Source of the DNA: Andreesenia angusta
GTDB lineage: Bacteria; Bacillota; Clostridia; Tissierellales; Gottschalkiaceae
Reading direction: 5' to 3'
DNA: 64,000 nucleotides
Assembly (NCBI GenBank): GCA_030537835.1
Contig: JAUNVB010000002.1
Location: 1-64,000, forward strand
Shown here: positions 1-64,000 of the stretch, piece after piece
Numbering within the stretch: position 1 is the first letter of the stretch
Layout of the letters: the number at the start of each line of letters is the position of its first letter
The notes under the pieces: generated by a model
Seen by the model: the letters and a program-made list of their open reading frames with translations, nothing else
Databases searched by the model: none
Told to the model about the DNA's origin: nothing
Made by a program: the position numbers and the translations under genes

Positions 1-77
1 CAAATAGAATATCTATACAAAAAAGACACCTAGGTCACATAAGACAATTCTCATCTATTGCTATTATTGAAAAGATT

Positions 78-97
78 ATAATCAAGATATTGATAAT
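78..97. promoter_or_regulatory. Near-perfect 20-bp palindrome upstream of rubrerythrin, possible operator
   Basis: The arms ATAATCAA and TTGATAAT flank a 4-bp centre, so the element looks like an operator for a dimeric repressor. It lies about 160 bp before the rubrerythrin start codon. It loosely resembles Fur/PerR-type A/T-rich inverted repeats but matches neither consensus well. The rest of positions 1-259 shows no gene. Assignment to oxidative-stress control is inference only. Confidence 0.3.
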
Positions 98-259
98 TGA
101 TTTATTTGAATGAATCTTATTAAATAAGATAATAAGGCTTAGTATCAAGCATATAGATAAAAGTGATAAGATTAACGGTAAAAAAATGATATTTTTTTAA
201 TCAAATAGGGTATACTTATATTGAGGCTTAAATTGAGACTGATATTAGGAGGTTATATT

Positions 260-841
260 ATGAGTTTAAAAGGAACAAGAACAGCGAAAAATTTATTAAC
301 ATCTTTTATAGGAGAATGTCAAGCTAGGATGAGATATGACTATTATTCATCACAGGCGAAAAAAGATGGATACGTACAAATATCTAATATATTTGCAGAA
401 ACAGCAAAAAATGAAAAAGAGCATGCTAAGAGATTTTATAAATTCCTAAGAGATGAATTAGAGGGTGAAGAATTAGAAGTTGATTCAAATTATCCTATTA
501 ATTTTTCAGATACACTTTCGAATTTAAAAGCAGCAGCAGCAGGTGAGCATGAAGAACAATCTTCAATGTATCCTAAATTTGCTGATATAGCGGCAGAAGA
601 AGGTTTTATAGAAATAGCAAATGTATTTAGCAGAATTGCAGAAGTTGAAGAGAGACATGAGATAAGATTTAGAAAGCTTATAGAAAATATAGAAAAAGAT
701 AGAGTATTCAAAAGAGAAGAAGTATATGAGTGGAAATGTAATAATTGCGGATATATTCATACTGGAAAATTTGCACCTGAGAAATGCCCAGCATGCGATC
801 ATCCTAAAGCTCATTTCGAAATATTTGTAGAAAATTATTAA
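260..841 (+). CDS. rbr: Rubrerythrin
   Basis: Rubrerythrin is a cytoplasmic non-haem iron peroxidase that reduces hydrogen peroxide with electrons from rubredoxin or NADH in anaerobes. The 193-residue protein has an N-terminal ferritin-like four-helix domain with two diiron motifs (glutamate plus ExxH, seen as EKEH and EERH). The C-terminal rubredoxin-like domain carries CNNCGY and CPACDHP as its four iron-binding cysteines. The start is the ATG at 260, 6 bases after AGGAGG; an upstream in-frame extension has no ribosome-binding site. It appears monocistronic, ending in the terminator at 847-878. Length and motif order match the family. Confidence 0.95.
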   Translation: MSLKGTRTAKNLLTSFIGECQARMRYDYYSSQAKKDGYVQISNIFAETAKNEKEHAKRFYKFLRDELEGEELEVDSNYPINFSDTLSNLKAAAAGEHEEQSSMYPKFADIAAEEGFIEIANVFSRIAEVEERHEIRFRKLIENIEKDRVFKREEVYEWKCNNCGYIHTGKFAPEKCPACDHPKAHFEIFVENY

Positions 842-846
842 ATAGA

Positions 847-878
847 AAAGCAGGATTATATAATCCTGCTTTTTTTTC
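847..878. terminator. Bidirectional terminator between rbr and the AraC gene
   Basis: An AAAGCAGGATTA stem closes with TAATCCTGCTTT and is followed by eight T residues on the plus strand. The stop codon of the convergent AraC-family gene lies inside the stem, and the minus strand also runs into A/T-rich sequence, so it can serve both genes. Confidence 0.85.
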
Positions 879-1521
879 TATATTCTAAAGGTGTTATATT
901 TTCATACTTCTTAAAAAGAGTAGAAAAATAGTTTTGATTATTAAATCCACAGATATAAGAAATATAAGAGAGAGAATAATTGGAATTTTTTAGTAGATAT
1001 TTAGATTCTCTTATTCTCACATTATTTATAAACTGTGTAATCTTAAGACCAGTATTCTTTATAAATAGATGTGATAAATGGCCTTTAGATATATGCATTT
1101 CATCAGCGATTATCTCTAAAGATAGATCGCAATTATAGTTCTTTTCAATATAAGTAATTGCTTTATTTACAATTGGATTATTAGATTTAGCAATATTTTT
1201 CTTTCTATAATCATTTAAGAACTTTATAGCTTCGACTCCCTTACTATCCAAATCAGAAAGAGATTCAATAGATTCAATCTTATGTATCAATTGATGAGAA
1301 ACTTTACAGATATTATTACAATCTTTTATCTCAAGAGCTCTAGATATACAACAGAGCAAACATATTAAATTATTCTTCTTACACCTTAGAATATTACAAT
1401 CATTATCATATATAAACTTATCTGAAGAATAATAAGTTCTATAGAGCAAAAGAGCTTTATTTAAATTATTTTTTTTCAAATTACGTACAATTTCTTTTTC
1501 CGCCTCAATTATATTTAACAT
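856..1521 (-). CDS. AraC-family transcriptional regulator
   Basis: This 221-residue DNA-binding regulator has a C-terminal AraC/XylS double helix-turn-helix (about residues 115-218), with the typical start 'AITYIEKNYNCDLSLEIIA' and the signature ending in 'CGFNNQNYFSTLFKKY'. The N-terminal half contains several cysteines and no domain I recognise. The ATG at 1521 is preferred over the GTG at 1527 because AAGGA stands 9 bases before it. It is divergent from flavodoxin, and the gap holds tandem A/T repeats suited to AraC-type binding, so control of flavodoxin is a reasonable inference. The ligand is unknown. Confidence 0.85.
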   Translation of the reverse strand: MLNIIEAEKEIVRNLKKNNLNKALLLYRTYYSSDKFIYDNDCNILRCKKNNLICLLCCISRALEIKDCNNICKVSHQLIHKIESIESLSDLDSKGVEAIKFLNDYRKKNIAKSNNPIVNKAITYIEKNYNCDLSLEIIADEMHISKGHLSHLFIKNTGLKITQFINNVRIRESKYLLKNSNYSLSYISYICGFNNQNYFSTLFKKYENITPLEYRKKSRII

Positions 1522-1569
1522 AATCACTCATCCTTTTTAATAAAATTATTTAAAATTCGCCATATCATA

Positions 1570-1628
1570 GTTTTTTATAAAAACATAATCGTTTTTTGTA
1601 AAAAACTTCCTATATTAAATAGTATAAT
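1570..1628. promoter_or_regulatory. Tandem repeats and -10 box in the araC-flavodoxin gap
   Basis: Two near-identical elements, GTTTTTTATAAAAAC (1570-1584) and GTTTTTTGTAAAAAAC (1591-1606), are spaced 21 bp start to start, which is two helical turns. TATAAT at 1623-1628 is the likely flavodoxin -10, so the second element covers the -35 position. Direct repeats on one helix face next to the promoter are typical of AraC-family activators. Binding by the neighbouring regulator is inferred. Confidence 0.5.
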
Positions 1629-1668
1629 AAATCTATCAATGAATATCAATATCAAGGAGGAATTATTA

Positions 1669-2088
1669 ATGGCGAAACTAAGTATAGTTTATTGGAGTGG
1701 AACAGGAAACACAGAACAAATGGCAGAGTATATTAAAGAAGGAGCAGAATCAGCAGGTGCAGAAGTAACTTTATCAAGCGTAGATTCAGCTGATGCAAGC
1801 TTAGCAGATGCAGATGTATTAGCATTTGGATGTCCTTCAATGGGAGCAGAAGAATTAGAAGGAGAGATAGAAGACTATATAGACTCTGTAAAAGATAAGT
1901 TATCAGGAAAAACTGTTGGACTTTTCGGATCATATGATTGGGGAGAAGGACAATGGATGGAAGATTGGAAAGAGTCTATGGAAGGCTTAGGAGCAAATGT
2001 AGTAGGAGACGGGCTAATAGTTAACTTAACTCCTGAAGGCGACGATATAGACGCTTGCAAGAATTATGGTAGCGAAATAGTTAAGTAG
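1669..2088 (+). CDS. Flavodoxin
   Basis: Flavodoxin is a small FMN-binding electron carrier that can stand in for ferredoxin. The 139-residue protein starts with a beta strand and the FMN phosphate loop SGTGNTE (about residues 9-15). It continues with FGCPSMG and FGSYDWGEG, the two loops that usually flank the isoalloxazine ring, and is acidic throughout. The ATG at 1669 follows AAGGAGG with good spacing; the ATG at 1639 lacks one. A DUF3793 gene follows after 18 bases and is probably co-transcribed. The divergent AraC-family gene is a candidate regulator. Confidence 0.93.
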   Translation: MAKLSIVYWSGTGNTEQMAEYIKEGAESAGAEVTLSSVDSADASLADADVLAFGCPSMGAEELEGEIEDYIDSVKDKLSGKTVGLFGSYDWGEGQWMEDWKESMEGLGANVVGDGLIVNLTPEGDDIDACKNYGSEIVK

Positions 2089-2106
2089 TGAAGGAATTTT
2101 AAAAAG

Positions 2107-2733
2107 ATGTTAAAAAAGAGAAAAGAGTTTTTCCAAAAGATAAATAAATTTGAAAAGCAAGATTATTTGGATTCTTTTTTAATATATTTATTGTCTCCTA
2201 TTATTACAGGAATAAAGCCTTCTGCTACTATAACACTTACACATATGCAAGGAGATAGATTTAGATATCTCTACGAAAAAGAACTATCCAATGAGAATTT
2301 TGAGTACTTAAGAATTAGAAGATGTGAGAAGAAAGAATTAATTATGATCTATAATAAGAAATCATTAATTAAGTATTTGAGCATAGAAGAAAATAAAAAA
2401 TTACTTGAAGGTGCAGGATATTCTGGAATGAGTATTGAAGAGATGTTTGAAGAACTTAGGTTCAGAATTATCACAGAAGAATTTCCGCATGAAATTGGAC
2501 TTTTTCTGGGAATACCTGCTTGCGATGTGAAGGGCTTTTTAAATTGCAAAAAATGCATTCATAGCAGATATTGGAAGGTTTATGATAATTTGGAAATAGC
2601 AAATGAACTCTTTGATCTTTATGACTCATCAAGAGATATAGTTATAAATGACACACTAAAAGGTGTGCCACTAGAGAAAACAATATATAGTATGAAAAAC
2701 ATGTATTTAAAAAATGTTGACATACTTCAGTAG
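2107..2733 (+). CDS. DUF3793 family protein
   Basis: This 208-residue protein matches the clostridial DUF3793 family, recognisable by 'EFPHEIGLFLGIPACDVKGFL' and the following 'YWKVYDN...A'. The function is unknown. Two cysteines (CKKC, about residues 148-151) follow the conserved block. It lies 18 bases downstream of flavodoxin with GAAGGA before its ATG, so the two form an operon; a redox or haem/iron-linked role is only suggested by this pairing. It ends before a strong terminator. No signal peptide or membrane segment is visible. Confidence 0.8.
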   Translation: MLKKRKEFFQKINKFEKQDYLDSFLIYLLSPIITGIKPSATITLTHMQGDRFRYLYEKELSNENFEYLRIRRCEKKELIMIYNKKSLIKYLSIEENKKLLEGAGYSGMSIEEMFEELRFRIITEEFPHEIGLFLGIPACDVKGFLNCKKCIHSRYWKVYDNLEIANELFDLYDSSRDIVINDTLKGVPLEKTIYSMKNMYLKNVDILQ

Positions 2734-2737
2734 AAAA

Positions 2738-2779
2738 ACTCTCTATTTTATGTTATTCTAAAATAGAGAGTTTATTTTT
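2738..2779 (+). terminator. Terminator of the flavodoxin-DUF3793 operon
   Basis: A 12-bp stem (ACTCTCTATTTT with AAAATAGAGAGT) is followed by a T-rich tract, TTATTTTT. Confidence 0.85.
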
Positions 2780-2820
2780 GATTATAATAAAAACATATAA
2801 AATTTTAAAGGAGTGATTTT

Positions 2821-3405
2821 ATGGCAAGACCAATGGGGCCAAGATTTAAATTATGTAGAAGATTTGGAGTGAATATATTCGATCATCCAAAAGCATTGGA
2901 AAGAGGAACTAAAGATAATAGAAAAGTAACTGAATATGGAAAGCAGCTTACAGAAAAGCAAAAGCTAAAAGCTTATTATGGTGTTATGGAAAAGCAGATG
3001 CTGAAATATGTAAGAGCAGCTTTCAAATCAGACGAACAACCTGGTACAGCATTAGTAAAGAGTTTAGAAAAGAGATTAGACAATGTAGTTTATAGAATAG
3101 GACTTGCGTCATCTCTAAGACAAGCTAGACAGATGGTAGTACATGGACATGTTAAAGTAAATGGAAAGAAAGTTGATATACCATCGTACGCAGTATCAGT
3201 AGGAGATACTATATCTCTAAAAGAGAAATCTAGAGAAGTTGAGCTATTTAAAAGCAATATCGATCTAGCAAAAGAATCACCTTCATATATAGAAGTAGAT
3301 AGAAATAATTTTGAAGGTAAATTAGTTAGAGAGCCAGAAAGAGAAGAAGTTCCAATATTTGTTACGGATTCATTAGTGGTTGAGTATTATTCTAAGAATA
3401 TGTAA
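2821..3405 (+). CDS. rpsD: 30S ribosomal protein S4
   Basis: S4 is a primary 16S rRNA-binding protein that nucleates 30S assembly. The 194-residue protein begins [16 protein letters not shown] and contains the S4 RNA-binding domain around residues 85-145 ([18 protein letters not shown]). Only one cysteine is present near the N-terminus, so this is the zinc-free (C-minus) form. It is a single-gene unit with AAGGAG before the ATG and its own terminator, far from the alpha operon where S4 sits in many bacteria. A second S4 paralogue elsewhere is possible but cannot be judged here. Confidence 0.97.
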
Positions 3406-3436
3406 AGTCTATAGTTGAATATAGACTTTTTCTTTT
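3403..3436 (+). terminator. rpsD terminator
   Basis: AAAGTCTATA pairs with TATAGACTTT across a short loop and is followed by TTTCTTTTT. Confidence 0.8.
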
Positions 3437-3459
3437 TGTGTAAATTTTTCACATAATTA

Positions 3460-3492
3460 AAGCCTTCTGTCTTCAGAGAAGACGGAAGGCTT
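3460..3492. terminator. Very stable 15-bp hairpin in the rpsD-cobO gap
   Basis: AAGCCTTCTGTCTTC pairs with GAAGACGGAAGGCTT over a 3-base loop with one wobble pair. Neither side has a long T-run, so it is a weak intrinsic terminator at best. It could end the minus-strand adenosyltransferase transcript or protect a 3' end. The remaining 120 bases up to 3618 show nothing else. Confidence 0.45.
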
Positions 3493-3618
3493 ATAATAAA
3501 GGTTTAATCGTTTAATTAAAAGTGATTATCAGTTTCTAAAATAATTATATCATTGAAAAGAGATTTTTTTTTCAAAAAAACGAAGATATTTTTATAAAAT
3601 CTAATTAAGTATAGATAA

Positions 3619-4152
3619 TTAATACTCTATGCCTTTTCTTGAATTAATCCCTTCAGTAAAAGGATGCTTACGCATCTTTATCTCACTCACATAATCGGCT
3701 ATCTCTATAAAGCTTTGAGGAGCTTTCCTACCAGTTAATATGATTTCCATAGTTTTAGGCTTCGATTTTAAAAGCTCAAGAATCCTATTCTCATCTATTA
3801 GACCATTATGCAATGATCCAAAGATCTCATCTAGTATCAGGACATCACATTTATCTTCTCTTATCACCTCTTCAATAAAACAGATTGCCTTATCAGTTTC
3901 TTCTTGTAACACTTTCTTTTCACGCTCAGTTAAATTCCAAAAGAAATTTTTTTCACTCTCAAATCTAAAAACTTCAAAATTATCTATTCTATCAAGTATA
4001 TGAAGTTCACCAGTAAAAAAAGTCTTTAAGAATTGTACCATATATACATCTAGATCATTTCCAGCAGCTCTTATACCCTGTCCTATAGCAGCAGTAGTTT
4101 TGCCTTTTCCGTCTCCAGTATATATCTGTATTAAGCCAAGTTTTAATTTCAT
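3619..4152 (-). CDS. cobO: Cob(I)alamin adenosyltransferase (CobO/BtuR type)
   Basis: This enzyme transfers the adenosyl group of ATP to cob(I)alamin to make adenosylcobalamin. The 177-residue protein has the family P-loop TGDGKGKTTAA (about residues 13-23), a central DVLILDE Walker-B-like strand, and the C-terminal 'KHPFTEGINSRKGIEY' typical of this class. The ATG at 4152 is chosen because AAAGGA sits 8 bases before it; longer GTG and ATG starts overlap that site. It stands alone between convergent rpsD and divergent clpB. No cobalamin riboswitch is visible upstream. Confidence 0.9.
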   Translation of the reverse strand: MKLKLGLIQIYTGDGKGKTTAAIGQGIRAAGNDLDVYMVQFLKTFFTGELHILDRIDNFEVFRFESEKNFFWNLTEREKKVLQEETDKAICFIEEVIREDKCDVLILDEIFGSLHNGLIDENRILELLKSKPKTMEIILTGRKAPQSFIEIADYVSEIKMRKHPFTEGINSRKGIEY

Positions 4153-4282
4153 ATATATCATCCTTTCCACTATATTTCATTTCTATAATCAATTTATATA
4201 TTATTCTATACTAAGAGTTGATAATTTACCATAAATATATTTTTATCAGATAAAAATATTTAAAAAAATATGAAAAATATAC

Positions 4283-4310
4283 TTGATAAATAATTTTATA
4301 GTGGTATAAT
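4283..4310 (+). promoter_or_regulatory. clpB promoter
   Basis: TTGATA (4283-4288) is followed after 16 bp by TATAAT (4305-4310), a sigma-A type promoter placed just before the CtsR box. Confidence 0.75.
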
Positions 4311-4318
4311 ATAACTAA

Positions 4319-4335
4319 GGTCAAAGATAGTCAAA
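4319..4335 (+). promoter_or_regulatory. CtsR operator of clpB
   Basis: GGTCAAA-GAT-AGTCAAA matches the known CtsR heptad direct repeat (RGTCAAA, 3-bp spacer, RGTCAAA) at every defined position. It lies around the expected transcription start of clpB, the classic repressing position. The ctsR gene is in the same window at 22667. Confidence 0.93.
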
Positions 4336-4370
4336 GTAAAACTGATCTTATTTTGAAAGGAGTGTTTAGT

Positions 4371-6959
4371 ATGAATTTAGAAAAATATACTCAGAAATCG
4401 TTAGAGGCTATACAAGTAGCAAGTGAAGAAGCATTGAGAAATGATAATCAGCAAATAGAAGATATACATTTGAACTATGCACTTCTTATGCAAAGTGATG
4501 GCCTTATACCTAGGATATTTGAATTGATGAATATAGATATTAATAGAATTAGAACTGATTTAAAAGATAAAATAGATAGATTGCCTAAAGTACAAGGCTC
4601 TACTCAAAATCCTTATCCGAGTAGAGTTTTTTCTAAGATATTATTAAAGGCAGAAGATATTGCGAAGAAAAATGATGATGAATATATAAGTGTTGAACAT
4701 ATATATTTAGCAATGATTGAAGATAAAAGCTCATTATCTAATGAGCTATTTAAAAAATATGGAATAGATAAGAAGAAATTTAAAGAAAACCTTTTGAAGA
4801 TAAAGGGGGATAATAAAGTGGAAACTAATAATCCTGAAGATATGTATGAAGTATTAGAAAAATACGGTAGAGATCTATGTGAGGAAGCTAGAGCAGGAAA
4901 AATAGACCCAGTTATAGGTAGAGATAATGAGATAAGAAATTCCATCAGAATTCTATCTAGAAGAACAAAGAACAATCCTGTTTTAATAGGAGAGCCTGGT
5001 GTAGGAAAAACAGCTATAGTAGAAGGACTAGCTCAAAGAATCGTTAATGGCGATGTACCAGAGGGACTAAAAGGAAAGACAATATATTCTCTAGATATCG
5101 GGGCTCTAATAGCAGGAGCTAAATTTAGAGGAGAATTTGAGGAAAGATTAAAAGCTGTTTTAAAAGAAGTTGAGAAAGCAGACGGACAAATAATAATGTT
5201 TATAGATGAAATTCATACTATAGTAGGTGCAGGTAAGACTGATGGTGCTATGGATGCTGGAAATATATTAAAGCCAATGCTTGCAAGAGGAGAATTGCAT
5301 TGTATTGGAGCAACGACATTAGATGAGTATAGGAAGTATATAGAAAAAGATGCAGCACTTGAAAGAAGATTCCAAAAAGTTCAAATTGATCAACCTACAG
5401 TTGAAGACACTATAGCTATATTAAGAGGTATAAAAGAAAAATATGAAGTTCATCATGGGGTTAGAATTGCAGACTCTGCTGTTATAGCAGCTGCGAATTT
5501 ATCTGATAGATATATAACAGACAGATTTCTTCCAGATAAGGCAATCGACTTAATGGATGAGTCGGCAGCTATGCTCAAGATGGAAATAGATTCTATGCCT
5601 GTAGAAATAGATGAACTCAATAGAAAAATTTTACAACTGCAGATAGAGGCTGAGTCTTTAAAGAGAGAAACGGATGAGCATTCTAAGAAAAGACTTGAAG
5701 ATATACAAAAAGAGATATCTGAACTCGAAGAGGAAGCTAATGTTTTAAAAGCTCAGTGGAATATTGAAAAAGAATCGATAAACAGAATCTCAGATTTGAA
5801 AAAAGAAATAGATTCAGTTAAAGTCGAGATTGAATATGCAGAGAGAGAATATGATTTAGAAAGAGTAGCAAGGCTTAGATATGGTAAATTAAAAGAATTA
5901 GAGGATGAATTAGAAGAAGCTAAGGCAATAGAAAAAGATAAAGATAATTCAATGTTAAAAGAAGAAGTAACAGATATTGATATAGCAGAGATAGTTGGTA
6001 AATGGACAGGGATTCCTGTTACAAAACTAGTAGAAGGAGAAAAACAGAAATTATTAAATTTAGAGACTATATTAAAAGAAAGAGTTATTGGACAGGATGA
6101 AGCTGTTAAGAATGTCTCAGATGCTGTTATAAGGGCTAGAGCAGGTCTTAAAGATATAAATAAGCCTATAGGGTCATTCATCTTTCTTGGACCTACAGGA
6201 GTCGGTAAAACGGAATTAGCAAAAACAGTTGCAGAATCACTATTCGATAGTGAAAAGAATATGGTAAGGATAGATATGTCTGAATATATGGAAAAGCATT
6301 CAGTAGCAAGACTTATAGGAGCACCTCCAGGATATGTTGGCTATGATGAAGGAGGACAATTAACTGAAGCAGTTAGAAGAAAACCATATAGTATAGTTCT
6401 CTTCGATGAGATAGAAAAAGCTCATCCTGATGTATTCAATATATTATTACAAGTTTTAGACGATGGAAGACTTACAGATAATCAGGGAAGAACTGTAGAT
6501 TTTAAAAATACAATTATAATAATGACATCTAATATAGGATCGGATTATTTAATTGAAGGCATAGATGAAAATGGAAATATAACTGAAGAAGCTAAAAAAG
6601 ACGTTGATGATATGCTTAAAGCTAATTTCAGACCAGAGTTTTTAAACCGTATAGATGATATTATAATGTTTAGACCATTAGATAGAGAAGCTGTATATCA
6701 AATTATAGAATTAATAGTAGATGAGATAAGAGAAAGACTTTCTGATAAGCATATAAATATAGATATAACTGAAGCTGGAAAAGAGTATATATTAGATAAT
6801 GCATATTCTCATATCTATGGAGCTAGACCTATTAAGAGATTTGTACAGAGATTTGTAGAAACAGAACTCGGTAAGAAAATAATTGCTGGAGAAATCAATG
6901 AGAAAGATGATGTTGTAATCGATAGTAAAGATGATGAATTAATAATTAATAGAAGATAG
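4371..6959 (+). CDS. clpB: ATP-dependent chaperone ClpB
   Basis: ClpB is a hexameric AAA+ disaggregase that works with DnaK to rescue aggregated proteins after stress. The 862-residue protein has an N-domain (1-145), a first AAA+ module with P-loop GEPGVGKTA, the long coiled-coil middle domain (about residues 400-530, rich in Glu/Lys) that distinguishes ClpB from ClpC, and a second module with GPTGVGKTE. The ATG at 4371 follows AAAGGAG; the TTG at 4353 would put that site inside the gene. The CtsR box upstream makes it a heat-shock gene of the CtsR regulon. Confidence 0.97.
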
Positions 6960-6960
6960 T

Positions 6961-6984
6961 ATGGAGAGAGCTCGCTCTCTCCAT
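6961..6984 (+). terminator. Hairpin after clpB
   Basis: ATGGAGAGAG and CTCTCTCCAT form a perfect 10-bp stem with a CTCG loop immediately after the clpB stop. There is no real T-run, so termination may be partial. Confidence 0.6.
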
Positions 6985-7088
6985 AATTTACTTTAATAGA
7001 ATTGTATATAATTATAAGATTTCTCTATTTGAACAATATGATAAGTTCCGGTAATATTGGATACGAAGAGGTTATTGGAGGGATTTAT

Positions 7089-7556
7089 ATGGCAAGTAGA
7101 GAAGAAGTATTAGATAGAGTTCAAAATGAGGCTGAAGAAATTTTTTCTAGAGAAGAACTTTATTGTTCTGAGGCTGTTGTTAAGACTATAAACTCTTTAT
7201 TAGACAGTCCTTATGATGAAGAAGTGATAAAATTAGCATCAGGCTTTCCTGTTGGAATGGGAATGAGAGGATGTTTATGTGGAGCCGTAAGTGGAGGACA
7301 GATGTCATTAGGAATGGTTTATGGAAGAAAGCATGGAGAAAATATGGATAATAAGATGTTTGAGGTTTCAGCAGGGCTTCATGATTATATAAAAGAGGAT
7401 TATGGTTCAACTTGCTGTAGAGTTATAACTAGGCAATGGGCTGGAGATAATTTTGCAAGCGAGGGTAGAAAAAGACATTGTATAGAGATAACTGGAAAAG
7501 TAGCTAGATGGGTTGCTGATCAAATGATAGAAGATGGATATGTAAAAATAGATTAA
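7089..7556 (+). CDS. C_GCAxxG_C_C family redox-cysteine protein
   Basis: This 155-residue protein belongs to the family named for its conserved cysteine pattern: a first Cys in ELYCSEAV (about residue 26), the GCLCGAVSGG core (about residues 61-70), then Cys pairs in STCCR and a last Cys in RHCIEI. Members are common in anaerobes and are presumed to bind metal or act in redox chemistry, but the function is not established. The ATG at 7089 follows TTGGAGGG; the longer upstream reading has no such site. It is a single gene ending at a bidirectional terminator. Confidence 0.85.
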   Translation: MASREEVLDRVQNEAEEIFSREELYCSEAVVKTINSLLDSPYDEEVIKLASGFPVGMGMRGCLCGAVSGGQMSLGMVYGRKHGENMDNKMFEVSAGLHDYIKEDYGSTCCRVITRQWAGDNFASEGRKRHCIEITGKVARWVADQMIEDGYVKID

Positions 7557-7558
7557 AA

Positions 7559-7590
7559 AATACTCCTAATTTATTAGGAGTATTTTTTAT
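7559..7590. terminator. Bidirectional terminator
   Basis: TACTCCTAA and TTAGGAGTA form a stem with TTTTTT on the plus side and an A-run on the other side. It serves the C_GCAxxG gene and the convergent transporter gene, whose stop codon is in the hairpin. Confidence 0.85.
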
Positions 7591-8512
7591 TATTCAATAT
7601 CTCAAAGAAAAAGAAATTGAGATATTTTATAAATACGAATATGACTATTAAAGAAGCTAGTATTTCTTGTAGAATTATAAAATACTTAAGAACTAAAAAA
7701 TATTTTCCAATACTTATAAGATAGTTATTAGATAATTTCATCGCTATAGCAGATATTACTATAGGAAATGTAAAAGCAGAAAAACTAGGATAGAATCTAA
7801 TTTTTATCAATTTACCTAATTTAGATAATACGAGTATATACATAGATAAAGATAATATGAATAAGAATGTGAATACTATAGAATTCTTATTTTCGAATGA
7901 ATTTAAATATCCAGCTAAACAAAGGCTTGCTGGTGCAGCAAAAACTGCAAAAGTAGGACTAGCAGGCTCTGGTATAGACTTTACTATCTTCCATCTATAG
8001 ACAACTAGTATCAATAAAATCAGATAAGATATGAATCCAAAATAAAAGATTATTCTTCCAATCTGATTTAAATTATAAATTGGGGCTGTTACGGATGCAG
8101 TTACAATTCCAACATAGACTATGAACCATGAAGGAAAAACTCTCTTTATATCGAAAGAGACTAAATAATTCATTGTAAATCTTATTAGAAAGTAAATATG
8201 CAATAATATACCGAATAACCATAATCCAAGTCCTAAATTATAAGAATATTTTACTATGTAGGTGGAATAGATGATTATAGCCATCGATAAAGTAGGAAAA
8301 GTACTTGCAATTAAAGAATTTTTAACCTCCTCTTTTAATAATCTCCTATAGAATACTATCTTTAGTAATATAAATAATAATAATATGCTACCAATTAAGA
8401 AAGATATATTTTTAATAGCAGAATTATAATCTTGTAGAAGATTTCCTAAGGCAAATACTGATAGTATCAATCCGCAAATTGGTAGAGGTATATTCTTAAT
8501 AAAGCTCTTCAT
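7574..8512 (-). CDS. TDT-family (TehA/SLAC1-like) membrane transporter
   Basis: This 312-residue integral membrane protein has about ten hydrophobic segments, as in the tellurite-resistance/dicarboxylate transporter family. Characteristic loops are FPSWFIVYVGI, 'PTFAVFAAPASLCLAGY' and 'FYPSFSAFTFPIVISA', each carrying the proline/phenylalanine pattern that lines the SLAC1/TehA pore. The substrate, probably an organic acid or small anion, cannot be told from sequence. The ATG at 8512 follows GGAGTGAGGG. It is a single gene, convergent with the C_GCAxxG gene. Confidence 0.8.
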   Translation of the reverse strand: MKSFIKNIPLPICGLILSVFALGNLLQDYNSAIKNISFLIGSILLLFILLKIVFYRRLLKEEVKNSLIASTFPTLSMAIIIYSTYIVKYSYNLGLGLWLFGILLHIYFLIRFTMNYLVSFDIKRVFPSWFIVYVGIVTASVTAPIYNLNQIGRIIFYFGFISYLILLILVVYRWKIVKSIPEPASPTFAVFAAPASLCLAGYLNSFENKNSIVFTFLFILSLSMYILVLSKLGKLIKIRFYPSFSAFTFPIVISAIAMKLSNNYLISIGKYFLVLKYFIILQEILASLIVIFVFIKYLNFFFFEILNNKKYS

Positions 8513-8831
8513 ACCCTCACTCCATTCAATATTAAAATCATAATAAATCTATCATAGGAGATGAAGAGATTCAAATAGAAATAATTTATAGATATTATTT
8601 CTATTTGAAAGAAGCTATATTATTTCGTTAAGAAGGCCTTATATATTCAGGACTTTTAGTATTGGCTATTATTCATTTTTTTATGAAGACTATAGTTTCT
8701 CTAATCATATTCCTGAATATAAGAAATTAAAATTCATATTAAATAGATAGAAAATACGAAAATTTTCAAAGGAATATTGAAATTTGTACGGATTTAGTTT
8801 AAAATAGAAGAGTCGAAAGGAGCGATAGCTT
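8513..8831. other. 319-bp intergenic region with two hairpin elements
   Basis: No gene is visible. The stretch holds a perfect 16-bp hairpin, TTCAAATAGAAATAAT (8570-8585) with its complement at 8594-8609. It also holds an 11-bp inverted repeat, TATATTCAGGA (8642-8652) and TCCTGAATATA (8711-8721), enclosing a smaller TTCAT/ATGAA hairpin. The first may lie in the 5' leader of the minus-strand transporter. The second could be a structured RNA or the leader of the F420-ligase-like gene. No clear promoter could be tied to either. Confidence 0.5.
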
Positions 8832-10031
8832 ATGTCAAAAAGATGTGTAGGAACAGTTGTAAGAGGATTGAGAGCCCCGATAGTAAAAGAGGGAGACGAT
8901 ATAGTAAAAATCGTAGTTGATTCAGTATTAGAGGCTTCAGAATGTGAAGGATTTTCGCTTAGAGATAGAGATGTCATAGGTATAACAGAATCTCTAGTAG
9001 CAAGAGCTCAAGGAAATTATATTAATATAGACGATATAGTAGATGATATAAATAATAAATTTGACGGTGATGAGATAGCGGTTATGTTTCCAATACTCAG
9101 TAGGAATAGATTTGCTGTTATTTTAGAGTCCATAGCGAAGACTAAAAAGACTATTCATTTATTTTTAAATTATCCTTCTGATGAAGTTGGAAATCATCTT
9201 ATGGATGTAGATAAGATGGATGAATTAGGAGTAGATCCATATGCAGATTTACTGACTGAAGAAAAATATAGAGAATTATTTGGACAGGAAGTTAAGCATC
9301 CTTTCACAGATATAGACTATGTGAAGATGTATAGAGAAATAGGAATAGATGGAAATATAAAGATATATCTTACGAATAGAGCAGAAGATGCATTAAAATA
9401 TACGGATCAAATATTAGTGGCTAATATACATGAAAGATATAGAACTAAGAGAAAATTAAAAGCTGCAGGAGCGAAACTAATTTATGGATTAGATGATTTG
9501 ATAACGGAGCCAATTGATGGTAAAGGATATAATGAGGAGTTTGGACTTCTAGGCTCTAATAGAGCGACAGACAATACGGTTAAACTTTTTCCAAGAGATT
9601 GTGATACTGTAGTTAAAAAAATCCAGGAAGAAATTAAAGAAAGAACAAATAAAAGAGTAGAAGTTATGGTTTATGGAGATGGAGCATTTAAAGATCCAGT
9701 AGGAAAGATATGGGAATTAGCAGATCCTATAGTTTCACCAGGGTTTACAGATGGATTAATAGGAACACCTAATGAAATAAAACTTAAATATATTGCAGAT
9801 AATGAGCTAAATGATGCTGATTCATCTGAGGTCATGGAGCTTATGAAGAAGAAGATAAGAGAGAATAAAGACTTGACTTCTTCAACTGACGAAAAGACCA
9901 GATTAGGAACTACTCCAAGACAGCTAACAGATCTTTTAGGAAGCTTATTTGATTTGACTAGTGGAAGCGGAGATAAGGGAACACCGATAGTTCTTGTACA
10001 AGGTTATTTTGATAGCTTAGCTACAGAATAA
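8832..10031 (+). CDS. Coenzyme F420-0:L-glutamate ligase-like protein
   Basis: This 399-residue protein carries the F420_ligase (CofE-like) fold near its N-terminus: RGLRAPIVKEGDD, LRDRDVIGITES and ARAQGNY resemble the substrate loops of gamma-glutamyl ligases. At about 400 residues it is longer than archaeal CofE (about 250). No other F420-biosynthesis gene is present in the window, and most clostridia are not known to make F420, so the true substrate is unknown. AAAGGAG stands before the ATG. It sits just upstream of icd but is separated by a hairpin. Confidence 0.75.
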   Translation: MSKRCVGTVVRGLRAPIVKEGDDIVKIVVDSVLEASECEGFSLRDRDVIGITESLVARAQGNYINIDDIVDDINNKFDGDEIAVMFPILSRNRFAVILESIAKTKKTIHLFLNYPSDEVGNHLMDVDKMDELGVDPYADLLTEEKYRELFGQEVKHPFTDIDYVKMYREIGIDGNIKIYLTNRAEDALKYTDQILVANIHERYRTKRKLKAAGAKLIYGLDDLITEPIDGKGYNEEFGLLGSNRATDNTVKLFPRDCDTVVKKIQEEIKERTNKRVEVMVYGDGAFKDPVGKIWELADPIVSPGFTDGLIGTPNEIKLKYIADNELNDADSSEVMELMKKKIRENKDLTSSTDEKTRLGTTPRQLTDLLGSLFDLTSGSGDKGTPIVLVQGYFDSLATE

Positions 10032-10050
10032 TCATATGAATAAAATTAAG

Positions 10051-10080
10051 CGGATTAAGGTCTATATGAATCTTAATCCG
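10051..10080 (+). terminator. Hairpin between the F420-ligase-like gene and icd
   Basis: CGGATTAAG pairs with CTTAATCCG over a 12-base loop. The following TATTTCTATG is only moderately T-rich, so this is a weak terminator or processing hairpin. TATAAT at 10092-10097 is a likely icd -10, without a good -35. Confidence 0.55.
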
Positions 10081-10128
10081 TATTTCTATGTTATAATATA
10101 GTAAAATCAATAGAAAGAAGGTAAAAAA

Positions 10129-11340
10129 TTGAGCGAAAGAATAAAAATGGTTAATCCAATAGTTGAAATGGATGGAGATGAGATGACTAGAGTCATATGG
10201 TCATCGATTAAGGATAAGCTAATAAAGCCTTATGTGGATTTAAATACAGAGTACTATGATCTAGGGCTTGAAAAAAGAAATGAAACAGATGATAGAATAA
10301 CTGTCGAAGCTGCAGAAGCGATAAAAAAGCATAAAGTTGGAGTTAAATGTGCTACTATAACTCCTAATGCGGCTAGAATGGATGAATACGATTTAAAAGA
10401 AATGTGGAAGAGTCCAAATGGTACTATAAGAGCGATTTTAGATGGAACCGTTTTTAGAGCACCTATAATAGTTGATAGTATAAAGCCATTTGTAAAGCCA
10501 TGGAAGAAGCCTATAACTATAGCTAGACATGCTTATGGAGATATATATAAAGATGTAGAGCATAGGGTTGAAGGTAAAGCTAAAGTTGAACTACTTATAA
10601 CGGATGAAGATGGAAATGAAACTAAAAAATTAGTTCATGAATTCGATGGTCCAGGTGTAGTAATGGGAATGCATAATATAGATAAGTCTATAGAGAGCTT
10701 TGCAAGATCATGCTTTAACTACTCTCTAGATTTAAATCAAGATCTTTGGTTTGCAGCAAAAGACACTATATCTAAAACTTATGATCATAGATTTAAAGAT
10801 ATATTTGAAGAGATATATCAGAAAGAATATAAAGATAAATTTGAAAAAGCAGGAATAGAGTATTTCTATACATTGATAGACGATGCTATTGCAAGAGTTA
10901 TAAAATCTGAAGGTGGAATGGTTTGGGCATGTAAGAATTATGACGGAGATGTCATGTCAGATTTGGTAGCTACAGCTTTTGGTAGTTTAGCTATGATGAC
11001 ATCAGTATTAGTTTCTCCTGATGGAAATTATGAATATGAAGCAGCACATGGTACTGTTCAAAGACATTATTATAGACATAAAGAGGGAGAAAAGACCTCT
11101 ACTAACTCTATGGCTACAATTTTTGCTTGGTCTGGAGCCTTAAGAAAAAGAGGAGAGCTAGATAAAAATGATGAATTAGTAAAGTTTGCTAATTGCTTAG
11201 AAAAAGCATCTATTCAGACTATTGAAGAGGGGATAATGACTAAAGACCTCTTATCATTATCTGAAGTCGAATCGAAAAAAGCTGTTAATACAGAAGAATT
11301 TTTAGATGAAGTTGTAAAGAGATTAGAGTCTCTAATATAA
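10129..11340 (+). CDS. icd: NADP-dependent isocitrate dehydrogenase, eukaryote-like (type II)
   Basis: It oxidises isocitrate to 2-oxoglutarate and CO2 with NADP, supplying 2-oxoglutarate for glutamate synthesis. The 403-residue sequence follows the homodimeric eukaryotic cytosolic/mitochondrial IDH pattern rather than the E. coli type: [16 protein letters not shown] at the start, [17 protein letters not shown] for substrate binding, [10 protein letters not shown] and [12 protein letters not shown] near the NADP site. The start is a TTG at 10129, with AAGG about 8 bases before it. It is probably a single transcription unit ending in a strong terminator. Confidence 0.93.
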
Positions 11341-11342
11341 TA

Positions 11343-11381
11343 AAAACCCTTATGAAATTAAAATTTCATAAGGGTTTTTTA
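11343..11381. terminator. Bidirectional terminator after icd
   Basis: AAAACCCTTATGAAATT pairs with a perfect complement and ends in six T residues on the plus strand and a matching A-run on the other side. It serves icd and the convergent glucosaminidase gene. Confidence 0.9.
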
Positions 11382-11413
11382 TCTATATTAATTAGATCTT
11401 ATTATATTTATGA

Positions 11414-12637
11414 TTATTGATATACTGGAACATCAAAGTTCAGTATATGATTTGGACATAAATCATATATATTTTTTATATTTCTAACCTGTGCATTTGC
11501 CCATCTAACATCTGTAGCATATTGATGCCAAATTTGATTTATATCTGGATTCCATCTCATCTTATATACAGTGTTCTGTCTATTTCCCGGTCTATTTATA
11601 TATTTTTCACTAACGAATTTTGCTCCACCAACTATAGCATCATAAGGTGTGAACCATCCATTTTCATATGCAGTTCTTGCACCAGCTCCTATAGGATCAG
11701 AGTCTACAGCGCCTATTCCAAACATATTATAAACTGTAGTACCATTATATTGTACACCTGTAGCCAACTTAGAAGTACCATATCCTGTTTCTAAGAACGC
11801 ATGAGATACTAAATAAGCTTCATTAACACCATAAGTCGCTCCACCTTGTACGAAAGCATCTCCCATACCACTAAGTATTCCTCTTCCATTAAGAACACTA
11901 TTTAACTGCTCTGCAGGGATTCCACAAGATTTTGATAAATCAAGGAATTGGAAATACTGTTCTGTACCAGGAGCTATATTTGATATATCTAAATACTGTC
12001 TAATCTCATCAGCACTAGCTCTCACCCAGCCACTACCATGGTTAATAGTAGTAAATCTTGAAGCCTGAGCATTAACCATCTGTTCAAAGCTCATATTATA
12101 ATTAGTATAGACTGTTGATGGACTATCTGCAATAGCAACATTATCAGATTGTGGTGGTTGATATCCTGGTTCTGATACTAGAGCAGTAAAATTAGCTGCA
12201 TCCCAATCCACATTAAGTCCTAATTCTTCATTTACGAATCTAAGCGGAACTAAAGTTACATCATTAACTAATACTGGAGCTACTCCATCTAATACAGTTT
12301 TTTCTACTCCATTCACATTAGCTATATTACTACCTATAGTAAGTATTATGCTATTTCCATCTTTATTTATTGTAACCTGTGATGTCATTTCATTCCAAAT
12401 AACATCAGCTCCCATAGCCTCAGCTAAATATCTAACAGGAAATAATGTTCTTTCATTTTTTATAACTGAAGGAAGTTCCTGGCTTATAGGATTCCCATTG
12501 AACTTAACATTTACTGGTAATAAATCTTCATATACAGCTACTCCTGCCGTATATTCAACCTTATATTCTGCTGCTAAAGCGGCTGTACTTCCTAAAAGTA
12601 AAGCAGAAGTCAGCATTAGCGAAAGTAATCTTTTCAT
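11414..12637 (-). CDS. Secreted N-acetylglucosaminidase with copper-amine-oxidase-like N-terminal domain
   Basis: This 407-residue exported cell-wall hydrolase has a signal peptide at residues 1-25 (MKRLLSLMLTSALLLGS then AALA). Residues about 35-155 form the copper_amine_oxidN1 stalk domain found in clostridial surface proteins (RTLFPVRYLAEAMGADVIWNE and VPLRFVNEELGLNVDWD). The C-terminal half is a glucosaminidase domain with the catalytic glutamate in SHAFLETGYGTSKLA. It cleaves the glycan strands of peptidoglycan. The ATG at 12637 lies 11 bases from GGAGG; the TTG at 12646 is too close to it. It is monocistronic. Confidence 0.9.
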   Translation of the reverse strand: MKRLLSLMLTSALLLGSTAALAAEYKVEYTAGVAVYEDLLPVNVKFNGNPISQELPSVIKNERTLFPVRYLAEAMGADVIWNEMTSQVTINKDGNSIILTIGSNIANVNGVEKTVLDGVAPVLVNDVTLVPLRFVNEELGLNVDWDAANFTALVSEPGYQPPQSDNVAIADSPSTVYTNYNMSFEQMVNAQASRFTTINHGSGWVRASADEIRQYLDISNIAPGTEQYFQFLDLSKSCGIPAEQLNSVLNGRGILSGMGDAFVQGGATYGVNEAYLVSHAFLETGYGTSKLATGVQYNGTTVYNMFGIGAVDSDPIGAGARTAYENGWFTPYDAIVGGAKFVSEKYINRPGNRQNTVYKMRWNPDINQIWHQYATDVRWANAQVRNIKNIYDLCPNHILNFDVPVYQ

Positions 12638-13168
12638 ACTAAACAAATCCTCCTCAAATTTTTTGTTCGATTCACAATTCTGTTTAATATTTTCATTTTA
12701 ACAAAATTGATGGATTTCTATATCCGATATAATAAATTTCTATAAATTTTCAATTAACAAATTATAAATAATTCTCTTCTAAAAAACTTCTGAGTACATT
12801 CTATCATAAGAAGATTAAAAAATAAACTAAAAAGTGAAGAAAAAGTTACAAATAAATTTCTTTTTGTAATAATATAGTGTTGAATTAGGAGGAAATTTTC
12901 ATTTTTAAATTGAATAAATGTCTAAATTGTAAGATTTATGGAAAAGAACTATAAGATATTTATAATCTTGTAAATATTTTAAGAAAAATAAAAAAATTAT
13001 TTTAGTCATCAATTTATAAATGAAAACACTATCATAAAAAACGAAAGAATTAAATATATCACCGAAGAAATAAAGGTATAAAATTCTATTTTTAAAAATA
13101 AAATTTAATATCTTTAGACTTATAATCAATTAATCTGATATAATTAAAATAATAAAGAGCTTAAAAGA
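12638..13168. other. Long A/T-rich gene-free stretch, possible micro-ORF
   Basis: About 530 bp of extremely A/T-rich DNA show no convincing gene. A good AGGAGG (12887-12892) is not followed by a normal start codon. Eight bases later an ATT at 12901 would open an 18-codon reading frame ending at 12954 with a CLNC motif. This could be a decayed gene or a chance match. No repeat, tRNA or mobile element is visible. Confidence 0.5.
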
Positions 13169-13211
13169 TTGACATCTATATCTCTAAAATGATAGAATTT
13201 TAGAGATATAG
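13169..13211 (+). promoter_or_regulatory. carAB promoter with overlapping palindrome
   Basis: TTGACA (13169-13174) and TAGAAT (13193-13198) are 18 bp apart. A perfect 15-bp inverted repeat, CTATATCTCTAAAAT (13176-13190) and its complement (13197-13211), spans the spacer, the -10 box and the probable start of transcription. This is the layout of a repressor operator, but the DNA-binding protein is unknown and an RNA 5' stem is an alternative. Confidence 0.65.
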
Positions 13212-13228
13212 AAGAATATAGAATTATC

Positions 13229-13335
13229 TTTAATCTGGTCCAGAGAGGCCAGAAAGGTATTAAAATGAATATTTTTTGATGAGAGAAATATATGCCTTTC
13301 TGTGCCCATGCCCAGGAGGGCTTTTTTTAAAAAAG
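13229..13335 (+). promoter_or_regulatory. PyrR-binding attenuator of carAB
   Basis: The RNA has the PyrR-binding hairpin: lower stem TTAAT/ATTAA, upper stem CTGG/CCAG and the conserved loop TCCAGAGAGG (13239-13248). CAGAAAGG (13250-13257) can alternatively pair with CCTTTCTG (13294-13302), and GCCC/GGGC followed by seven T residues (to 13328) forms the terminator. When UMP-bound PyrR stabilises the binding hairpin, termination is favoured. The hairpin matches the Bacillus pyr attenuators; the exact terminator stem is my reading. Confidence 0.85.
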
Positions 13336-13371
13336 CCTTGAAACAAAATTTTACTGGCGGGGTGATATTTA

Positions 13372-14430
13372 ATGAGTGGAATAATCTACTTAGAAGATGG
13401 AACAATTTACAAAGGCGAAGGCTTTGGTGCTAAAGGTACTATAGTAGGAGAGCTAGATTTCAATACTAGCATGATAGGATATCAAGAGGTATTAGAAGAC
13501 TCATCTAATGCTGGACTGATATTAAATATGACTTATCCTTGGATAGGAAATTATGGAGTTAAGGATAGTGGTAAAAAAGCGTATGCAAAAGGTATTATAG
13601 TGAAAGCGGTAACCGAAGAGCCATCGAATTATGAATGTAATAAAACACTTATAGAGTATATGAAAGAGAGAGGGATTGTCGGCATAAAAGATGTTGACAC
13701 AAGAGCTATTACTAGAAAGATAAGAAGAGATAATGTTATGAAATGTGTAATAACTAATGAAGATCTTTCTGAAGAGGAACTTAAAGAAAGAATAAAAGAA
13801 GATATAGAATATAATTTAATTGAGGAATGTAGTATAAAAGAAATTGAAAAGATAGAAGGAAATGATTTAAATATAGGTATTTTAGACCTTGGACAAAAAG
13901 ATAGAGTTTTAGAAGTTCTAGAAGGAAAAAATCTTGGCTTTACATTATTTCCTTATAATACGACTAAAAAAGAAATAGATAAGGAAAAAGTAGACGCTAT
14001 AATAGTTACAAATGGACCAGGACTTGCATCTGAAATGGTAGATACGATAGAAACAGTTAAAGAGCTAGCAAAAGACTATGCGATTTTTGGAATTTCTTTA
14101 GGTCATCAAATCATTTCAATCGCATTAGGTGCAAAGGTGAGAAAAATGACTTATGGACATAGAGGTTCAAACCATGGGGTCTACGATTACAATAAGAATA
14201 GAGCATTTATAGTTCCACAGAATCATGGATATGTTATAGATGAAAACAGTCTAGCAGGACTCGATTTGAAAGTATCACATATTAATTTAAATGATTCTAC
14301 AATAGAAGGAATAGAGCATAATAGTCTTAATATCCAATCAATACAATTTGAACTTGAAAAGGAATCTGATTTAGCTAATACATCTTATATATTAAATAGC
14401 TTTATAGATTCTATTAGGGAGGGAAAATAA
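13372..14430 (+). CDS. carA: Carbamoyl-phosphate synthase small subunit, glutaminase residues lost
   Basis: CarA normally hydrolyses glutamine and passes ammonia to CarB. The 352-residue protein has the N-terminal CPSase small-chain domain (1-130) and a class I glutamine amidotransferase domain. The nucleophile motif GICLGHQ reads GISLGHQ, so the catalytic Cys is Ser242 (codon TCT, 14095-14097). In the usual QYHPE motif the sequence is QFELE, so the catalytic His is replaced by Glu327, while Glu329 stays. The protein is otherwise complete, with FGHRG-like and QNHGY motifs. It should be inactive as a glutaminase but still able to bind CarB. It is directly abutted by carB. Confidence 0.93.
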   Translation: MSGIIYLEDGTIYKGEGFGAKGTIVGELDFNTSMIGYQEVLEDSSNAGLILNMTYPWIGNYGVKDSGKKAYAKGIIVKAVTEEPSNYECNKTLIEYMKERGIVGIKDVDTRAITRKIRRDNVMKCVITNEDLSEEELKERIKEDIEYNLIEECSIKEIEKIEGNDLNIGILDLGQKDRVLEVLEGKNLGFTLFPYNTTKKEIDKEKVDAIIVTNGPGLASEMVDTIETVKELAKDYAIFGISLGHQIISIALGAKVRKMTYGHRGSNHGVYDYNKNRAFIVPQNHGYVIDENSLAGLDLKVSHINLNDSTIEGIEHNSLNIQSIQFELEKESDLANTSYILNSFIDSIREGK

Positions 14431-17400
14431 ATGCCATTAAATAAATCGTTGAAATCTGTTTTAATAATAGGATCGGGTCCAATAGTAATTGGGCAAGCTG
14501 CAGAATTTGATTATTCTGGAACCCAAGCTTGTAAATCGATTAAAGAAGAAGGAATAAGAACTATACTTATAAACAGTAACCCTGCTACAATAATGACAGA
14601 TATGAATGTGGCGGATAAAGTTTATATAGAACCTATAACTATTGATACAGTAGAAAAAATAATTGAAAAAGAAAGACCAGATGGACTCTTAGCTGGATTC
14701 GGAGGGCAGACGGCACTCAATTTAGCTATGAATCTGAAAGATGAGGGTATATTAGACAAATACAATGTAAAGCTTTTAGGAGTTAAGCCGGATACGATTA
14801 AGAAGGCAGAGGATAGAGAAGCTTTTAAAGATTTGATGGAAGATATAAATGAACCAACAGCGAAATCTATTATTTCCACAAAGATAGAAGAATGTAAAGA
14901 ATTCGTAAAAGAAAATGGGTATCCAGTCATAATAAGACCAGCATATACATTAGGTGGAACTGGTGGTGGAACTGCACATAATGAAGAGGAATTAGAAGAA
15001 ATATGTGCTTCAGGATTCCATAATTCACCAATAGGACAGATATTATTAGAACAATCTGTAGCAGGATGGAAAGAAGTTGAATTTGAAGTTATGAGAGATG
15101 CAAAAGGAAATTCCATGGTTATATGTAGTATGGAAAACCTTGATCCTGTAGGAGTGCATACGGGTGATAGTGTAGTTGTTGCACCAGCTCAAACACTAGC
15201 TTCGCACGAATATAATATGCTTAGAACATCGGCGTTAAAAATACTTGAAAACTTAGATTTAGAAGGTGGATGTAATATTCAATTTGCATTAGATTATAAG
15301 AGTGATGACTATATAGTTATAGAGGTTAATCCAAGGGTTAGTCGTTCATCAGCACTAGCTTCTAAGGCAGCAGGATATCCAATAGCTAAGATAGCTTCTA
15401 AGATAGCAATAGGATATACATTAGATGAGTTGAAAAATTATGTTACTAAGACTTCTTCAGCTTATTTTGAACCTTCTATAGACTATACAGTTATAAAATA
15501 TCCAAAATGGGCTTTTGATAAATTTGCTGGAGCAGCTAGAAAGCTAGGAACTCAGATGAAAGCTACAGGAGAGGTTATGTCAATAGCTAGAACATTTGAG
15601 TCAGCTATGATGAAAGCTCTTACTTCACTAGAATCTAAAAATCAAGGAATGAGAGTCGAACATTTAGAAGGGCTTTCTAATGATGAATTACTAGAGAAGA
15701 TAGAACAATGCGATGATGAAAGAATGATGGCTATAGCTCAGGCAATAAGACAAGGTGTAGAAGTAGATAAGATAAATGATATAACTAAGATAGATAAACT
15801 GTTTTTAAATGGTATAAAGAATATAGTCAATATGGAAGAAAAATTAAAAACAGAAGAACTCAATAGTGAATTATTATTAAAAGCGAAAAAGATGGGGATT
15901 GCCGATAAAGATATAGCAATCTTAAAAGGTGTAGAGACAGATGAGATTACCAAGCTTAGAAAAGAATACGGTATAAAACCTGTTTACAAAATGGTTGATA
16001 CTTGTGCAGCAGAATTTGATGCACATACACCTTATTACTACTCTTCATTTGAAGATGAGGATGAAAATGAAGTCGATGAATCTAAAGAAAGTATAATAGT
16101 TTTAGGTTCAGGCCCTATAAGAATAGGACAAGGGGTTGAATTTGATTACTGCTGTGTACATGGTGTCTGGGCGATAAAAGAAGCAGGTTATGAATCTATT
16201 ATAATAAATAACAATCCAGAAACTGTGAGTACAGACTTTGATACTTCTGATAAACTTTATTTTGAATCTCTATTTATAGAAGATGTTATGTCTATAATAG
16301 AGAAAGAAAAACCTAAAGGTGTAGTAGTTCAATTTGGAGGGCAGACTTCTATTAATCTAGCTGAAAAATTACACAGAAGAGGAATAAATATATTAGGAAC
16401 ATCGTATGACTCTATAGATCTTGCGGAAGATAGAGAAAAATTTGGTAAATTGCTTTCGGATTTAAACATACCATCGCCTTCTGGTGGAGGAGTTACGAAT
16501 CTAAAAGAAGGACTTGAGACTGCAAATAAATTAGGATACCCTGTAATAGTTAGACCTTCATATGTAATAGGTGGAAGAGCTATGCAGGTAGTGTACGATG
16601 ATGAGGTTTTAAAAACGTATATGACAGAGGCAGTTACAGCATCCAAAACACATCCGGTTTTAATAGATAAATACGTTAGAGGAACGGAGATAGAAGTAGA
16701 TGCTATATGTGATGGTGAGGATATTTTAATACCGGGAATAATGGAACATGTTGAAAGAACAGGAGTGCATTCAGGAGATAGTATAACTGTATATCCTACA
16801 ATAACATTGCCTCAAGATGTAAAGGATAAATTATATGAATATACTAAGAGCATAGCTGTTGAGCTAAAGACGAAAGGACTTATTAATATCCAATACGTAT
16901 ACGATGGCAAAGATATATATGTGATAGAGGTAAATCCAAGAGCATCTAGGACAGTTCCAATACTTTCTAAAATTACAGGAACTCCAATGGTTAAAATAGC
17001 TGTTGAAATAATGTTAGGTAAGAAACTTTCAGAAATGGAATATGGTGTAGGACTAATACCGCCAAGAGATTTCTCAGCCATAAAGATACCTGTATTTTCA
17101 ACGGAGAAATTAGGAGATGTAGATGTCTATTTAGGGCCTGAAATGAAATCGACAGGAGAAGTTCTAGGGATGGATAATGATTTTGAAAATGCAGTTTATA
17201 AAGCATTTAAAGCAACGAATACTCAAATGCCATTATCTGGAGGCGTATACGTTGCTATAAAAGATGTCGATAAAGAAGAAGATTCCTTAGAAATAATAAA
17301 AGGTTATAAGGATATGGGCTTTAGAATCTATGCTTCTATGGGTACTAGCAAGTTTTTAAACGAAAATGGCGTTGAAGCAGAAGCGTTAGCACCAGATGAA

Positions 17401-17628
17401 ATAGAAAATAGAATTGCAAATGACGATGTAAAAATAATAATAAATACACCAACTAAAGGAAATGACAAGAGAAGAAGAGGATTTAAGCTTAGAAGAAAAG
17501 GCTCAGAGCATAGAATACCAGTCTTCACTTGTATAGATACAGCAGAGCTTTTCTTAAAAGCTCTAAAAATAAAAGCTTCTGATAAAGAAATCGAATATAG
17601 AGAATTAAAATCTTACTTTAATAAATAG
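14431..17628 (+). CDS. carB: Carbamoyl-phosphate synthase large subunit
   Basis: CarB makes carbamoyl phosphate from bicarbonate, ammonia and two ATP for pyrimidine and arginine synthesis. The 1065-residue protein has two homologous ATP-grasp halves (about residues 1-400 and 550-935), each opening with a GSGPI motif (IGSGPIVIGQAAEFDYSG and LGSGPIRIGQGVEFDYC). An oligomerisation region lies between them and an MGS-like allosteric domain covers the last 130 residues. It starts directly after the carA stop with GGAGGG inside carA. With the dead CarA glutaminase, free ammonia is the expected nitrogen source. Expression is shared with carA under the PyrR attenuator. Confidence 0.97.
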   Translation: MPLNKSLKSVLIIGSGPIVIGQAAEFDYSGTQACKSIKEEGIRTILINSNPATIMTDMNVADKVYIEPITIDTVEKIIEKERPDGLLAGFGGQTALNLAMNLKDEGILDKYNVKLLGVKPDTIKKAEDREAFKDLMEDINEPTAKSIISTKIEECKEFVKENGYPVIIRPAYTLGGTGGGTAHNEEELEEICASGFHNSPIGQILLEQSVAGWKEVEFEVMRDAKGNSMVICSMENLDPVGVHTGDSVVVAPAQTLASHEYNMLRTSALKILENLDLEGGCNIQFALDYKSDDYIVIEVNPRVSRSSALASKAAGYPIAKIASKIAIGYTLDELKNYVTKTSSAYFEPSIDYTVIKYPKWAFDKFAGAARKLGTQMKATGEVMSIARTFESAMMKALTSLESKNQGMRVEHLEGLSNDELLEKIEQCDDERMMAIAQAIRQGVEVDKINDITKIDKLFLNGIKNIVNMEEKLKTEELNSELLLKAKKMGIADKDIAILKGVETDEITKLRKEYGIKPVYKMVDTCAAEFDAHTPYYYSSFEDEDENEVDESKESIIVLGSGPIRIGQGVEFDYCCVHGVWAIKEAGYESIIINNNPETVSTDFDTSDKLYFESLFIEDVMSIIEKEKPKGVVVQFGGQTSINLAEKLHRRGINILGTSYDSIDLAEDREKFGKLLSDLNIPSPSGGGVTNLKEGLETANKLGYPVIVRPSYVIGGRAMQVVYDDEVLKTYMTEAVTASKTHPVLIDKYVRGTEIEVDAICDGEDILIPGIMEHVERTGVHSGDSITVYPTITLPQDVKDKLYEYTKSIAVELKTKGLINIQYVYDGKDIYVIEVNPRASRTVPILSKITGTPMVKIAVEIMLGKKLSEMEYGVGLIPPRDFSAIKIPVFSTEKLGDVDVYLGPEMKSTGEVLGMDNDFENAVYKAFKATNTQMPLSGGVYVAIKDVDKEEDSLEIIKGYKDMGFRIYASMGTSKFLNENGVEAEALAPDEIENRIANDDVKIIINTPTKGNDKRRRGFKLRRKGSEHRIPVFTCIDTAELFLKALKIKASDKEIEYRELKSYFNK

Positions 17629-17641
17629 AATAATAGAGTGC

Positions 17642-17687
17642 AAATAGAGGTCTTCCGATTATATTAATCAGAAGGTCTCTATTTTTA
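17642..17687 (+). terminator. carAB terminator
   Basis: AAATAGAGGTCTTC pairs with GAAGGTCTCTATTT through two wobble pairs, with an inner GATTA/TAATC stem, followed by TTTTTAATT. Confidence 0.8.
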
Positions 17688-17768
17688 ATTATAGTATTTT
17701 AGAATAATATATTATAATGTGAATAAATTAAGAAACATAGGGTATTCTATGAGAAAGGAGGGTTTATT

Positions 17769-18185
17769 ATGGAAGCTAAAAAGTCGTTAGTTAAATCAAA
17801 TATTTTGACATTTATAGGAATACTTATCTTGCCTATATTAACTCGTCTTATAGAAATAAATACTATAGAAGGATCTATTAGCTTTAAAGCTGGAAACTAT
17901 TTGAGCATATTAGTCATATTAATACTCGGAATAATTGTAGGAAAAGTAGGATCAAATATGGATAAAGCGTATAAAGATCAAAGAGTTATAGCTGGACTCA
18001 TATGGATAGGTATATCAATTATAATTATTGGAATTAGTATGGGAAGAGAACTTATACATTTTGAATTTGGAATATTTGAAGGTATTTTTGAAAATATTCT
18101 TTTCCCATTAGTAGGAATAGGACCTTGGATTGTAGGTATATTTAAAAGACATAGAATAGATATAATAAAATTTATAGTAAAATAA
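17769..18185 (+). CDS. Small membrane protein of unknown function
   Basis: I do not recognise this 138-residue protein. It has four hydrophobic segments (about residues 12-27, 43-61, 74-93 and 107-126) joined by short charged loops, so it is predicted to span the cytoplasmic membrane. GGAGGG precedes the ATG and TATAAT lies upstream near 17716. It is closed by its own terminator just before the two-component operon. Nothing in the sequence gives a function. Confidence 0.7.
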   Translation: MEAKKSLVKSNILTFIGILILPILTRLIEINTIEGSISFKAGNYLSILVILILGIIVGKVGSNMDKAYKDQRVIAGLIWIGISIIIIGISMGRELIHFEFGIFEGIFENILFPLVGIGPWIVGIFKRHRIDIIKFIVK

Positions 18186-18186
18186 A

Positions 18187-18218
18187 AAACTCAAGACATA
18201 AAAGTCTTGAGTTTTTTA
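18187..18218 (+). terminator. Terminator before the two-component operon
   Basis: AAAACTCAAGAC pairs with GTCTTGAGTTTT and runs into a T6 tract. Confidence 0.88.
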
Positions 18219-18246
18219 GTTTCATTTAAGAAAATTCTGATATTAT
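18215..18246 (+). promoter_or_regulatory. Putative response-regulator box in the two-component promoter
   Basis: GTTTCATTTAAG (18219-18230) lies where the -35 would be, with TATTAT at 18241-18246 as a possible -10. The same 12-mer with one change occurs in front of the htrA-like gene (20148-20159). This suggests autoregulation by the OmpR-type regulator encoded directly downstream. Confidence 0.5.
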
Positions 18247-18277
18247 TATATTATATAAAAATAAAGAGGAGAAATCT

Positions 18278-18952
18278 ATGAGGATATTAATAGCGGAAGA
18301 TGAAAGAGAGCTCTCTAATGCATTAAAAGCAATATTGAATAATAGTAATTTTTCAGTAGATCAGGCATTTAATGGAGAAGAAGCAATAGATTATATAGAA
18401 CTAGGTGAGTATGACGGAATAATACTCGATATAATGATGCCTAAAATAGATGGTATTGAGGTATTGAAGATAATACGAAATAAAGGAATAAATACACCAG
18501 TTATAATGTTAACAGCTAAATCGGAAGTAGAGGATAAAGTAAGAGGATTAGATTGCGGAGCTGATGACTATCTAACAAAGCCTTTCGATATAAAAGAGTT
18601 AATAGCAAGGATTAGAGCAATAACCAGACGGAATAGTGAGAATAAGGATAATATACTAAGGTTTGGAAATACAGAGCTCGATAGAAGCAGTTTTGAATTG
18701 AGAGCTAAGAGTGGGACTGAAGTCTTATCTAATAAAGAATTTCAAATAATGGAAATACTATTATTTAATCCTAATAATATAGTTTCCGCTGAAAGACTTT
18801 TAGAAAAAATCTGGGGTTACGATACAGATACCGAGATCAATGCTATATGGGTTTATATTTCTAATATTCGAAAGAAATTGAAAAAATTAGATTCGAATAT
18901 AGTCATAAGAGGAATTAGGAATAATGGTTATAAATTGGAGATAAAAGAATGA
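18278..18952 (+). CDS. OmpR/PhoB-family response regulator
   Basis: This 224-residue transcription factor has a receiver domain (1-118) with acidic pocket E7/D8, phospho-acceptor Asp51 in ILDIMMP, Thr in MLTAKS and Lys in TKPFD. A winged-helix DNA-binding domain (about 128-222) follows. The ATG follows GAGGAG. Its stop overlaps the kinase start by 4 bases (ATGA), so the pair is translationally coupled. The shared motif before this operon and before htrA suggests it controls itself and the protease, like CssR in Bacillus. Confidence 0.93.
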   Translation: MRILIAEDERELSNALKAILNNSNFSVDQAFNGEEAIDYIELGEYDGIILDIMMPKIDGIEVLKIIRNKGINTPVIMLTAKSEVEDKVRGLDCGADDYLTKPFDIKELIARIRAITRRNSENKDNILRFGNTELDRSSFELRAKSGTEVLSNKEFQIMEILLFNPNNIVSAERLLEKIWGYDTDTEINAIWVYISNIRKKLKKLDSNIVIRGIRNNGYKLEIKE

Positions 18953-20142
18953 TAGAGAGACTAAGGAGAAAATTCATTGCATTATCAATTTTTGCAGTAT
19001 TTATAGTAGTTTCAATAATAATTGGTTCCATAAACTATATGAATTATCAAAGGGTAGAGAAAAGGGCAGATACTATATTAGAAATACTATGGGAGAATAA
19101 TGGTTTTTTTCCGAGTATATTGGAAAATATGTCCCCAGAAACCAGATATAGAACTAGATTTTTTTCTGTATGGATTAATGATACGGGTGAGCTTTTAAAA
19201 ATAGATACTATAAATATAGCTTCTAAGAATGAAAAAGATGTTGCAGAATATGCATTGAAAGTTCTAAATAAAAATCAAAAAAATGGATTTATAGATGGAT
19301 ATAGATTTAAGAATTCTTTAAACTCAGAAGGTAGACTCATAGTATTTTTAGATTGTTCACAGGAATTAGATATATTTCGTTCGTTTTTAAAGGCAAGCAT
19401 TCTTATATCATCAATAGGATTAGGATTTATTTTTTTAATAATATTCTTGTATTCAAAAAAAATAGTAGAACCAGTTATAGAATCTCATTTAAAACAGAAA
19501 CAATTCATAACTGATGTGAGTCATGAGCTAAAGACACCTCTATCTATAATAAATTTAAATACAGATGTTATCGAAATGAATTCAGGAGAATCAGAATGGA
19601 CTAGAAGCATCCATAAACAGATAAATAGACTTTCTGAACTGATTAAGAATATGATAATTCTTAGCAGGATGGATGAGAGTGATCAAGAGATTGAAATGAA
19701 AAATATTGATATTTCTAATATATCGCATGAGATTATAGATAGTTATAGAGCTCTTATTAAAGAAAATAATTTAGATTTGATTCTAGATATAGAATCAGAA
19801 TTATTATTTCTAGGAAATGAAGAGTCTATAAAACAATTAATATCTATAGCTTTAGATAATGCGATCAAATACTCTATAAAAAATGGGAAAATAGAGTATA
19901 AAGTTAAGAGTATAGATAAGAAAATATATATAGAAGTGAAGAATGAAACAGAGAATTTAAAAGTGGAGAAATTAGACTATGTTTTCGATAGATTCTATAG
20001 AATGGATCAGTCGAGAAGTAGTGAGATAGAAGGACATGGAATAGGATTATCTATAGCTAAAGCAATAGTTCAAAGATATAAGGGAAGAATCTATGCAAAT
20101 GCTGAAGAAAATAAATACTTTGTATTAAAAATAATATTATAA
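18949..20142 (+). CDS. Sensor histidine kinase
   Basis: This 397-residue membrane kinase has transmembrane segments at about residues 11-31 and 146-168 enclosing an extracytoplasmic sensor region of about 115 residues. The HisKA box FITDVSHELKTP contains phospho-acceptor His192. The HATPase_c domain has the N box (ALDNAIKYS), an F box (FDRFYRMDQS) and a G2 box (GHGIGLSIAKAI). It overlaps the regulator gene by 4 bases. It probably senses an envelope condition, given the HtrA-type protease downstream. The sensor region has no domain I can name. Confidence 0.92.
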   Translation: MIERLRRKFIALSIFAVFIVVSIIIGSINYMNYQRVEKRADTILEILWENNGFFPSILENMSPETRYRTRFFSVWINDTGELLKIDTINIASKNEKDVAEYALKVLNKNQKNGFIDGYRFKNSLNSEGRLIVFLDCSQELDIFRSFLKASILISSIGLGFIFLIIFLYSKKIVEPVIESHLKQKQFITDVSHELKTPLSIINLNTDVIEMNSGESEWTRSIHKQINRLSELIKNMIILSRMDESDQEIEMKNIDISNISHEIIDSYRALIKENNLDLILDIESELLFLGNEESIKQLISIALDNAIKYSIKNGKIEYKVKSIDKKIYIEVKNETENLKVEKLDYVFDRFYRMDQSRSSEIEGHGIGLSIAKAIVQRYKGRIYANAEENKYFVLKIIL

Positions 20143-20188
20143 TTTAAGCTTCATTTAAGTTTCATCATTTATTATTTAATTATAGAAT
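20143..20188 (+). promoter_or_regulatory. 11-bp direct repeat and promoter of the htrA-like gene
   Basis: TTTAAGCTTCA (20143-20153) is repeated at once as TTTAAGTTTCA (20154-20164). The 11-bp period, one helical turn, is typical of OmpR-family binding sites. TAGAAT at 20183-20188 is a likely -10, so the repeat sits at or just above the -35, an activator position. The core GYTTCATTTAAG is shared with the promoter of the two-component operon. Confidence 0.6.
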
Positions 20189-20207
20189 AAATAATGGAGT
20201 GATAGAA

Positions 20208-21398
20208 ATGAGATATAATAGCGAAGATAATTATGAAAGAGATTATGAAGAGTATTATAATAATAGTAAAAAATATCATCAGCATAAGAAGAAATATCCA
20301 TCATATGTATTAATAAGTATGACATCGGGCATTATAGGAGCATTGATATTTGCTTCTGTATTTTCAGTGGGAAATAATTTAATAAAGAATAAATCGAATA
20401 TGCCAGCTAAGAATATAACTATAGCAGCTAAAGGTGAAGATATAAATATAACTCAAGCAGTAGCCGATAAAGCTATGGATTCTGTTGTTGGGATAATAAC
20501 TAAGGAGATTAGAGAAAGAAATGACATATTCACAGGACCGAGCCAATCATTAATAGAAGGAACAGGTTCTGGAGTTATAGTCAGTGATGATGGATATATA
20601 TTAACTAATTCTCATGTAATAGCTAATAATAGAGCAGAAGAGATAAAAGTATTGTTTAAAGATGGAAGTGAAAAAGATGGAAGAGTTATATGGAATGATA
20701 ACTCATTAGATCTAGCAGTAATAAAAGTAGAAGCAAAGAATTTAAGAGCAGCAGATTTAGGAGATTCTGATAAATTAAAAATAGGCGAAACTGCAATAGC
20801 AATTGGAAATCCATTAGGTTTAGAATTTGAGAGAACAGTGACTTCTGGAATTGTAAGTGGATTAAATAGATCATTACCAGTACAGAATGGTAATTCAATG
20901 GAAGGATTGATTCAGACAGATGCTTCTATAAATTCTGGGAATAGTGGTGGACCTCTTTTAAATTCAAAAGGACAGGTAATCGGGATAAATACTTTAAAAC
21001 TACAATCAGTAGAAGGTATGGGTTTTGCTCAGCCGATCAATACAGTTAAATCTGTCATAGATGAGATAAAGAAAAATGGAGGTTTTGAAGAAGCTTATAT
21101 TGGAATATACGGAGAAGATGTCTTAAAATATCAAAAGATTACGGGTAGAGATCTAGGAACGGAAACAGGAGTTTTAATAACTCAGATTGCGAATAATTCA
21201 CCAGCAGAACAAGCTGATTTAAAACCTGGAGATATAATATTAAATATAGAGGATCAAGAAATAAAGTCTTTACAGGGATTGAAAAAAGAATTATATAAAT
21301 ATAAGCCTGGAGAAAAAATATTTATCAAAATATTACGCGATAAAGCTGAAATGAAAGTAAATATTGATTTATCGAGAAATGCCGAAAATCTAAATTAA
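20208..21398 (+). CDS. htrA: HtrA/DegP-type membrane-anchored serine protease
   Basis: This surface protease removes misfolded exported proteins. The 396-residue protein has a cytoplasmic acidic/tyrosine-rich N-terminus, one transmembrane anchor (about residues 31-52), a trypsin-like domain with the triad His136 (TNSHVI), Asp168 (SLDLAV) and Ser246 (GNSGGPL), and one C-terminal PDZ domain (about 300-390). The ATG at 20208 follows GGAG; the GTG at 20199 would bury it. It lies directly after a two-component system, matching the Bacillus CssRS-htrA logic of secretion-stress response. Confidence 0.93.
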   Translation: MRYNSEDNYERDYEEYYNNSKKYHQHKKKYPSYVLISMTSGIIGALIFASVFSVGNNLIKNKSNMPAKNITIAAKGEDINITQAVADKAMDSVVGIITKEIRERNDIFTGPSQSLIEGTGSGVIVSDDGYILTNSHVIANNRAEEIKVLFKDGSEKDGRVIWNDNSLDLAVIKVEAKNLRAADLGDSDKLKIGETAIAIGNPLGLEFERTVTSGIVSGLNRSLPVQNGNSMEGLIQTDASINSGNSGGPLLNSKGQVIGINTLKLQSVEGMGFAQPINTVKSVIDEIKKNGGFEEAYIGIYGEDVLKYQKITGRDLGTETGVLITQIANNSPAEQADLKPGDIILNIEDQEIKSLQGLKKELYKYKPGEKIFIKILRDKAEMKVNIDLSRNAENLN

Positions 21399-21422
21399 AG
21401 GTGCCATATGGCACCTTTAATC
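21397..21422. terminator. Bidirectional terminator between htrA and hisC
   Basis: The self-complementary AAAGGTGCCATATGGCACCTTT contains the hisC stop codon at its right end. T-rich sequence follows on the plus strand. Confidence 0.75.
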
Positions 21423-22502
21423 TTTTAGAACTTCTTTTAATTTCTCTATAAAAAATTTATTCTCATCCATAGTACCAATAGATACCCTTAAATGATTTTC
21501 TAATATAGGACGTATTATTACGCCTTTTTTCTGCAACTCTATAAAGACTTCTTGAGCATTTCTGTCTAATTTGAAGAAGATATGATTGGCTTCAGATTTA
21601 GTATATTCTATACCTAATTTATCAAACTCTTCATATAGATAGTATTTGCCTTCTATATTATTTTCATAGACTTTCTTTAAAAAATCATCGTCATTTAAAG
21701 CTTCAATAGCAGCAATTTGAGCTAATGAGTTGACATTGAAAGGTCCCCTAGCTCTATTTATATAAGATATTATATTTGGGTGAGCAAAAGAATAACCGAT
21801 TCTAAAAGCAGCGAGTCCATAAGCTTTAGAAAAAGTTTTTAATACCATTAAATTATTATATTTCTCGACCAATTTATGACTATTTTTCGGATATTTTTTA
21901 GACTCAGCGTATTCAGCATAGGCTTCATCATAGACTACTAAAATATCTTCTGGTACTTTTTTTAGAAAATTGATTACCTCTTCTTCTGAAAAAATAGTAC
22001 CTGTAGGATTATTTGGATTACATAGCCAAATGACTTTAGTGTTTTCAGTAATGGAATTATAAATTCCATCTAAATTATATCTCCACTCTTCAAGTGGTAC
22101 TATAACTGGCTTACCACCAAAAAGATTAGCAGTATCATTATACCTTACGAATGTTACAGAAGCCATAATGACCTCATCGTCTTTATCTATGAATACTTTT
22201 GAAATCAAATCAATAATTTCATCAGAACCACTACTTATAGCAATCATATCCTTAGATATATTAAATTTTTTGGATATCTCATCTTTTAAAGCTAAGCACG
22301 CACCATCTGGATATATAGCTAATTCATCTAATGAATTTTTTATCTTATCTATTACTCTTGGTGAACAACCTAAAGGATTTTCATTAGAAGCAAGCTTAAC
22401 TACATTATCTAAGCCATAATCCTTTTTTACATCTGCAATCGGTCTTCCAGGTTGATATGGCGTGACTTTCAGTATATTTTCTTTGCAAATACATTTACTC
22501 AA
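21417..22502 (-). CDS. hisC: Histidinol-phosphate aminotransferase family protein
   Basis: This 361-residue PLP enzyme of aminotransferase class I/II has an N-terminal KLASNENPLG substrate loop, the PLP motif LCNPNNPTGT, the DEAYAEY aspartate-tyrosine motif and the PLP lysine in KTFSKAYGLA. In HisC it converts imidazole-acetol phosphate and glutamate to histidinol phosphate. No other histidine gene is nearby, so an aromatic or other amino-acid transamination role is equally possible. It uses a TTG start 8 bases after AAAGGAG. It is monocistronic and divergent from ctsR. Confidence 0.85.
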   Translation of the reverse strand: MSKCICKENILKVTPYQPGRPIADVKKDYGLDNVVKLASNENPLGCSPRVIDKIKNSLDELAIYPDGACLALKDEISKKFNISKDMIAISSGSDEIIDLISKVFIDKDDEVIMASVTFVRYNDTANLFGGKPVIVPLEEWRYNLDGIYNSITENTKVIWLCNPNNPTGTIFSEEEVINFLKKVPEDILVVYDEAYAEYAESKKYPKNSHKLVEKYNNLMVLKTFSKAYGLAAFRIGYSFAHPNIISYINRARGPFNVNSLAQIAAIEALNDDDFLKKVYENNIEGKYYLYEEFDKLGIEYTKSEANHIFFKLDRNAQEVFIELQKKGVIIRPILENHLRVSIGTMDENKFFIEKLKEVLKD

Positions 22503-22575
22503 AATTATCGCTCCTTTAAACTATTCTCGATAGAAAAATTATACCATATAAATAAGATAGAAGAACGGATAAATA

Positions 22576-22604
22576 TTGATAAAAATATATAAATCTGTTA
22601 GAAT
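22576..22604 (+). promoter_or_regulatory. ctsR operon promoter
   Basis: TTGATA (22576-22581), a 17-bp spacer and TAGAAT (22599-22604) lie directly upstream of the CtsR box. Confidence 0.75.
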
Positions 22605-22613
22605 AGAAATAAA

Positions 22614-22630
22614 GGACAAGGAAAGTCAAA
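22614..22630 (+). promoter_or_regulatory. CtsR operator of the ctsR operon
   Basis: GGACAAG-GAA-AGTCAAA fits the CtsR heptad repeat with a perfect second half and two mismatches in the first. It lies at the expected start of transcription, 9 bp past the -10, implying negative autoregulation weaker than at clpB. Confidence 0.75.
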
Positions 22631-22666
22631 GTCAGACAGTAAAAACCAAAATTAGAGGTGTTATAT

Positions 22667-23128
22667 ATGGCTAGGATAAGTAATATAATTGAAGAATTTA
22701 TAAAGCATTTGATAAATGAAGCAGAAACAGGAGAGATAGAGATAAAGAGGAATGAATTAGCTAATAAATTTGAATGTGCACCATCGCAGATAAATTATGT
22801 ATTGACCACTAGATTTACTTCGGAGAAAGGATATTATATTGAAAGCAGAAGAGGTGGTGGAGGATATATAAAAATATTTAAAACGGATATAAATAATGAT
22901 AAACATATAAAAAATATGGTATCTAATATAATAGGAGATTCTTTGACTAATGAACAATGTAATAGTATAATAAAAGAATTTATAGAAGAAGAAGTTATTA
23001 GCTTAAGAGAAGCTAGAATAATGAGAGCAGCAATAAATGATAGATTGCTGAACTCATCAGATTCTGAGAAAGAAATTCGAGCTAGTATATTTAAGAGCAT
23101 GCTTCTTGTACTAATAGGTGGTGATTAA
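22667..23128 (+). CDS. ctsR: Transcriptional repressor CtsR
   Basis: CtsR represses clp and other class III heat-shock genes and is released by heat or McsB. The 153-residue protein shows the N-terminal winged helix ending in the beta-wing glycine-rich heat sensor SRRGGGGYIKI (about residues 61-71), and a C-terminal dimer domain with EAR-type motif 'REARIMRAAI'. The ATG at 22667 follows AGAGG; the GTG at 22658 overlaps it. It is first in ctsR-mcsA-mcsB-clpC and ends inside the mcsA ribosome-binding region. Confidence 0.95.
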   Translation: MARISNIIEEFIKHLINEAETGEIEIKRNELANKFECAPSQINYVLTTRFTSEKGYYIESRRGGGGYIKIFKTDINNDKHIKNMVSNIIGDSLTNEQCNSIIKEFIEEEVISLREARIMRAAINDRLLNSSDSEKEIRASIFKSMLLVLIGGD

Positions 23129-23129
23129 T

Positions 23130-23645
23130 TTGAAATGTGAAAGATGTGGAAAAAATGAAGCGAATATTCATATGAAGAATTTTATAAATGGAAAAGTTAC
23201 AGAACTTAATATATGTGATGAATGTGCTAAGAGTGAAGAGATAGGACTAAAGGATTTTTCATTAGAGACATTGGTTTCTGATCTAGTAGAAAATTTCACT
23301 AATACTGATGGCTTTAAATCTAAAGAAGAGGATTTAAAGGTCATAAAAAGATGTGAAAAATGTGGTATGGACTATTCAGAATTTAGGAGCACGGGTTATT
23401 TAGGATGCGATAATTGTTATAGTGTTTATGGAAAAGAATTAAGAAATATATTGAAAAATATGAATGGATCTTCTGAGCATAAGGGGAAAATGCCTAAAAG
23501 ACTTGCTTTTAAAGTGGAAGACTTAAGCGAAATAGAAAAAAAAGAATTAGAGTTGAATAAGGCTGTAGAAGAAGAGAATTATGAAAGAGCAGCATGTCTA
23601 AGAGATGAGATAAAAATTTTAAAACAATCTAGAAAGGAAGATTAA
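23130..23645 (+). CDS. mcsA: McsA, activator of arginine kinase McsB
   Basis: McsA binds and activates McsB and thereby modulates CtsR. The 171-residue protein has two zinc-binding cysteine pairs near the N-terminus (CERC, then CDEC), two more in the middle (CEKC and CDNC) and a C-terminal UVR domain, EKKELELNKAVEEENYERAA onwards (about residues 134-168). The TTG at 23130, just after the ctsR stop, gives the usual M-x-C-x-x-C start and is reached from AGGTGG; the GTG at 23118 is an alternative. Confidence 0.9.
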   Translation: MKCERCGKNEANIHMKNFINGKVTELNICDECAKSEEIGLKDFSLETLVSDLVENFTNTDGFKSKEEDLKVIKRCEKCGMDYSEFRSTGYLGCDNCYSVYGKELRNILKNMNGSSEHKGKMPKRLAFKVEDLSEIEKKELELNKAVEEENYERAACLRDEIKILKQSRKED

Positions 23646-23646
23646 T

Positions 23647-24645
23647 ATGAAAGAAAGAGCAGCCGTTTTAAGTAGCAGGATACGACTAGCGAGAAATCTC
23701 AAAGACACAAGAATGCCATTGAAAATGAATGAAGAAGATTGTAAATATATAAGGGATAAAGTTAAAACGATTATCTTAAATAATAGGACAGATTTAGAAT
23801 TTCAATCTCTTTCAGATATATCGGAATTAGATAGAGAAGTATTAGCCGAACAGAGGTGTATAAGTAAAGATCTCATAAGAAAATATGAAATATCTTCATT
23901 TCTGACTAATGAGAAAAAAGATTTAACTATTATGATAAATGAAGAAGATCAGATAAGAATACAGGCATTGTCTGAAGGCATAGATATTTGGGAAGCTTGG
24001 ACTAAAGCAAATGAAATAGATGATTTACTTGATCAAAACTTAGACTATGCTTACGATTCACATTTTGGCTATTTGACAACATGCCCAACAAATACAGGCA
24101 CAGGTCTTAGAGCATCTATTATGGTTCATCTTCCATTTTTGACTATGGATAATTATATTGAAAAGATAGCGAGCTCTATAGGGAGGATAGGAGTTGCTAT
24201 TAGAGGTCTTTATGGTGAGGGTTCAGAATCTATGGGAGCAATTTATCAGATATCTAATCAGATGACGACTGGTGAATCTGAAGAAGATATTATCAGAAAG
24301 ATTCGAGCTATAGTCACACAATTGATTTATCGAGAAAGTGTATCTAGAAGAAAGATGATTAGAAATAGAAAGACAGAAATAGAAGATAAGATATTTAGAG
24401 CTTATGGTATATTAAAGAATTCAAGAATTTTAGATTTGAAAGAATCTATGAATGAATTATCCTATCTTAGAATAGGGGTAATATTGGAATTAATAGATTT
24501 AGATGAGAAAGTATTAAATGATTTAGCTGTATTGACTCAGCCTGCTAATATAAAAAAGAGAATAGGAAAACCAAGTTCAGAATCTGATCTAAATATAAAG
24601 AGAGCAGAAGTATTTAGAAATATTTTATCCGAACAGGAGGTATAG
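23647..24645 (+). CDS. mcsB: Protein-arginine kinase McsB
   Basis: McsB phosphorylates arginine residues, marking proteins for ClpC-ClpP degradation and inactivating CtsR. The 332-residue protein has the guanido-kinase catalytic fold: SSRIRLARNL at the nucleotide-binding start, the LTTCPTNTGTGLRAS block containing the catalytic Cys (about residue 144) and the conserved ISNQMTTGESEEDI near the end. It starts one base after the mcsA stop with AAAGGA before it, and is followed after 2 bases by clpC. Confidence 0.95.
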   Translation: MKERAAVLSSRIRLARNLKDTRMPLKMNEEDCKYIRDKVKTIILNNRTDLEFQSLSDISELDREVLAEQRCISKDLIRKYEISSFLTNEKKDLTIMINEEDQIRIQALSEGIDIWEAWTKANEIDDLLDQNLDYAYDSHFGYLTTCPTNTGTGLRASIMVHLPFLTMDNYIEKIASSIGRIGVAIRGLYGEGSESMGAIYQISNQMTTGESEEDIIRKIRAIVTQLIYRESVSRRKMIRNRKTEIEDKIFRAYGILKNSRILDLKESMNELSYLRIGVILELIDLDEKVLNDLAVLTQPANIKKRIGKPSSESDLNIKRAEVFRNILSEQEV

Positions 24646-24647
24646 AA

Positions 24648-27119
24648 ATGTTTGAAAAGTTTAACAAGAGTGCTAGAGATATAATAGCGAAATCGGAAGA
24701 GATAGCAAAAGAACTCAATCAGAAATATGTTGGAACAGAACATCTTTTAATGGCTATATTGACTAAAAGAGATACTATAGCAGCACAATCGCTATTATCC
24801 CAAGGGATAGAATATGGAGAGATAAAGAAAATAGTAGAAAATATAGAAAGTTTAGACCAAGAAGATGTATTTACTGGATTCACTCCAAGAGTTAAAGGAA
24901 TATTCGATGCTAGTATAAGAGTGTCAAGAAGCATGGGATTTGAATATGTTGGTGCAGAACAGCTATTAATAGTTATGTTAGAAGAAAAAGATAGTATTGG
25001 AGTTATAATATTAAAAGAGATGTTAGGAATAAATATAAATGAAGTAATTAGCTTTATTTTAAACTATCTTGGGCATACTCATAATAAGCATAGCAGTGGA
25101 TTTGATGATCACAATATAGATATGGACTCAAATCTAATGTTTAAAATGGGGGAAGAATCTCAATCGCAGAATGTAGAAAAGTATGGAAGAGATCTAACTA
25201 AAATGGCAAAAGATGCTAAATTAGATCCCGTTATAGGTAGAGAAGATGAAATAAATAGAGTTATACAGATTCTTTCTAGAAGGACGAAGAATAATCCGGT
25301 ATTAATTGGAGAACCTGGAGTAGGGAAGACGGCTGTAGCAGAAGGACTTGCACAGAAAATAGTAGAAGGAGATGTACCAGAGACACTTAAGAATAAAAAG
25401 ATAGTTACACTAGATATAGCTTCAATGATTGCAGGTTCAAAATATAGAGGTGAATTTGAAGAGAGAATTAAGGGATTAATAGATGAGATCAAAGAGGATG
25501 AGAATATAATATTATTCATTGATGAGATGCATACTTTAATAGGAGCAGGAGCATCTGAAGGATCGGTAGACGCATCTAATATATTAAAGCCTGCATTAGC
25601 TAGAGGAGAACTTCAAACAATAGGAGCTACTACTATAGATGAATATAGAAAGTATATTGAAAAGGATTCAGCCTTCGAAAGAAGATTTCAACCTGTTAAT
25701 GTAGCAGAGCCTTCAGAAGAGGATTCTATAAAGATATTAATAGGATTAAGAGATAAGTATGAGGCTCATCATGGAGTTAAGATTCCAGAAGAAGCTATAG
25801 AAGCAGCAGTGGAATTATCAGTTAGATATATTAATGATAGATTCTTGCCAGATAAAGCAATAGACTTGATAGATGAAGCCTCATCTAAAGTGAGACTTAG
25901 ATATGCAACACAGCCAGTAGATATAAGTGATATGGAATCAGAATTAGAAAGAGTTACTAAGGAGAAGCAAGAAGCTGTCAATCTTCAAAATTTCGAAAAG
26001 GCTGCAAAGTTAAGAGATAAGGAGAAAGAATTAAAAGAAGAGCTAGTAAAGGCAAAGGACAATTGGAAGCATAAAAAGGAAATTGGAAGTAAATCTCTAA
26101 GCTATGATGATATTGCCGAAGTCGTATCTATGTGGACTAATATACCTGTATCGAAATTATCTGTAGAAGAAACAGAGAAGCTTTTAAATTTAGAAGAGAG
26201 AATTCATCAAAAGGTTATAGGACAGGACGAAGCAGTTAAGGTATTATCTAATGCAGTTAGACGTGCTAGAGTAGGTCTTAAGCCACGTAATAAGCCGATA
26301 GGAACTTTTATATTTGTAGGACCGACAGGAGTTGGAAAAACTTATTTAACTAAGGTTTTAGCCGAGTCGCTTTTTGGAGATGAAGATGCATTGATCAGAT
26401 TAGATATGTCTGAATATATGGAGAAGCATTCTGTTTCTAAATTAATAGGTTCACCTCCTGGATATGTTGGACATGATGAAGGCGGACAACTAACTGAAGC
26501 AGTAAGAAGAAGACCGTATTCAGTAGTTTTATTCGATGAGATAGAAAAGGCTCATCCAGATGTATTCAATATATTATTACAACTTCTAGACGATGGAAGG
26601 CTTTCGGATTCTAAAGGTCGAGTAGTAGATTTTAAGAATACAATTATAGTATTGACTTCAAATGTAGGCTCATCAAATATAAAAAAGAATTCTCTTGGAT
26701 TTAGAGCTTCAAATTCGGATGTAGATTCTGAAGAAAAAGCTAAAATAGAAGAAAAGATAAATAATGAGCTCAGAAGAACTTTTAAACCAGAATTCTTAAA
26801 TAGAATAGATGAAATCGTAGTATTTGAAGCTTTAACAGAAGAGGAGATATTAGAAGTAGTAAAAATAATGATAAAAGATCTTGAAAAAAGAGTTAGAGAT
26901 ATAGATATTGATATAGAGATGAGTGAAAAAGCTATGAAGTATATAGCTTCAAAAGGCTATGATAAAGAATATGGTGCAAGACCTCTTGAAAGGACTATAA
27001 AGACATTAATAGAGAATAAACTCTCTGAAGAAATTCTTTTAGGAAATATAAATTCAGGAGATAAAGTTGAGATAGATATTGATAATGGAGAGATAAGATT
27101 TAATAGCACAAAATCTTAA
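24648..27119 (+). CDS. clpC: ATP-dependent Clp protease ATP-binding subunit ClpC
   Basis: ClpC unfolds arginine-phosphorylated and adaptor-delivered proteins for ClpP. The 823-residue protein has a Clp-N repeat domain (1-145), AAA+ module 1 with GEPGVGKTA, a short middle region with a UVR motif (EKQEAVNLQNFEKAAKLRD, about residues 428-446) and AAA+ module 2 with GPTGVGKTY. The short middle region separates it from ClpB. AGGAGG precedes the ATG. It is the last gene of the CtsR-controlled operon. Confidence 0.96.
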   Translation: MFEKFNKSARDIIAKSEEIAKELNQKYVGTEHLLMAILTKRDTIAAQSLLSQGIEYGEIKKIVENIESLDQEDVFTGFTPRVKGIFDASIRVSRSMGFEYVGAEQLLIVMLEEKDSIGVIILKEMLGININEVISFILNYLGHTHNKHSSGFDDHNIDMDSNLMFKMGEESQSQNVEKYGRDLTKMAKDAKLDPVIGREDEINRVIQILSRRTKNNPVLIGEPGVGKTAVAEGLAQKIVEGDVPETLKNKKIVTLDIASMIAGSKYRGEFEERIKGLIDEIKEDENIILFIDEMHTLIGAGASEGSVDASNILKPALARGELQTIGATTIDEYRKYIEKDSAFERRFQPVNVAEPSEEDSIKILIGLRDKYEAHHGVKIPEEAIEAAVELSVRYINDRFLPDKAIDLIDEASSKVRLRYATQPVDISDMESELERVTKEKQEAVNLQNFEKAAKLRDKEKELKEELVKAKDNWKHKKEIGSKSLSYDDIAEVVSMWTNIPVSKLSVEETEKLLNLEERIHQKVIGQDEAVKVLSNAVRRARVGLKPRNKPIGTFIFVGPTGVGKTYLTKVLAESLFGDEDALIRLDMSEYMEKHSVSKLIGSPPGYVGHDEGGQLTEAVRRRPYSVVLFDEIEKAHPDVFNILLQLLDDGRLSDSKGRVVDFKNTIIVLTSNVGSSNIKKNSLGFRASNSDVDSEEKAKIEEKINNELRRTFKPEFLNRIDEIVVFEALTEEEILEVVKIMIKDLEKRVRDIDIDIEMSEKAMKYIASKGYDKEYGARPLERTIKTLIENKLSEEILLGNINSGDKVEIDIDNGEIRFNSTKS

Positions 27120-27143
27120 TTTAGACAATTTAATATAAAAAAT

Positions 27144-27178
27144 ATAAGACGTTTAAGGCTTCTTAAACGTCTTATTTA
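27144..27178 (+). terminator. Hairpin after clpC
   Basis: ATAAGACGTTTAAG and CTTAAACGTCTTAT form a 14-bp stem with a GCTT loop. Only TTTAAA follows, so partial read-through into radA, 12 bases on, is likely. Confidence 0.6.
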
Positions 27179-27190
27179 AAAGGTGATAAG

Positions 27191-28555
27191 ATGAGAAAAA
27201 AGAAAACTCTATTCGTATGTCAGGAATGTGGTTATGAGAGTCCAAAATGGATGGGGAAATGTCCTGGATGTAATCAGTGGAATACGATTACAGAAGAGAT
27301 TGTAGATAGCAGAAGTAATAAGAGGAAAAATGGAATTAGTAGCAAAACGAAAAAACCTGAAAAGATAGTAGATCTTAAATCTGAAAATGAAAAAAGAATA
27401 AAATCGAATATTTTAGAACTCGACAGGGTCTTAGGTGGTGGAATAGTAAGAGGTTCTTTAGTTTTATTTGGGGGAGACCCAGGTATTGGTAAGTCAACGC
27501 TTCTAATACAGGCATCGGGTGAGATATCTAAAAATGGCCAGAAAGTGCTATATATTACAGGAGAAGAATCCTCAGCCCAATTGAAATTAAGAGCCGATAG
27601 GTTGAATATTTCAAGTGAGGAACTCTATATACTTGCAGAAACAGATTTAGATATAATTTTTTCTAGTATAGATTTAATGAAGCCGGATATAGTGATTATA
27701 GATTCTATACAGACGATATTCAGTCCAGATATAGAATCGGCACCAGGAAGCGTAAGCCAAGTAAGAGAAGTCACATCAGTTTTGATGAGAAAAGCAAAGA
27801 GTGAGGACATAGCTATATTAATAGTAGGGCATGTGACTAAGGAAGGTGCTATTGCAGGACCAAGAGTATTAGAACATATGGTGGACACCGTTCTATATTT
27901 TGAAGGTGAAAGACATAATACCTACAGAGTATTAAGAGGGGTAAAAAATAGATTTGGTTCTACTAATGAGATTGGAATTTTTGAAATGAAGCAAGATGGA
28001 TTGATAGAAGTCAAGAATCCATCTGAGATGTTAATATCGTCAAGACCCGATGATACTGAAGGAAGTATTGTTGTGCCAAGTCTTGAAGGTACGAGGCCTA
28101 TGTTGATAGAAATTCAAGCACTAGTCAGCTCAACTCCTTTCGGTATGCCAAGAAGAGTAGCTACAGGCTTAGACTATAATAGAGTGATTCTGATGACGGC
28201 TGTATTAGATAAAAAAGCGGGAATACATTTGGAATCATCCGATATTTATGTGAATATAGTTGGTGGTATAAATATAAAAGAGCCAGCACTCGATTTAGGT
28301 ATTGTAGCCGCTATTATATCTAGTTTTAGAGAAAGACCTATAGATTCTAAAATAGCGGTAGTTGGAGAAATTGGGCTTACTGGAGAGATAAGATCGGTTT
28401 CATCTATAGATAAGAGGATAATAGAAGTACAAAAAATGGGCTTTAAGAAAATAATAGTTCCCAAAGCTAATTTGAAGGGTTTAAAACTTAAGGATTTTGA
28501 TATAAAAATTATTGGTGTGTCGACCATAATAGAAGCAGTAAGAGAAATGATGTAA
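27191..28555 (+). CDS. radA: DNA repair protein RadA
   Basis: RadA is a RecA-like helicase that processes recombination intermediates. The 454-residue protein has an N-terminal zinc finger (CQECG...CPGCNQW, residues 10-31), a RecA-like ATPase with P-loop GGDPGIGKST, the RadA-specific KNRFGST motif (about residue 255) and a C-terminal Lon-protease-like domain, 'GLDYNRVILMTAVLDKKAG' onwards. AAGGTGAT precedes the ATG. The position between clpC and disA is the normal one in Firmicutes. Confidence 0.96.
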   Translation: MRKKKTLFVCQECGYESPKWMGKCPGCNQWNTITEEIVDSRSNKRKNGISSKTKKPEKIVDLKSENEKRIKSNILELDRVLGGGIVRGSLVLFGGDPGIGKSTLLIQASGEISKNGQKVLYITGEESSAQLKLRADRLNISSEELYILAETDLDIIFSSIDLMKPDIVIIDSIQTIFSPDIESAPGSVSQVREVTSVLMRKAKSEDIAILIVGHVTKEGAIAGPRVLEHMVDTVLYFEGERHNTYRVLRGVKNRFGSTNEIGIFEMKQDGLIEVKNPSEMLISSRPDDTEGSIVVPSLEGTRPMLIEIQALVSSTPFGMPRRVATGLDYNRVILMTAVLDKKAGIHLESSDIYVNIVGGINIKEPALDLGIVAAIISSFRERPIDSKIAVVGEIGLTGEIRSVSSIDKRIIEVQKMGFKKIIVPKANLKGLKLKDFDIKIIGVSTIIEAVREMM

Positions 28556-28724
28556 AAACTTAAGAAAAATAGCATTTTACTTTTGTATATTTAATAAAAT
28601 GATGTAAAATAGTAGATATAGACTATAATTTAGAAAAAATTAATAAATATTTAGAGAAAGTTATTTGATTAAACTTATCCTAAACTTTAAAATCTATATA
28701 AGCATAAGATTAAGAGGTGATACT

Positions 28725-29858
28725 ATGAAAGGCAGTCTATTGAGAAAAGATAAGCTTTTACAGGCTTTAAAAGTAGTAGCACCAGGAACTGTGCTGAGAG
28801 AAGGTCTCGAAAATGTTGTTAGGGCGGGTACTGGTGCGTTGATAGTAATAGGTGATAGTGATGAAGTGATGGAATTAGTTGATGGTGGATTTAAAATCAA
28901 TACCGAAGTCATGCCGGCTAATATATATGAATTAGCAAAGATGGATGGAGCAATTATTATATCTGAAGATTTGAAAAAAATCTTAAGAGCAAATGCACAA
29001 TTAGTACCGCCGGCTAATATTGCATCTAGAGAAACGGGAACCAGACATAGAACGGCTGAGAGAGTTGCAAGACAGACTGGAAAACTTGTAATATCTATTT
29101 CTCAGAGAAGAAATGTAATAAGTCTTTATATGGGTTCGCAAAAATATATAGTTAAGAATTCGAGCGATTTATTAAATAAAGCTAATCAGGCACTACAGAC
29201 TTTAGAAAAATATCGCACTAGCTTAGACCAAGCAATATCTAATTTATCTATGCTGGAATTTAATGGCTATGTTACAGTTTATGATGTAGTAAAAGTTTTA
29301 CAGAGAACAGAAATGTTTTACAGAGTAGTAGTAGAGATTGAGAGATATATTCTTGAACTTGGAAATGAAGGGCGTCTAGTTGAGATGCAATTAGATGAAT
29401 TAAAAGGAGATTATGAAGTAGATGGAATAAATGTTATAAGAGATTATATTCCAAGTCAAGAAATGGATGATGAAAATTCAGAAGAAAATGATGATCAAGA
29501 TGAAGAAGATATCAAGGCTAATTATCTAGAGATATGGAAGAAGCTTGGCAGGATGTCTTCTGATGAGATACTTTCATTAGAAGGCATAGCTAGAGTCTTA
29601 GGATATGCAGCTGATGGTGGGAATGAACTTGATATGATAGTAATACCTAGAGGATATAGAATTCTCAGCAAGATTCCAAGATTGCCTTTCAGTGTAATAG
29701 AAAATACTGTAGAAATGTTTGGAAGTTTAAGAAATGTTATGAGAGCCACAATAGATGAATTAGATGCAGTTGATGGAATTGGAGAGATTAGAGCTAAATC
29801 TATAAAGGACGGATTAAAGCGTCTAAAAGAAATGATTAGTATGGAAAAATATTTATAG
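28725..29858 (+). CDS. disA: Diadenylate cyclase DisA
   Basis: DisA scans DNA for branched structures and makes cyclic di-AMP from two ATP. The 377-residue protein has the DAC domain with DGAIIISED and the GTRHRTAERVA motif (about residues 110-120), a middle helical spine, an acidic insert (EENDDQDEED, about residues 245-260) and a C-terminal helix-hairpin-helix DNA-binding domain (VDGIGEIRAKSI). The ATG at 28725 follows AAGAGGTGAT; a TTG 60 bases upstream has no such site. The leader (28556-28724) is A/T-rich with no clear element. Confidence 0.95.
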   Translation: MKGSLLRKDKLLQALKVVAPGTVLREGLENVVRAGTGALIVIGDSDEVMELVDGGFKINTEVMPANIYELAKMDGAIIISEDLKKILRANAQLVPPANIASRETGTRHRTAERVARQTGKLVISISQRRNVISLYMGSQKYIVKNSSDLLNKANQALQTLEKYRTSLDQAISNLSMLEFNGYVTVYDVVKVLQRTEMFYRVVVEIERYILELGNEGRLVEMQLDELKGDYEVDGINVIRDYIPSQEMDDENSEENDDQDEEDIKANYLEIWKKLGRMSSDEILSLEGIARVLGYAADGGNELDMIVIPRGYRILSKIPRLPFSVIENTVEMFGSLRNVMRATIDELDAVDGIGEIRAKSIKDGLKRLKEMISMEKYL

Positions 29859-29901
29859 ATTGTCCTTGAATTCATAATAGAAACATGATAGAATAGGAAT
29901 C

Positions 29902-29930
29902 TTGACTTTAAACCATGATTGATATAGAAT
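29902..29930 (+). promoter_or_regulatory. Putative carD promoter
   Basis: TTGACT (29902-29907) and TAGAAT (29925-29930) are 17 bp apart. Transcription from here would give a leader of about 135 bases containing the hairpin before carD. Confidence 0.6.
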
Positions 29931-29997
29931 TTATTATATGTAGCAATAGATTTAGTTTAATTAATATCTTTAAAATATATAGACTAAAAAATAGATT

Positions 29998-30073
29998 AGG
30001 AGGAGCTACTTAATTCAATATCCAGTCTATATAGCTCGCAAAGAGCATTATATATTGTAAGTAGCTGACTAAT
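29998..30073 (+). promoter_or_regulatory. Distant Shine-Dalgarno and bridging hairpin before carD
   Basis: AGGAGG (29998-30003) is the only good ribosome-binding site but lies 70 bases before the ATG. The gap is a hairpin: AGCTACTTA (30004-30012) pairs with TAAGTAGCT (30058-30066), CAATAT (30016-30021) with ATATTG (30052-30057), and GCTC (30034-30037) with GAGC (30043-30046). Folded, the site comes within about 7 unpaired bases of the start codon. There is a stop codon in frame at 30062, so no upstream start is possible apart from CTG. Confidence 0.75.
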
Positions 30074-30547
30074 ATGTTTGAAATAGGTGATAAAATTGTG
30101 TATCCAATGCATGGGGCAGGAACTATAGTATCTATTGAAAGAGAAGAAGTATTAGGAAAGAAAAAAGAATACTATATAATGATTATGCCTATAGGGGAAA
30201 TGAGAGTTATGGTGCCTGTAGATATGGCAAGAGAAGTTGGGGTAAGAGAGGTATCCGATAATGAGAGAATAGATGAAGTGCTTGAGATCTTATCTGGCAG
30301 TGTCGATGAGATGTCTTCTAATTGGAATAGAAGGTATAGAAATAATCTCGATAAGATAAAAGGAGGAGATATTTGCGAATTAGCTGTAGTTATAAAGAAT
30401 CTTGTATCTATGGAGAATGAAAAAGGATTATCCACAGGAGAGAGAAAAATGCTCAACAATGCTATGCAGATCCTTTTGAGTGAAGTGGCATTAGTCAAGG
30501 AGATTAAAGAGGAAGAAGCACAGAAGATAATTCAAGAAAGACTCTAA
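30074..30547 (+). CDS. carD: CarD/CdnL/TRCF-domain transcription regulator
   Basis: CarD-type proteins bind the RNA polymerase beta subunit and stabilise open promoter complexes. The 157-residue protein has the N-terminal RNA-polymerase-interacting domain (MFEIGDKIVYPMHGAGTI, residues 1-60) and a helical C-terminal DNA-binding domain. The start is fixed by the family's usual MFxxGDxVVYPxHG opening. No Shine-Dalgarno is found within 20 bases; the nearest good one is on the far side of a hairpin. It is followed after 34 bases by the PIN/TRAM gene. Confidence 0.92.
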   Translation: MFEIGDKIVYPMHGAGTIVSIEREEVLGKKKEYYIMIMPIGEMRVMVPVDMAREVGVREVSDNERIDEVLEILSGSVDEMSSNWNRRYRNNLDKIKGGDICELAVVIKNLVSMENEKGLSTGERKMLNNAMQILLSEVALVKEIKEEEAQKIIQERL

Positions 30548-30581
30548 TCATCGGATTTATTCATTAGGAGAAGGTGATAAT

Positions 30582-31685
30582 ATGATAAAAAAGCTGGGGG
30601 CAATTCTAATCACTTTAATAGGTGCAGGCATAGGATTGGGAATAGTTGGAACCTTAGATACGCTCCTTTTATTCGAAGGCAAAGTACCATCAGATAAGAT
30701 AATTTATATTTATATATTTTCTGGAATTATATTTGGACTCATATTTTTAATATTATCGAAAAAGATATCTTTGCTATTGAAGAAGTTATTTAACGAAGTT
30801 GAAGATGAGATGCAGAAGATACCGGTGAGTGATATAATACTCGGTTTTTTTGGCCTGATAATGGGACTTATAATAGCCTATTTATTAGGGACTGCTTTAT
30901 CAGAAATACCTATATTCGGTGTAGTACTTATGGTTCTTTTATACATAATTTTAGGTTATGTCGGTATGAGAGTGATGGTAAAGAAGAAAAATGATGTAAT
31001 TAGAATCTTTGATAAATTCAAACGAAATAGGGTTGATGATAAAAAAGATTTAGAAGATGAAAAAAAGACTAGAATTATAAAGCCAAAGATATTAGATACA
31101 TCAGTAATAATTGATGGAAGAATATACGAAGTCTGTAAAGCCGATTTTTTGGAAGGTAGTTTAATAATTCCGGAATTTGTTTTAAAGGAGTTACAGAATA
31201 TATCTGATTCGTCGGATGATTTAAAAAGAGTTAGAGGACGAAGAGGATTAGATATCTTGCAAAAAATTCAGAAAGAACTAGATATGGATATAGTAATAAC
31301 AGAAAAAGACTATGAAAATGTAAAAGAGGTTGATTTAAAGCTTTTAAAATTGGCTCAAGAAATAGGAGGAAAAGTAGTTACTACAGATTTTAATTTAAAT
31401 AAAGTGGCAGAAGTACATGGTGTACCAGTTTTGAATATGAATGAACTATCGAATGCTTTAAAGCCTATGGCGATTCCAGGTGATAATATTCTAGTAAATG
31501 TAGTAAAAAAGGGAAAAGAGGCAAATCAAGGAGTAGCATATCTTGATGATGGCACTATGATAGTTATAGAAGACGGTAAAGACTTTGTAGGAAAAGAAGT
31601 AGACTTACTCGTAACTAGTGTTTTACAAACTCCTGCAGGAAGAATGATTTTTGGAAAGCCAAAGAAATTAAAACTTTTAGAATAG
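30582..31685 (+). CDS. PIN and TRAM domain membrane protein (YacL-like)
   Basis: This 367-residue protein of the Bacillus YacL type has four transmembrane segments in residues 1-140 (about 5-25, 38-58, 82-102 and 107-128). A PIN nuclease-like domain follows (about 165-285) with the acidic residues in LDTSVIIDGR, VLKELQ and VTTDFN. A C-terminal TRAM domain (about 290-350) is predicted to bind RNA. The substrate is unknown. GGAGAAGGTGAT precedes the ATG. Its position between carD and ispD is conserved in Firmicutes. Confidence 0.92.
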   Translation: MIKKLGAILITLIGAGIGLGIVGTLDTLLLFEGKVPSDKIIYIYIFSGIIFGLIFLILSKKISLLLKKLFNEVEDEMQKIPVSDIILGFFGLIMGLIIAYLLGTALSEIPIFGVVLMVLLYIILGYVGMRVMVKKKNDVIRIFDKFKRNRVDDKKDLEDEKKTRIIKPKILDTSVIIDGRIYEVCKADFLEGSLIIPEFVLKELQNISDSSDDLKRVRGRRGLDILQKIQKELDMDIVITEKDYENVKEVDLKLLKLAQEIGGKVVTTDFNLNKVAEVHGVPVLNMNELSNALKPMAIPGDNILVNVVKKGKEANQGVAYLDDGTMIVIEDGKDFVGKEVDLLVTSVLQTPAGRMIFGKPKKLKLLE

Positions 31686-31693
31686 AATAATAG

Positions 31694-31734
31694 AAAATGC
31701 ATCTCTTCATTATATTGAAAAGATGCATTTTTTC
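31694..31734 (+). terminator. Terminator between the PIN/TRAM gene and ispD
   Basis: AAAATGCATCT pairs with AGATGCATTTT, with an inner TTCA/TGAA pairing, and the stem runs into a T6 tract. It ends 12 bases before the ispD ribosome-binding site. Confidence 0.8.
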
Positions 31735-31758
31735 TATAGATTAATAGGAGGCAGAGTC

Positions 31759-32448
31759 TTGAATAATAAAAAAAGAGTCGCAGTTATAATAGTAGCAGCA
31801 GGTGTAGGAAAGAGAATGGGAAGGGGAATTGCAAAACAGTATTTAGAATTAAAAGAAGAACCAATACTTTTACATACTTTAAGAAAATTTGATTTACCTG
31901 AGATAGATGAAATCATAGTAGTTATAAAAAAAGAAGATAAGGATTTATTTGAAAGCAGAATATTGAATAAAATAGATTTTAAAATCAAAACTGTCTATGG
32001 AGGAAAAGAGAGGATAGATTCTGTAAGAAATGGAATGGAAAGTTTATCTAATAATATAGATATAGTTTTAATTCATGATGGCGTTAGACCTTTTGTATCT
32101 AAAGATATAATTAGGGAGAATATTATTGTAGCTCGGGAAAAAGGAGCTGCATTAACTGCAGTAAAGTCAAAGGACACAGTAAAAATAGTAGAAAAGGATT
32201 TAGTCGCAAATACTCCAAATAGAGAAAAGATTTATCTTGCACAAACACCTCAGAGCTTTAAAAAAGATATACTGATTAGAGCTTATGATGAGTTAGAGAG
32301 TTCAGAAGGCATAACGGATGACTCTATGGTAGTAGAAAGACTAGGAGAAAAAATATATATAGTTCAGGGGAATTATGATAATATAAAGATAACTACAGAA
32401 GAAGATCTATTTATAGGAGAAAGAATTTTAGAAAAAAATGGAATTTAA
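31759..32448 (+). CDS. ispD: 2-C-methyl-D-erythritol 4-phosphate cytidylyltransferase
   Basis: IspD joins MEP and CTP in the non-mevalonate isoprenoid pathway. The 229-residue protein starts with the nucleotide-binding loop IIVAAGVGKRMGRG and has IHDGVRPFVS and LAQTPQSF(K), the substrate loops of the family. The start is a TTG at 31759, seven bases after AGGAGG (31746-31751); a longer reading would overlap the terminator hairpin. ispF follows after 15 bases, so the two steps are co-expressed. Confidence 0.95.
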   Translation: MNNKKRVAVIIVAAGVGKRMGRGIAKQYLELKEEPILLHTLRKFDLPEIDEIIVVIKKEDKDLFESRILNKIDFKIKTVYGGKERIDSVRNGMESLSNNIDIVLIHDGVRPFVSKDIIRENIIVAREKGAALTAVKSKDTVKIVEKDLVANTPNREKIYLAQTPQSFKKDILIRAYDELESSEGITDDSMVVERLGEKIYIVQGNYDNIKITTEEDLFIGERILEKNGI

Positions 32449-32463
32449 TATAGAGGTGATTTT

Positions 32464-32946
32464 ATGAGAGTGGGCTTAGGGTATGATGTCCATAATTTGA
32501 TTGAAAATAGAAAGCTTATATTAGGAGGTATAGAAATACCTCATTATAAGGGACTTGAAGGACATTCGGACGGAGATGTATTAGTACATGCTATAATGGA
32601 TGCTTTAATTGGAGCTATGGGAAAAGGTGATATAGGCAGACATTTTCCAGATACTAGTTCAGAATATAAGGATATATACAGTATAAATTTATTAAAAAGA
32701 GTAAAAACATTATTAGACGAACAGAACTACATTATAAACAATATGGATTGTATAGTAATAGCTCAAAAACCCAAATTAGCAGGATATATAGATTCTATGG
32801 AAGAGAAAATAGCTGAAGTTTTAGATATGAAAAGAGATGATTTAAATATAAAGGCTACAACTACTGAAAGATTAGGATTTGAAGGTAGAGAAGAAGGGAT
32901 ATCGTCTCAAGTTATAGCAATGATCAAGAAAGATGAGGGCGTATAG
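32464..32946 (+). CDS. ispF: 2-C-methyl-D-erythritol 2,4-cyclodiphosphate synthase
   Basis: IspF cyclises CDP-ME 2-phosphate to MEcPP in the same pathway as IspD. The 160-residue trimeric enzyme shows the metal ligands in YDVHNL (Asp8, His10) and GHSDGDV (His42), plus the ATTTERLGFEGR substrate loop. AGAGGTGAT precedes the ATG. Its end lies close to or overlaps the next gene. Confidence 0.96.
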   Translation: MRVGLGYDVHNLIENRKLILGGIEIPHYKGLEGHSDGDVLVHAIMDALIGAMGKGDIGRHFPDTSSEYKDIYSINLLKRVKTLLDEQNYIINNMDCIVIAQKPKLAGYIDSMEEKIAEVLDMKRDDLNIKATTTERLGFEGREEGISSQVIAMIKKDEGV

Positions 32947-32950
32947 AGAT

Positions 32951-33514
32951 ATGAGAAGAAAAGATAGAGAGATGAGTGAAGAGTTTGCTCTTAGAATAAT
33001 AGATAAATCGATTTATGCTAATCTCACTACAATAGATTCGGAAGGTTTACCATATACAATACCTATATCGGTTGCAAGAGAGGGAAAATCTGTCTATATG
33101 CACTCTGCAAAAGAAGGCACAAAAATAGATAATATAAAGAACAATAATTTTGCTATAATGACTTTCGTTGGTGATACAAAAATCCCAGATCCTATTACAG
33201 AATCTGAATACAAAAAAGCAGTAGAAGAAGGTAAAGCCGGGAAATACCTTTTAAGTAAGAAGTTTACTACTGAATTTGAATCTGCAGTAGCTAGAGGGAA
33301 AATCAGTATAGTTGAATCTGATGAAGAGAAAATTAAAGGGCTAAGGCTTATATCTGAAAAATATACGCCTGAAAATATGCCTTACTTTGATAATGCGATA
33401 AAAGTGAGTTTGAATATAGTGAATGTAATTAGATTCGATATAGAGAGCATAAAAGGAAAGAGAAAAAAATTCGACAAAAATGGTGAAGAGATGAAATGGC
33501 AGAGGATGGAATAA
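32951..33514 (+). CDS. Pyridoxamine 5'-phosphate oxidase-related flavin-binding protein
   Basis: This 187-residue protein of the split-barrel FMN-binding family resembles nitroimidazole-resistance (Nim)-type proteins: MRRKDREMS at the start, a strand 'YANLTTIDSEGLPYTIPISV', a second 'SVYMHSAKEGTKIDNIKNN', and 'KYTPENMPYFDNAI' late in the domain. The natural substrate is unknown. The ATG at 32951 gives the family N-terminus; an ATG at 32933 would overlap the ispF end. It is translated with ispD-ispF and precedes a promoter and terminator-like hairpin. Confidence 0.85.
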   Translation: MRRKDREMSEEFALRIIDKSIYANLTTIDSEGLPYTIPISVAREGKSVYMHSAKEGTKIDNIKNNNFAIMTFVGDTKIPDPITESEYKKAVEEGKAGKYLLSKKFTTEFESAVARGKISIVESDEEKIKGLRLISEKYTPENMPYFDNAIKVSLNIVNVIRFDIESIKGKRKKFDKNGEEMKWQRME

Positions 33515-33523
33515 TATCGTATC

Positions 33524-33613
33524 TTGACAGAATACTGCCTTTTTAGTATTATAACTAATGAAAATATACTATTATTAAGGAAATATTCTCCATCCAATAG
33601 GATGGAGTTTTTT
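33524..33613 (+). promoter_or_regulatory. proS promoter with short leader terminator
   Basis: TTGACA (33524-33529), a 17-bp spacer and TATTAT (33547-33552) make a strong promoter. About 30 bases after it CTCCATCC (33588-33595) pairs with GGATGGAG (33600-33607) before six T residues, an intrinsic terminator inside the proS leader. It may end the upstream operon, attenuate proS or both. No T-box sequence is present. Confidence 0.7.
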
Positions 33614-33648
33614 ATTAAATCGTTGAATCTGAAAGGAGATAAAAGAGG

Positions 33649-35373
33649 ATGAGAATGTCAAAATTGTATATGCCAACTTTAAGGGAGGTGCCTTCAGAAG
33701 CAGAATTACCAAGTCACAAACTTCTACTGAGGGCGGGTATGATAAAGAAATTAGTTTCTGGGGTATATACATATTTACCTCTGGGATTTAAAGTTATTAA
33801 AAAGATCGAGAATATAATTAGAGAAGAGATGGATAATATAGATTCACAAGAGTTATTGATGTCGGCTATGCATCCTTCAGAACTATGGAAAGAAACTGGA
33901 AGATGGGATGATTTTGGACCGGAAATGTTCAAATTTAAAGATAGACATGATAGAGAATTCTGCCTTGGGCCAACTCACGAGGAGATAATAACGGACACTA
34001 TTAGACATGATATAAAATCTTATAAACAATTACCACTCAGTCTATATCAGATACAGACCAAATATAGAGACGAGAAAAGACCTAGATTTGGATTGATGAG
34101 ATCTAGAGAGTTCATAATGAAAGATGCTTATACTTTTGATAAAGATGAAGCTGGTATGAAAAAATCTTATTATGAAATGTGGGAAGCTTATGAGAAAGTG
34201 TTTGAAAGATGTGAATTAGATTTTAAAGTAGTAGCAGGAGATTCAGGAGCTATGGGTGGAAGCGATTCACATGAATTTACAGCGATGTCTGAATTTGGTG
34301 AGAGTAGTATAGCTTATTGCTTAAAATGCGATTATGCAGCAACTGATGAGAAGGCTGAATGCAGATACGAAGTCGAAACTAAAGAAAAAAAGGTTTTAAA
34401 AGAAGTTGAAACTCCAGATATTAAGACTATTGAAAAACTAATAGAGTTCTTTGGAAAATCGGCAGATAATTTTGCTAAGACCTTGATAGTTAAAGCTAAG
34501 GATGAATATATAGCTGTTGTAATTCCTGGAGATAGAGAGTTAAACGAAGTTAAGCTATTGAATCATTTAGGAATAGCCGAACATGAATTTGAAATGGCTG
34601 ATGAAGAGGCTGTAAAAGAAATAACTGGAGCAGAGGTAGGATTTGCAGGACCTATCGATTTGAAAAAAGATATAAGAGTTTTAGTAGATCGAAGAGTAAA
34701 GGATATGAACTCATTTATAGTAGGAGCAAATAGAACGGATTATCACTATGAAAATGCAAACTTTGAAAGAGATTTTAAAAATGCAGAAATCGTAGAGGAT
34801 TTAGTTCTTATAAGAGAAGGAGATCCTTGTCCAAACTGTAAAGCTGCTCTTAAAATGGATAGAGGTATAGAGATAGGTAATATATTCCAATTAGGAACTA
34901 AATACTCTGAATCATTAGGAGCGAAGTATTTAGATGAAAATGGGAAAGAACAGAATATAGTTATGGGTTCTCATGGAATAGGTGTATCTAGGACGATGGC
35001 AGCCGTTATAGAACAGAATTATGATGAAGATGGTATAATTTGGCCGTTAACATTAGCACCATATCAGATTATAGTATCTATTATAAATATTAATAAGGAA
35101 GAGCAGAAAACACTTGGAGAGAACATATATTCAGATTTAAAATCTAAAGGATATGAAGTTCTCTTAGATGATAGAAAAGAAAGAGCAGGAGTGAAATTTA
35201 AAGATATGGACTTAATAGGTATACCTATTAGGATAACTGTTGGAAAGAAAGCAGATGAAAATATAGTTGAATATTCACTTAGAGAAGATAGAGAGAAAAT
35301 AGAGATATCAGCAGATCAGATATTTGAGAATATAGCTAAAGAATTTAAAAAGCATAAATTAACTGGAGAATAA
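33649..35373 (+). CDS. proS: Prolyl-tRNA synthetase
   Basis: ProRS charges tRNA-Pro. The 574-residue length and the insert of about 180 residues between class II motifs 2 and 3 (about residues 230-400, an INS-type editing domain) mark the bacterial form. Motif 2 lies in [16 protein letters not shown], motif 3 near [13 protein letters not shown], and an anticodon-binding domain occupies the last 110 residues. ATGs at 33649 and 33655 are both acceptable; the first is 8 bases from AAAGGAGAT. Confidence 0.96.
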
Positions 35374-35487
35374 ACGAAATATTAAATATTAATAAAATTA
35401 GTGTAAAAAAGACTAAAAAGCTCTTGATAAGGGTTATAATATAATAAATCCTAAAATGGATTATCCTGATAAATAGGAGGGGAAAAA

Positions 35488-36372
35488 ATGAAGAAGATAA
35501 TATCTTTGTTTTTAGCAGTCTTAGTTAGTCTTTCGTTTATTTCTACTGGGGTTGTTAAGGCGGATAAAATAGAAAATATAGTAATAAGTTTAGGAGATGA
35601 TCTGAGTTCGAATCAAAAACAGGATATGATAAATAGATTTGAAGCAGATCCAGAATCTAGAGTTATAACGGTTACGAATAAAGAAGAACGAAAATATCTA
35701 GGCGATTACGTTTCTGAAGATTTAATCGGAACTAGAGCCATATCTTGTTCCTATGTAGAGGAATTAGATGATGGATCAGGAATTGTAGTAGAGACTTCTA
35801 ATGTAACTTGGGTAACACCTGAGATGGTAAAAAATGCTCTAGTAACCGCAGGTGTTAAAGATGCAAAAGTAAAAGTCTCAGCACCTTTTAAAGTCTCTGG
35901 AACGGCTGCACTTACAGGTGTGATAAAAGCTTTTGAAATAGCTACAGGAGTAAAGGTATCTGAAAAAGAGAAGAAAGTAGCTAATGAAGAGATTGCGAAA
36001 ACTGGAGAACTTGGACAGGAAATAGGAAAAGATAGTGCTACAGAACTTATAAGAGGTGTAAAAGAAGTAGTTGTTGAAAACAAGATAAAAGATCCTGAAG
36101 TCATAAGGGAGACAGTTGAAGAAAAAGCTCGAGAATTGAATATAAACTTGAATGAAGAGCAATTCAATAAGATAGTTGAACTCATGAAGAATATAGGATC
36201 GCTTAATTTGGATTTAAATAGCATAAAGAATCAATTAGGAGGAATCTCAGAAAAAGTTGGAAATATTTCTAATAAAGTTACAGATGCTGTAAATAATTCT
36301 GAAGAGGCGAAAGGATTTTTAGCGAAGATAGAACAGTTGATAAGAGAATTAATAGATAAATTATTCGGTTAA
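35488..36372 (+). CDS. Exported DUF1002 protein (YpuA-like)
   Basis: This 294-residue protein has a signal peptide (MKKIISLFLAVLVSLSF to about residue 25). It matches DUF1002, recognised by the ISLGDDLSSNQKQDM opening, 'TNKEERKYLGDYVSEDLIGT' and 'NVTWVTPEMVKNALVTAGV'. The C-terminal 80 residues are rich in Asn/Ile/Lys and look like a coiled helix. The function is unknown. TATAAT (35435-35440) lies upstream and AGGAGGGG precedes the ATG. It is monocistronic between proS and gltX. Confidence 0.85.
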   Translation: MKKIISLFLAVLVSLSFISTGVVKADKIENIVISLGDDLSSNQKQDMINRFEADPESRVITVTNKEERKYLGDYVSEDLIGTRAISCSYVEELDDGSGIVVETSNVTWVTPEMVKNALVTAGVKDAKVKVSAPFKVSGTAALTGVIKAFEIATGVKVSEKEKKVANEEIAKTGELGQEIGKDSATELIRGVKEVVVENKIKDPEVIRETVEEKARELNINLNEEQFNKIVELMKNIGSLNLDLNSIKNQLGGISEKVGNISNKVTDAVNNSEEAKGFLAKIEQLIRELIDKLFG

Positions 36373-36397
36373 AAAAACAAGTGATGAAATAGGAATT

Positions 36398-36433
36398 AAA
36401 GCTTCTAAGACGGATACCCGTTTTAGAAGCTTT
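36398..36433 (+). terminator. Hairpin after the DUF1002 gene
   Basis: AAAGCTTCTAAGACGG pairs with CCGTTTTAGAAGCTTT, 16 bp with wobble and an ATAC loop. The tail is ATATTATATT, only moderately T-rich. Confidence 0.7.
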
Positions 36434-36454
36434 ATATTATATTAGAGACTTTAC

Positions 36455-36483
36455 TTGAAAATTGAAAAATTTATAAGTATAAT
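36455..36483 (+). promoter_or_regulatory. gltX promoter
   Basis: TTGAAA (36455-36460), 17 bp, TATAAT (36478-36483). A second candidate, TTGACA with TATATA, begins about 30 bases downstream. Confidence 0.75.
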
Positions 36484-36543
36484 TTAAATTGACAGAAGAA
36501 GATAAAAGAGTTTATATAAATAATATAGAAAAGGATGAATAAT

Positions 36544-38016
36544 ATGACAGAGGTTAGGGTGAGGTTTGCGCCTAGTCCAACAGGTTATCTGCATATAGGA
36601 GGTCTTAGAACTGCACTTTATGACTATCTATTTGCAAAGAATAAAAAAGGAAAATATATATTGAGAATAGAAGATACGGATCAGTCAAGATTTGTAGATG
36701 ATTCAATAGAAAATTTGTTGAAATCATTAGAGTGGGCAGGAGTAAATCATGATGAAGGTGTTTTTTTAGAAGATGGAGAAATTGTAGAAAAAGGTGAATA
36801 TGGCCCTTATATACAATCTAAGAGATTATCTATTTACAAGGAGTATGTTGAAAAACTACTAGATAGTGGAGATGCATATTATTGTTTCTGTGATAAAGAT
36901 AGATTAGAAAGATTAAGAGAAGAGCAGAAAGAGAAGAATCTTATGTTAGGCTATGATGGTCATTGTAGAAATCTATCTAAAGAAGAAGTTGAGAAAAGGA
37001 TAGAGTCTGGAGAGGACTATGTAATAAGACTTAGATTTCCTGAAAATGAGGATATAAAGTTTACAGATATAATAAGAGGAGAAATAGTAGTAAATACTAA
37101 GGATTTAGACGATCAAGTGCTTTTAAAATCTGACGGTTTTCCTACTTATCATTTAGCTGTAATAGTAGATGACTATCTGATGAAAATATCTCATGTTGTA
37201 AGAGGAGAAGAATGGTTGCCTTCAGCACCTAAGCATGCATATCTCTATAAAGCATTTGGATGGGAAGCGCCTATATTTGTGCATTTACCAACTGTATTAA
37301 ATAGCGAAAAAAAGAAGCTCAGTAAAAGACATGGGGATGTAGCCGTTGAGGATTTTAAAGCTAAAGGATATCTGCCAGAAGCACTTACTAATTACTTGGC
37401 TTTAGTTGGCTGGAGCCCTGAAAGCAATGAGGAGTTCTTCAATATGGATGAGTTAATAGAGGAATTTTCTTTTGAGAGAGTTTCAAGAACTGGTGGGGTA
37501 TTCGATATAAATAAGTTGAACTGGATAAATGCTCACTATATAAGAGAGAAGGATTTAGACGAGCTTACAGCGCTTGCTATACCTGTACTGCTTGAGCATG
37601 AAGAGATAACGAATGATGATATTAAAAATAGATACGATTGGATAAAAGCTCTAGTTGCAATACTAAAAGAGAGGGTTTCAACTATAAATGAAATACCTGA
37701 AAAATTAGAGAGTATATTAGATAACGATGTAAAGTATGAAACTAAGGAAGCAGAAGAAGTTTTAAAAGAAAGTGAAATAGATAAGCTTTTAGAAGCTTTC
37801 AAAGAAGAACTTTCTCAGATTGAGGAAATAGATGAAGAATTTGCTAAATCTATTTTAAAAAAGATTCAAAAAAAGACGGGAATCAAAGGAAAAAACTTAT
37901 TTATGCCTATTAGAATAGCTTTAACTGGGAATCAACATGGACCAGATTTAGATAAAATAATACTCGTGCTTGGAAAGGCAAATATTTTAAAGAGAATCGA
38001 AAAGCTAGGGATATAA
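36544..38016 (+). CDS. gltX: Glutamyl-tRNA synthetase
   Basis: GluRS charges tRNA-Glu. The 490-residue class I enzyme has the HIGH-type motif [11 protein letters not shown] (residues 9-19) and the KMSKS-type motif KKLSKRHG (about residues 256-263), and ends with an all-helical anticodon-binding region. The ATG at 36544 is 9 bases from AAGGA; the ATG at 36535 overlaps that site. It leads the gltX-cysE-cysS group, although a terminator lies before cysE. Confidence 0.95.
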
Positions 38017-38020
38017 AAAG

Positions 38021-38062
38021 AACCGTCTCTGTATAATATATTTATGCAGTGACGGTTTTTTA
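38021..38062 (+). terminator. Terminator between gltX and cysE
   Basis: AACCGTCTCTG pairs with CAGTGACGGTT over a 15-base A/T loop, followed by TTTTTATTTT. It is a possible attenuator of the cysE-cysS genes. Confidence 0.75.
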
Positions 38063-38078
38063 TTTTGGAGGAGATGAA

Positions 38079-38783
38079 TTGAGGAAAATAATACAAGATA
38101 TAAAGGCGATAAAATCAAGAGACCCAGCGGTTAGATCTTATTTAGAAGCTGCTATCTGCTATCCCGGATTGCATGCTATATTTGTTCATAGAATCAATCA
38201 TTGGCTCTATAATAGGAGATTATTCTTTTTATCAAGAATCATGTCGAATATAGTAAGACTGATTACAGGAGTTGAGATACATCCAGGAGCTAAAATAGGG
38301 AGAGGTGTATTTATAGATCATGGAATGGGAGTTGTAATAGGAGAAACGGCTGAGATTGGTGATAATGTGACTATATATCAAGGAGTTACTCTTGGAGGAA
38401 CGGGTAAAGATACTGGAAAAAGACATCCAACTATAAGGAATAATGTTGTAGTGAGTAGTGGAGCAAAAGTTTTAGGTCCTTTTACTGTAGGGGAAAATTC
38501 AAAGATTGGAGCGGGAGCAGTCGTTTTAAAAGAAGTGCCTCCTAATTGTACAGTAGTAGGAGTGCCTGGTAGAATAGTAGTAAAAGACAATAAGAAGGTC
38601 TATGATAAGGGTGGAATAGAGATATTAGAAATTCCAAAGGGAAGAAGAGGAATCGATTTAAATCAAATTGATTTACCAGACCCTGTATTCCAAGAGATAA
38701 ATAAGTTAAAACAAACGGTTTTAGAATTGCAAAAAGAGATGGAGCAGCTTAAAGAGGGAGAAGATAAGAATGAAACTTTATAA
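38079..38783 (+). CDS. cysE: Serine O-acetyltransferase
   Basis: CysE makes O-acetylserine, the acceptor for cysteine synthesis. The 234-residue protein has an N-terminal helical part (1-60), then left-handed beta-helix hexapeptide repeats ([44 protein letters not shown]) with the catalytic His in IDHG. The C-terminal 50 residues are a charged coiled-coil-like tail. The TTG at 38079, seven bases from GGAGG, is chosen; the GTG at 38049 lies in the terminator stem. Its end overlaps cysS by 14 bases. Confidence 0.93.
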
Positions 38784-40164
38784 TACATTGAGTCGAAAAA
38801 AAGAAGAGTTCATACCTATAAAAAAAGATGAGGTCAATATGTATGTTTGTGGCCCAACAGTTTATAACTATATACATGTTGGAAATGCAAGACCTTTAGT
38901 TGTATTCGATACTTTGAGAAGGTATTTTAAATATAGTGGATATAAAGTTAATTATGTTGTTAATTTTACCGATATTGATGATAAACTAATAAAAAAAGCA
39001 GAAGAAGAAGATACGACTGTAAAGAAAATTGCAGATAAATATATAGAAGAATATTTGAAAGACTCTAGAGATCTAAATGTAGATGAGGATGATACAATGC
39101 ATCCAAAAGCAACTGAGAATATAGGAGAAATAATAAAGTATATAAAATCTTTAGTAGATAAAGGCTTTGCATATGAATCGGAAGGAGATGTCTATTTCGA
39201 TGTAGAGAAGAGTGCAAATTATGGAGAGCTCTCTAAAAAGAGAATTGAAGATTTAGTTGCAGGAGCTAGAGTAGATATTAACGAGATAAAGAAAAATCCC
39301 ATTGATTTTGCATTGTGGAAGGCGGCTAAGCCAGGAGAACCATCTTGGAAAAGTCCATGGGGAGAAGGTAGACCTGGTTGGCATATAGAATGCTCTGTTA
39401 TGTCTCAAAGATATCTTGGAGAGACATTAGATATTCATGCTGGTGGAGCAGATCTTCAATTTCCACATCATGAGAATGAAATAGCTCAGTCTGAAAGCTA
39501 TACTGGAAAGAAATTTGCAAATTACTGGCTACACAATGCTATGATAAATATAAATGATGAGAAAATGTCTAAGTCTAAAGGGAATTTTTTCACAGTAAGA
39601 GAAATATCAGAAAAATTTGATTTAGAAGTTTTGAGATTCTTTTTGATCTCTGCTCATTATAGAAAGCCACTCAATTTCACAGAAGAGAATATGGAGCAGA
39701 CTAAGAATGCATTAGAGAGAATATATAATGGTAAAGATAGATTATTAAATTTAATTGAAAAATCTACTGAAGTGGATTTAGAAAAATCAGAAGAGATAAA
39801 GCAAAATATAGATAAGTTTATAAGGGCTTTTGAGGAGAATATGGATGATGATTTAAATACAGCCGATGCAATTTCTTCAGTATTCGAGTTGATACGATAT
39901 ATAAATACATCATTAGATGAAAAAACACCTAAAGATGCCTTAGAATATACTAAGAAAGCATTATTCGATTTAACCGATGTCTTAGGGATATTGAAGAGAG
40001 AAGCAGAGGAAGTGGATTCTGAAATTGAAGAGTTAATAGAAAAAAGAAATAAGGCTAGAGAGAATAAGGACTATAAACTAGCAGACTCTATAAGGGATGA
40101 GCTCTTAGAAAGAGGAATAGTGCTTGAAGATACTGCAGATGGAGTTAAGTGGAGGAGAGCCTAG
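38770..40164 (+). CDS. cysS: Cysteinyl-tRNA synthetase
   Basis: CysRS charges tRNA-Cys. The 464-residue class I enzyme has the HIGH-type motif [13 protein letters not shown] with the zinc-binding Cys in YVCGPTV, further zinc ligands in WHIECSVMS and [10 protein letters not shown], and KMSKS as EKMSKSKGN. The 14-base overlap with cysE means coupled translation and ties cysteine synthesis to its charging. It is followed at once by mrnC. Confidence 0.96.
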
Positions 40165-40566
40165 ATGAAAATGGGGATATTCAAAGAGTGGAAGAACACT
40201 GATGTGAGAATGTTAAGTCCACTTAAATTAGCATATATAGGTGATGCCGTATATGAAGTCTATATCAGGAGATTTTTATTAGAAAATAGCAATGAAAATA
40301 TGGGGAAAATTCATAAAAAATCTACAAAATATGTCAGTGCTAAGGCACAATCTGATATAGTATTTTTTTTAGATAGTTTATTAACTGATGAGGAAAAGAG
40401 CATAATTAGAAGAGGTAGAAATACAAAATCTAATACAGTGCCAAAGAATGCGAATATTCAAGATTATAAATATGCTACAGGATTTGAAGCGTTAATAGGG
40501 TATTTATATTTAAATGACAGAATCGAAAGAATAGAAGAACTGATGAATGAAATATTAGCGAGGTGA
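40165..40566 (+). CDS. mrnC: Mini-ribonuclease 3 (MrnC)
   Basis: Mini-III matures 23S rRNA by cutting the double-stranded stem around it. The 133-residue protein consists only of an RNase III catalytic domain: [19 protein letters not shown] (about residues 18-36) carries the conserved Asp, and [12 protein letters not shown] (about 111-122) carries the second acidic residue. No double-stranded RNA-binding domain is present, as expected. The ATG directly follows the cysS stop, with GGAGGAG inside cysS. Confidence 0.94.
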
Positions 40567-40570
40567 TATC

Positions 40571-41329
40571 ATGAAAGTTAGCTTATTAGCATATACACCG
40601 AATGCAGAGGATATAGTTTCGTCAGCAGCGAAATTATGCTATTCACAATCGGGTGTAGAAGAGATTATTGAAAAACAAAGCGAAGAAGATAGAGATAGAT
40701 TTTTGAATATGCTGATGGATATAGGTCATGAATCACCTATTGAACATATTTCCTTTACATTTGCTGTAGAAGGTGTTAGCAGAGCTTTAACTCATCAATT
40801 AGTTAGACATAGACTAGCATCTTATTCTCAGCAATCTCAGAGATATGTTAAATTAGAACAATTTGAATATATAGTTCCTCCGAGTATTGAAAAAGATGAA
40901 GATGCAAGAGAGATATATATAAAGACCATGGAAGAAATTCAAGAAAGATATAATCAGATAGCCGATATTTTGACAGACAAGCATTATAAAGAGTTCATAG
41001 AACATGGAATTGACGAAAAAAAAGCTATGAATATGGCGAGTAAGAAGGCTATAGAGGATGCTCGATATATATTTCCTAATGCATGTGAGACGAAAATAGT
41101 AATAACAATGAATGCTAGAAGCTTAAAAAACTTTTTTGAGCATAGATGTTGTGAAAGAGCACAATGGGAAATTAGAAGGCTAGCTACTGAGATGTTGAAA
41201 ATAGTAAAAGAGATTGCTCCGACTATTTTTAAATCATCTGGACCTTTGTGCATTTCAGGACCTTGTCCTGAAGGAAAGATGACTTGCGGAAAGATTAAGG
41301 AAATAAGAGAGAAATTTGATAAAATTTAG
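40571..41329 (+). CDS. thyX: Flavin-dependent thymidylate synthase ThyX
   Basis: ThyX makes dTMP from dUMP with methylene-tetrahydrofolate, FAD and NADPH. The 252-residue protein has the ThyX signature [14 protein letters not shown] (about residues 79-92), the [12 protein letters not shown] substrate loop and an [11 protein letters not shown] motif near residue 195. A C-terminal Cys-containing tail ([15 protein letters not shown]) goes beyond the core. It starts 4 bases after mrnC with GAGGTGAT. In this neighbourhood it is an insertion compared with Bacillus; I recall a similar order in C. difficile. Confidence 0.95.
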
Positions 41330-41347
41330 AAGATTGGAGGGGATATT

Positions 41348-42085
41348 TTGTCAAAAGAAGATATTGTATTTGGGAGAAATCCGGTTATGGAATTATTAAA
41401 ATCTCAAAATAGAACTATACAAAGACTTTCCATATCTAAGGGGGAAAATAAAGGCTCTATAAATAAAATAATTGGAATTGCAAATGATAGAGGTATAAGA
41501 ATAGAATATATTGATAAGAAAAATCTCGATAGAGTAGCCGATGGAGGCAATCATCAAGGAGTAGTAGCATATGTGACATCTTATATATATAAGGATATTG
41601 AAGATATTTTTGAAGAAGCTCAGAAAAAAGAGGAAGCCCCTTTCATTTTGATATTAGACAATCTAGAAGATATCCATAATTTTGGAGCAATAATTAGAAC
41701 AGCAGAAGCGGCAGGTGTTCATGGAATAATAATTCCAGAAAGAAGATCTGTAAGTGTGAATTCATCTGTAGCTAAAGCATCAGCAGGTGCAGTTGAATTC
41801 GTAAATATAGTCAAAGTTAAAAATCTAAACGATACTATTAGAGAATTGAAAAGTAGAGGACTTTGGATTTATGGGGCTGATATGAATGGAGAATATTACT
41901 CTAAAGCTGATTTAAAAGGAGCTATTGGCTTGGTAATAGGAAATGAGGGTAAAGGGATGAGTAGATTAGTTAAAGAAAATTGCGATATGATGCTTAAGAT
42001 TCCAATGAAAGGAAAGATAAATTCTTTAAATGCTTCGGTAGCTTCAGGGATATTAATATATGAGATAGTGAATCAGAGAGGATAA
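41348..42085 (+). CDS. rlmB: 23S rRNA 2'-O-methyltransferase RlmB-like (TrmH/SpoU family)
   Basis: RlmB methylates a ribose (G2251 in E. coli) of 23S rRNA. The 245-residue protein has an N-terminal L30e-like substrate-binding domain (1-75) and a SPOUT methyltransferase domain with the knot motifs ILDNLEDIHNFGAIIRTAEA, VIGNEGKGMSRL and IPMKGKINSLNASVA. The start is a TTG at 41348 preceded by GGAGGGG. It is followed by the yacP gene after 4 bases. Confidence 0.94.
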   Translation: MSKEDIVFGRNPVMELLKSQNRTIQRLSISKGENKGSINKIIGIANDRGIRIEYIDKKNLDRVADGGNHQGVVAYVTSYIYKDIEDIFEEAQKKEEAPFILILDNLEDIHNFGAIIRTAEAAGVHGIIIPERRSVSVNSSVAKASAGAVEFVNIVKVKNLNDTIRELKSRGLWIYGADMNGEYYSKADLKGAIGLVIGNEGKGMSRLVKENCDMMLKIPMKGKINSLNASVASGILIYEIVNQRG

Positions 42086-42089
42086 AGAG

Positions 42090-42710
42090 ATGAATAGAAA
42101 AGAATATCTATTCGTAGATGGATATAATGTCATAAATGATTGGGAGAATTTAAAAGCACTTAGCAATATGCAACTTGAACTAGCTAGAAATCAATTGATT
42201 GAAACTATGGCAGAATATCATGCCCTTACTAATATCAATGTAACGGTAGTATTTGATGCTTATAAGGTCAAGGCAAATCCTGGTAAAAAAGAGAGTATTA
42301 AGGGAATTAATATAGTTTATACGAAAGAGCATCAAACGGCGGATGCATATATAGAACAGACTATTCATAAGATAGGAAGATTGAAAAGGGTTAGAGTTGC
42401 TACTTCGGATTCTCTAGAACAGCAAGTTATTTTAGGAAGAGGTGCTACAAGGATATCTGCAAGAGAATTAAAAATAGAAATTGATGATTATAGAGGTAGG
42501 ACTTTAAAAAAAGCTGAGGTTAGAAGTTCTAGAGATAATGTCAATATGGGAAAACTAGATCAAGAGTATCTAGATATTTTAGAAGAATATAAAAGAAAAT
42601 TAGAAAGCAGTAAAAATGAAAAAGGAAATAAAAATACTGAGTTCAGAAAAAAAGATAAAAATAGAATTAAGAAAAACAAAAAAACATCTAGAAAAAAGAA
42701 GAGAAAATGA
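42090..42710 (+). CDS. NYN-domain ribosome-associated endoribonuclease (Rae1/YacP)
   Basis: Rae1 cuts certain mRNAs in the ribosomal A-site in Bacillus. The 206-residue protein has the NYN/PIN-like fold with acidic residues in FVDGYNVIND, VVFDAYKV, TADAYIEQ and ATSDSLEQQ. The last 45 residues are an extremely lysine/arginine-rich tail, suited to RNA or ribosome binding. AGAGGA overlaps the rlmB stop. In most relatives sigH follows here; it does not in this window. Confidence 0.9.
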   Translation: MNRKEYLFVDGYNVINDWENLKALSNMQLELARNQLIETMAEYHALTNINVTVVFDAYKVKANPGKKESIKGINIVYTKEHQTADAYIEQTIHKIGRLKRVRVATSDSLEQQVILGRGATRISARELKIEIDDYRGRTLKKAEVRSSRDNVNMGKLDQEYLDILEEYKRKLESSKNEKGNKNTEFRKKDKNRIKKNKKTSRKKKRK

Positions 42711-42766
42711 TACAATATAATTTAATATGACCATATAAAATACTTATGAAATCAAACTAATCGGTA

Positions 42767-42795
42767 TTGACATAAAAGATTAGAAGTAGTACAAT
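42767..42795 (+). promoter_or_regulatory. Promoter of the tRNA-Thr-tuf unit
   Basis: TTGACA (42767-42772), a 17-bp spacer and TACAAT (42790-42795). Transcription should start about 10 bases before the mature tRNA. Confidence 0.85.
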
Positions 42796-42811
42796 AATCA
42801 CGAGTAGATAG

Positions 42812-42887
42812 GCCTGTGTAGCTCAGTAGGTAGAGCACTTGCATGGTAAGCAAGAGGCCATCGGTTCGATTCCGGTCATAGGCTCCA
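42812..42887 (+). tRNA. tRNA-Thr (anticodon GGU)
   Basis: A 76-base cloverleaf: acceptor GCCTGTG (42812-42818) pairs with CATAGGC (42877-42883) with one G-U pair; the D-arm is GCTCAGTAGGTAGAGC; anticodon stem CTTGC/GCAAG has loop ATGGTAA, giving anticodon GGU for threonine ACC/ACU codons; the T-arm is CCGG-type with TTCGATT. The discriminator is T and CCA is encoded. No terminator separates it from tuf, 56 bases downstream. Confidence 0.95.
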
Positions 42888-42926
42888 AGGAAATAAGAAG
42901 AATTCATGGAATTTAAAATATTAAAT

Positions 42927-44138
42927 TTTAAGGAGGATTAATAATGAGTAAGGAAAAATTTGAAAGAAGTAAACCGCATGTTAATATAGGAACAATAGGT
43001 CACGTTGACCATGGAAAGACAACATTAACAGCAGCAATAACAACAGTATTACATGACAGATACGGAACAGGACAAGACGTAGCATATGATAATATAGACA
43101 AGGCACCAGAGGAGAGAGAAAGAGGAATAACAATATCAACATCACATGTTGAATATGAGACTCCAAATAGACACTATGCACACGTTGACTGTCCAGGACA
43201 CGCTGACTATGTAAAGAATATGATAACAGGAGCAGCGCAAATGGACGGAGCAATCTTAGTATGTTCAGCAGCAGATGGTCCAATGCCACAGACAAGAGAG
43301 CATATATTACTATCAAGACAGGTAGGAGTACCACAAATAGTAGTATTCTTAAATAAAGCAGATATGGTAGATGACGAAGAATTAATCGAATTAGTAGAGA
43401 TGGAAGTAAGAGAATTACTAAGCGAATATGAATTCGATGGAGATGATACACCAATCGTAGTAGGATCAGCATTAAAAGCAATAGAAGATCCATCAAGCGA
43501 GTGGGGAGATAAGATAATCGAATTAATGGAAGCAGTAGATGAGACAATTCCAACACCAGAGAGAGATACAGATAAGCCATTCCTAATGCCGGTAGAGGAT
43601 GTATTCTCAATCACAGGAAGAGGAACAGTTGCAACAGGAAGAGTAGAAAGAGGAGTACTAAAGGTACAAGATAATGTTGAGATAGTAGGACTAGCAGACA
43701 AAGCAAGAACAGTAGTATGTACAGGAATTGAGATGTTCAGAAAGTTATTAGACGAAGCACAAGCTGGAGATAATATCGGAGCATTATTAAGAGGGATTCA
43801 AAGAGATGAAGTAGAAAGAGGACAAGTATTAGCGGCACCAGGAACAATAACACCGCATACAAAGTTCAAGGGAGAAGTATATGTATTGACAAAAGAAGAG
43901 GGTGGAAGACATACACCATTCTTTGATGGATATAGACCACAATTCTACTTCAGAACGACAGACGTTACAGGTTCAATAAAGCTAGAAGAAGGCGTAGAGA
44001 TGGTAATGCCTGGAGATAATGCTACATTTGAAATAGAGTTAATTACACCAATCGCAATGGAAAAAGGACTTAAATTTGCGATAAGAGAAGGTGGAAGAAC
44101 AGTAGGAGCAGGAGTAGTTACTGAAATATTAGGATAAT
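42927..44138 (+). repeat. Duplicated tuf block, copy 1
   Basis: This block, from TTTAAGGAGG before tuf to the base after its stop, appears base-for-base identical to 58484-59695 on the same strand, 15,557 bp downstream. Identity stops abruptly on both sides, as expected from gene conversion between two tuf genes. Confidence 0.9.
42944..44137 (+). CDS. tuf: Elongation factor Tu, copy 1
   Basis: EF-Tu delivers aminoacyl-tRNA to the ribosome with GTP. The 397-residue protein has G1 GHVDHGKTT (residues 17-25), the switch I region near RGITIS, G3 DCPGHADY and G4 NKADM, followed by two beta-barrel domains. It is identical to the copy at 58501. AAGGAGG stands 7 bases before the ATG. It follows tRNA-Thr in one transcription unit and ends in a strong terminator, separating it from rpmG. 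The codons are strongly biased towards A-ending forms. Confidence 0.98.
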
Positions 44139-44148
44139 TTTAATATAT

Positions 44149-44178
44149 AGACTCGGATCAATATTCCGAGTCTTTTTT
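44149..44178 (+). terminator. Terminator of tuf copy 1
   Basis: AGACTCGGA pairs with TCCGAGTCT over a 7-base loop and is followed by six T residues. Confidence 0.9.
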
Positions 44179-44202
44179 CTGTCTTCTAGAACTAAAATTA
44201 TA

Positions 44203-44231
44203 TTGACATGAGTATTAATCTGTGATAGTTT
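44203..44231 (+). promoter_or_regulatory. Promoter of the rpmG-secE-nusG-rplK-rplA operon
   Basis: TTGACA (44203-44208), 17 bp, TAGTTT (44226-44231). The leader to rpmG is about 130 bases and contains a weak ATGTTTTT/AAAAACAT hairpin; nothing else is recognised. Confidence 0.65.
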
Positions 44232-44370
44232 ATATAAAGTGGTATAGAGAATATAGGATTGTTTTACCCAAAAGAAAAGTAACTAACTATTTATTTAAAT
44301 AAGAATATATTATTTTTTAGATGTTTTTAGTAAAAAACATTTCGGTATTAGTTTAGGAGGTGTGTTAAAG

Positions 44371-44520
44371 TTGAGATCAAAAGTAACTTTAGCGTGTACT
44401 GAATGTAAGCGTAGAAATTATGATACAATGAAAAACAAGAAAAACAACCCAGATAGAATCGAATTAAAAAAATATTGTAGATTCTGTGGCACACATACAC
44501 TTCATAAAGAGACAAAATAA
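44371..44520 (+). CDS. rpmG: 50S ribosomal protein L33
   Basis: This is a 49-residue ribosomal protein with a zinc ribbon: [10 protein letters not shown] and [11 protein letters not shown] supply the two CxxC pairs, so it is the zinc-binding L33 form. The start is TTG at 44371, with AGGAGGTG about 9 bases upstream. Its place before secE is conserved in Firmicutes. Confidence 0.95.
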
Positions 44521-44546
44521 AAAATTGCTAAAAGGATGTGGAGTTA

Positions 44547-44762
44547 ATGTCAACTCAAAAGATAGACAAAAGAACGAAACAACAACAGAACAGTAATTTT
44601 TTAAAGAGTGTAAAAGCTGAATTTAAAAAAATTACATGGCCAACAAAAGAAGAACTAATAAATCATACAATAGTAGTGCTTGTATTTTGTATATTTATAT
44701 CATTATTCGTATGGCTTATTGATCTAGGACTGCATCAGCTATTAGCTCAACTTATGAAGTAG
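44547..44762 (+). CDS. secE: Protein translocase subunit SecE
   Basis: SecE clamps the SecY channel in the cytoplasmic membrane. The 71-residue protein has a basic N-terminus, the conserved FLKSVKAEFKKITWPTKEEL amphipathic region (about residues 15-34) and one transmembrane helix (about 40-62). The ATG at 44547 is 10 bases from AAAGGA; the GTG at 44538 is too close to it. It lies between rpmG and nusG as usual. Confidence 0.95.
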   Translation: MSTQKIDKRTKQQQNSNFLKSVKAEFKKITWPTKEELINHTIVVLVFCIFISLFVWLIDLGLHQLLAQLMK

Positions 44763-44769
44763 AATTGAG

Positions 44770-44797
44770 AAGGAGGTGGGACTTTAAGTCCGCGTAT
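44770..44797 (+). promoter_or_regulatory. nusG ribosome-binding site separated from its start by a hairpin
   Basis: AAGGAGGTG (44770-44778) lies 20 bases before the ATG. GGACT (44779-44783) and AGTCC (44787-44791) can pair over a 3-base loop in between. If the hairpin forms, the effective spacing drops to about 7 bases. No other start codon occurs between the site and the ATG. Confidence 0.55.
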
Positions 44798-45322
44798 ATG
44801 ACAGATTCAGATAAAGGTAAATGGTATGTAGTACACACTTATTCGGGACATGAGAATAAAGTAAAGGCAAACCTGGAAAAACTTGTAGAGAATAGAAATA
44901 TGCAAGATTATATCTTTAATATTGAAGTTCCTATGGAGCAGTATTCAGAGGTCAAGGATGGTAAGCTCAAGCAAAAAGAGAGAAAGAAATTTCCAGGATA
45001 TGTACTTATAAAGATGATGATGACTGATGAGTCTTGGTATCTAGTTAGAAATACTAGGGGTGTGACAAGCTTTGTAGGACAAGGTTCAAAGCCAATTCCA
45101 TTAACTGAAGATGAAGTTGCAAAGCTTGGAGTCCAAGGGAAGAAACCTCAGATAGACGCAGAAGTTGGCGACATTATTGTTATAAGAGATAATCCATTTA
45201 AGGATGTAGAAGCAACTATTCAAGAGATAGATAATGAGAGAGGAAAAGTAAAGGCTCTATTATCTATGTTTGGAAGAGAGACAGTTGTGGAATTAAATTA
45301 TGATCAATTTTATAAAATATAG
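44798..45322 (+). CDS. nusG: Transcription termination/antitermination factor NusG
   Basis: NusG binds RNA polymerase, affects pausing and couples to ribosomes or Rho. The 174-residue protein has the NGN domain (KWYVVHTYSGHENKVKANLE, then PGYVLIKM) and a C-terminal KOW domain, GDIIVIRDNPFKDVEATIQE onwards (about residues 125-172). The ATG at 44798 gives the usual family N-terminus; a TTG at 44765 would swallow the ribosome-binding site. It is followed by rplK. Confidence 0.95.
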   Translation: MTDSDKGKWYVVHTYSGHENKVKANLEKLVENRNMQDYIFNIEVPMEQYSEVKDGKLKQKERKKFPGYVLIKMMMTDESWYLVRNTRGVTSFVGQGSKPIPLTEDEVAKLGVQGKKPQIDAEVGDIIVIRDNPFKDVEATIQEIDNERGKVKALLSMFGRETVVELNYDQFYKI

Positions 45323-45370
45323 ATAGAAAATCAATAGAGTATTAGAAATGGTAATTAGGAGGTGTGCATA

Positions 45371-45793
45371 ATGGCTAAAAAAGTCATAGCTTTAGTAAAA
45401 CTACAAATACCAGCGGGAAAAGCGACACCAGCACCACCAGTAGGAACTGCGCTTGGACCACATGGAGTAAATATAATGCAATTCACAAAGGAATTTAATG
45501 CAAAGACTGCTGATCAAGCAGGGATGATAATTCCTGTTGTTCTTACAGTATATCAAGATAGATCGTTCTCTTTTATAACGAAAACTCCGCCTGTAGCAAT
45601 TTTATTGAAAAAAGCAATAGGCTTAGATAAAGGATCAGGAGAACCGAATAAATCAAAAGTAGGATCTATATCAAAAGATAAAGTTAGAGAAATAGCTGAA
45701 CTAAAACTAGTAGACCTTAACGCAGCAAGTGTTGAAGCAGCGATGAGCATGGTTGAAGGTACAGCAAGAAGCATGGGTATAACAGTAGAATAA
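45371..45793 (+). CDS. rplK: 50S ribosomal protein L11
   Basis: L11 forms the stalk base and GTPase-associated centre on 23S rRNA. The 140-residue protein has the N-domain ([20 protein letters not shown] with the conserved proline loop) and the rRNA-binding C-domain ([15 protein letters not shown], 'ARSMGITVE' end). The ATG at 45371 is 8 bases from AGGAGG; the GTG at 45362 overlaps that site. Confidence 0.97.
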
Positions 45794-45806
45794 TAGATTT
45801 CAAGAA

Positions 45807-45834
45807 GTGGGAGGTAAACAACCGCTAATACCAC
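45807..45834 (+). promoter_or_regulatory. Hairpin between rplK and rplA, possible L1-binding site
   Basis: GTGG (45807-45810) pairs with CCAC (45831-45834), with an inner GGT/ACC pair. The asymmetric loop with CCGCTAATA recalls the L1-binding motif used for feedback control of L11-L1 operons. It lies just before the rplA ribosome-binding site. Identification as an L1 target is inferred from position and shape. Confidence 0.5.
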
Positions 45835-45851
45835 GGAGGAGGTAAAATAGA

Positions 45852-46550
45852 ATGGCAAAGAATGGAAAGAGATATCAAGAGATATCTAAATTAGTAGATA
45901 AAGAAAATTTATACGAAGTAGAAGAAGCTATGGATTTAGTTGTAAAAACTGCAAAAGCTAAATTCGATGAATCTATAGAATTATCAGCTAGACTTGGTGT
46001 AGATCCAAGACATGCAGATCAACAAGTTAGAGGAGCAGTAGTACTTCCTCATGGAACTGGAAAAGATGTTAAAGTTCTAGTTTTTGCTAAAGGAGAAAAA
46101 GCTAGTGAAGCTGAAGCAGCAGGAGCAGATTTTGTTGGAGCAGAGGAACTAGTAGAAAAAATCCAAAAAGAAAACTGGTTTGACTATGATGTAGTAGTTG
46201 CAACTCCAGATATGATGGGTGTTGTTGGTAGAATAGGTAGAATATTAGGACCTAAGGGACTTATGCCTAATCCAAAATCAGGAACAGTAACTTTTGAAGT
46301 AGAAAAAGCTGTTAATGATATAAAAGCTGGTAAAGTTGAATATAGAGTAGATAAGACTAGTATAGTTCACGTACCATTTGGCAAAGCTTCATTTGGTAAA
46401 GATAAACTTAAAGAGAATTTTGATGCACTTATAGATGCTATAATCAAGGCTAAGCCTGCAGCAGCTAAAGGGCAATATCTTAGATCAGTAGTTATATCTA
46501 GTACTATGGGACCAGGAATTAAAATTAATGGTCAAAAATTAATGGATTAA
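45852..46550 (+). CDS. rplA: 50S ribosomal protein L1
   Basis: L1 builds the mobile L1 stalk at the E site and often represses its own operon. The 232-residue protein shows the family sequences [28 protein letters not shown] and '[17 protein letters not shown]'. GGAGGAGGT precedes the ATG. It ends the rpmG-rplA unit; the next genes have their own promoter. Confidence 0.97.
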
Positions 46551-46561
46551 TTAAATAATAT

Positions 46562-46591
46562 TTGACATATATAATATAATTTTGTTATAAT
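46562..46591 (+). promoter_or_regulatory. rplJL promoter
   Basis: TTGACA (46562-46567) and TATAAT (46586-46591) are 18 bp apart. Both hexamers are perfect consensus. Confidence 0.85.
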
Positions 46592-46611
46592 GTTTTTTGT
46601 TAAAAGAGAAT

Positions 46612-46714
46612 ACTTTCCGAAGACAGTAGGTGTCTAAAGACTTAAATATCCTACCGAGGGTTTTACAATAGATCAGAATATCTAGCCTTCGTATGTCTTT
46701 ACGAAGGCTTTTAT
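46612..46714 (+). ncRNA. Ribosomal protein L10 leader
   Basis: The leader shows the L10(L12)4-binding fold: GTAGG (46626-46630) pairs with CCTAC (46650-46654), enclosing GTCT/AGAC, and is flanked by CCGAAGAC and CCGAGGG as in Bacillus L10 leaders. AGCCTTCGT (46684-46692) and ACGAAGGCT (46701-46709) then form a terminator-like stem with a short T-run. Excess L10 is expected to promote termination. The fold is by eye. Confidence 0.85.
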
Positions 46715-46761
46715 ATATTATCGAAAAGTCAGACAGGAAAGATTCACAGGGAGGTGACATT

Positions 46762-47271
46762 ATGTCAGAAAAGGCTTTACAAATGAAACAAAATATAGTT
46801 TCAGAAATAGCTGAAAAGCTTGATAAAGCTACATCTTGTGTAGTAGTTGATTATAAAGGGCTTACAGTTGCAGAAGTTACTGAATTAAGAAATAAATTCA
46901 GAGAAGCTGATGTAGAATATAAGGTATTAAAAAATACATTAGTTAGAAGAGCTGCTAAGCAGATAAACAAAATGGAAGAATTCAATGATGAGAAATTAGT
47001 AGGAACTAATGCTTTTGCTATAAGCTATGACGATGCAGTAGCACCAGCAAAAGTAGTAAAAGATTTCGCTAAAGAACATCCAAACTTAGAATTTAAAATG
47101 GGATATGTAGAAGGTGAATTCTACGATGCGGCTAATCTTGAGAGCTTAGCAAGCATACCATCAAGAGAAGAACTTATTGCAAAACTTCTTGGAAGTCTTA
47201 AGGCTCCAATATCTAATTTTGCATACTTACTTGATGCAATTGCTAAACAAAAAGAAGAGCAAGAAGCTTAA
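46762..47271 (+). CDS. rplJ: 50S ribosomal protein L10
   Basis: L10 anchors the L7/L12 stalk. The 169-residue protein contains VVVDYKGLTVAEVTELRNKFREA, the conserved YKVLKNTLVRRA RNA-binding stretch, and a C-terminal helix that binds L12 dimers. The ATG at 46762 is used, with GGGAGGTGA before it; a longer reading frame runs into the leader RNA and is rejected. Confidence 0.97.
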   Translation: MSEKALQMKQNIVSEIAEKLDKATSCVVVDYKGLTVAEVTELRNKFREADVEYKVLKNTLVRRAAKQINKMEEFNDEKLVGTNAFAISYDDAVAPAKVVKDFAKEHPNLEFKMGYVEGEFYDAANLESLASIPSREELIAKLLGSLKAPISNFAYLLDAIAKQKEEQEA

Positions 47272-47332
47272 ATTAGAATTAACGACGAATTGAAATAAAA
47301 TTTTTTAAAAATTATACGGAGGTGTCATTAAA

Positions 47333-47704
47333 ATGACTATAGAGCAAATATTAGAAGCTATAGAAGAAATGAAAGTTTTAGAACTAAATGAATTAGTTAA
47401 AGCAGCAGAAGAAAAATTTGGAGTATCTGCATCAGCACCAGTTATGGTAGCAGGTGGAGCAGCAGCTGAAGGTGGAGCAGGCGGAGAAGAGAAATCAGAA
47501 TTCGACGTTGTATTAGAAGATGCTGGATCACAAAAGATAAAAGTTATAAAAGCAGTTAGAGAAATAACAGGATTAGGACTTAAAGATGCTAAGGAATTAG
47601 TTGATGGAGCACCTAAGACTATAAAAGAAGGCGTAGCTAAAGAAGAAGCTGAAGAAATGAAAGAAAAACTAGCTGAAGTTGGAGCTACTGTAGAATTAAA
47701 ATAA
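47333..47704 (+). CDS. rplL: 50S ribosomal protein L7/L12
   Basis: L7/L12 recruits translation GTPases. The 123-residue protein has an N-terminal dimer domain ([22 protein letters not shown]), an Ala/Gly-rich hinge (about residues 38-54) and the C-terminal factor-binding domain with [25 protein letters not shown]. It is co-transcribed with rplJ and followed by a terminator before rpoB. Confidence 0.98.
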
Positions 47705-47728
47705 TCTATTTTATATAATAAATAAAGA

Positions 47729-47757
47729 AGTCTCATTCAAAAGGATGAGGCTTTTTT
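47729..47757 (+). terminator. Terminator/attenuator between rplL and rpoB
   Basis: GTCTCATTC pairs with GGATGAGGC (two wobbles) and is followed by seven T residues. Partial read-through would set the ratio of stalk protein to RNA polymerase. Confidence 0.8.
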
Positions 47758-47804
47758 TGTTAAAAAGATATAGTGTAAAATCGCATAAAATACAGTATTT
47801 TAGA

Positions 47805-47833
47805 TTGACAGAGAATTACCTATATGATATTAT
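47805..47833 (+). promoter_or_regulatory. rpoBC promoter
   Basis: TTGACA (47805-47810), 17 bp, TATTAT (47828-47833), giving a leader of about 70 bases to rpoB. Confidence 0.75.
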
Positions 47834-47912
47834 AATATAATGCAAAAGAGACGGTTGAATCAAAAAGTATAGTTTAAACGTCTAAAACTAGTTTTTACAA
47901 GGGGTGAATTAC

Positions 47913-50900
47913 ATGGTACATCCTATTTCAGTAGGGAAACGAACTCGTATGAGCTATTCTAAGATAGAAGAAGTGCTTCCGCTTCCGGATTTGATTGAAA
48001 TCCAAAAAAAATCATATGAGTGGTTTTTAAAAGAAGGATTAAAGGAAGTTTTTGATGATGTATCACCAATTAAAGATTATTCAGGTAATTTAGTATTAGA
48101 ATTTATGGGCTATTCTATAGGTGAAGAGACTAAATATGATGAGGAAGAATCTAAGGAAAGAGATATGACTTATTCGTCTCCAGTTAAAGCAAAAGTGAGA
48201 CTTATAAATCAAGATACAGGTGAGGTCAAGGAACAAGAAGTTTTCATGGGTGATCTACCTCTTATGACGGATAAGGGAACATTTATAATAAATGGAGCAG
48301 AAAGGGTAATAGTAAGTCAATTAGTCAGATCTCCTTCAGTTTATTATGCAAAAGAAATTGATAAGACAGGAAAGAGACTCTATTCCTCTACAGTCATACC
48401 TAATAGAGGGGCTTGGCTAGAATATGAATCAGATTCGAATGACACACTTCATATCAGGGTTGATAGAACAAGAAAATTGCCTCTTACTATTTTCCTAAGA
48501 GCTATTGGTTTTGAACAAGATGCTACAATATTAGAGCTTTTTGGAGAAAGTGAACAGTTATTAAAAACTTTAGAGAAAGATAGTACAAATACGAAAGAAG
48601 AAGCTTTAATTGAAATCTATAAGAGATTGAGACCAGGAGAACCTCCTACACTAGATAGTGCACAGAGTCTATTTGAAGCTTTATTTTTTGATGCAAAAAG
48701 GTACGATTTAGCTAAAGTAGGACGTTATAAAATAAATAAGAAGCTCGCTTTGAGGAATAGAATAACGGATCAGAGAGCGGCAGAGATGATAGTAAATCCT
48801 TTGACAGGAGAGATACTCGTTGAAGAACAGGAGATAATTACTATCGACAAAGCTATAGAGATAGAAAATGCAGGTATAAAGGAAGTTTCAGTTTTAAATA
48901 AAGAAGGTAAAAGCGTTAAAGTAATTGGGAACCATTTCGTAGATGGAGATGCTTTTAATCTTCCGTTCTCATTAAGTGAATTTGGATTAAAGGAAAAAGT
49001 ATTCTATCCAGTTATGAATGAGATAATTTCTGAAAACGAAACAGAAGAAGAGTTAAGAGAAGCTATTATGCTAAAAGCAAAGGAGCTTTCACCAAAGCAT
49101 CTTTTAATACCAGATATGGTAGCTTCTATATCGTATGAACTCAATTTATTTGAAGGAATAGGATATATAGATGATATTGATCATCTTGGAAATCGTAGAG
49201 TAAGATCGGTAGGAGAACTACTTCAGAATCAGTATAGAATAGGTCTTTCTAGAATGGAAAGAGTAGTAAGAGAGAGAATGACTATACAAGATATAGAGGT
49301 AATTACTCCACAGACATTAATAAATATAAGACCTGTTACTGCAGCTACAAAGGAATTCTTTGGTAGCTCACAATTATCTCAATTCATGGATCAAACGAAT
49401 CCTCTTGCAGAACTCACTAATAAAAGAAGAATGTCGGCATTAGGACCAGGAGGTCTGAGTAGAGATAGAGCAGGATTTGAGGTAAGAGATGTGCATAGCT
49501 CTCATTATGGAAGAATGTGTCCGATAGAAACACCAGAAGGGCCAAATATAGGGCTTATAACTTCACTTACGACTTATGCAAAGATAAACGACTATGGATT
49601 TATAGAAGTGCCTTTTAGAAAAGTAGATAAAGAAAAAGGTATAGTAACAGATGAAATAGAATATATGACTGCAGATGTAGAAGATTTATATATAGTAGCT
49701 CAATCGAATGAACCATTAGATGAAGAAGGACATTTCATCAATGAGAGATTGATAGCAAGAGCAAAATATGGTGCGGTAGACGTTGTAGATAGAGAAGAAA
49801 TAGACTATATGGACGTTTCACCAAAGCAGATAGTTTCAGTAGGTACTGCTATGATACCTTTCTTAGAGAATGATGATGCTAATAGAGCGCTTATGGGTTC
49901 AAATATGCAAAGACAAGCTGTTCCTCTATTAAAGACTGAAGCACCTATAATAGGAACAGGTATCGAATATAAAGCAGCTCAAGATTCAGGATCTATGATA
50001 ATATGTAAAAATCCTGGTGTAGTTCAAAGAGTTTGTTCTAATGAGATAGTTATTAGAAATGATGACGGCGGATTGGATAGGTATAAACTCTTGAAATTCA
50101 AACGTTCAAATCAAGGAACTTGCATAAATCACAGACCTATAGTGGTAAAAGGTGAAAGAGTTGAACTTGATCAACCTATAGCAGATGGACCTTCTACTGA
50201 TGAAGGTGAGATAGCTTTAGGAAAGAATCTTCTAATAGCTTTTATGACATGGGAAGGCTATAATTATGAAGATGCTATATTATTGAATGAAAGATTAGTA
50301 AAAGAAGACGTTCTAACTTCTGTTCATATAGAAGAATATGAATCAGAGGCTAGGGATACAAAATTAGGAGCAGAAGAGATTACAAGAGATATACCTAATG
50401 TTGGAGAGGAGTCTTTAAAAGACCTCGATGAAAGAGGAATAATAAGAATCGGAGCAGAAGTTGAAGCTAACGATATATTAGTTGGAAAAGTAACTCCTAA
50501 AGGAGAGACTGAACTGACAGCAGAAGAAAGACTTTTAAGAGCAATATTTGGAGAAAAGGCAAGAGAGGTAAGAGATACATCTCTTAGAGTCCCTCATGGA
50601 GAAAAAGGAATTGTAGTAGATGTAAGAGTCTTTACTAGAGAAAATGGAGATGAGTTATCACCAGGGGTTACACAATTAGTTAGAGTTTATATAGCTACAA
50701 AAAGAAAGATAAATGTTGGAGATAAGATGTGCGGTAGACATGGAAATAAAGGGGTTATTTCAAGAATAATGCCTGAAGAAGATATGCCATTCTTACCGGA
50801 CGGACAACCTTTAGATGTAGTGCTGAATCCTCTAGGAGTACCTTCACGTATGAATATAGGACAGGTTTTGGAAGTGCATTTAGGCCTTGCGGCTAAGAAA

Positions 50901-51551
50901 GCAGGGTGGATGGTTGCAACTCCAGTATTTGACGGTGCGAATGAAGATGATATCAAAGAAGCTTTAGAGGCGCAAGGATTGCCAGGAAGCGGTAAGATAT
51001 ATTTAAGAGATGGTAGAAGTGGAGAAGAATTTGATAATCCTGTAACTGTTGGATATATGTATATGTTAAAACTTCACCATTTAGTAGATGAAAAGATTCA
51101 TGCAAGATCTACTGGCCCTTATTCACTCGTTACTCAACAGCCATTAGGAGGTAAAGCACAATTCGGTGGACAGAGATTTGGGGAGATGGAAGTTTGGGCT
51201 TTAGAGGCATATGGAGCATCCCATACTCTTCAAGAAATCTTAACTGTAAAATCGGATGATGTAATTGGACGTGTTAAAACCTATGAAGCTATAGTTAAAG
51301 GAGAAAGCATACCTGAACCAGGTATACCAGAGTCTTTTAAAGTTCTAATAAAAGAGCTTCAATCATTGGCATTAGATATTAGAGTATTATCAGATAATGA
51401 TGAAGAAATTGAATTAAAAGAGTTTCCAGATGAAGAAATAGAAAATGCAGAAGAAGGCAGTATGGCTTCAGAAGAGCCTCAGAATCATGAAGATAATAAA
51501 GAAGCAGATAGTGGTCTTGATAAAGAGATAAATACGGATGAAGAAGAGTAA
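47913..51551 (+). CDS. rpoB: RNA polymerase beta subunit
   Basis: The 1212-residue beta subunit has the canonical bacterial landmarks: the rifampicin region [19 protein letters not shown] with [11 protein letters not shown], the [11 protein letters not shown] block, GYNYEDAI and the C-terminal [11 protein letters not shown] and [12 protein letters not shown] regions. The wild-type-looking rifampicin cluster shows no obvious resistance change. An acidic tail of about 40 residues extends past the core. The ATG at 47913 follows AAGGGG; the GTG at 47904 is an alternative. Confidence 0.98.
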
Positions 51552-51588
51552 TTTAAAGGTATGAATAGGACCAAATATACTAATTTTG

Positions 51589-51607
51589 AAGGGAGAGATA
51601 CCCCTTG
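51589..51607 (+). promoter_or_regulatory. Hairpin masking the rpoC ribosome-binding site
   Basis: AAGGG (51589-51593), the core of the ribosome-binding site, can pair with CCCTT (51602-51606), whose last two bases belong to the TTG start codon. This would lower translation unless opened by ribosomes finishing rpoB. The stem is only 5 bp. Confidence 0.35.
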
Positions 51608-54600
51608 TTTGATTTAGAAAATTTTGACTCGATAAAAATAGGACTTGCTTCACCAGAAAAGATAAGACAATGGTCTAGAGGGGAAGTAAAGAAACCTGAA
51701 ACTATAAACTACAGAACTTTAAAACCAGAAAAAGAAGGGCTTTTCTGTGAGAAGATTTTCGGACCTACTAAGGACTGGGAATGTAATTGTGGTAAATATA
51801 AAAGAGTTAGATATAAAGGAATTGTATGTGACAGATGCGGAGTTGAAGTCACAAAAGCAAAAGTCAGAAGAGATAGAATGGGCCATATAGAATTGGCTGC
51901 ACCAGTATCGCATATATGGTATTTTAAAGGAATACCAAGCAGAATGGGATTAATCTTAAATATGTCACCAAGAGTTTTAGAAAAAGTTCTCTATTTTGCT
52001 TCATATATAGTAATCGATGGAGGAGACACTCCGCTTTCGGAAAAAGATATATTAACAGAAAGAGAATATAATGAAGCTTATGAGAAATATGGAACTGATT
52101 TTAAAGCAGGAATGGGTGCTGAAGCAGTAAAAGAACTTTTAAAGAATATTGATCTTGAAAGAGAAGCTAAAGAGTTAAAACAGCAATTAAAAGAAAGTTC
52201 GGGTCAGAAGAAGATAAGGATTACTAGAAGATTAGAAGCAGTCGAAGCTTTTAGAAAATCAGGTAATGATCCATCTTGGATGATAATAGATGTAGTACCG
52301 GTTATTCCACCAGATTTAAGACCTATGGTTCAATTAGATGGAGGAAGATTTGCGACTTCTGATTTAAATGATTTATATAGAAGAGTTATAAATAGAAATA
52401 ATAGATTGAAAAGATTATTAGACTTAGGAGCACCAGATATAATCGTAAGAAATGAAAAAAGAATGCTCCAAGAAGCGGTAGATGCTTTAATAGATAATGG
52501 TAGAAGAGGAAGACCTGTTACAGGACCAGGAAATAGACCTCTTAAATCTTTATCAGATATGCTTAAAGGAAAGCAAGGTAGATTTAGACAAAATCTCTTA
52601 GGAAAGAGAGTTGACTATTCAGGACGTTCCGTTATAGTTGTAGGGCCAGAACTTAAATTTTATCAATGTGGACTTCCGAAAAAAATGGGATTAGAGCTAT
52701 TTAAACCATTTGTTATGAAGGAATTAGTTGAAGGAGGCCATGCACATAATATAAAAAGTGCTAAGAGAATAGTTGAAAAGATGAAGCCTATAGTCTGGGA
52801 TGTCTTAGAAGGTGTTATAAAGGAGCATCCTGTGCTCTTAAACCGTGCACCAACACTTCACAGATTAGGTATTCAAGCATTTGAACCTATTCTAGTAGAA
52901 GGAAAAGCAATAAAATTGCATCCTCTTGTTTGTACTGCATATAATGCGGATTTCGATGGTGACCAAATGGCAGTCCATGTTCCGCTTTCAGTAGAAGCAC
53001 AGGCAGAAGCTAGATTCTTGATGCTATCGACTAATAATATATTAGCGCCTAAAGATGGTAAACCTATAACTACACCTACTCAAGATATGGTTTTAGGAAG
53101 TTATTATCTAACTGTTGAGCAGAAAGGACAGATAGGAGAGGGCTCTGTATTCAAAGACTATGATGAAATGCTTTTAGCATACGAAAATAAAGCAGTATCA
53201 CTTCATGCAAAAGTTAAGGTCAGAAGAAAAGATGATGAAGGAAACTATGTTCTAGTTGAGAGTACAGTTGGAAGATTTATTTTCAATGAGTCAATACCTC
53301 AGGACTTAGGTTTTGTAGATAGAGAAGTCGATAAATACAGTTTAGAGGTAGATCAATTAGTAGATAAGAAAATGCTTGGAAAAGTTGTAGATAAATGCTA
53401 TAGAAAGCATGGAAATGTGGTAACAGCTCGAGTATTAGATAGTATAAAGAGTAAAGGATTTAAATTCTCTACTAAAGGAGCTGTGACTGTAAGTATAGAA
53501 GATATTGTAGTTCCTGATGAAAAGCAGACCTTAATAGAAGAAGCTGAAGAGCAGGTAGATAAATACGAAAGAGCCTATAGAAGAGGTCTTATCTCTGATG
53601 ATGAGAGATATGAGAGAGTTATAGATGTTTGGGCTAAAACTACAGATAGAGTAACAGATGCCTTAATGGATAATCTAGATAGCCTCAATAATATATTTAT
53701 AATGGCTCATTCGGGAGCGAGAGGAAGTAAGAATCAGATTAGACAGCTTGCTGGAATGAGGGGTCTTATGGCAAATGCTTCAGGCCGAACTGTTGAGCAG
53801 CCAATAAGAGCGAACTTTAGAGAAGGACTTACGGTATTAGAGTTCTTTACATCTACTCATGGTTCTCGTAAAGGACTTGCTGATACAGCGCTTAGAACAG
53901 CAGACTCAGGATATTTAACTAGAAGACTAGTCGATGTAAGTCAAGATGTAATAGTTAGAGAAGAAGACTGCGGTACAGATAAAGGTATAGAAGCAAAAGC
54001 GTTTATGGATGGAAATGAGCAGATAGAGTCTCTATGGGATAGGATTGAAGGAAGATATACTCAGGCAGATATATTAGATCCTAGAACTGGAGAACTAATA
54101 ATAGAGAAGAATGAATTAATAACTGAAGATATAGCTGATAGAATAATAGAAGCTGGAATAGATACTGTTAGAATAAGAAATGTATTTTCATGTAATACGA
54201 AGCATGGAGTATGTACTAAATGTTATGGTAGAAATCTTGCAACAGGAAGAGTTGTAGATATTGGAGAGGCTGTAGGGATAATAGCAGCTCAATCTATTGG
54301 GGAGCCGGGAACTCAACTTACTATGCGTACTTTCCATACTGGAGGAGTTGCCGGAGCTGATATAACTCAAGGTCTTCCAAGGGTTGAAGAGCTCTTTGAA
54401 GCAAGAAAGCCAAAAGGACTTGCCGTTATATCTGAAATAGATGGTAAGGTATCTATTAAAGAAAGCAAGAAGAAAAGAGAAGTTACTGTAACAGGAGAAA
54501 ACGGAGAAAGTAAGAATTATAGCATAGTCTATGGTTCAAGAATTAAAGTTAAAAATGGTCAGAATATTGAAGCTGGAGATGAGATAACTGAAGGTTCAGT

Positions 54601-55153
54601 GAATCCACATGATATATTGAAAGTTAAAGGTATAAGTGGTGTTGAGAACTATATAGTTAAAGAAGTTCAAAGAGTTTATAGACTTCAAGGTGTTGATATA
54701 AACGATAAGCATATTGAAGTTATAGTTAGACAAATGTTAAATAAGATCAAGATAGAAGAAAACAATGATTCAGAATTATTACCAGGAAGCTTAATAAATA
54801 TATTCGATTTTGAAGAAGTCAATAAAAAGCTAATTGAAGAAGGCAAGGAGCCAGCAACTGGTGAGAGAACACTTCTTGGTATAACTAAGGCTTCTTTAGC
54901 AACTGAATCCTTCTTATCAGCGGCATCATTCCAAGAGACTACTAGAGTCTTAACTGAAGCAGCTATAAAAGGAAAGGCAGATAATCTATTAGGTCTTAAA
55001 GAGAATGTTTTAATTGGTAAATTAATACCAGCAGGAACAGGTATGAGAAGGTATAGAGATATAGCTATAGATTTACCTGAAAAAGAATTACCAGAGGAAA
55101 TTGAAAATTCTGAAGAAGATATTTTAAAAGATAATAATGATATTGACAGCTAG
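51605..55153 (+). CDS. rpoC: RNA polymerase beta' subunit
   Basis: The 1182-residue beta' subunit has the N-terminal zinc ribbon ([20 protein letters not shown]), the active-site motif [12 protein letters not shown] with three catalytic aspartates, a second cysteine cluster (CGTDKG, then [13 protein letters not shown]), the trigger-loop region [14 protein letters not shown]-like ([14 protein letters not shown]) and a C-terminal region ending in acidic residues. The start is TTG at 51605, giving the family opening [17 protein letters not shown]. The stop codon overlaps the next promoter. Confidence 0.98.
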
Positions 55154-55171
55154 AAGAACTAATGCTATAAT
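55143..55171 (+). promoter_or_regulatory. Perfect-consensus promoter of the str operon
   Basis: TTGACA (55143-55148), exactly 17 bp, TATAAT (55166-55171). It overlaps the last codons of rpoC. CTAGAAGA (55150-55157) and TCTTCTAG (55171-55178) form an inverted repeat across the spacer and -10, which may be an operator or the rpoC 3' hairpin. Confidence 0.85.
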
Positions 55172-55199
55172 CTTCTAGTGTGTAATAATCAAAATGTTG

Positions 55200-55232
55200 A
55201 AATTGGATTACTCACAAGAGTAATCCAATTTT
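55200..55232 (+). terminator. Hairpin in the rpsL leader
   Basis: AAATTGGATTACTC pairs perfectly with GAGTAATCCAATTT over a 4-base loop, followed by TTTAATG. It may end rpoBC transcripts and attenuate the str operon from its own promoter. Confidence 0.7.
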
Positions 55233-55277
55233 AATGTAAAACTATTTTTACTGAAAAATTTGGAAGGAGGTGCCTTG

Positions 55278-55691
55278 ATGCCTACAATCAATCAATTGGT
55301 TAGAAAAGGTAGAGAAAAAACTGTTCATACATCTAAATCAGCGCACTTAGGAGTTAACTACAATACTATAAAGAAAAGATATACAAAGAACAATTCTCCA
55401 CAAAAAAGAGGAGTTTGTACTGCAGTTAAAACAGTTACACCTAAGAAGCCTAACTCAGCACTTAGAAAGATAGCAAGGGTAAGATTAACTAATGGTTTAG
55501 AAGTATCTGCTTATATACCTGGAATAGGTCATAATCTACAGGAGCACTCTGTTGTTCTTATAAGAGGTGGAAGAGTTAAGGATTTACCAGGGGTTAGATA
55601 CCATATAGTTAGAGGTACACTTGATACAGCAGGTGTTGAAAACAGAAAACAGTCAAGATCAAAATACGGTACAAAAAAAGCTAATAAATAG
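55278..55691 (+). CDS. rpsL: 30S ribosomal protein S12
   Basis: S12 sits at the decoding centre. The 137-residue protein has [12 protein letters not shown], the [17 protein letters not shown] loop with the lysine at the streptomycin site unchanged, and [31 protein letters not shown]. The ATG at 55278 follows AAGGAGGTG; an in-frame TTG at 55260 would bury it. It leads the str operon. Confidence 0.98.
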
Positions 55692-55733
55692 TTAAAAATT
55701 AATTATTAAAAATAGTTTAATTTGATTAATTGT

Positions 55734-55798
55734 TCGGAGTGTTAAGATATTCAGTCGATAGATATGAATACTTTTATATAGATAAAAGAGCACTACGG
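55734..55798 (+). promoter_or_regulatory. Candidate three-way-junction RNA between rpsL and rpsG
   Basis: The 162-bp gap folds by eye into an outer helix (55734-55743 with 55789-55798, including GAGTG/CACTA-type pairing with one mismatch), helix 1 (TATTCA 55748-55753 with TGAATA 55765-55770) and helix 2 (CTTTTAT 55771-55777 with ATAAAAG 55782-55788). In E. coli the S12-S7 gap binds S7 for feedback control; a similar role here is inference. Confidence 0.5.
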
Positions 55799-55853
55799 CA
55801 AATCAGTCGAGTACCTATGATTTAATTTTTAAATAGTTAAGGAGGGAAGCAGC

Positions 55854-56324
55854 GTGCCAAGAAAAGGTTATGTAGCAAAAAGAGATGTTATGCCTGATCC
55901 TATATATGGAGAAAAGGTTGTAACTAAGCTAATAAATCAAGTTATGCTTGATGGAAAAAAAGGGAAGGCTCAAAAAATAGTTTATGGGGCTTTCGATCAT
56001 ATAGCAAACGAAACTGGAGAGGAAGCTCTAGAAGTATTTAATAGAGCTCTTAATAATATAATGCCAGTTCTTGAAGTAAAAGCTAGACGTGTTGGAGGAG
56101 CTACTTATCAGGTTCCAATAGAGGTTAGACCTGAGAGAAGACAGACAGTTGGATTAAGATGGTTAGTTGGATACTCTAGAAAAAGAGGAGAGAAAACTAT
56201 GGTCGAAAGACTTGCCAAAGAAATACTAGATGCATCTAATGATTCAGGAGCTAGCGTTAAGAAAAAGGAAGAGACTCATAAGATGGCTGAAGCTAATAAA
56301 GCTTTTGCACATTATAGATGGTAA
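55854..56324 (+). CDS. rpsG: 30S ribosomal protein S7
   Basis: S7 nucleates the 30S head and borders the E-site tRNA. The 156-residue protein has [19 protein letters not shown], the beta-hairpin region [23 protein letters not shown] and a [15 protein letters not shown]-terminus. It uses a GTG start with AAGGAGGG upstream. It follows a 162-bp structured gap after rpsL and precedes fusA by 27 bases. Confidence 0.97.
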
Positions 56325-56351
56325 TCTCATTCCGAAGGGAGGAAAATACGA

Positions 56352-58418
56352 GTGGCAAGAGACGTTTCACTTAAAAATACAAGAAATATCGGGATAATGG
56401 CCCATATAGATGCTGGAAAAACTACTACTACAGAGAGAATACTATTCTACTCAGGTAGAACTCATAAAATTGGGGAGACTCATGATGGTTCAGCAACTAT
56501 GGACTGGATGGATCAAGAGCAGGAGAGAGGAATAACTATAACTTCTGCTGCGACTACATGTCATTGGAAGGGTCATAGAATAAATATAATAGATACACCT
56601 GGGCATGTTGACTTTACAGTTGAGGTTGAGAGATCACTACGTGTTCTTGATGGAACAGTAGCTGTTTTCGACGCTAAATCAGGAGTTCAGCCTCAATCAG
56701 AGACAGTTTGGAGACAGGCTGATAAATACGGAGTACCAAGAATAGCATTCGTTAATAAAATGGATGCTACTGGAGCAGACTATTTAATGGCTGTTCAAAC
56801 TATGGTTGATAGACTTCGTGCAAATGCTGTACCTATTGAATTACCAATAGGAGCAGAATCAGAATTCAAAGGGGTTATAGACCTTGTAACTATGGATGCA
56901 ATAATCTATAAAGATGATTTAGGAAAAGAAATGGAAACTGTTGAAATTCCTGAAGAATATGCAGACTTAGTTGAAGAATATAGAGAAAAACTTATGGATG
57001 CAGTAGCTGAACAAGACGAAGAATTAATGGAAAAATATCTTGAGGGAGAAGAGATCAGTCCTGAAGAATTGAAAAAAGCTATAAGAAAAGCGACAATAGC
57101 TTTAGAAATGGTTCCAGTTCTTTGTGGTTCTGCATATAAGAACAAAGGTGTTCAGGCATTAGTTGATGCTATAGTTGATTTTATGCCATCACCATTAGAT
57201 GTACCTGCTATAGAAGGTATAATACCTGGAACAGAAGAGAAAGATACAAGAGAATCATCGGATAATGCTCCTTTCTCAGCTCTAGCATTTAAAATAATGA
57301 CGGATCCTTATGTTGGAAAACTTGGATTCTTTAGAGTTTATTCAGGTAAGCTTGATGCAGGTTCGTACGTTCTAAACTCTACTAAGAATAAAAAGGAGAG
57401 AATTGGACGTATATTACAGATGCATGCTAATAAAAGAGATGAGATAGATACTGTATATGCTGGAGATATAGCAGCAGCAGTTGGTCTTAAAGATACAACT
57501 ACTGGAGATACACTATGTGATGACTCAGCACCTATAATACTTGAGTCTATGGAGTTCCCAGAGCCAGTTATATCTATAGCTATAGAGCCTAAGACTAAAG
57601 AAGGTCAAGATAAGATGGGTATAGGACTTGCAAAACTTGCAGAAGAAGACCCTACATTCAAGACTTGGACAGATCAAGATACTGGACAAACTATAATAGC
57701 AGGTATGGGAGAACTACATCTTGAAGTTATAGTTGATAGACTTTTAAGAGAGTTTAAAGTTGAAGCAAATGTTGGTAATCCACAAGTTGCTTATAAAGAG
57801 ACTATTACATCTACAGTTGAAGTGGATTGTAAATATGCAAGACAATCTGGTGGACGTGGACAATATGGACATGTTAAGATCAGAATGTCACCACAAGAAG
57901 CTGGAAAAGGATACGAATTCGTTAACTCTATTACAGGAGGAGCTATTCCAAGAGAATATATTCCTGCAGTAGATGCCGGAATCAAAGAAGCTTCTGAATC
58001 AGGAGTTTTAGCAGGATATCCTGTTCTTGATTTCAAAGTAGAACTATATGATGGATCGTATCACGATGTTGACTCGTCAGAGATGGCGTTCAAAATAGCT
58101 GGATCTATGGCATTTAAAGATGCTATGAAGAAAGCATCACCAGTTATATTAGAACCATATATGTCAGTTGAAGTTACTATACCAGAAGAATATATGGGAG
58201 ATGTAATTGGAGATTTAAACTCTAGAAGAGGTAGAGTAGAGGGAATGGAAATGCAATCAGGAGCTCAAGTTGTTGATGCATACGTTCCACTTTCAGAAAT
58301 GTTCGGATATGCGACTGACCTACGTTCAAACACTCAAGGACGTGGACAGTATACAATGGAATTCGATCATTATGAAGCAGTACCAAATAGTATAGCAGAA
58401 AAAATAATGAATAAATAA
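56352..58418 (+). CDS. fusA: Elongation factor G
   Basis: EF-G drives translocation with GTP. The 688-residue protein has G1 AHIDAGKTT, switch I with [12 protein letters not shown]3 DTPGHVDFT and G4 NKMDATGAD, then domains II-V including [13 protein letters not shown] in domain IV. It uses a GTG start with AAGGGAGG upstream. It is followed by a very stable hairpin and then tuf copy 2. Confidence 0.98.
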
Positions 58419-58428
58419 TATAAATATC

Positions 58429-58464
58429 GAGTACTTTGATTCCTGTTTAGGAGTCAAAGTACTC
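58429..58464 (+). other. 16-bp intercistronic hairpin between fusA and tuf copy 2
   Basis: GAGTACTTTGATTCCT pairs with AGGAGTCAAAGTACTC (one G-T pair) over a GTTT loop. No T-run follows, so it is not a normal terminator. An mRNA stability or processing role is likely, separating fusA from the more highly expressed tuf. Confidence 0.7.
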
Positions 58465-58483
58465 TCTATAAATAAAGATATTA

Positions 58484-59695
58484 TTTAAGGAGGATTAATA
58501 ATGAGTAAGGAAAAATTTGAAAGAAGTAAACCGCATGTTAATATAGGAACAATAGGTCACGTTGACCATGGAAAGACAACATTAACAGCAGCAATAACAA
58601 CAGTATTACATGACAGATACGGAACAGGACAAGACGTAGCATATGATAATATAGACAAGGCACCAGAGGAGAGAGAAAGAGGAATAACAATATCAACATC
58701 ACATGTTGAATATGAGACTCCAAATAGACACTATGCACACGTTGACTGTCCAGGACACGCTGACTATGTAAAGAATATGATAACAGGAGCAGCGCAAATG
58801 GACGGAGCAATCTTAGTATGTTCAGCAGCAGATGGTCCAATGCCACAGACAAGAGAGCATATATTACTATCAAGACAGGTAGGAGTACCACAAATAGTAG
58901 TATTCTTAAATAAAGCAGATATGGTAGATGACGAAGAATTAATCGAATTAGTAGAGATGGAAGTAAGAGAATTACTAAGCGAATATGAATTCGATGGAGA
59001 TGATACACCAATCGTAGTAGGATCAGCATTAAAAGCAATAGAAGATCCATCAAGCGAGTGGGGAGATAAGATAATCGAATTAATGGAAGCAGTAGATGAG
59101 ACAATTCCAACACCAGAGAGAGATACAGATAAGCCATTCCTAATGCCGGTAGAGGATGTATTCTCAATCACAGGAAGAGGAACAGTTGCAACAGGAAGAG
59201 TAGAAAGAGGAGTACTAAAGGTACAAGATAATGTTGAGATAGTAGGACTAGCAGACAAAGCAAGAACAGTAGTATGTACAGGAATTGAGATGTTCAGAAA
59301 GTTATTAGACGAAGCACAAGCTGGAGATAATATCGGAGCATTATTAAGAGGGATTCAAAGAGATGAAGTAGAAAGAGGACAAGTATTAGCGGCACCAGGA
59401 ACAATAACACCGCATACAAAGTTCAAGGGAGAAGTATATGTATTGACAAAAGAAGAGGGTGGAAGACATACACCATTCTTTGATGGATATAGACCACAAT
59501 TCTACTTCAGAACGACAGACGTTACAGGTTCAATAAAGCTAGAAGAAGGCGTAGAGATGGTAATGCCTGGAGATAATGCTACATTTGAAATAGAGTTAAT
59601 TACACCAATCGCAATGGAAAAAGGACTTAAATTTGCGATAAGAGAAGGTGGAAGAACAGTAGGAGCAGGAGTAGTTACTGAAATATTAGGATAAT
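58484..59695 (+). repeat. Duplicated tuf block, copy 2
   Basis: This is the partner of the block at 42927-44138 in direct orientation, including the shared ribosome-binding site. The flanks are unrelated. Confidence 0.9.
58501..59694 (+). CDS. tuf: Elongation factor Tu, copy 2
   Basis: This second gene for the same 397-residue EF-Tu appears identical in DNA and protein to the copy at 42944. It is last in the rpsL-rpsG-fusA-tuf operon, the ancestral tuf position, and has the same AAGGAGG ribosome-binding site. Gene conversion is the simplest reason for the identity. It ends at a strong terminator, so the S10 operon is transcribed separately. Confidence 0.98.
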
Positions 59696-59704
59696 ATATA
59701 GATT

Positions 59705-59752
59705 AAGAGTCGAATAGTTAGGCTAAAACTTAGCTATTCGACTCTTTTTTTA
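59705..59752 (+). terminator. str operon terminator
   Basis: AAGAGTCGAATAG pairs with CTATTCGACTCTT over an 18-base loop that has some inner pairing, followed by a T7 tract. Confidence 0.9.
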
Positions 59753-59829
59753 TTTAATAATTTTCTATTGAATAAAATAAATTTTAGTTTATAATTAAAT
59801 AGAATAATTTATATAAGGGGATGATTATA

Positions 59830-61143
59830 ATGAAAAGATTAAGAGCAATTGGAATGTGTATTACTACAATATTATTAACATCTTCTATTGCATTAGCTAT
59901 AGAATTTAATGATATTGAAAAACATTGGGGAAGAGAAGTTATTCAAAAATTAGCTTCAGAAGAGATAATCAATGGTTATCTAGATGGGAGTTTTAAACCG
60001 GACAATAAGATAACAAGAGAAGAAGTTGCAACTCTTATCTATAAAACGATGAAGAAATATGATCAAATAGAAGAATATAGTGGTAAAAATTTATTCGACG
60101 ATATTGAAAAAAGATATTCTGAAGAATATATTAATACCTTAGCAAATATGAATATAATAAAGGGATATGAAGACGGTGATTTTAGACCAGAGACGAATAT
60201 AAGTAGAGAAGAGTTTGCTACACTTATATATAGATATGCGAAAAAAGAAGGAGTTTTGAATGAGAGTAAAAAAGGGAATCTTTCAGATTCGGATGAGATA
60301 TCAACTTGGGCAAAAACTCCAGTAGCAGTTATGATTGGTAATGATCTAATAAAAGGAATGTCTGATGGCAGTTTTAAGCCGAAGAATTTATTGACTAGAG
60401 CTGAAGCAGCTCAATTACTGTTCAATATTAAGGGATTATTTGAAGAAGAAAAGCCGAATAAAAGAATTATGAAGACGACTAAAGATGTGATTTTATTAGA
60501 GAAGCCAGAGAAAAATTCAGAACCTATTTCTAAGAATAGTGAACTAAAAAAAGATACAGAAGTCATAGTATTAAAAGAAGAAGGCGAATATCTCTTGATT
60601 AAGCCTATTTCAATAGAGGATGCTGAAAGTGGCTATCTGAAAAAAGAAAATCTAGTTTATAAAGATAATGGAAAACCATATGGCTATTATGATCAGAAAA
60701 AAATGGTGGTTAAAGAGAGAGTTGAGTTGAGACTAGAACCACTCGATACAGCGGGCCTCATAGGAAAGAATAATGTACTTGAACCTGGTAGTGAAGTAAT
60801 TATACTAGGAGAGGCAACGTATTACTACCTTGTAAAACCTCTGGGTATAGATAATCCTTATGTTGGATACGGTATTAAAACGGCATTCGAAAATACGAAG
60901 GATGAAGAAATAGACGATGATAAAAAAGAGGGGATTTTAGTTTCTAATAAGGAAGTACATCTTAAATTACAGCCGACAGAGGATTCTGAATTGATTTCAA
61001 GAAATAATATACTGCCAAAAGGAATGAAATTTAAATTAGAAGGAGAAGCAACAGAATATTATCTAGTTAGACCTATTGGAATATCAGATGCTCAAAGAGG
61101 ATATATATTAAAAGATGATCTGGACAGGATAGAAAATGAATAG
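59830..61143 (+). CDS. S-layer-homology (SLH) protein with three SH3-like repeats
   Basis: This 437-residue exported surface protein has a signal peptide (MKRLRAIGMCITTILLTSSIALA). Three SLH motifs (about residues 24-70, 86-130 and 148-198) carry the ITRE or LTRAE signature and should bind cell-wall polysaccharide. Three related repeats of about 55 residues follow (about 217-265, 293-345 and 378-430), each with a V-x-L-R/K-x-P start and a 'YLVKPLGI...GY' core resembling bacterial SH3-like domains. The ATG at 59830 lies 9 bases from GGGG. No enzyme domain is visible, so it is probably an adhesin or wall anchor. Confidence 0.85.
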   Translation: MKRLRAIGMCITTILLTSSIALAIEFNDIEKHWGREVIQKLASEEIINGYLDGSFKPDNKITREEVATLIYKTMKKYDQIEEYSGKNLFDDIEKRYSEEYINTLANMNIIKGYEDGDFRPETNISREEFATLIYRYAKKEGVLNESKKGNLSDSDEISTWAKTPVAVMIGNDLIKGMSDGSFKPKNLLTRAEAAQLLFNIKGLFEEEKPNKRIMKTTKDVILLEKPEKNSEPISKNSELKKDTEVIVLKEEGEYLLIKPISIEDAESGYLKKENLVYKDNGKPYGYYDQKKMVVKERVELRLEPLDTAGLIGKNNVLEPGSEVIILGEATYYYLVKPLGIDNPYVGYGIKTAFENTKDEEIDDDKKEGILVSNKEVHLKLQPTEDSELISRNNILPKGMKFKLEGEATEYYLVRPIGISDAQRGYILKDDLDRIENE

Positions 61144-61163
61144 ATCTAATATATAAAATATAG

Positions 61164-61204
61164 AAGACATATTAGTATAGAAAAAGCTAATATGTCTTTT
61201 TTAA
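61164..61204 (+). terminator. Terminator of the SLH gene
   Basis: AAGACATATTAG pairs with CTAATATGTCTT over an 11-base loop and runs into T residues. Confidence 0.88.
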
Positions 61205-61293
61205 ATTGACCCAAATCATATACTAAAAAATTAATAAATGTTAATATTATACTAATTAATAAATATAATAATATTATTATGAGGGTGATAATT

Positions 61294-61944
61294 ATGTTAA
61301 ATAAGAGTCGAGTATATTCTCTTAACGATAGATTGAATCTGCAAAAGAATTCAATTATCAGTGAGGATATGATGTTAGGAGATAAGGTTAAGATAAAGGG
61401 ATATGGAATATCAGAAGGAGAAGGAATAAGTTTAGAGAAAATATTTCATCCAGTTCTTCTATATATAGTAGATGGTAGAATAGATTTCACGATAGAAGAT
61501 AAGAAATCTGAAATGATAAAAGGGAATTCTGTATTGATTCCATCAGGTGAATGGAGAGGAATAGATGCAATAGAAGATTCAAAGATATTGATTATAAATA
61601 TGGAGGAAGATATTATGATTAAGAACATGGATAAGAGCAAAATCTTAGAATTAGTAGATGAAGTAGAGTATTCTGAAGATAAGATAGTAAGCAAAACATT
61701 AGTACAGAATGATGCACTTAGTATGACTTTGATGGCATTTGATGGGAAACAGGAACTTTCAACTCATGCAGCAGGCGGAGATGCATTAGTAATTGCATTA
61801 GATGGAGAGGTGCTGATAAATATAGATGGAGAAGAATTTGATATTAAAAAAGATGAGAGCATAATAATGCCGGCTAATATTCCTCATTCTCTTCATATCA
61901 ATGATAAATTCAAGATGTTATTAATAGTATCGAAAAAAGCATAG
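61294..61944 (+). CDS. Two-cupin-domain protein
   Basis: This 216-residue protein has two cupin beta-barrels, about residues 30-105 (LLYIVDGRIDFTI, 'GNSVLIPSGEWRGIDAI') and 135-215 (STHAAGGDALVIALDGEVLI, MPANIPHSLHI). The second barrel keeps His residues able to hold a metal; the first has few. Cupins include sugar isomerases, dioxygenases and sensors, and no specific role can be assigned. The ATG at 61294 follows GAGGGTGAT. The upstream gap is A/T-rich with a possible promoter. Confidence 0.8.
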   Translation: MLNKSRVYSLNDRLNLQKNSIISEDMMLGDKVKIKGYGISEGEGISLEKIFHPVLLYIVDGRIDFTIEDKKSEMIKGNSVLIPSGEWRGIDAIEDSKILIINMEEDIMIKNMDKSKILELVDEVEYSEDKIVSKTLVQNDALSMTLMAFDGKQELSTHAAGGDALVIALDGEVLINIDGEEFDIKKDESIIMPANIPHSLHINDKFKMLLIVSKKA

Positions 61945-62046
61945 AAGAAATTAGATTATAAACTATTTATAAAGAATTGAAAATAATGAATTATATAGAT
62001 ATATTCGAGGTACGATTATAATAATTAGTTGAAAAGGAGTGAGATC

Positions 62047-62241
62047 ATGGAATTTTTAAACTCTTTGAGTTCAATCCAAATAATAGGGCTTGTCTATACT
62101 ATTATAATTCCAATCATATTTATAATAGGATTTGATAATACTATAGAAAGAAAAAAGCTTGCAAATAAAATAGCCATGATTGGATTAGTTATTATATCGG
62201 TACTTACATTTATTAGAAGCTTATTAATTAAAGGAGTGTAA
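62047..62241 (+). CDS. Small membrane protein A of a two-gene pair
   Basis: This 64-residue protein is unrecognised. It has two hydrophobic segments (about residues 9-29 and 40-58) linked by the charged loop DNTIERKKLANK. The ATG at 62047 is 7 bases after AAGGAG; a TTG 18 bases upstream is less likely. The gene is followed after 2 bases by another small membrane protein, suggesting the two act together. Confidence 0.65.
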   Translation: MEFLNSLSSIQIIGLVYTIIIPIIFIIGFDNTIERKKLANKIAMIGLVIISVLTFIRSLLIKGV

Positions 62242-62243
62242 TT

Positions 62244-62450
62244 ATGGATCTATATAGTTTATTAAATTTACTAGGTATTGGCTATATAATGGCAGGAGCA
62301 ATGAGTATAGTCTATACTAAAGGTTTCGAATTTAAGAATATGACGAGTGAGAAAAAAGTTAATAATGCTTATGCTTCTTTCATCACAATGTATCTAGTTT
62401 TTTCAATAATTAGTATTTTAAAAGAAGTGATAAATAATATAATGCAATAG
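62244..62450 (+). CDS. Small membrane protein B of a two-gene pair
   Basis: This 68-residue protein is unrecognised. It has two hydrophobic segments (about residues 5-24 and 45-64) and a polar loop with KGFEFKNMTSEKKVNNA. AAAGGAG overlaps the end of the preceding gene, so the two are translated together. A strong terminator follows. A toxin-like or regulatory membrane peptide is possible but unsupported. Confidence 0.65.
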   Translation: MDLYSLLNLLGIGYIMAGAMSIVYTKGFEFKNMTSEKKVNNAYASFITMYLVFSIISILKEVINNIMQ

Positions 62451-62487
62451 AAAATACATAGTCAAATATTTGACTATGTATTTTTTA
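62451..62487 (+). terminator. Terminator after the small membrane protein pair
   Basis: AATACATAGTCAA pairs with TTGACTATGTATT, followed by TTTTTATA. Confidence 0.9.
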
Positions 62488-62543
62488 TATATTAAATTAA
62501 ATAAGAATAGAGTATAAAAAATACTATTTTTTATTAAAAACAC

Positions 62544-62573
62544 TTGCTATTAGTCGTTGGTAAGAAGTATAAT
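62544..62573 (+). promoter_or_regulatory. Upstream S10 operon promoter (P1)
   Basis: TTGCTA (62544-62549), 18 bp, TATAAT (62568-62573). It lies about 110 bp before a second promoter, giving a tandem arrangement. Confidence 0.55.
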
Positions 62574-62679
62574 TAGAAAAGTTGAGAGAAATTATGTATA
62601 TAGAATATTTCCAATCTAAGATACTGATAAATTAATATATTAAGAATTAAAAGAAATACAAAAAAATAGATTAAAGTCC

Positions 62680-62708
62680 TTGATTTATTTAGACTTAAGC
62701 TATATAAT
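62680..62708 (+). promoter_or_regulatory. S10 operon promoter (P2)
   Basis: TTGATT (62680-62685), exactly 17 bp, TATAAT (62703-62708). Transcription would start directly before the structured leader. Confidence 0.8.
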
Positions 62709-62713
62709 ATTAT

Positions 62714-62920
62714 GGTATGTGGTTGACATGCGATGAGACAAAAGGTGGCCTAACACTGATGAAATGCAAGTTATACCGCAAACAGCTCAGTAATAGGGAA
62801 ATTTTTGTTGAGAATGTCCAAACTGAGATTTGGGCGGAGACGACTGCATATTGCACAACACGCTAGGGTGAGTGTATTGGCAGTCCTTATTGCATAATAG
62901 TAACATGCGATTAAAGGAGG
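62714..62920 (+). ncRNA. Structured leader of the S10 operon
   Basis: About 200 bases, visibly richer in G and C than the surrounding DNA, separate P2 from rpsJ. By eye: GGTAT (62714-62718) pairs with ATACC (62773-62777); GTCCAAA (62816-62822) with TTTGGGC (62829-62835); GACTGC (62842-62847) with GCAGTC (62880-62885) enclosing ACAC/GTGT. ACATGCGAT occurs twice, near both ends. In other bacteria L4 binds the S10 leader; I cannot match this RNA to a known family. The remainder of 62451-62929 shows only the promoters and a terminator. Confidence 0.6.
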
Positions 62921-62929
62921 GAATGTTAA

Positions 62930-63241
62930 ATGGCAAAAGGTCAAAAAATAAGAATAAGACTAAAAGCTTATGATCATGAGCTTCTAGACGCATCAGCACA
63001 GAGAATAGTTGATACGGCTAAGAGAACAGGAGCTGAAATATCAGGGCCTGTACCACTACCAACAGAAAAAGAAGTGGTTACAATAATAAGAGCAGTTCAT
63101 AAGTATAAAGACTCTAGAGAGCAGTTTGAGCAAAGAACTCATAAGAGACTTATAGATATTTTACAACCATCAAAGAAGACAGTTGACTCATTAATGAAGT
63201 TAAACTTGCCAGCTGGTGTAGATATCGAAATAAAATTATAA
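62930..63241 (+). CDS. rpsJ: 30S ribosomal protein S10
   Basis: S10 (NusE) is a 30S head protein that also joins transcription antitermination complexes. The 103-residue sequence has [19 protein letters not shown], the [10 protein letters not shown] loop and [25 protein letters not shown] precedes the ATG. It is the first gene of the S10-spc-type ribosomal cluster. Confidence 0.98.
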
Positions 63242-63275
63242 TTGATTGTAAGTAGAGACACACTCTGCTTAGAAT

Positions 63276-63295
63276 GATTGCATCTAGATGCAATC
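63276..63295 (+). other. 20-bp perfect palindrome between rpsJ and rplC
   Basis: GATTGCATCT is followed directly by its complement AGATGCAATC, ending 15 bases before the rplC ribosome-binding site. It could be an mRNA hairpin modulating rplC translation. No T-run follows. Confidence 0.5.
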
Positions 63296-63322
63296 CGCTG
63301 TAAGAATTCAGGAGGTGTAAAA

Positions 63323-63955
63323 ATGAAGAATATTATAGGAAGAAAATTAGGTATGACTCAAATATTCACTGAAGAAGGTGAAGTTATACCAGTAACGGTA
63401 TTAGAAGCAGGACCAGTAAATGTTGTGCAAAAGAAAACAGAAGAAACTGACGGTTACTCGGCAGTTCAAGTTGGATTTGATGAGCTAAAAGAGAAAAAGG
63501 CTAATAAACCAACGAAAGGACATTTTGAAAAAGCTGGGGTAGACCTTAAAAAACATATAAAAGAGTTCAGAGTAGATGATATCGAATCATACGAAATAGG
63601 ACAGGAAATAAAAGCAGATGTTTTTGAAATAGGAGATAAAGTAGACGTTTCAGGAAGATCTAAAGGTAAGGGATTCCAAGGTTCAATAAAGAGACATAAT
63701 CAAAGTAGAGGACCAATGTCACATGGATCTAAATACCATAGAGGAGTTGGAGCACTTTCAGCTGCAGCATATCCAGGAAGAGTTATGAAGGGAAGAAAAT
63801 TACCAGGACATATGGGTAATGAGAATGTAACAGTTCAAAACTTAGAAGTAGTAAAAGTTGATGCAGATAAGAACTTCATCTTAGTAAAAGGAGCAGTTCC
63901 TGGACCAAAAGGTGGAATCATAACTATAAAAGAGAGCGTTAAAGTAAAAAAATAA
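63323..63955 (+). CDS. rplC: 50S ribosomal protein L3
   Basis: L3 is an early 50S assembly protein whose extension reaches the peptidyl-transferase centre. The 210-residue protein starts [15 protein letters not shown], carries the long loop [21 protein letters not shown] and the [20 protein letters not shown] motif. The ATG at 63323 follows AGGAGGTG; an upstream in-frame ATG lies in the palindrome and is rejected. Confidence 0.97.
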
Positions 63956-63980
63956 GGTTACTAAGAGAGGAGGAAACTAA

Positions 63981-64000
63981 ATGCCTAAAGTATCATTATT
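63981..64000 (+). CDS. rplD: 50S ribosomal protein L4, 5' end only
   Basis: GAGGAGG stands before the ATG at 63981, and the reading frame begins MPKVSLL before the window ends. L4 always follows L3 in this cluster, and its usual start (MPKV) fits. Only seven codons can be seen. Confidence 0.75.

Follow-up and report, generated by a model that had tools for sequence, protein, structure and literature searches.

Carbamoyl phosphate synthetases and their nitrogen donors

ATP-dependent amidotransferases are generally considered to take their nitrogen from glutamine in vivo, with NAD synthetase as the exception (PMC3376133). In a survey from the same work (Table 1), which tallies genes rather than catalytic residues, glutaminase-free forms are listed neither for CarAB, with 600 genomes covered, nor for GMP synthetase, with 730 (PMC3376133). 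Among the carbamoyl phosphate synthetases (CPSases), the bacterial glutamine-dependent CarAB (CPS II; E. coli, PDB 1a9x/1c30) is among the described systems closest to the one considered here, being alike in subunit architecture, gene order, and the active sites of CarB. Vertebrate CPS I (CPS1) is a single fused NAG-dependent polypeptide that takes free ammonia as its donor and retains an inactive glutaminase domain in which the catalytic Cys has become Ser; this enzyme appears to have another entry for ammonia, and normal activity with external ammonia is seen in E. coli CPSase variants whose glutamine tunnel has been blocked or perforated (PMC4655335). The CPS III of Alcolapia changed independently from glutamine to ammonia as its donor; it keeps the catalytic triad and has lost one glutamine-binding residue (PMC7657897). 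The single-domain (type N) NAD synthetase is likewise an ammonia-using enzyme of the amidotransferase type without glutaminase activity, its lack of a glutaminase being proposed as ancestral (PMC3376133), and the archaeal carbamate-kinase-like enzyme of Pyrococcus makes carbamoyl phosphate from ammonia with an amino-acid-kinase fold unrelated to CarAB (PMC6022934). We found no report of a bacterial glutaminase-dead CarA in the open-access literature, subscription papers being outside the search.

The carAB locus and the glutaminase site of CarA

The locus lies in a stretch of DNA of 64,000 nucleotides, the whole of which is called the window. Here, carA (13372..14430, + strand; 352 aa and a stop codon) is preceded by a PyrR-binding leader RNA, an attenuator (13223..13328, + strand; Rfam RF00515, 60.3 bits against a gathering threshold of 54, E 8.5e-6), in a form of control shared with the pyr genes of Gram-positive bacteria. 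It is followed by carB, coding for the large subunit (14431..17628, + strand; 1065 aa; TIGR01369, 1523.7 bits), which begins immediately after the carA stop codon and has an open frame, the two being separate genes and not fused. CarA is full length by its match to NCBIfam TIGR01368 (342.9 bits, cut-off 307.35) and shows the Pfam CPSase_sm_chain (13372..13755, + strand) and GATase domains; with both domains present and carB adjoining, its membership of the family is established by homology. All the catalytic and tunnel residues that were checked in CarB are retained. These matches bear out the original prediction of a full-length, in-frame carA placed next to an intact carB under PyrR control. 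The NCBI name of TIGR01368 is “glutamine-hydrolyzing carbamoyl-phosphate synthase small subunit,” and because the window CarA exceeds the cut-off, an automatic pipeline would annotate it as a glutaminase. Elsewhere, the window carries an ordinary L10 ribosomal protein leader RNA (46599-46724, RF00557) and an ordinary gene duplication in the form of two identical copies, about 1.2 kb each, of the EF-Tu gene (42927-44138 and 58484-59695).

The residues of the CarA active site do not agree with such an annotation. The nucleophile motif reads GISLGHQ, with Ser242 (TCT, 14095..14097, + strand) in the place of Cys269 of E. coli CarA, and the second motif reads QFELE, in which Glu327-Leu328-Glu329 (14350..14358, + strand) put a Glu (GAA, 14350-14352) at the position of His353 and retain the third triad residue, Glu355, as Glu329 (GAA, 14356-14358). 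Both losses, and the retained Glu, had been read from the window beforehand, and the codons and the alignment with E. coli CarA confirm them. Among the 35 intact CarA proteins aligned from the order, none departs from C269 or H353 (35/35 each), and P358, G359, and P360 are likewise invariant (35/35 each, with G359 at 126/126 in a wider set); these three form the ammonia-tunnel loop of E. coli CarA and are replaced in the window by Ser332-Asp333-Leu334 (14365..14373, + strand). In the E. coli enzyme, G359 is part of the tunnel wall, and a G359F mutant reportedly opens the tunnel. Thus, neither the Cys-His-Glu triad nor the tunnel loop with its invariant Gly, both expected of CPS II, is present. 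The CPS I feature of a catalytic Cys lost within a retained GATase domain is met, and the parallel drawn earlier with the Cys-to-Ser change of CPS1 was right (PMC4655335); in contrast to that fused polypeptide, the window enzyme has two subunits and combines the change with a His-to-Glu replacement and a rewritten tunnel loop, and its use of ammonia is inferred. It also differs from Alcolapia CPS III in its broken triad and from type N NAD synthetase in that its glutaminase is present but dead.

Further resolution comes from relatives of the window genome (G000), namely, the sole congener examined (G001) and two sister genera of the same family (G002 and G003). The CarA of the congener, with carB adjoining, reads GIALGHQ and QFELE, whereas those of the sister genera read GICLGHQ and QFHPE. 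Given the QFELE motif and the missing Cys common to the congeners and the intact state of the sister genera, the simplest reading of these sequences is that a single loss preceded the split of the two species. In a tree of the CarA proteins of the order, the congeneric pair is nested among intact versions (support 100/96) on a long stem (0.77). A sequencing error or a pseudogene is ruled out by the open frames and by the presence of the loss in the congener, and the earlier view that carA is not a decaying pseudogene holds. The same comparison bears on the idea that CarA retains a weak glutaminase activity by means of Ser242 with Glu327/Glu329. Ser does serve as the nucleophile in other hydrolases; however, the congener has Ala at this position, and the C269S version of the E. 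coli small subunit reportedly has no glutaminase activity, leaving this as the most improbable of the explanations that we considered. A chain carrying GISLGHQ is present in PDB 1c30/1c3o.

Within the genus, divergence has been faster in the glutaminase domain than in either the N-terminal domain or CarB: the identities between the congeners are 56% for GATase, 68% for the N-terminal domain, and 81% for CarB, as against 74, 78, and 81%, respectively, for the intact pair of sister genera. Against this background stands the hairpin IQSIQFELExESDLxNTSYxLNxF, which is identical at 20/24 positions between the congeners versus 207/352 for CarA overall (hypergeometric p 0.008). As it is more conserved than the rest of the protein, the rewritten hairpin seems to be maintained by selection in this altered state.

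Carbamoyl phosphate and glutamine use in the genome

Of the window genome, 1,521,521 of 1,522,647 bases were read in stretches, with five small contigs (11.8 kb) masked. A second CarA, which the original prediction had raised as a point to settle, was not found in this 1.52-Mb genome, the masked 11.8 kb not being excluded; the second-best match was rejected as a TrpG-like protein. A carbamate kinase was sought with E. coli YbcF as the query, which retrieved only argB and noise, with the same 11.8 kb not excluded. The genes pyrB-I-C-F-K-D-E form one operon and argF lies with argD, B, J, and C in another cluster, and the pyrimidine and arginine pathways, both present, require carbamoyl phosphate. 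On the side of glutamine, the genome encodes glutamine synthetase, an NADP-glutamate dehydrogenase, TrpG, HisH, GlmS, and AsnB. The presence of the last four rules out a general loss of glutamine use, and as TrpG and HisH retain their Cys and His, the loss of the active site is specific to CarA among the glutamine users compared.

The loss of the CarA active site, with the other glutamine users intact, is most simply explained by a CPSase using free ammonia. As both consumer pathways are present and no carbamate kinase was found in the sequence read, CarAB most likely works in this way. We consider it highly probable that this CarAB is a two-subunit CPSase fed by free ammonia, with CarA as a glutaminase-dead partner whose role is structural and perhaps also regulatory. 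The observations comprise the residue losses and their presence in both congeners, an intact CarB and intact consumer pathways, the lack of any other CarA in the sequence read, and the recurrence described below; the ammonia donor, its entry route, and the role of CarA are inferred. In such an enzyme, CarA, with neither nucleophile nor base, would no longer hydrolyze glutamine, and ammonia from solution would enter CarB, where it would react with carboxy-phosphate to give carbamate, which would then be phosphorylated. The resulting carbamoyl phosphate would go to the pyrimidine and arginine pathways, with PyrR exerting control by attenuation. CarA would remain as a structural, and possibly regulatory, partner, probably because CarB is built on it. 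The comparative evidence therefore supports the original proposal of an ammonia-dependent CPSase with a noncatalytic CarA, the enzyme activity itself being an inference. The suggested physiology of an amino-acid-fermenting anaerobe is likewise conjectural, with only glutamate dehydrogenase and glutamine synthetase bearing on it among the genes checked. Against the proposal stand the availability of glutamine, with glutamine synthetase and other glutamine amidotransferases remaining; the absence of any biochemistry; and the masked 11.8 kb, in which a carbamate kinase or another carA could lie.

According to a different explanation, carAB is on its way out and carbamoyl phosphate comes from a carbamate kinase or an arginine deiminase route. 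The patchy distribution of CarA, which is present in only 55 of the 249 genomes of the order and missing from the majority, and its fast evolution in the genus, as seen in the long stem, could be read in this way. However, both genes are full length and have kept the PyrR leader, CarB has remained conserved between the congeners with its catalytic residues in place, and the consumer pathways persist with no carbamate kinase found in the sequence read; we accordingly regard the impending loss of carAB as very unlikely.

Recurrent loss of the CarA nucleophile and other probable ammonia-type enzymes

The loss in the genus is not isolated. In a second family of the same order (f4), CarA is present in 18/130 genomes, and all 18 lack the Cys and have Gly instead; in two of these (G006 and G023), the dead carA and carB lie beside pyrB, pyrK, and pyrD. 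Across 170 CarA proteins sampled from the order and the class, a nonrandom set in that some were chosen for their low scores, the Cys is absent in 44 (21 in the order and 23/114 outside it), its position being taken by Gly (37 proteins), Ser (3), Ala (2), Asp (1), or Glu (1). The 126 proteins with the Cys keep S47, K202, H353, E355, G359, and P360 in 125 to 126 cases each, as against 18, 29, 10, 18, 25, and 12, respectively, of the 44 without it. Loss of the Cys is thus accompanied by erosion of the whole glutamine site and the tunnel loop. In trees built without the motif columns, parsimony requires 21 changes with FastTree, at least 11 of them forced by well-supported branches, and 22 with IQ-TREE when the four longest rows are left out, with a minimum of 12 so forced. 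In each of six pairs of dead and intact sisters (L235/L231, L315/L289, L255/L314, L329/L298, L332/L306, and L354/L336), the branch of the dead CarA is the longer one. As an open carB adjoins 41/43 of the other dead carA genes, these are not random pseudogenes, and the subunit is retained with CarB after its chemistry is lost. A possible convergence between the genus and f4 (T37I, Y48N, and P245A) was suggestive but set aside because the sites involved are too few, and two of them, T37 and Y48, are more variable in the wider survey.

This survey also bears on what the dead subunit might still do. The window CarA retains the glutamine-binding shell (S47, K202, G241, G243, Q273, N311, and G313 in E. 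coli numbering) while its catalytic residues are lost, and a purely structural subunit would not need such a shell, which speaks against the ammonia reading as stated above. Together with the conservation of the hairpin in its new form, this could point to CarA as a sensor that binds glutamine, or another ligand, without hydrolyzing it and so tunes an ammonia-run CarB. On the other hand, the neighbors of S47 (T37, Y48, and Q51) are altered in the window CarA, and the shell erodes in dead CarA proteins generally, as seen above for S47 and K202, suggesting that binding is not generally needed. We view a sensor role as unlikely, if less so than the impending loss of carAB or a residual glutaminase, and retain the reading of CarA as a noncatalytic partner of an ammonia-fed CarB.

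More generally, we think it likely, with less assurance than for the single locus, that across the class the CarA glutaminase has been shut off a dozen or more times with the subunit kept, that ammonia-fed CPSases are common yet annotated as glutamine hydrolyzing, and that in the lineage of the window genome this belongs to a broader shift in nucleotide synthesis toward free ammonia. CPS I-type chemistry is known, but its independent and repeated attainment by a two-subunit bacterial enzyme is apparently unreported in the open-access literature. If dead CarA proteins are common, nitrogen flow would be misrepresented in the annotation of many anaerobes and in models of their metabolism, and pyrimidine and arginine synthesis in such bacteria would depend on ambient ammonia. 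The transition from CPS II to a CPS I-type enzyme would also be available in at least a dozen natural replicates, from which one could learn how a channeled enzyme comes to admit ammonia openly and why a subunit persists once it is dead.

Neither this recurrence nor the rewritten PGP loop was part of the original prediction, and the same is true of a GMP synthetase without a glutaminase domain. In the window genome (G000:C9:94-1044; L111/L087), the congener (L086), and one sister genus (G002; L085), this enzyme consists of an ATP-pyrophosphatase domain alone (317-330 aa), and the class-I GATases found in these three genomes include no separate glutaminase for GMP synthetase; the other sister genus (G003) has the normal fused enzyme. 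GMP synthetases of 316-330 aa recur across the order, including in a closed genome (G040), a separate glutaminase not being excluded. CTP synthase (PyrG, PF06418) was also not found in the same three near-complete genomes, with 11.8 kb masked in that of the window, and G003 again has one. As E. coli queries did not find PurF and PurL in the window genome, de novo purine synthesis is likely absent from it, as judged from these searches. Finally, its NAD synthase is of the short form, which elsewhere uses ammonia (PMC3376133).
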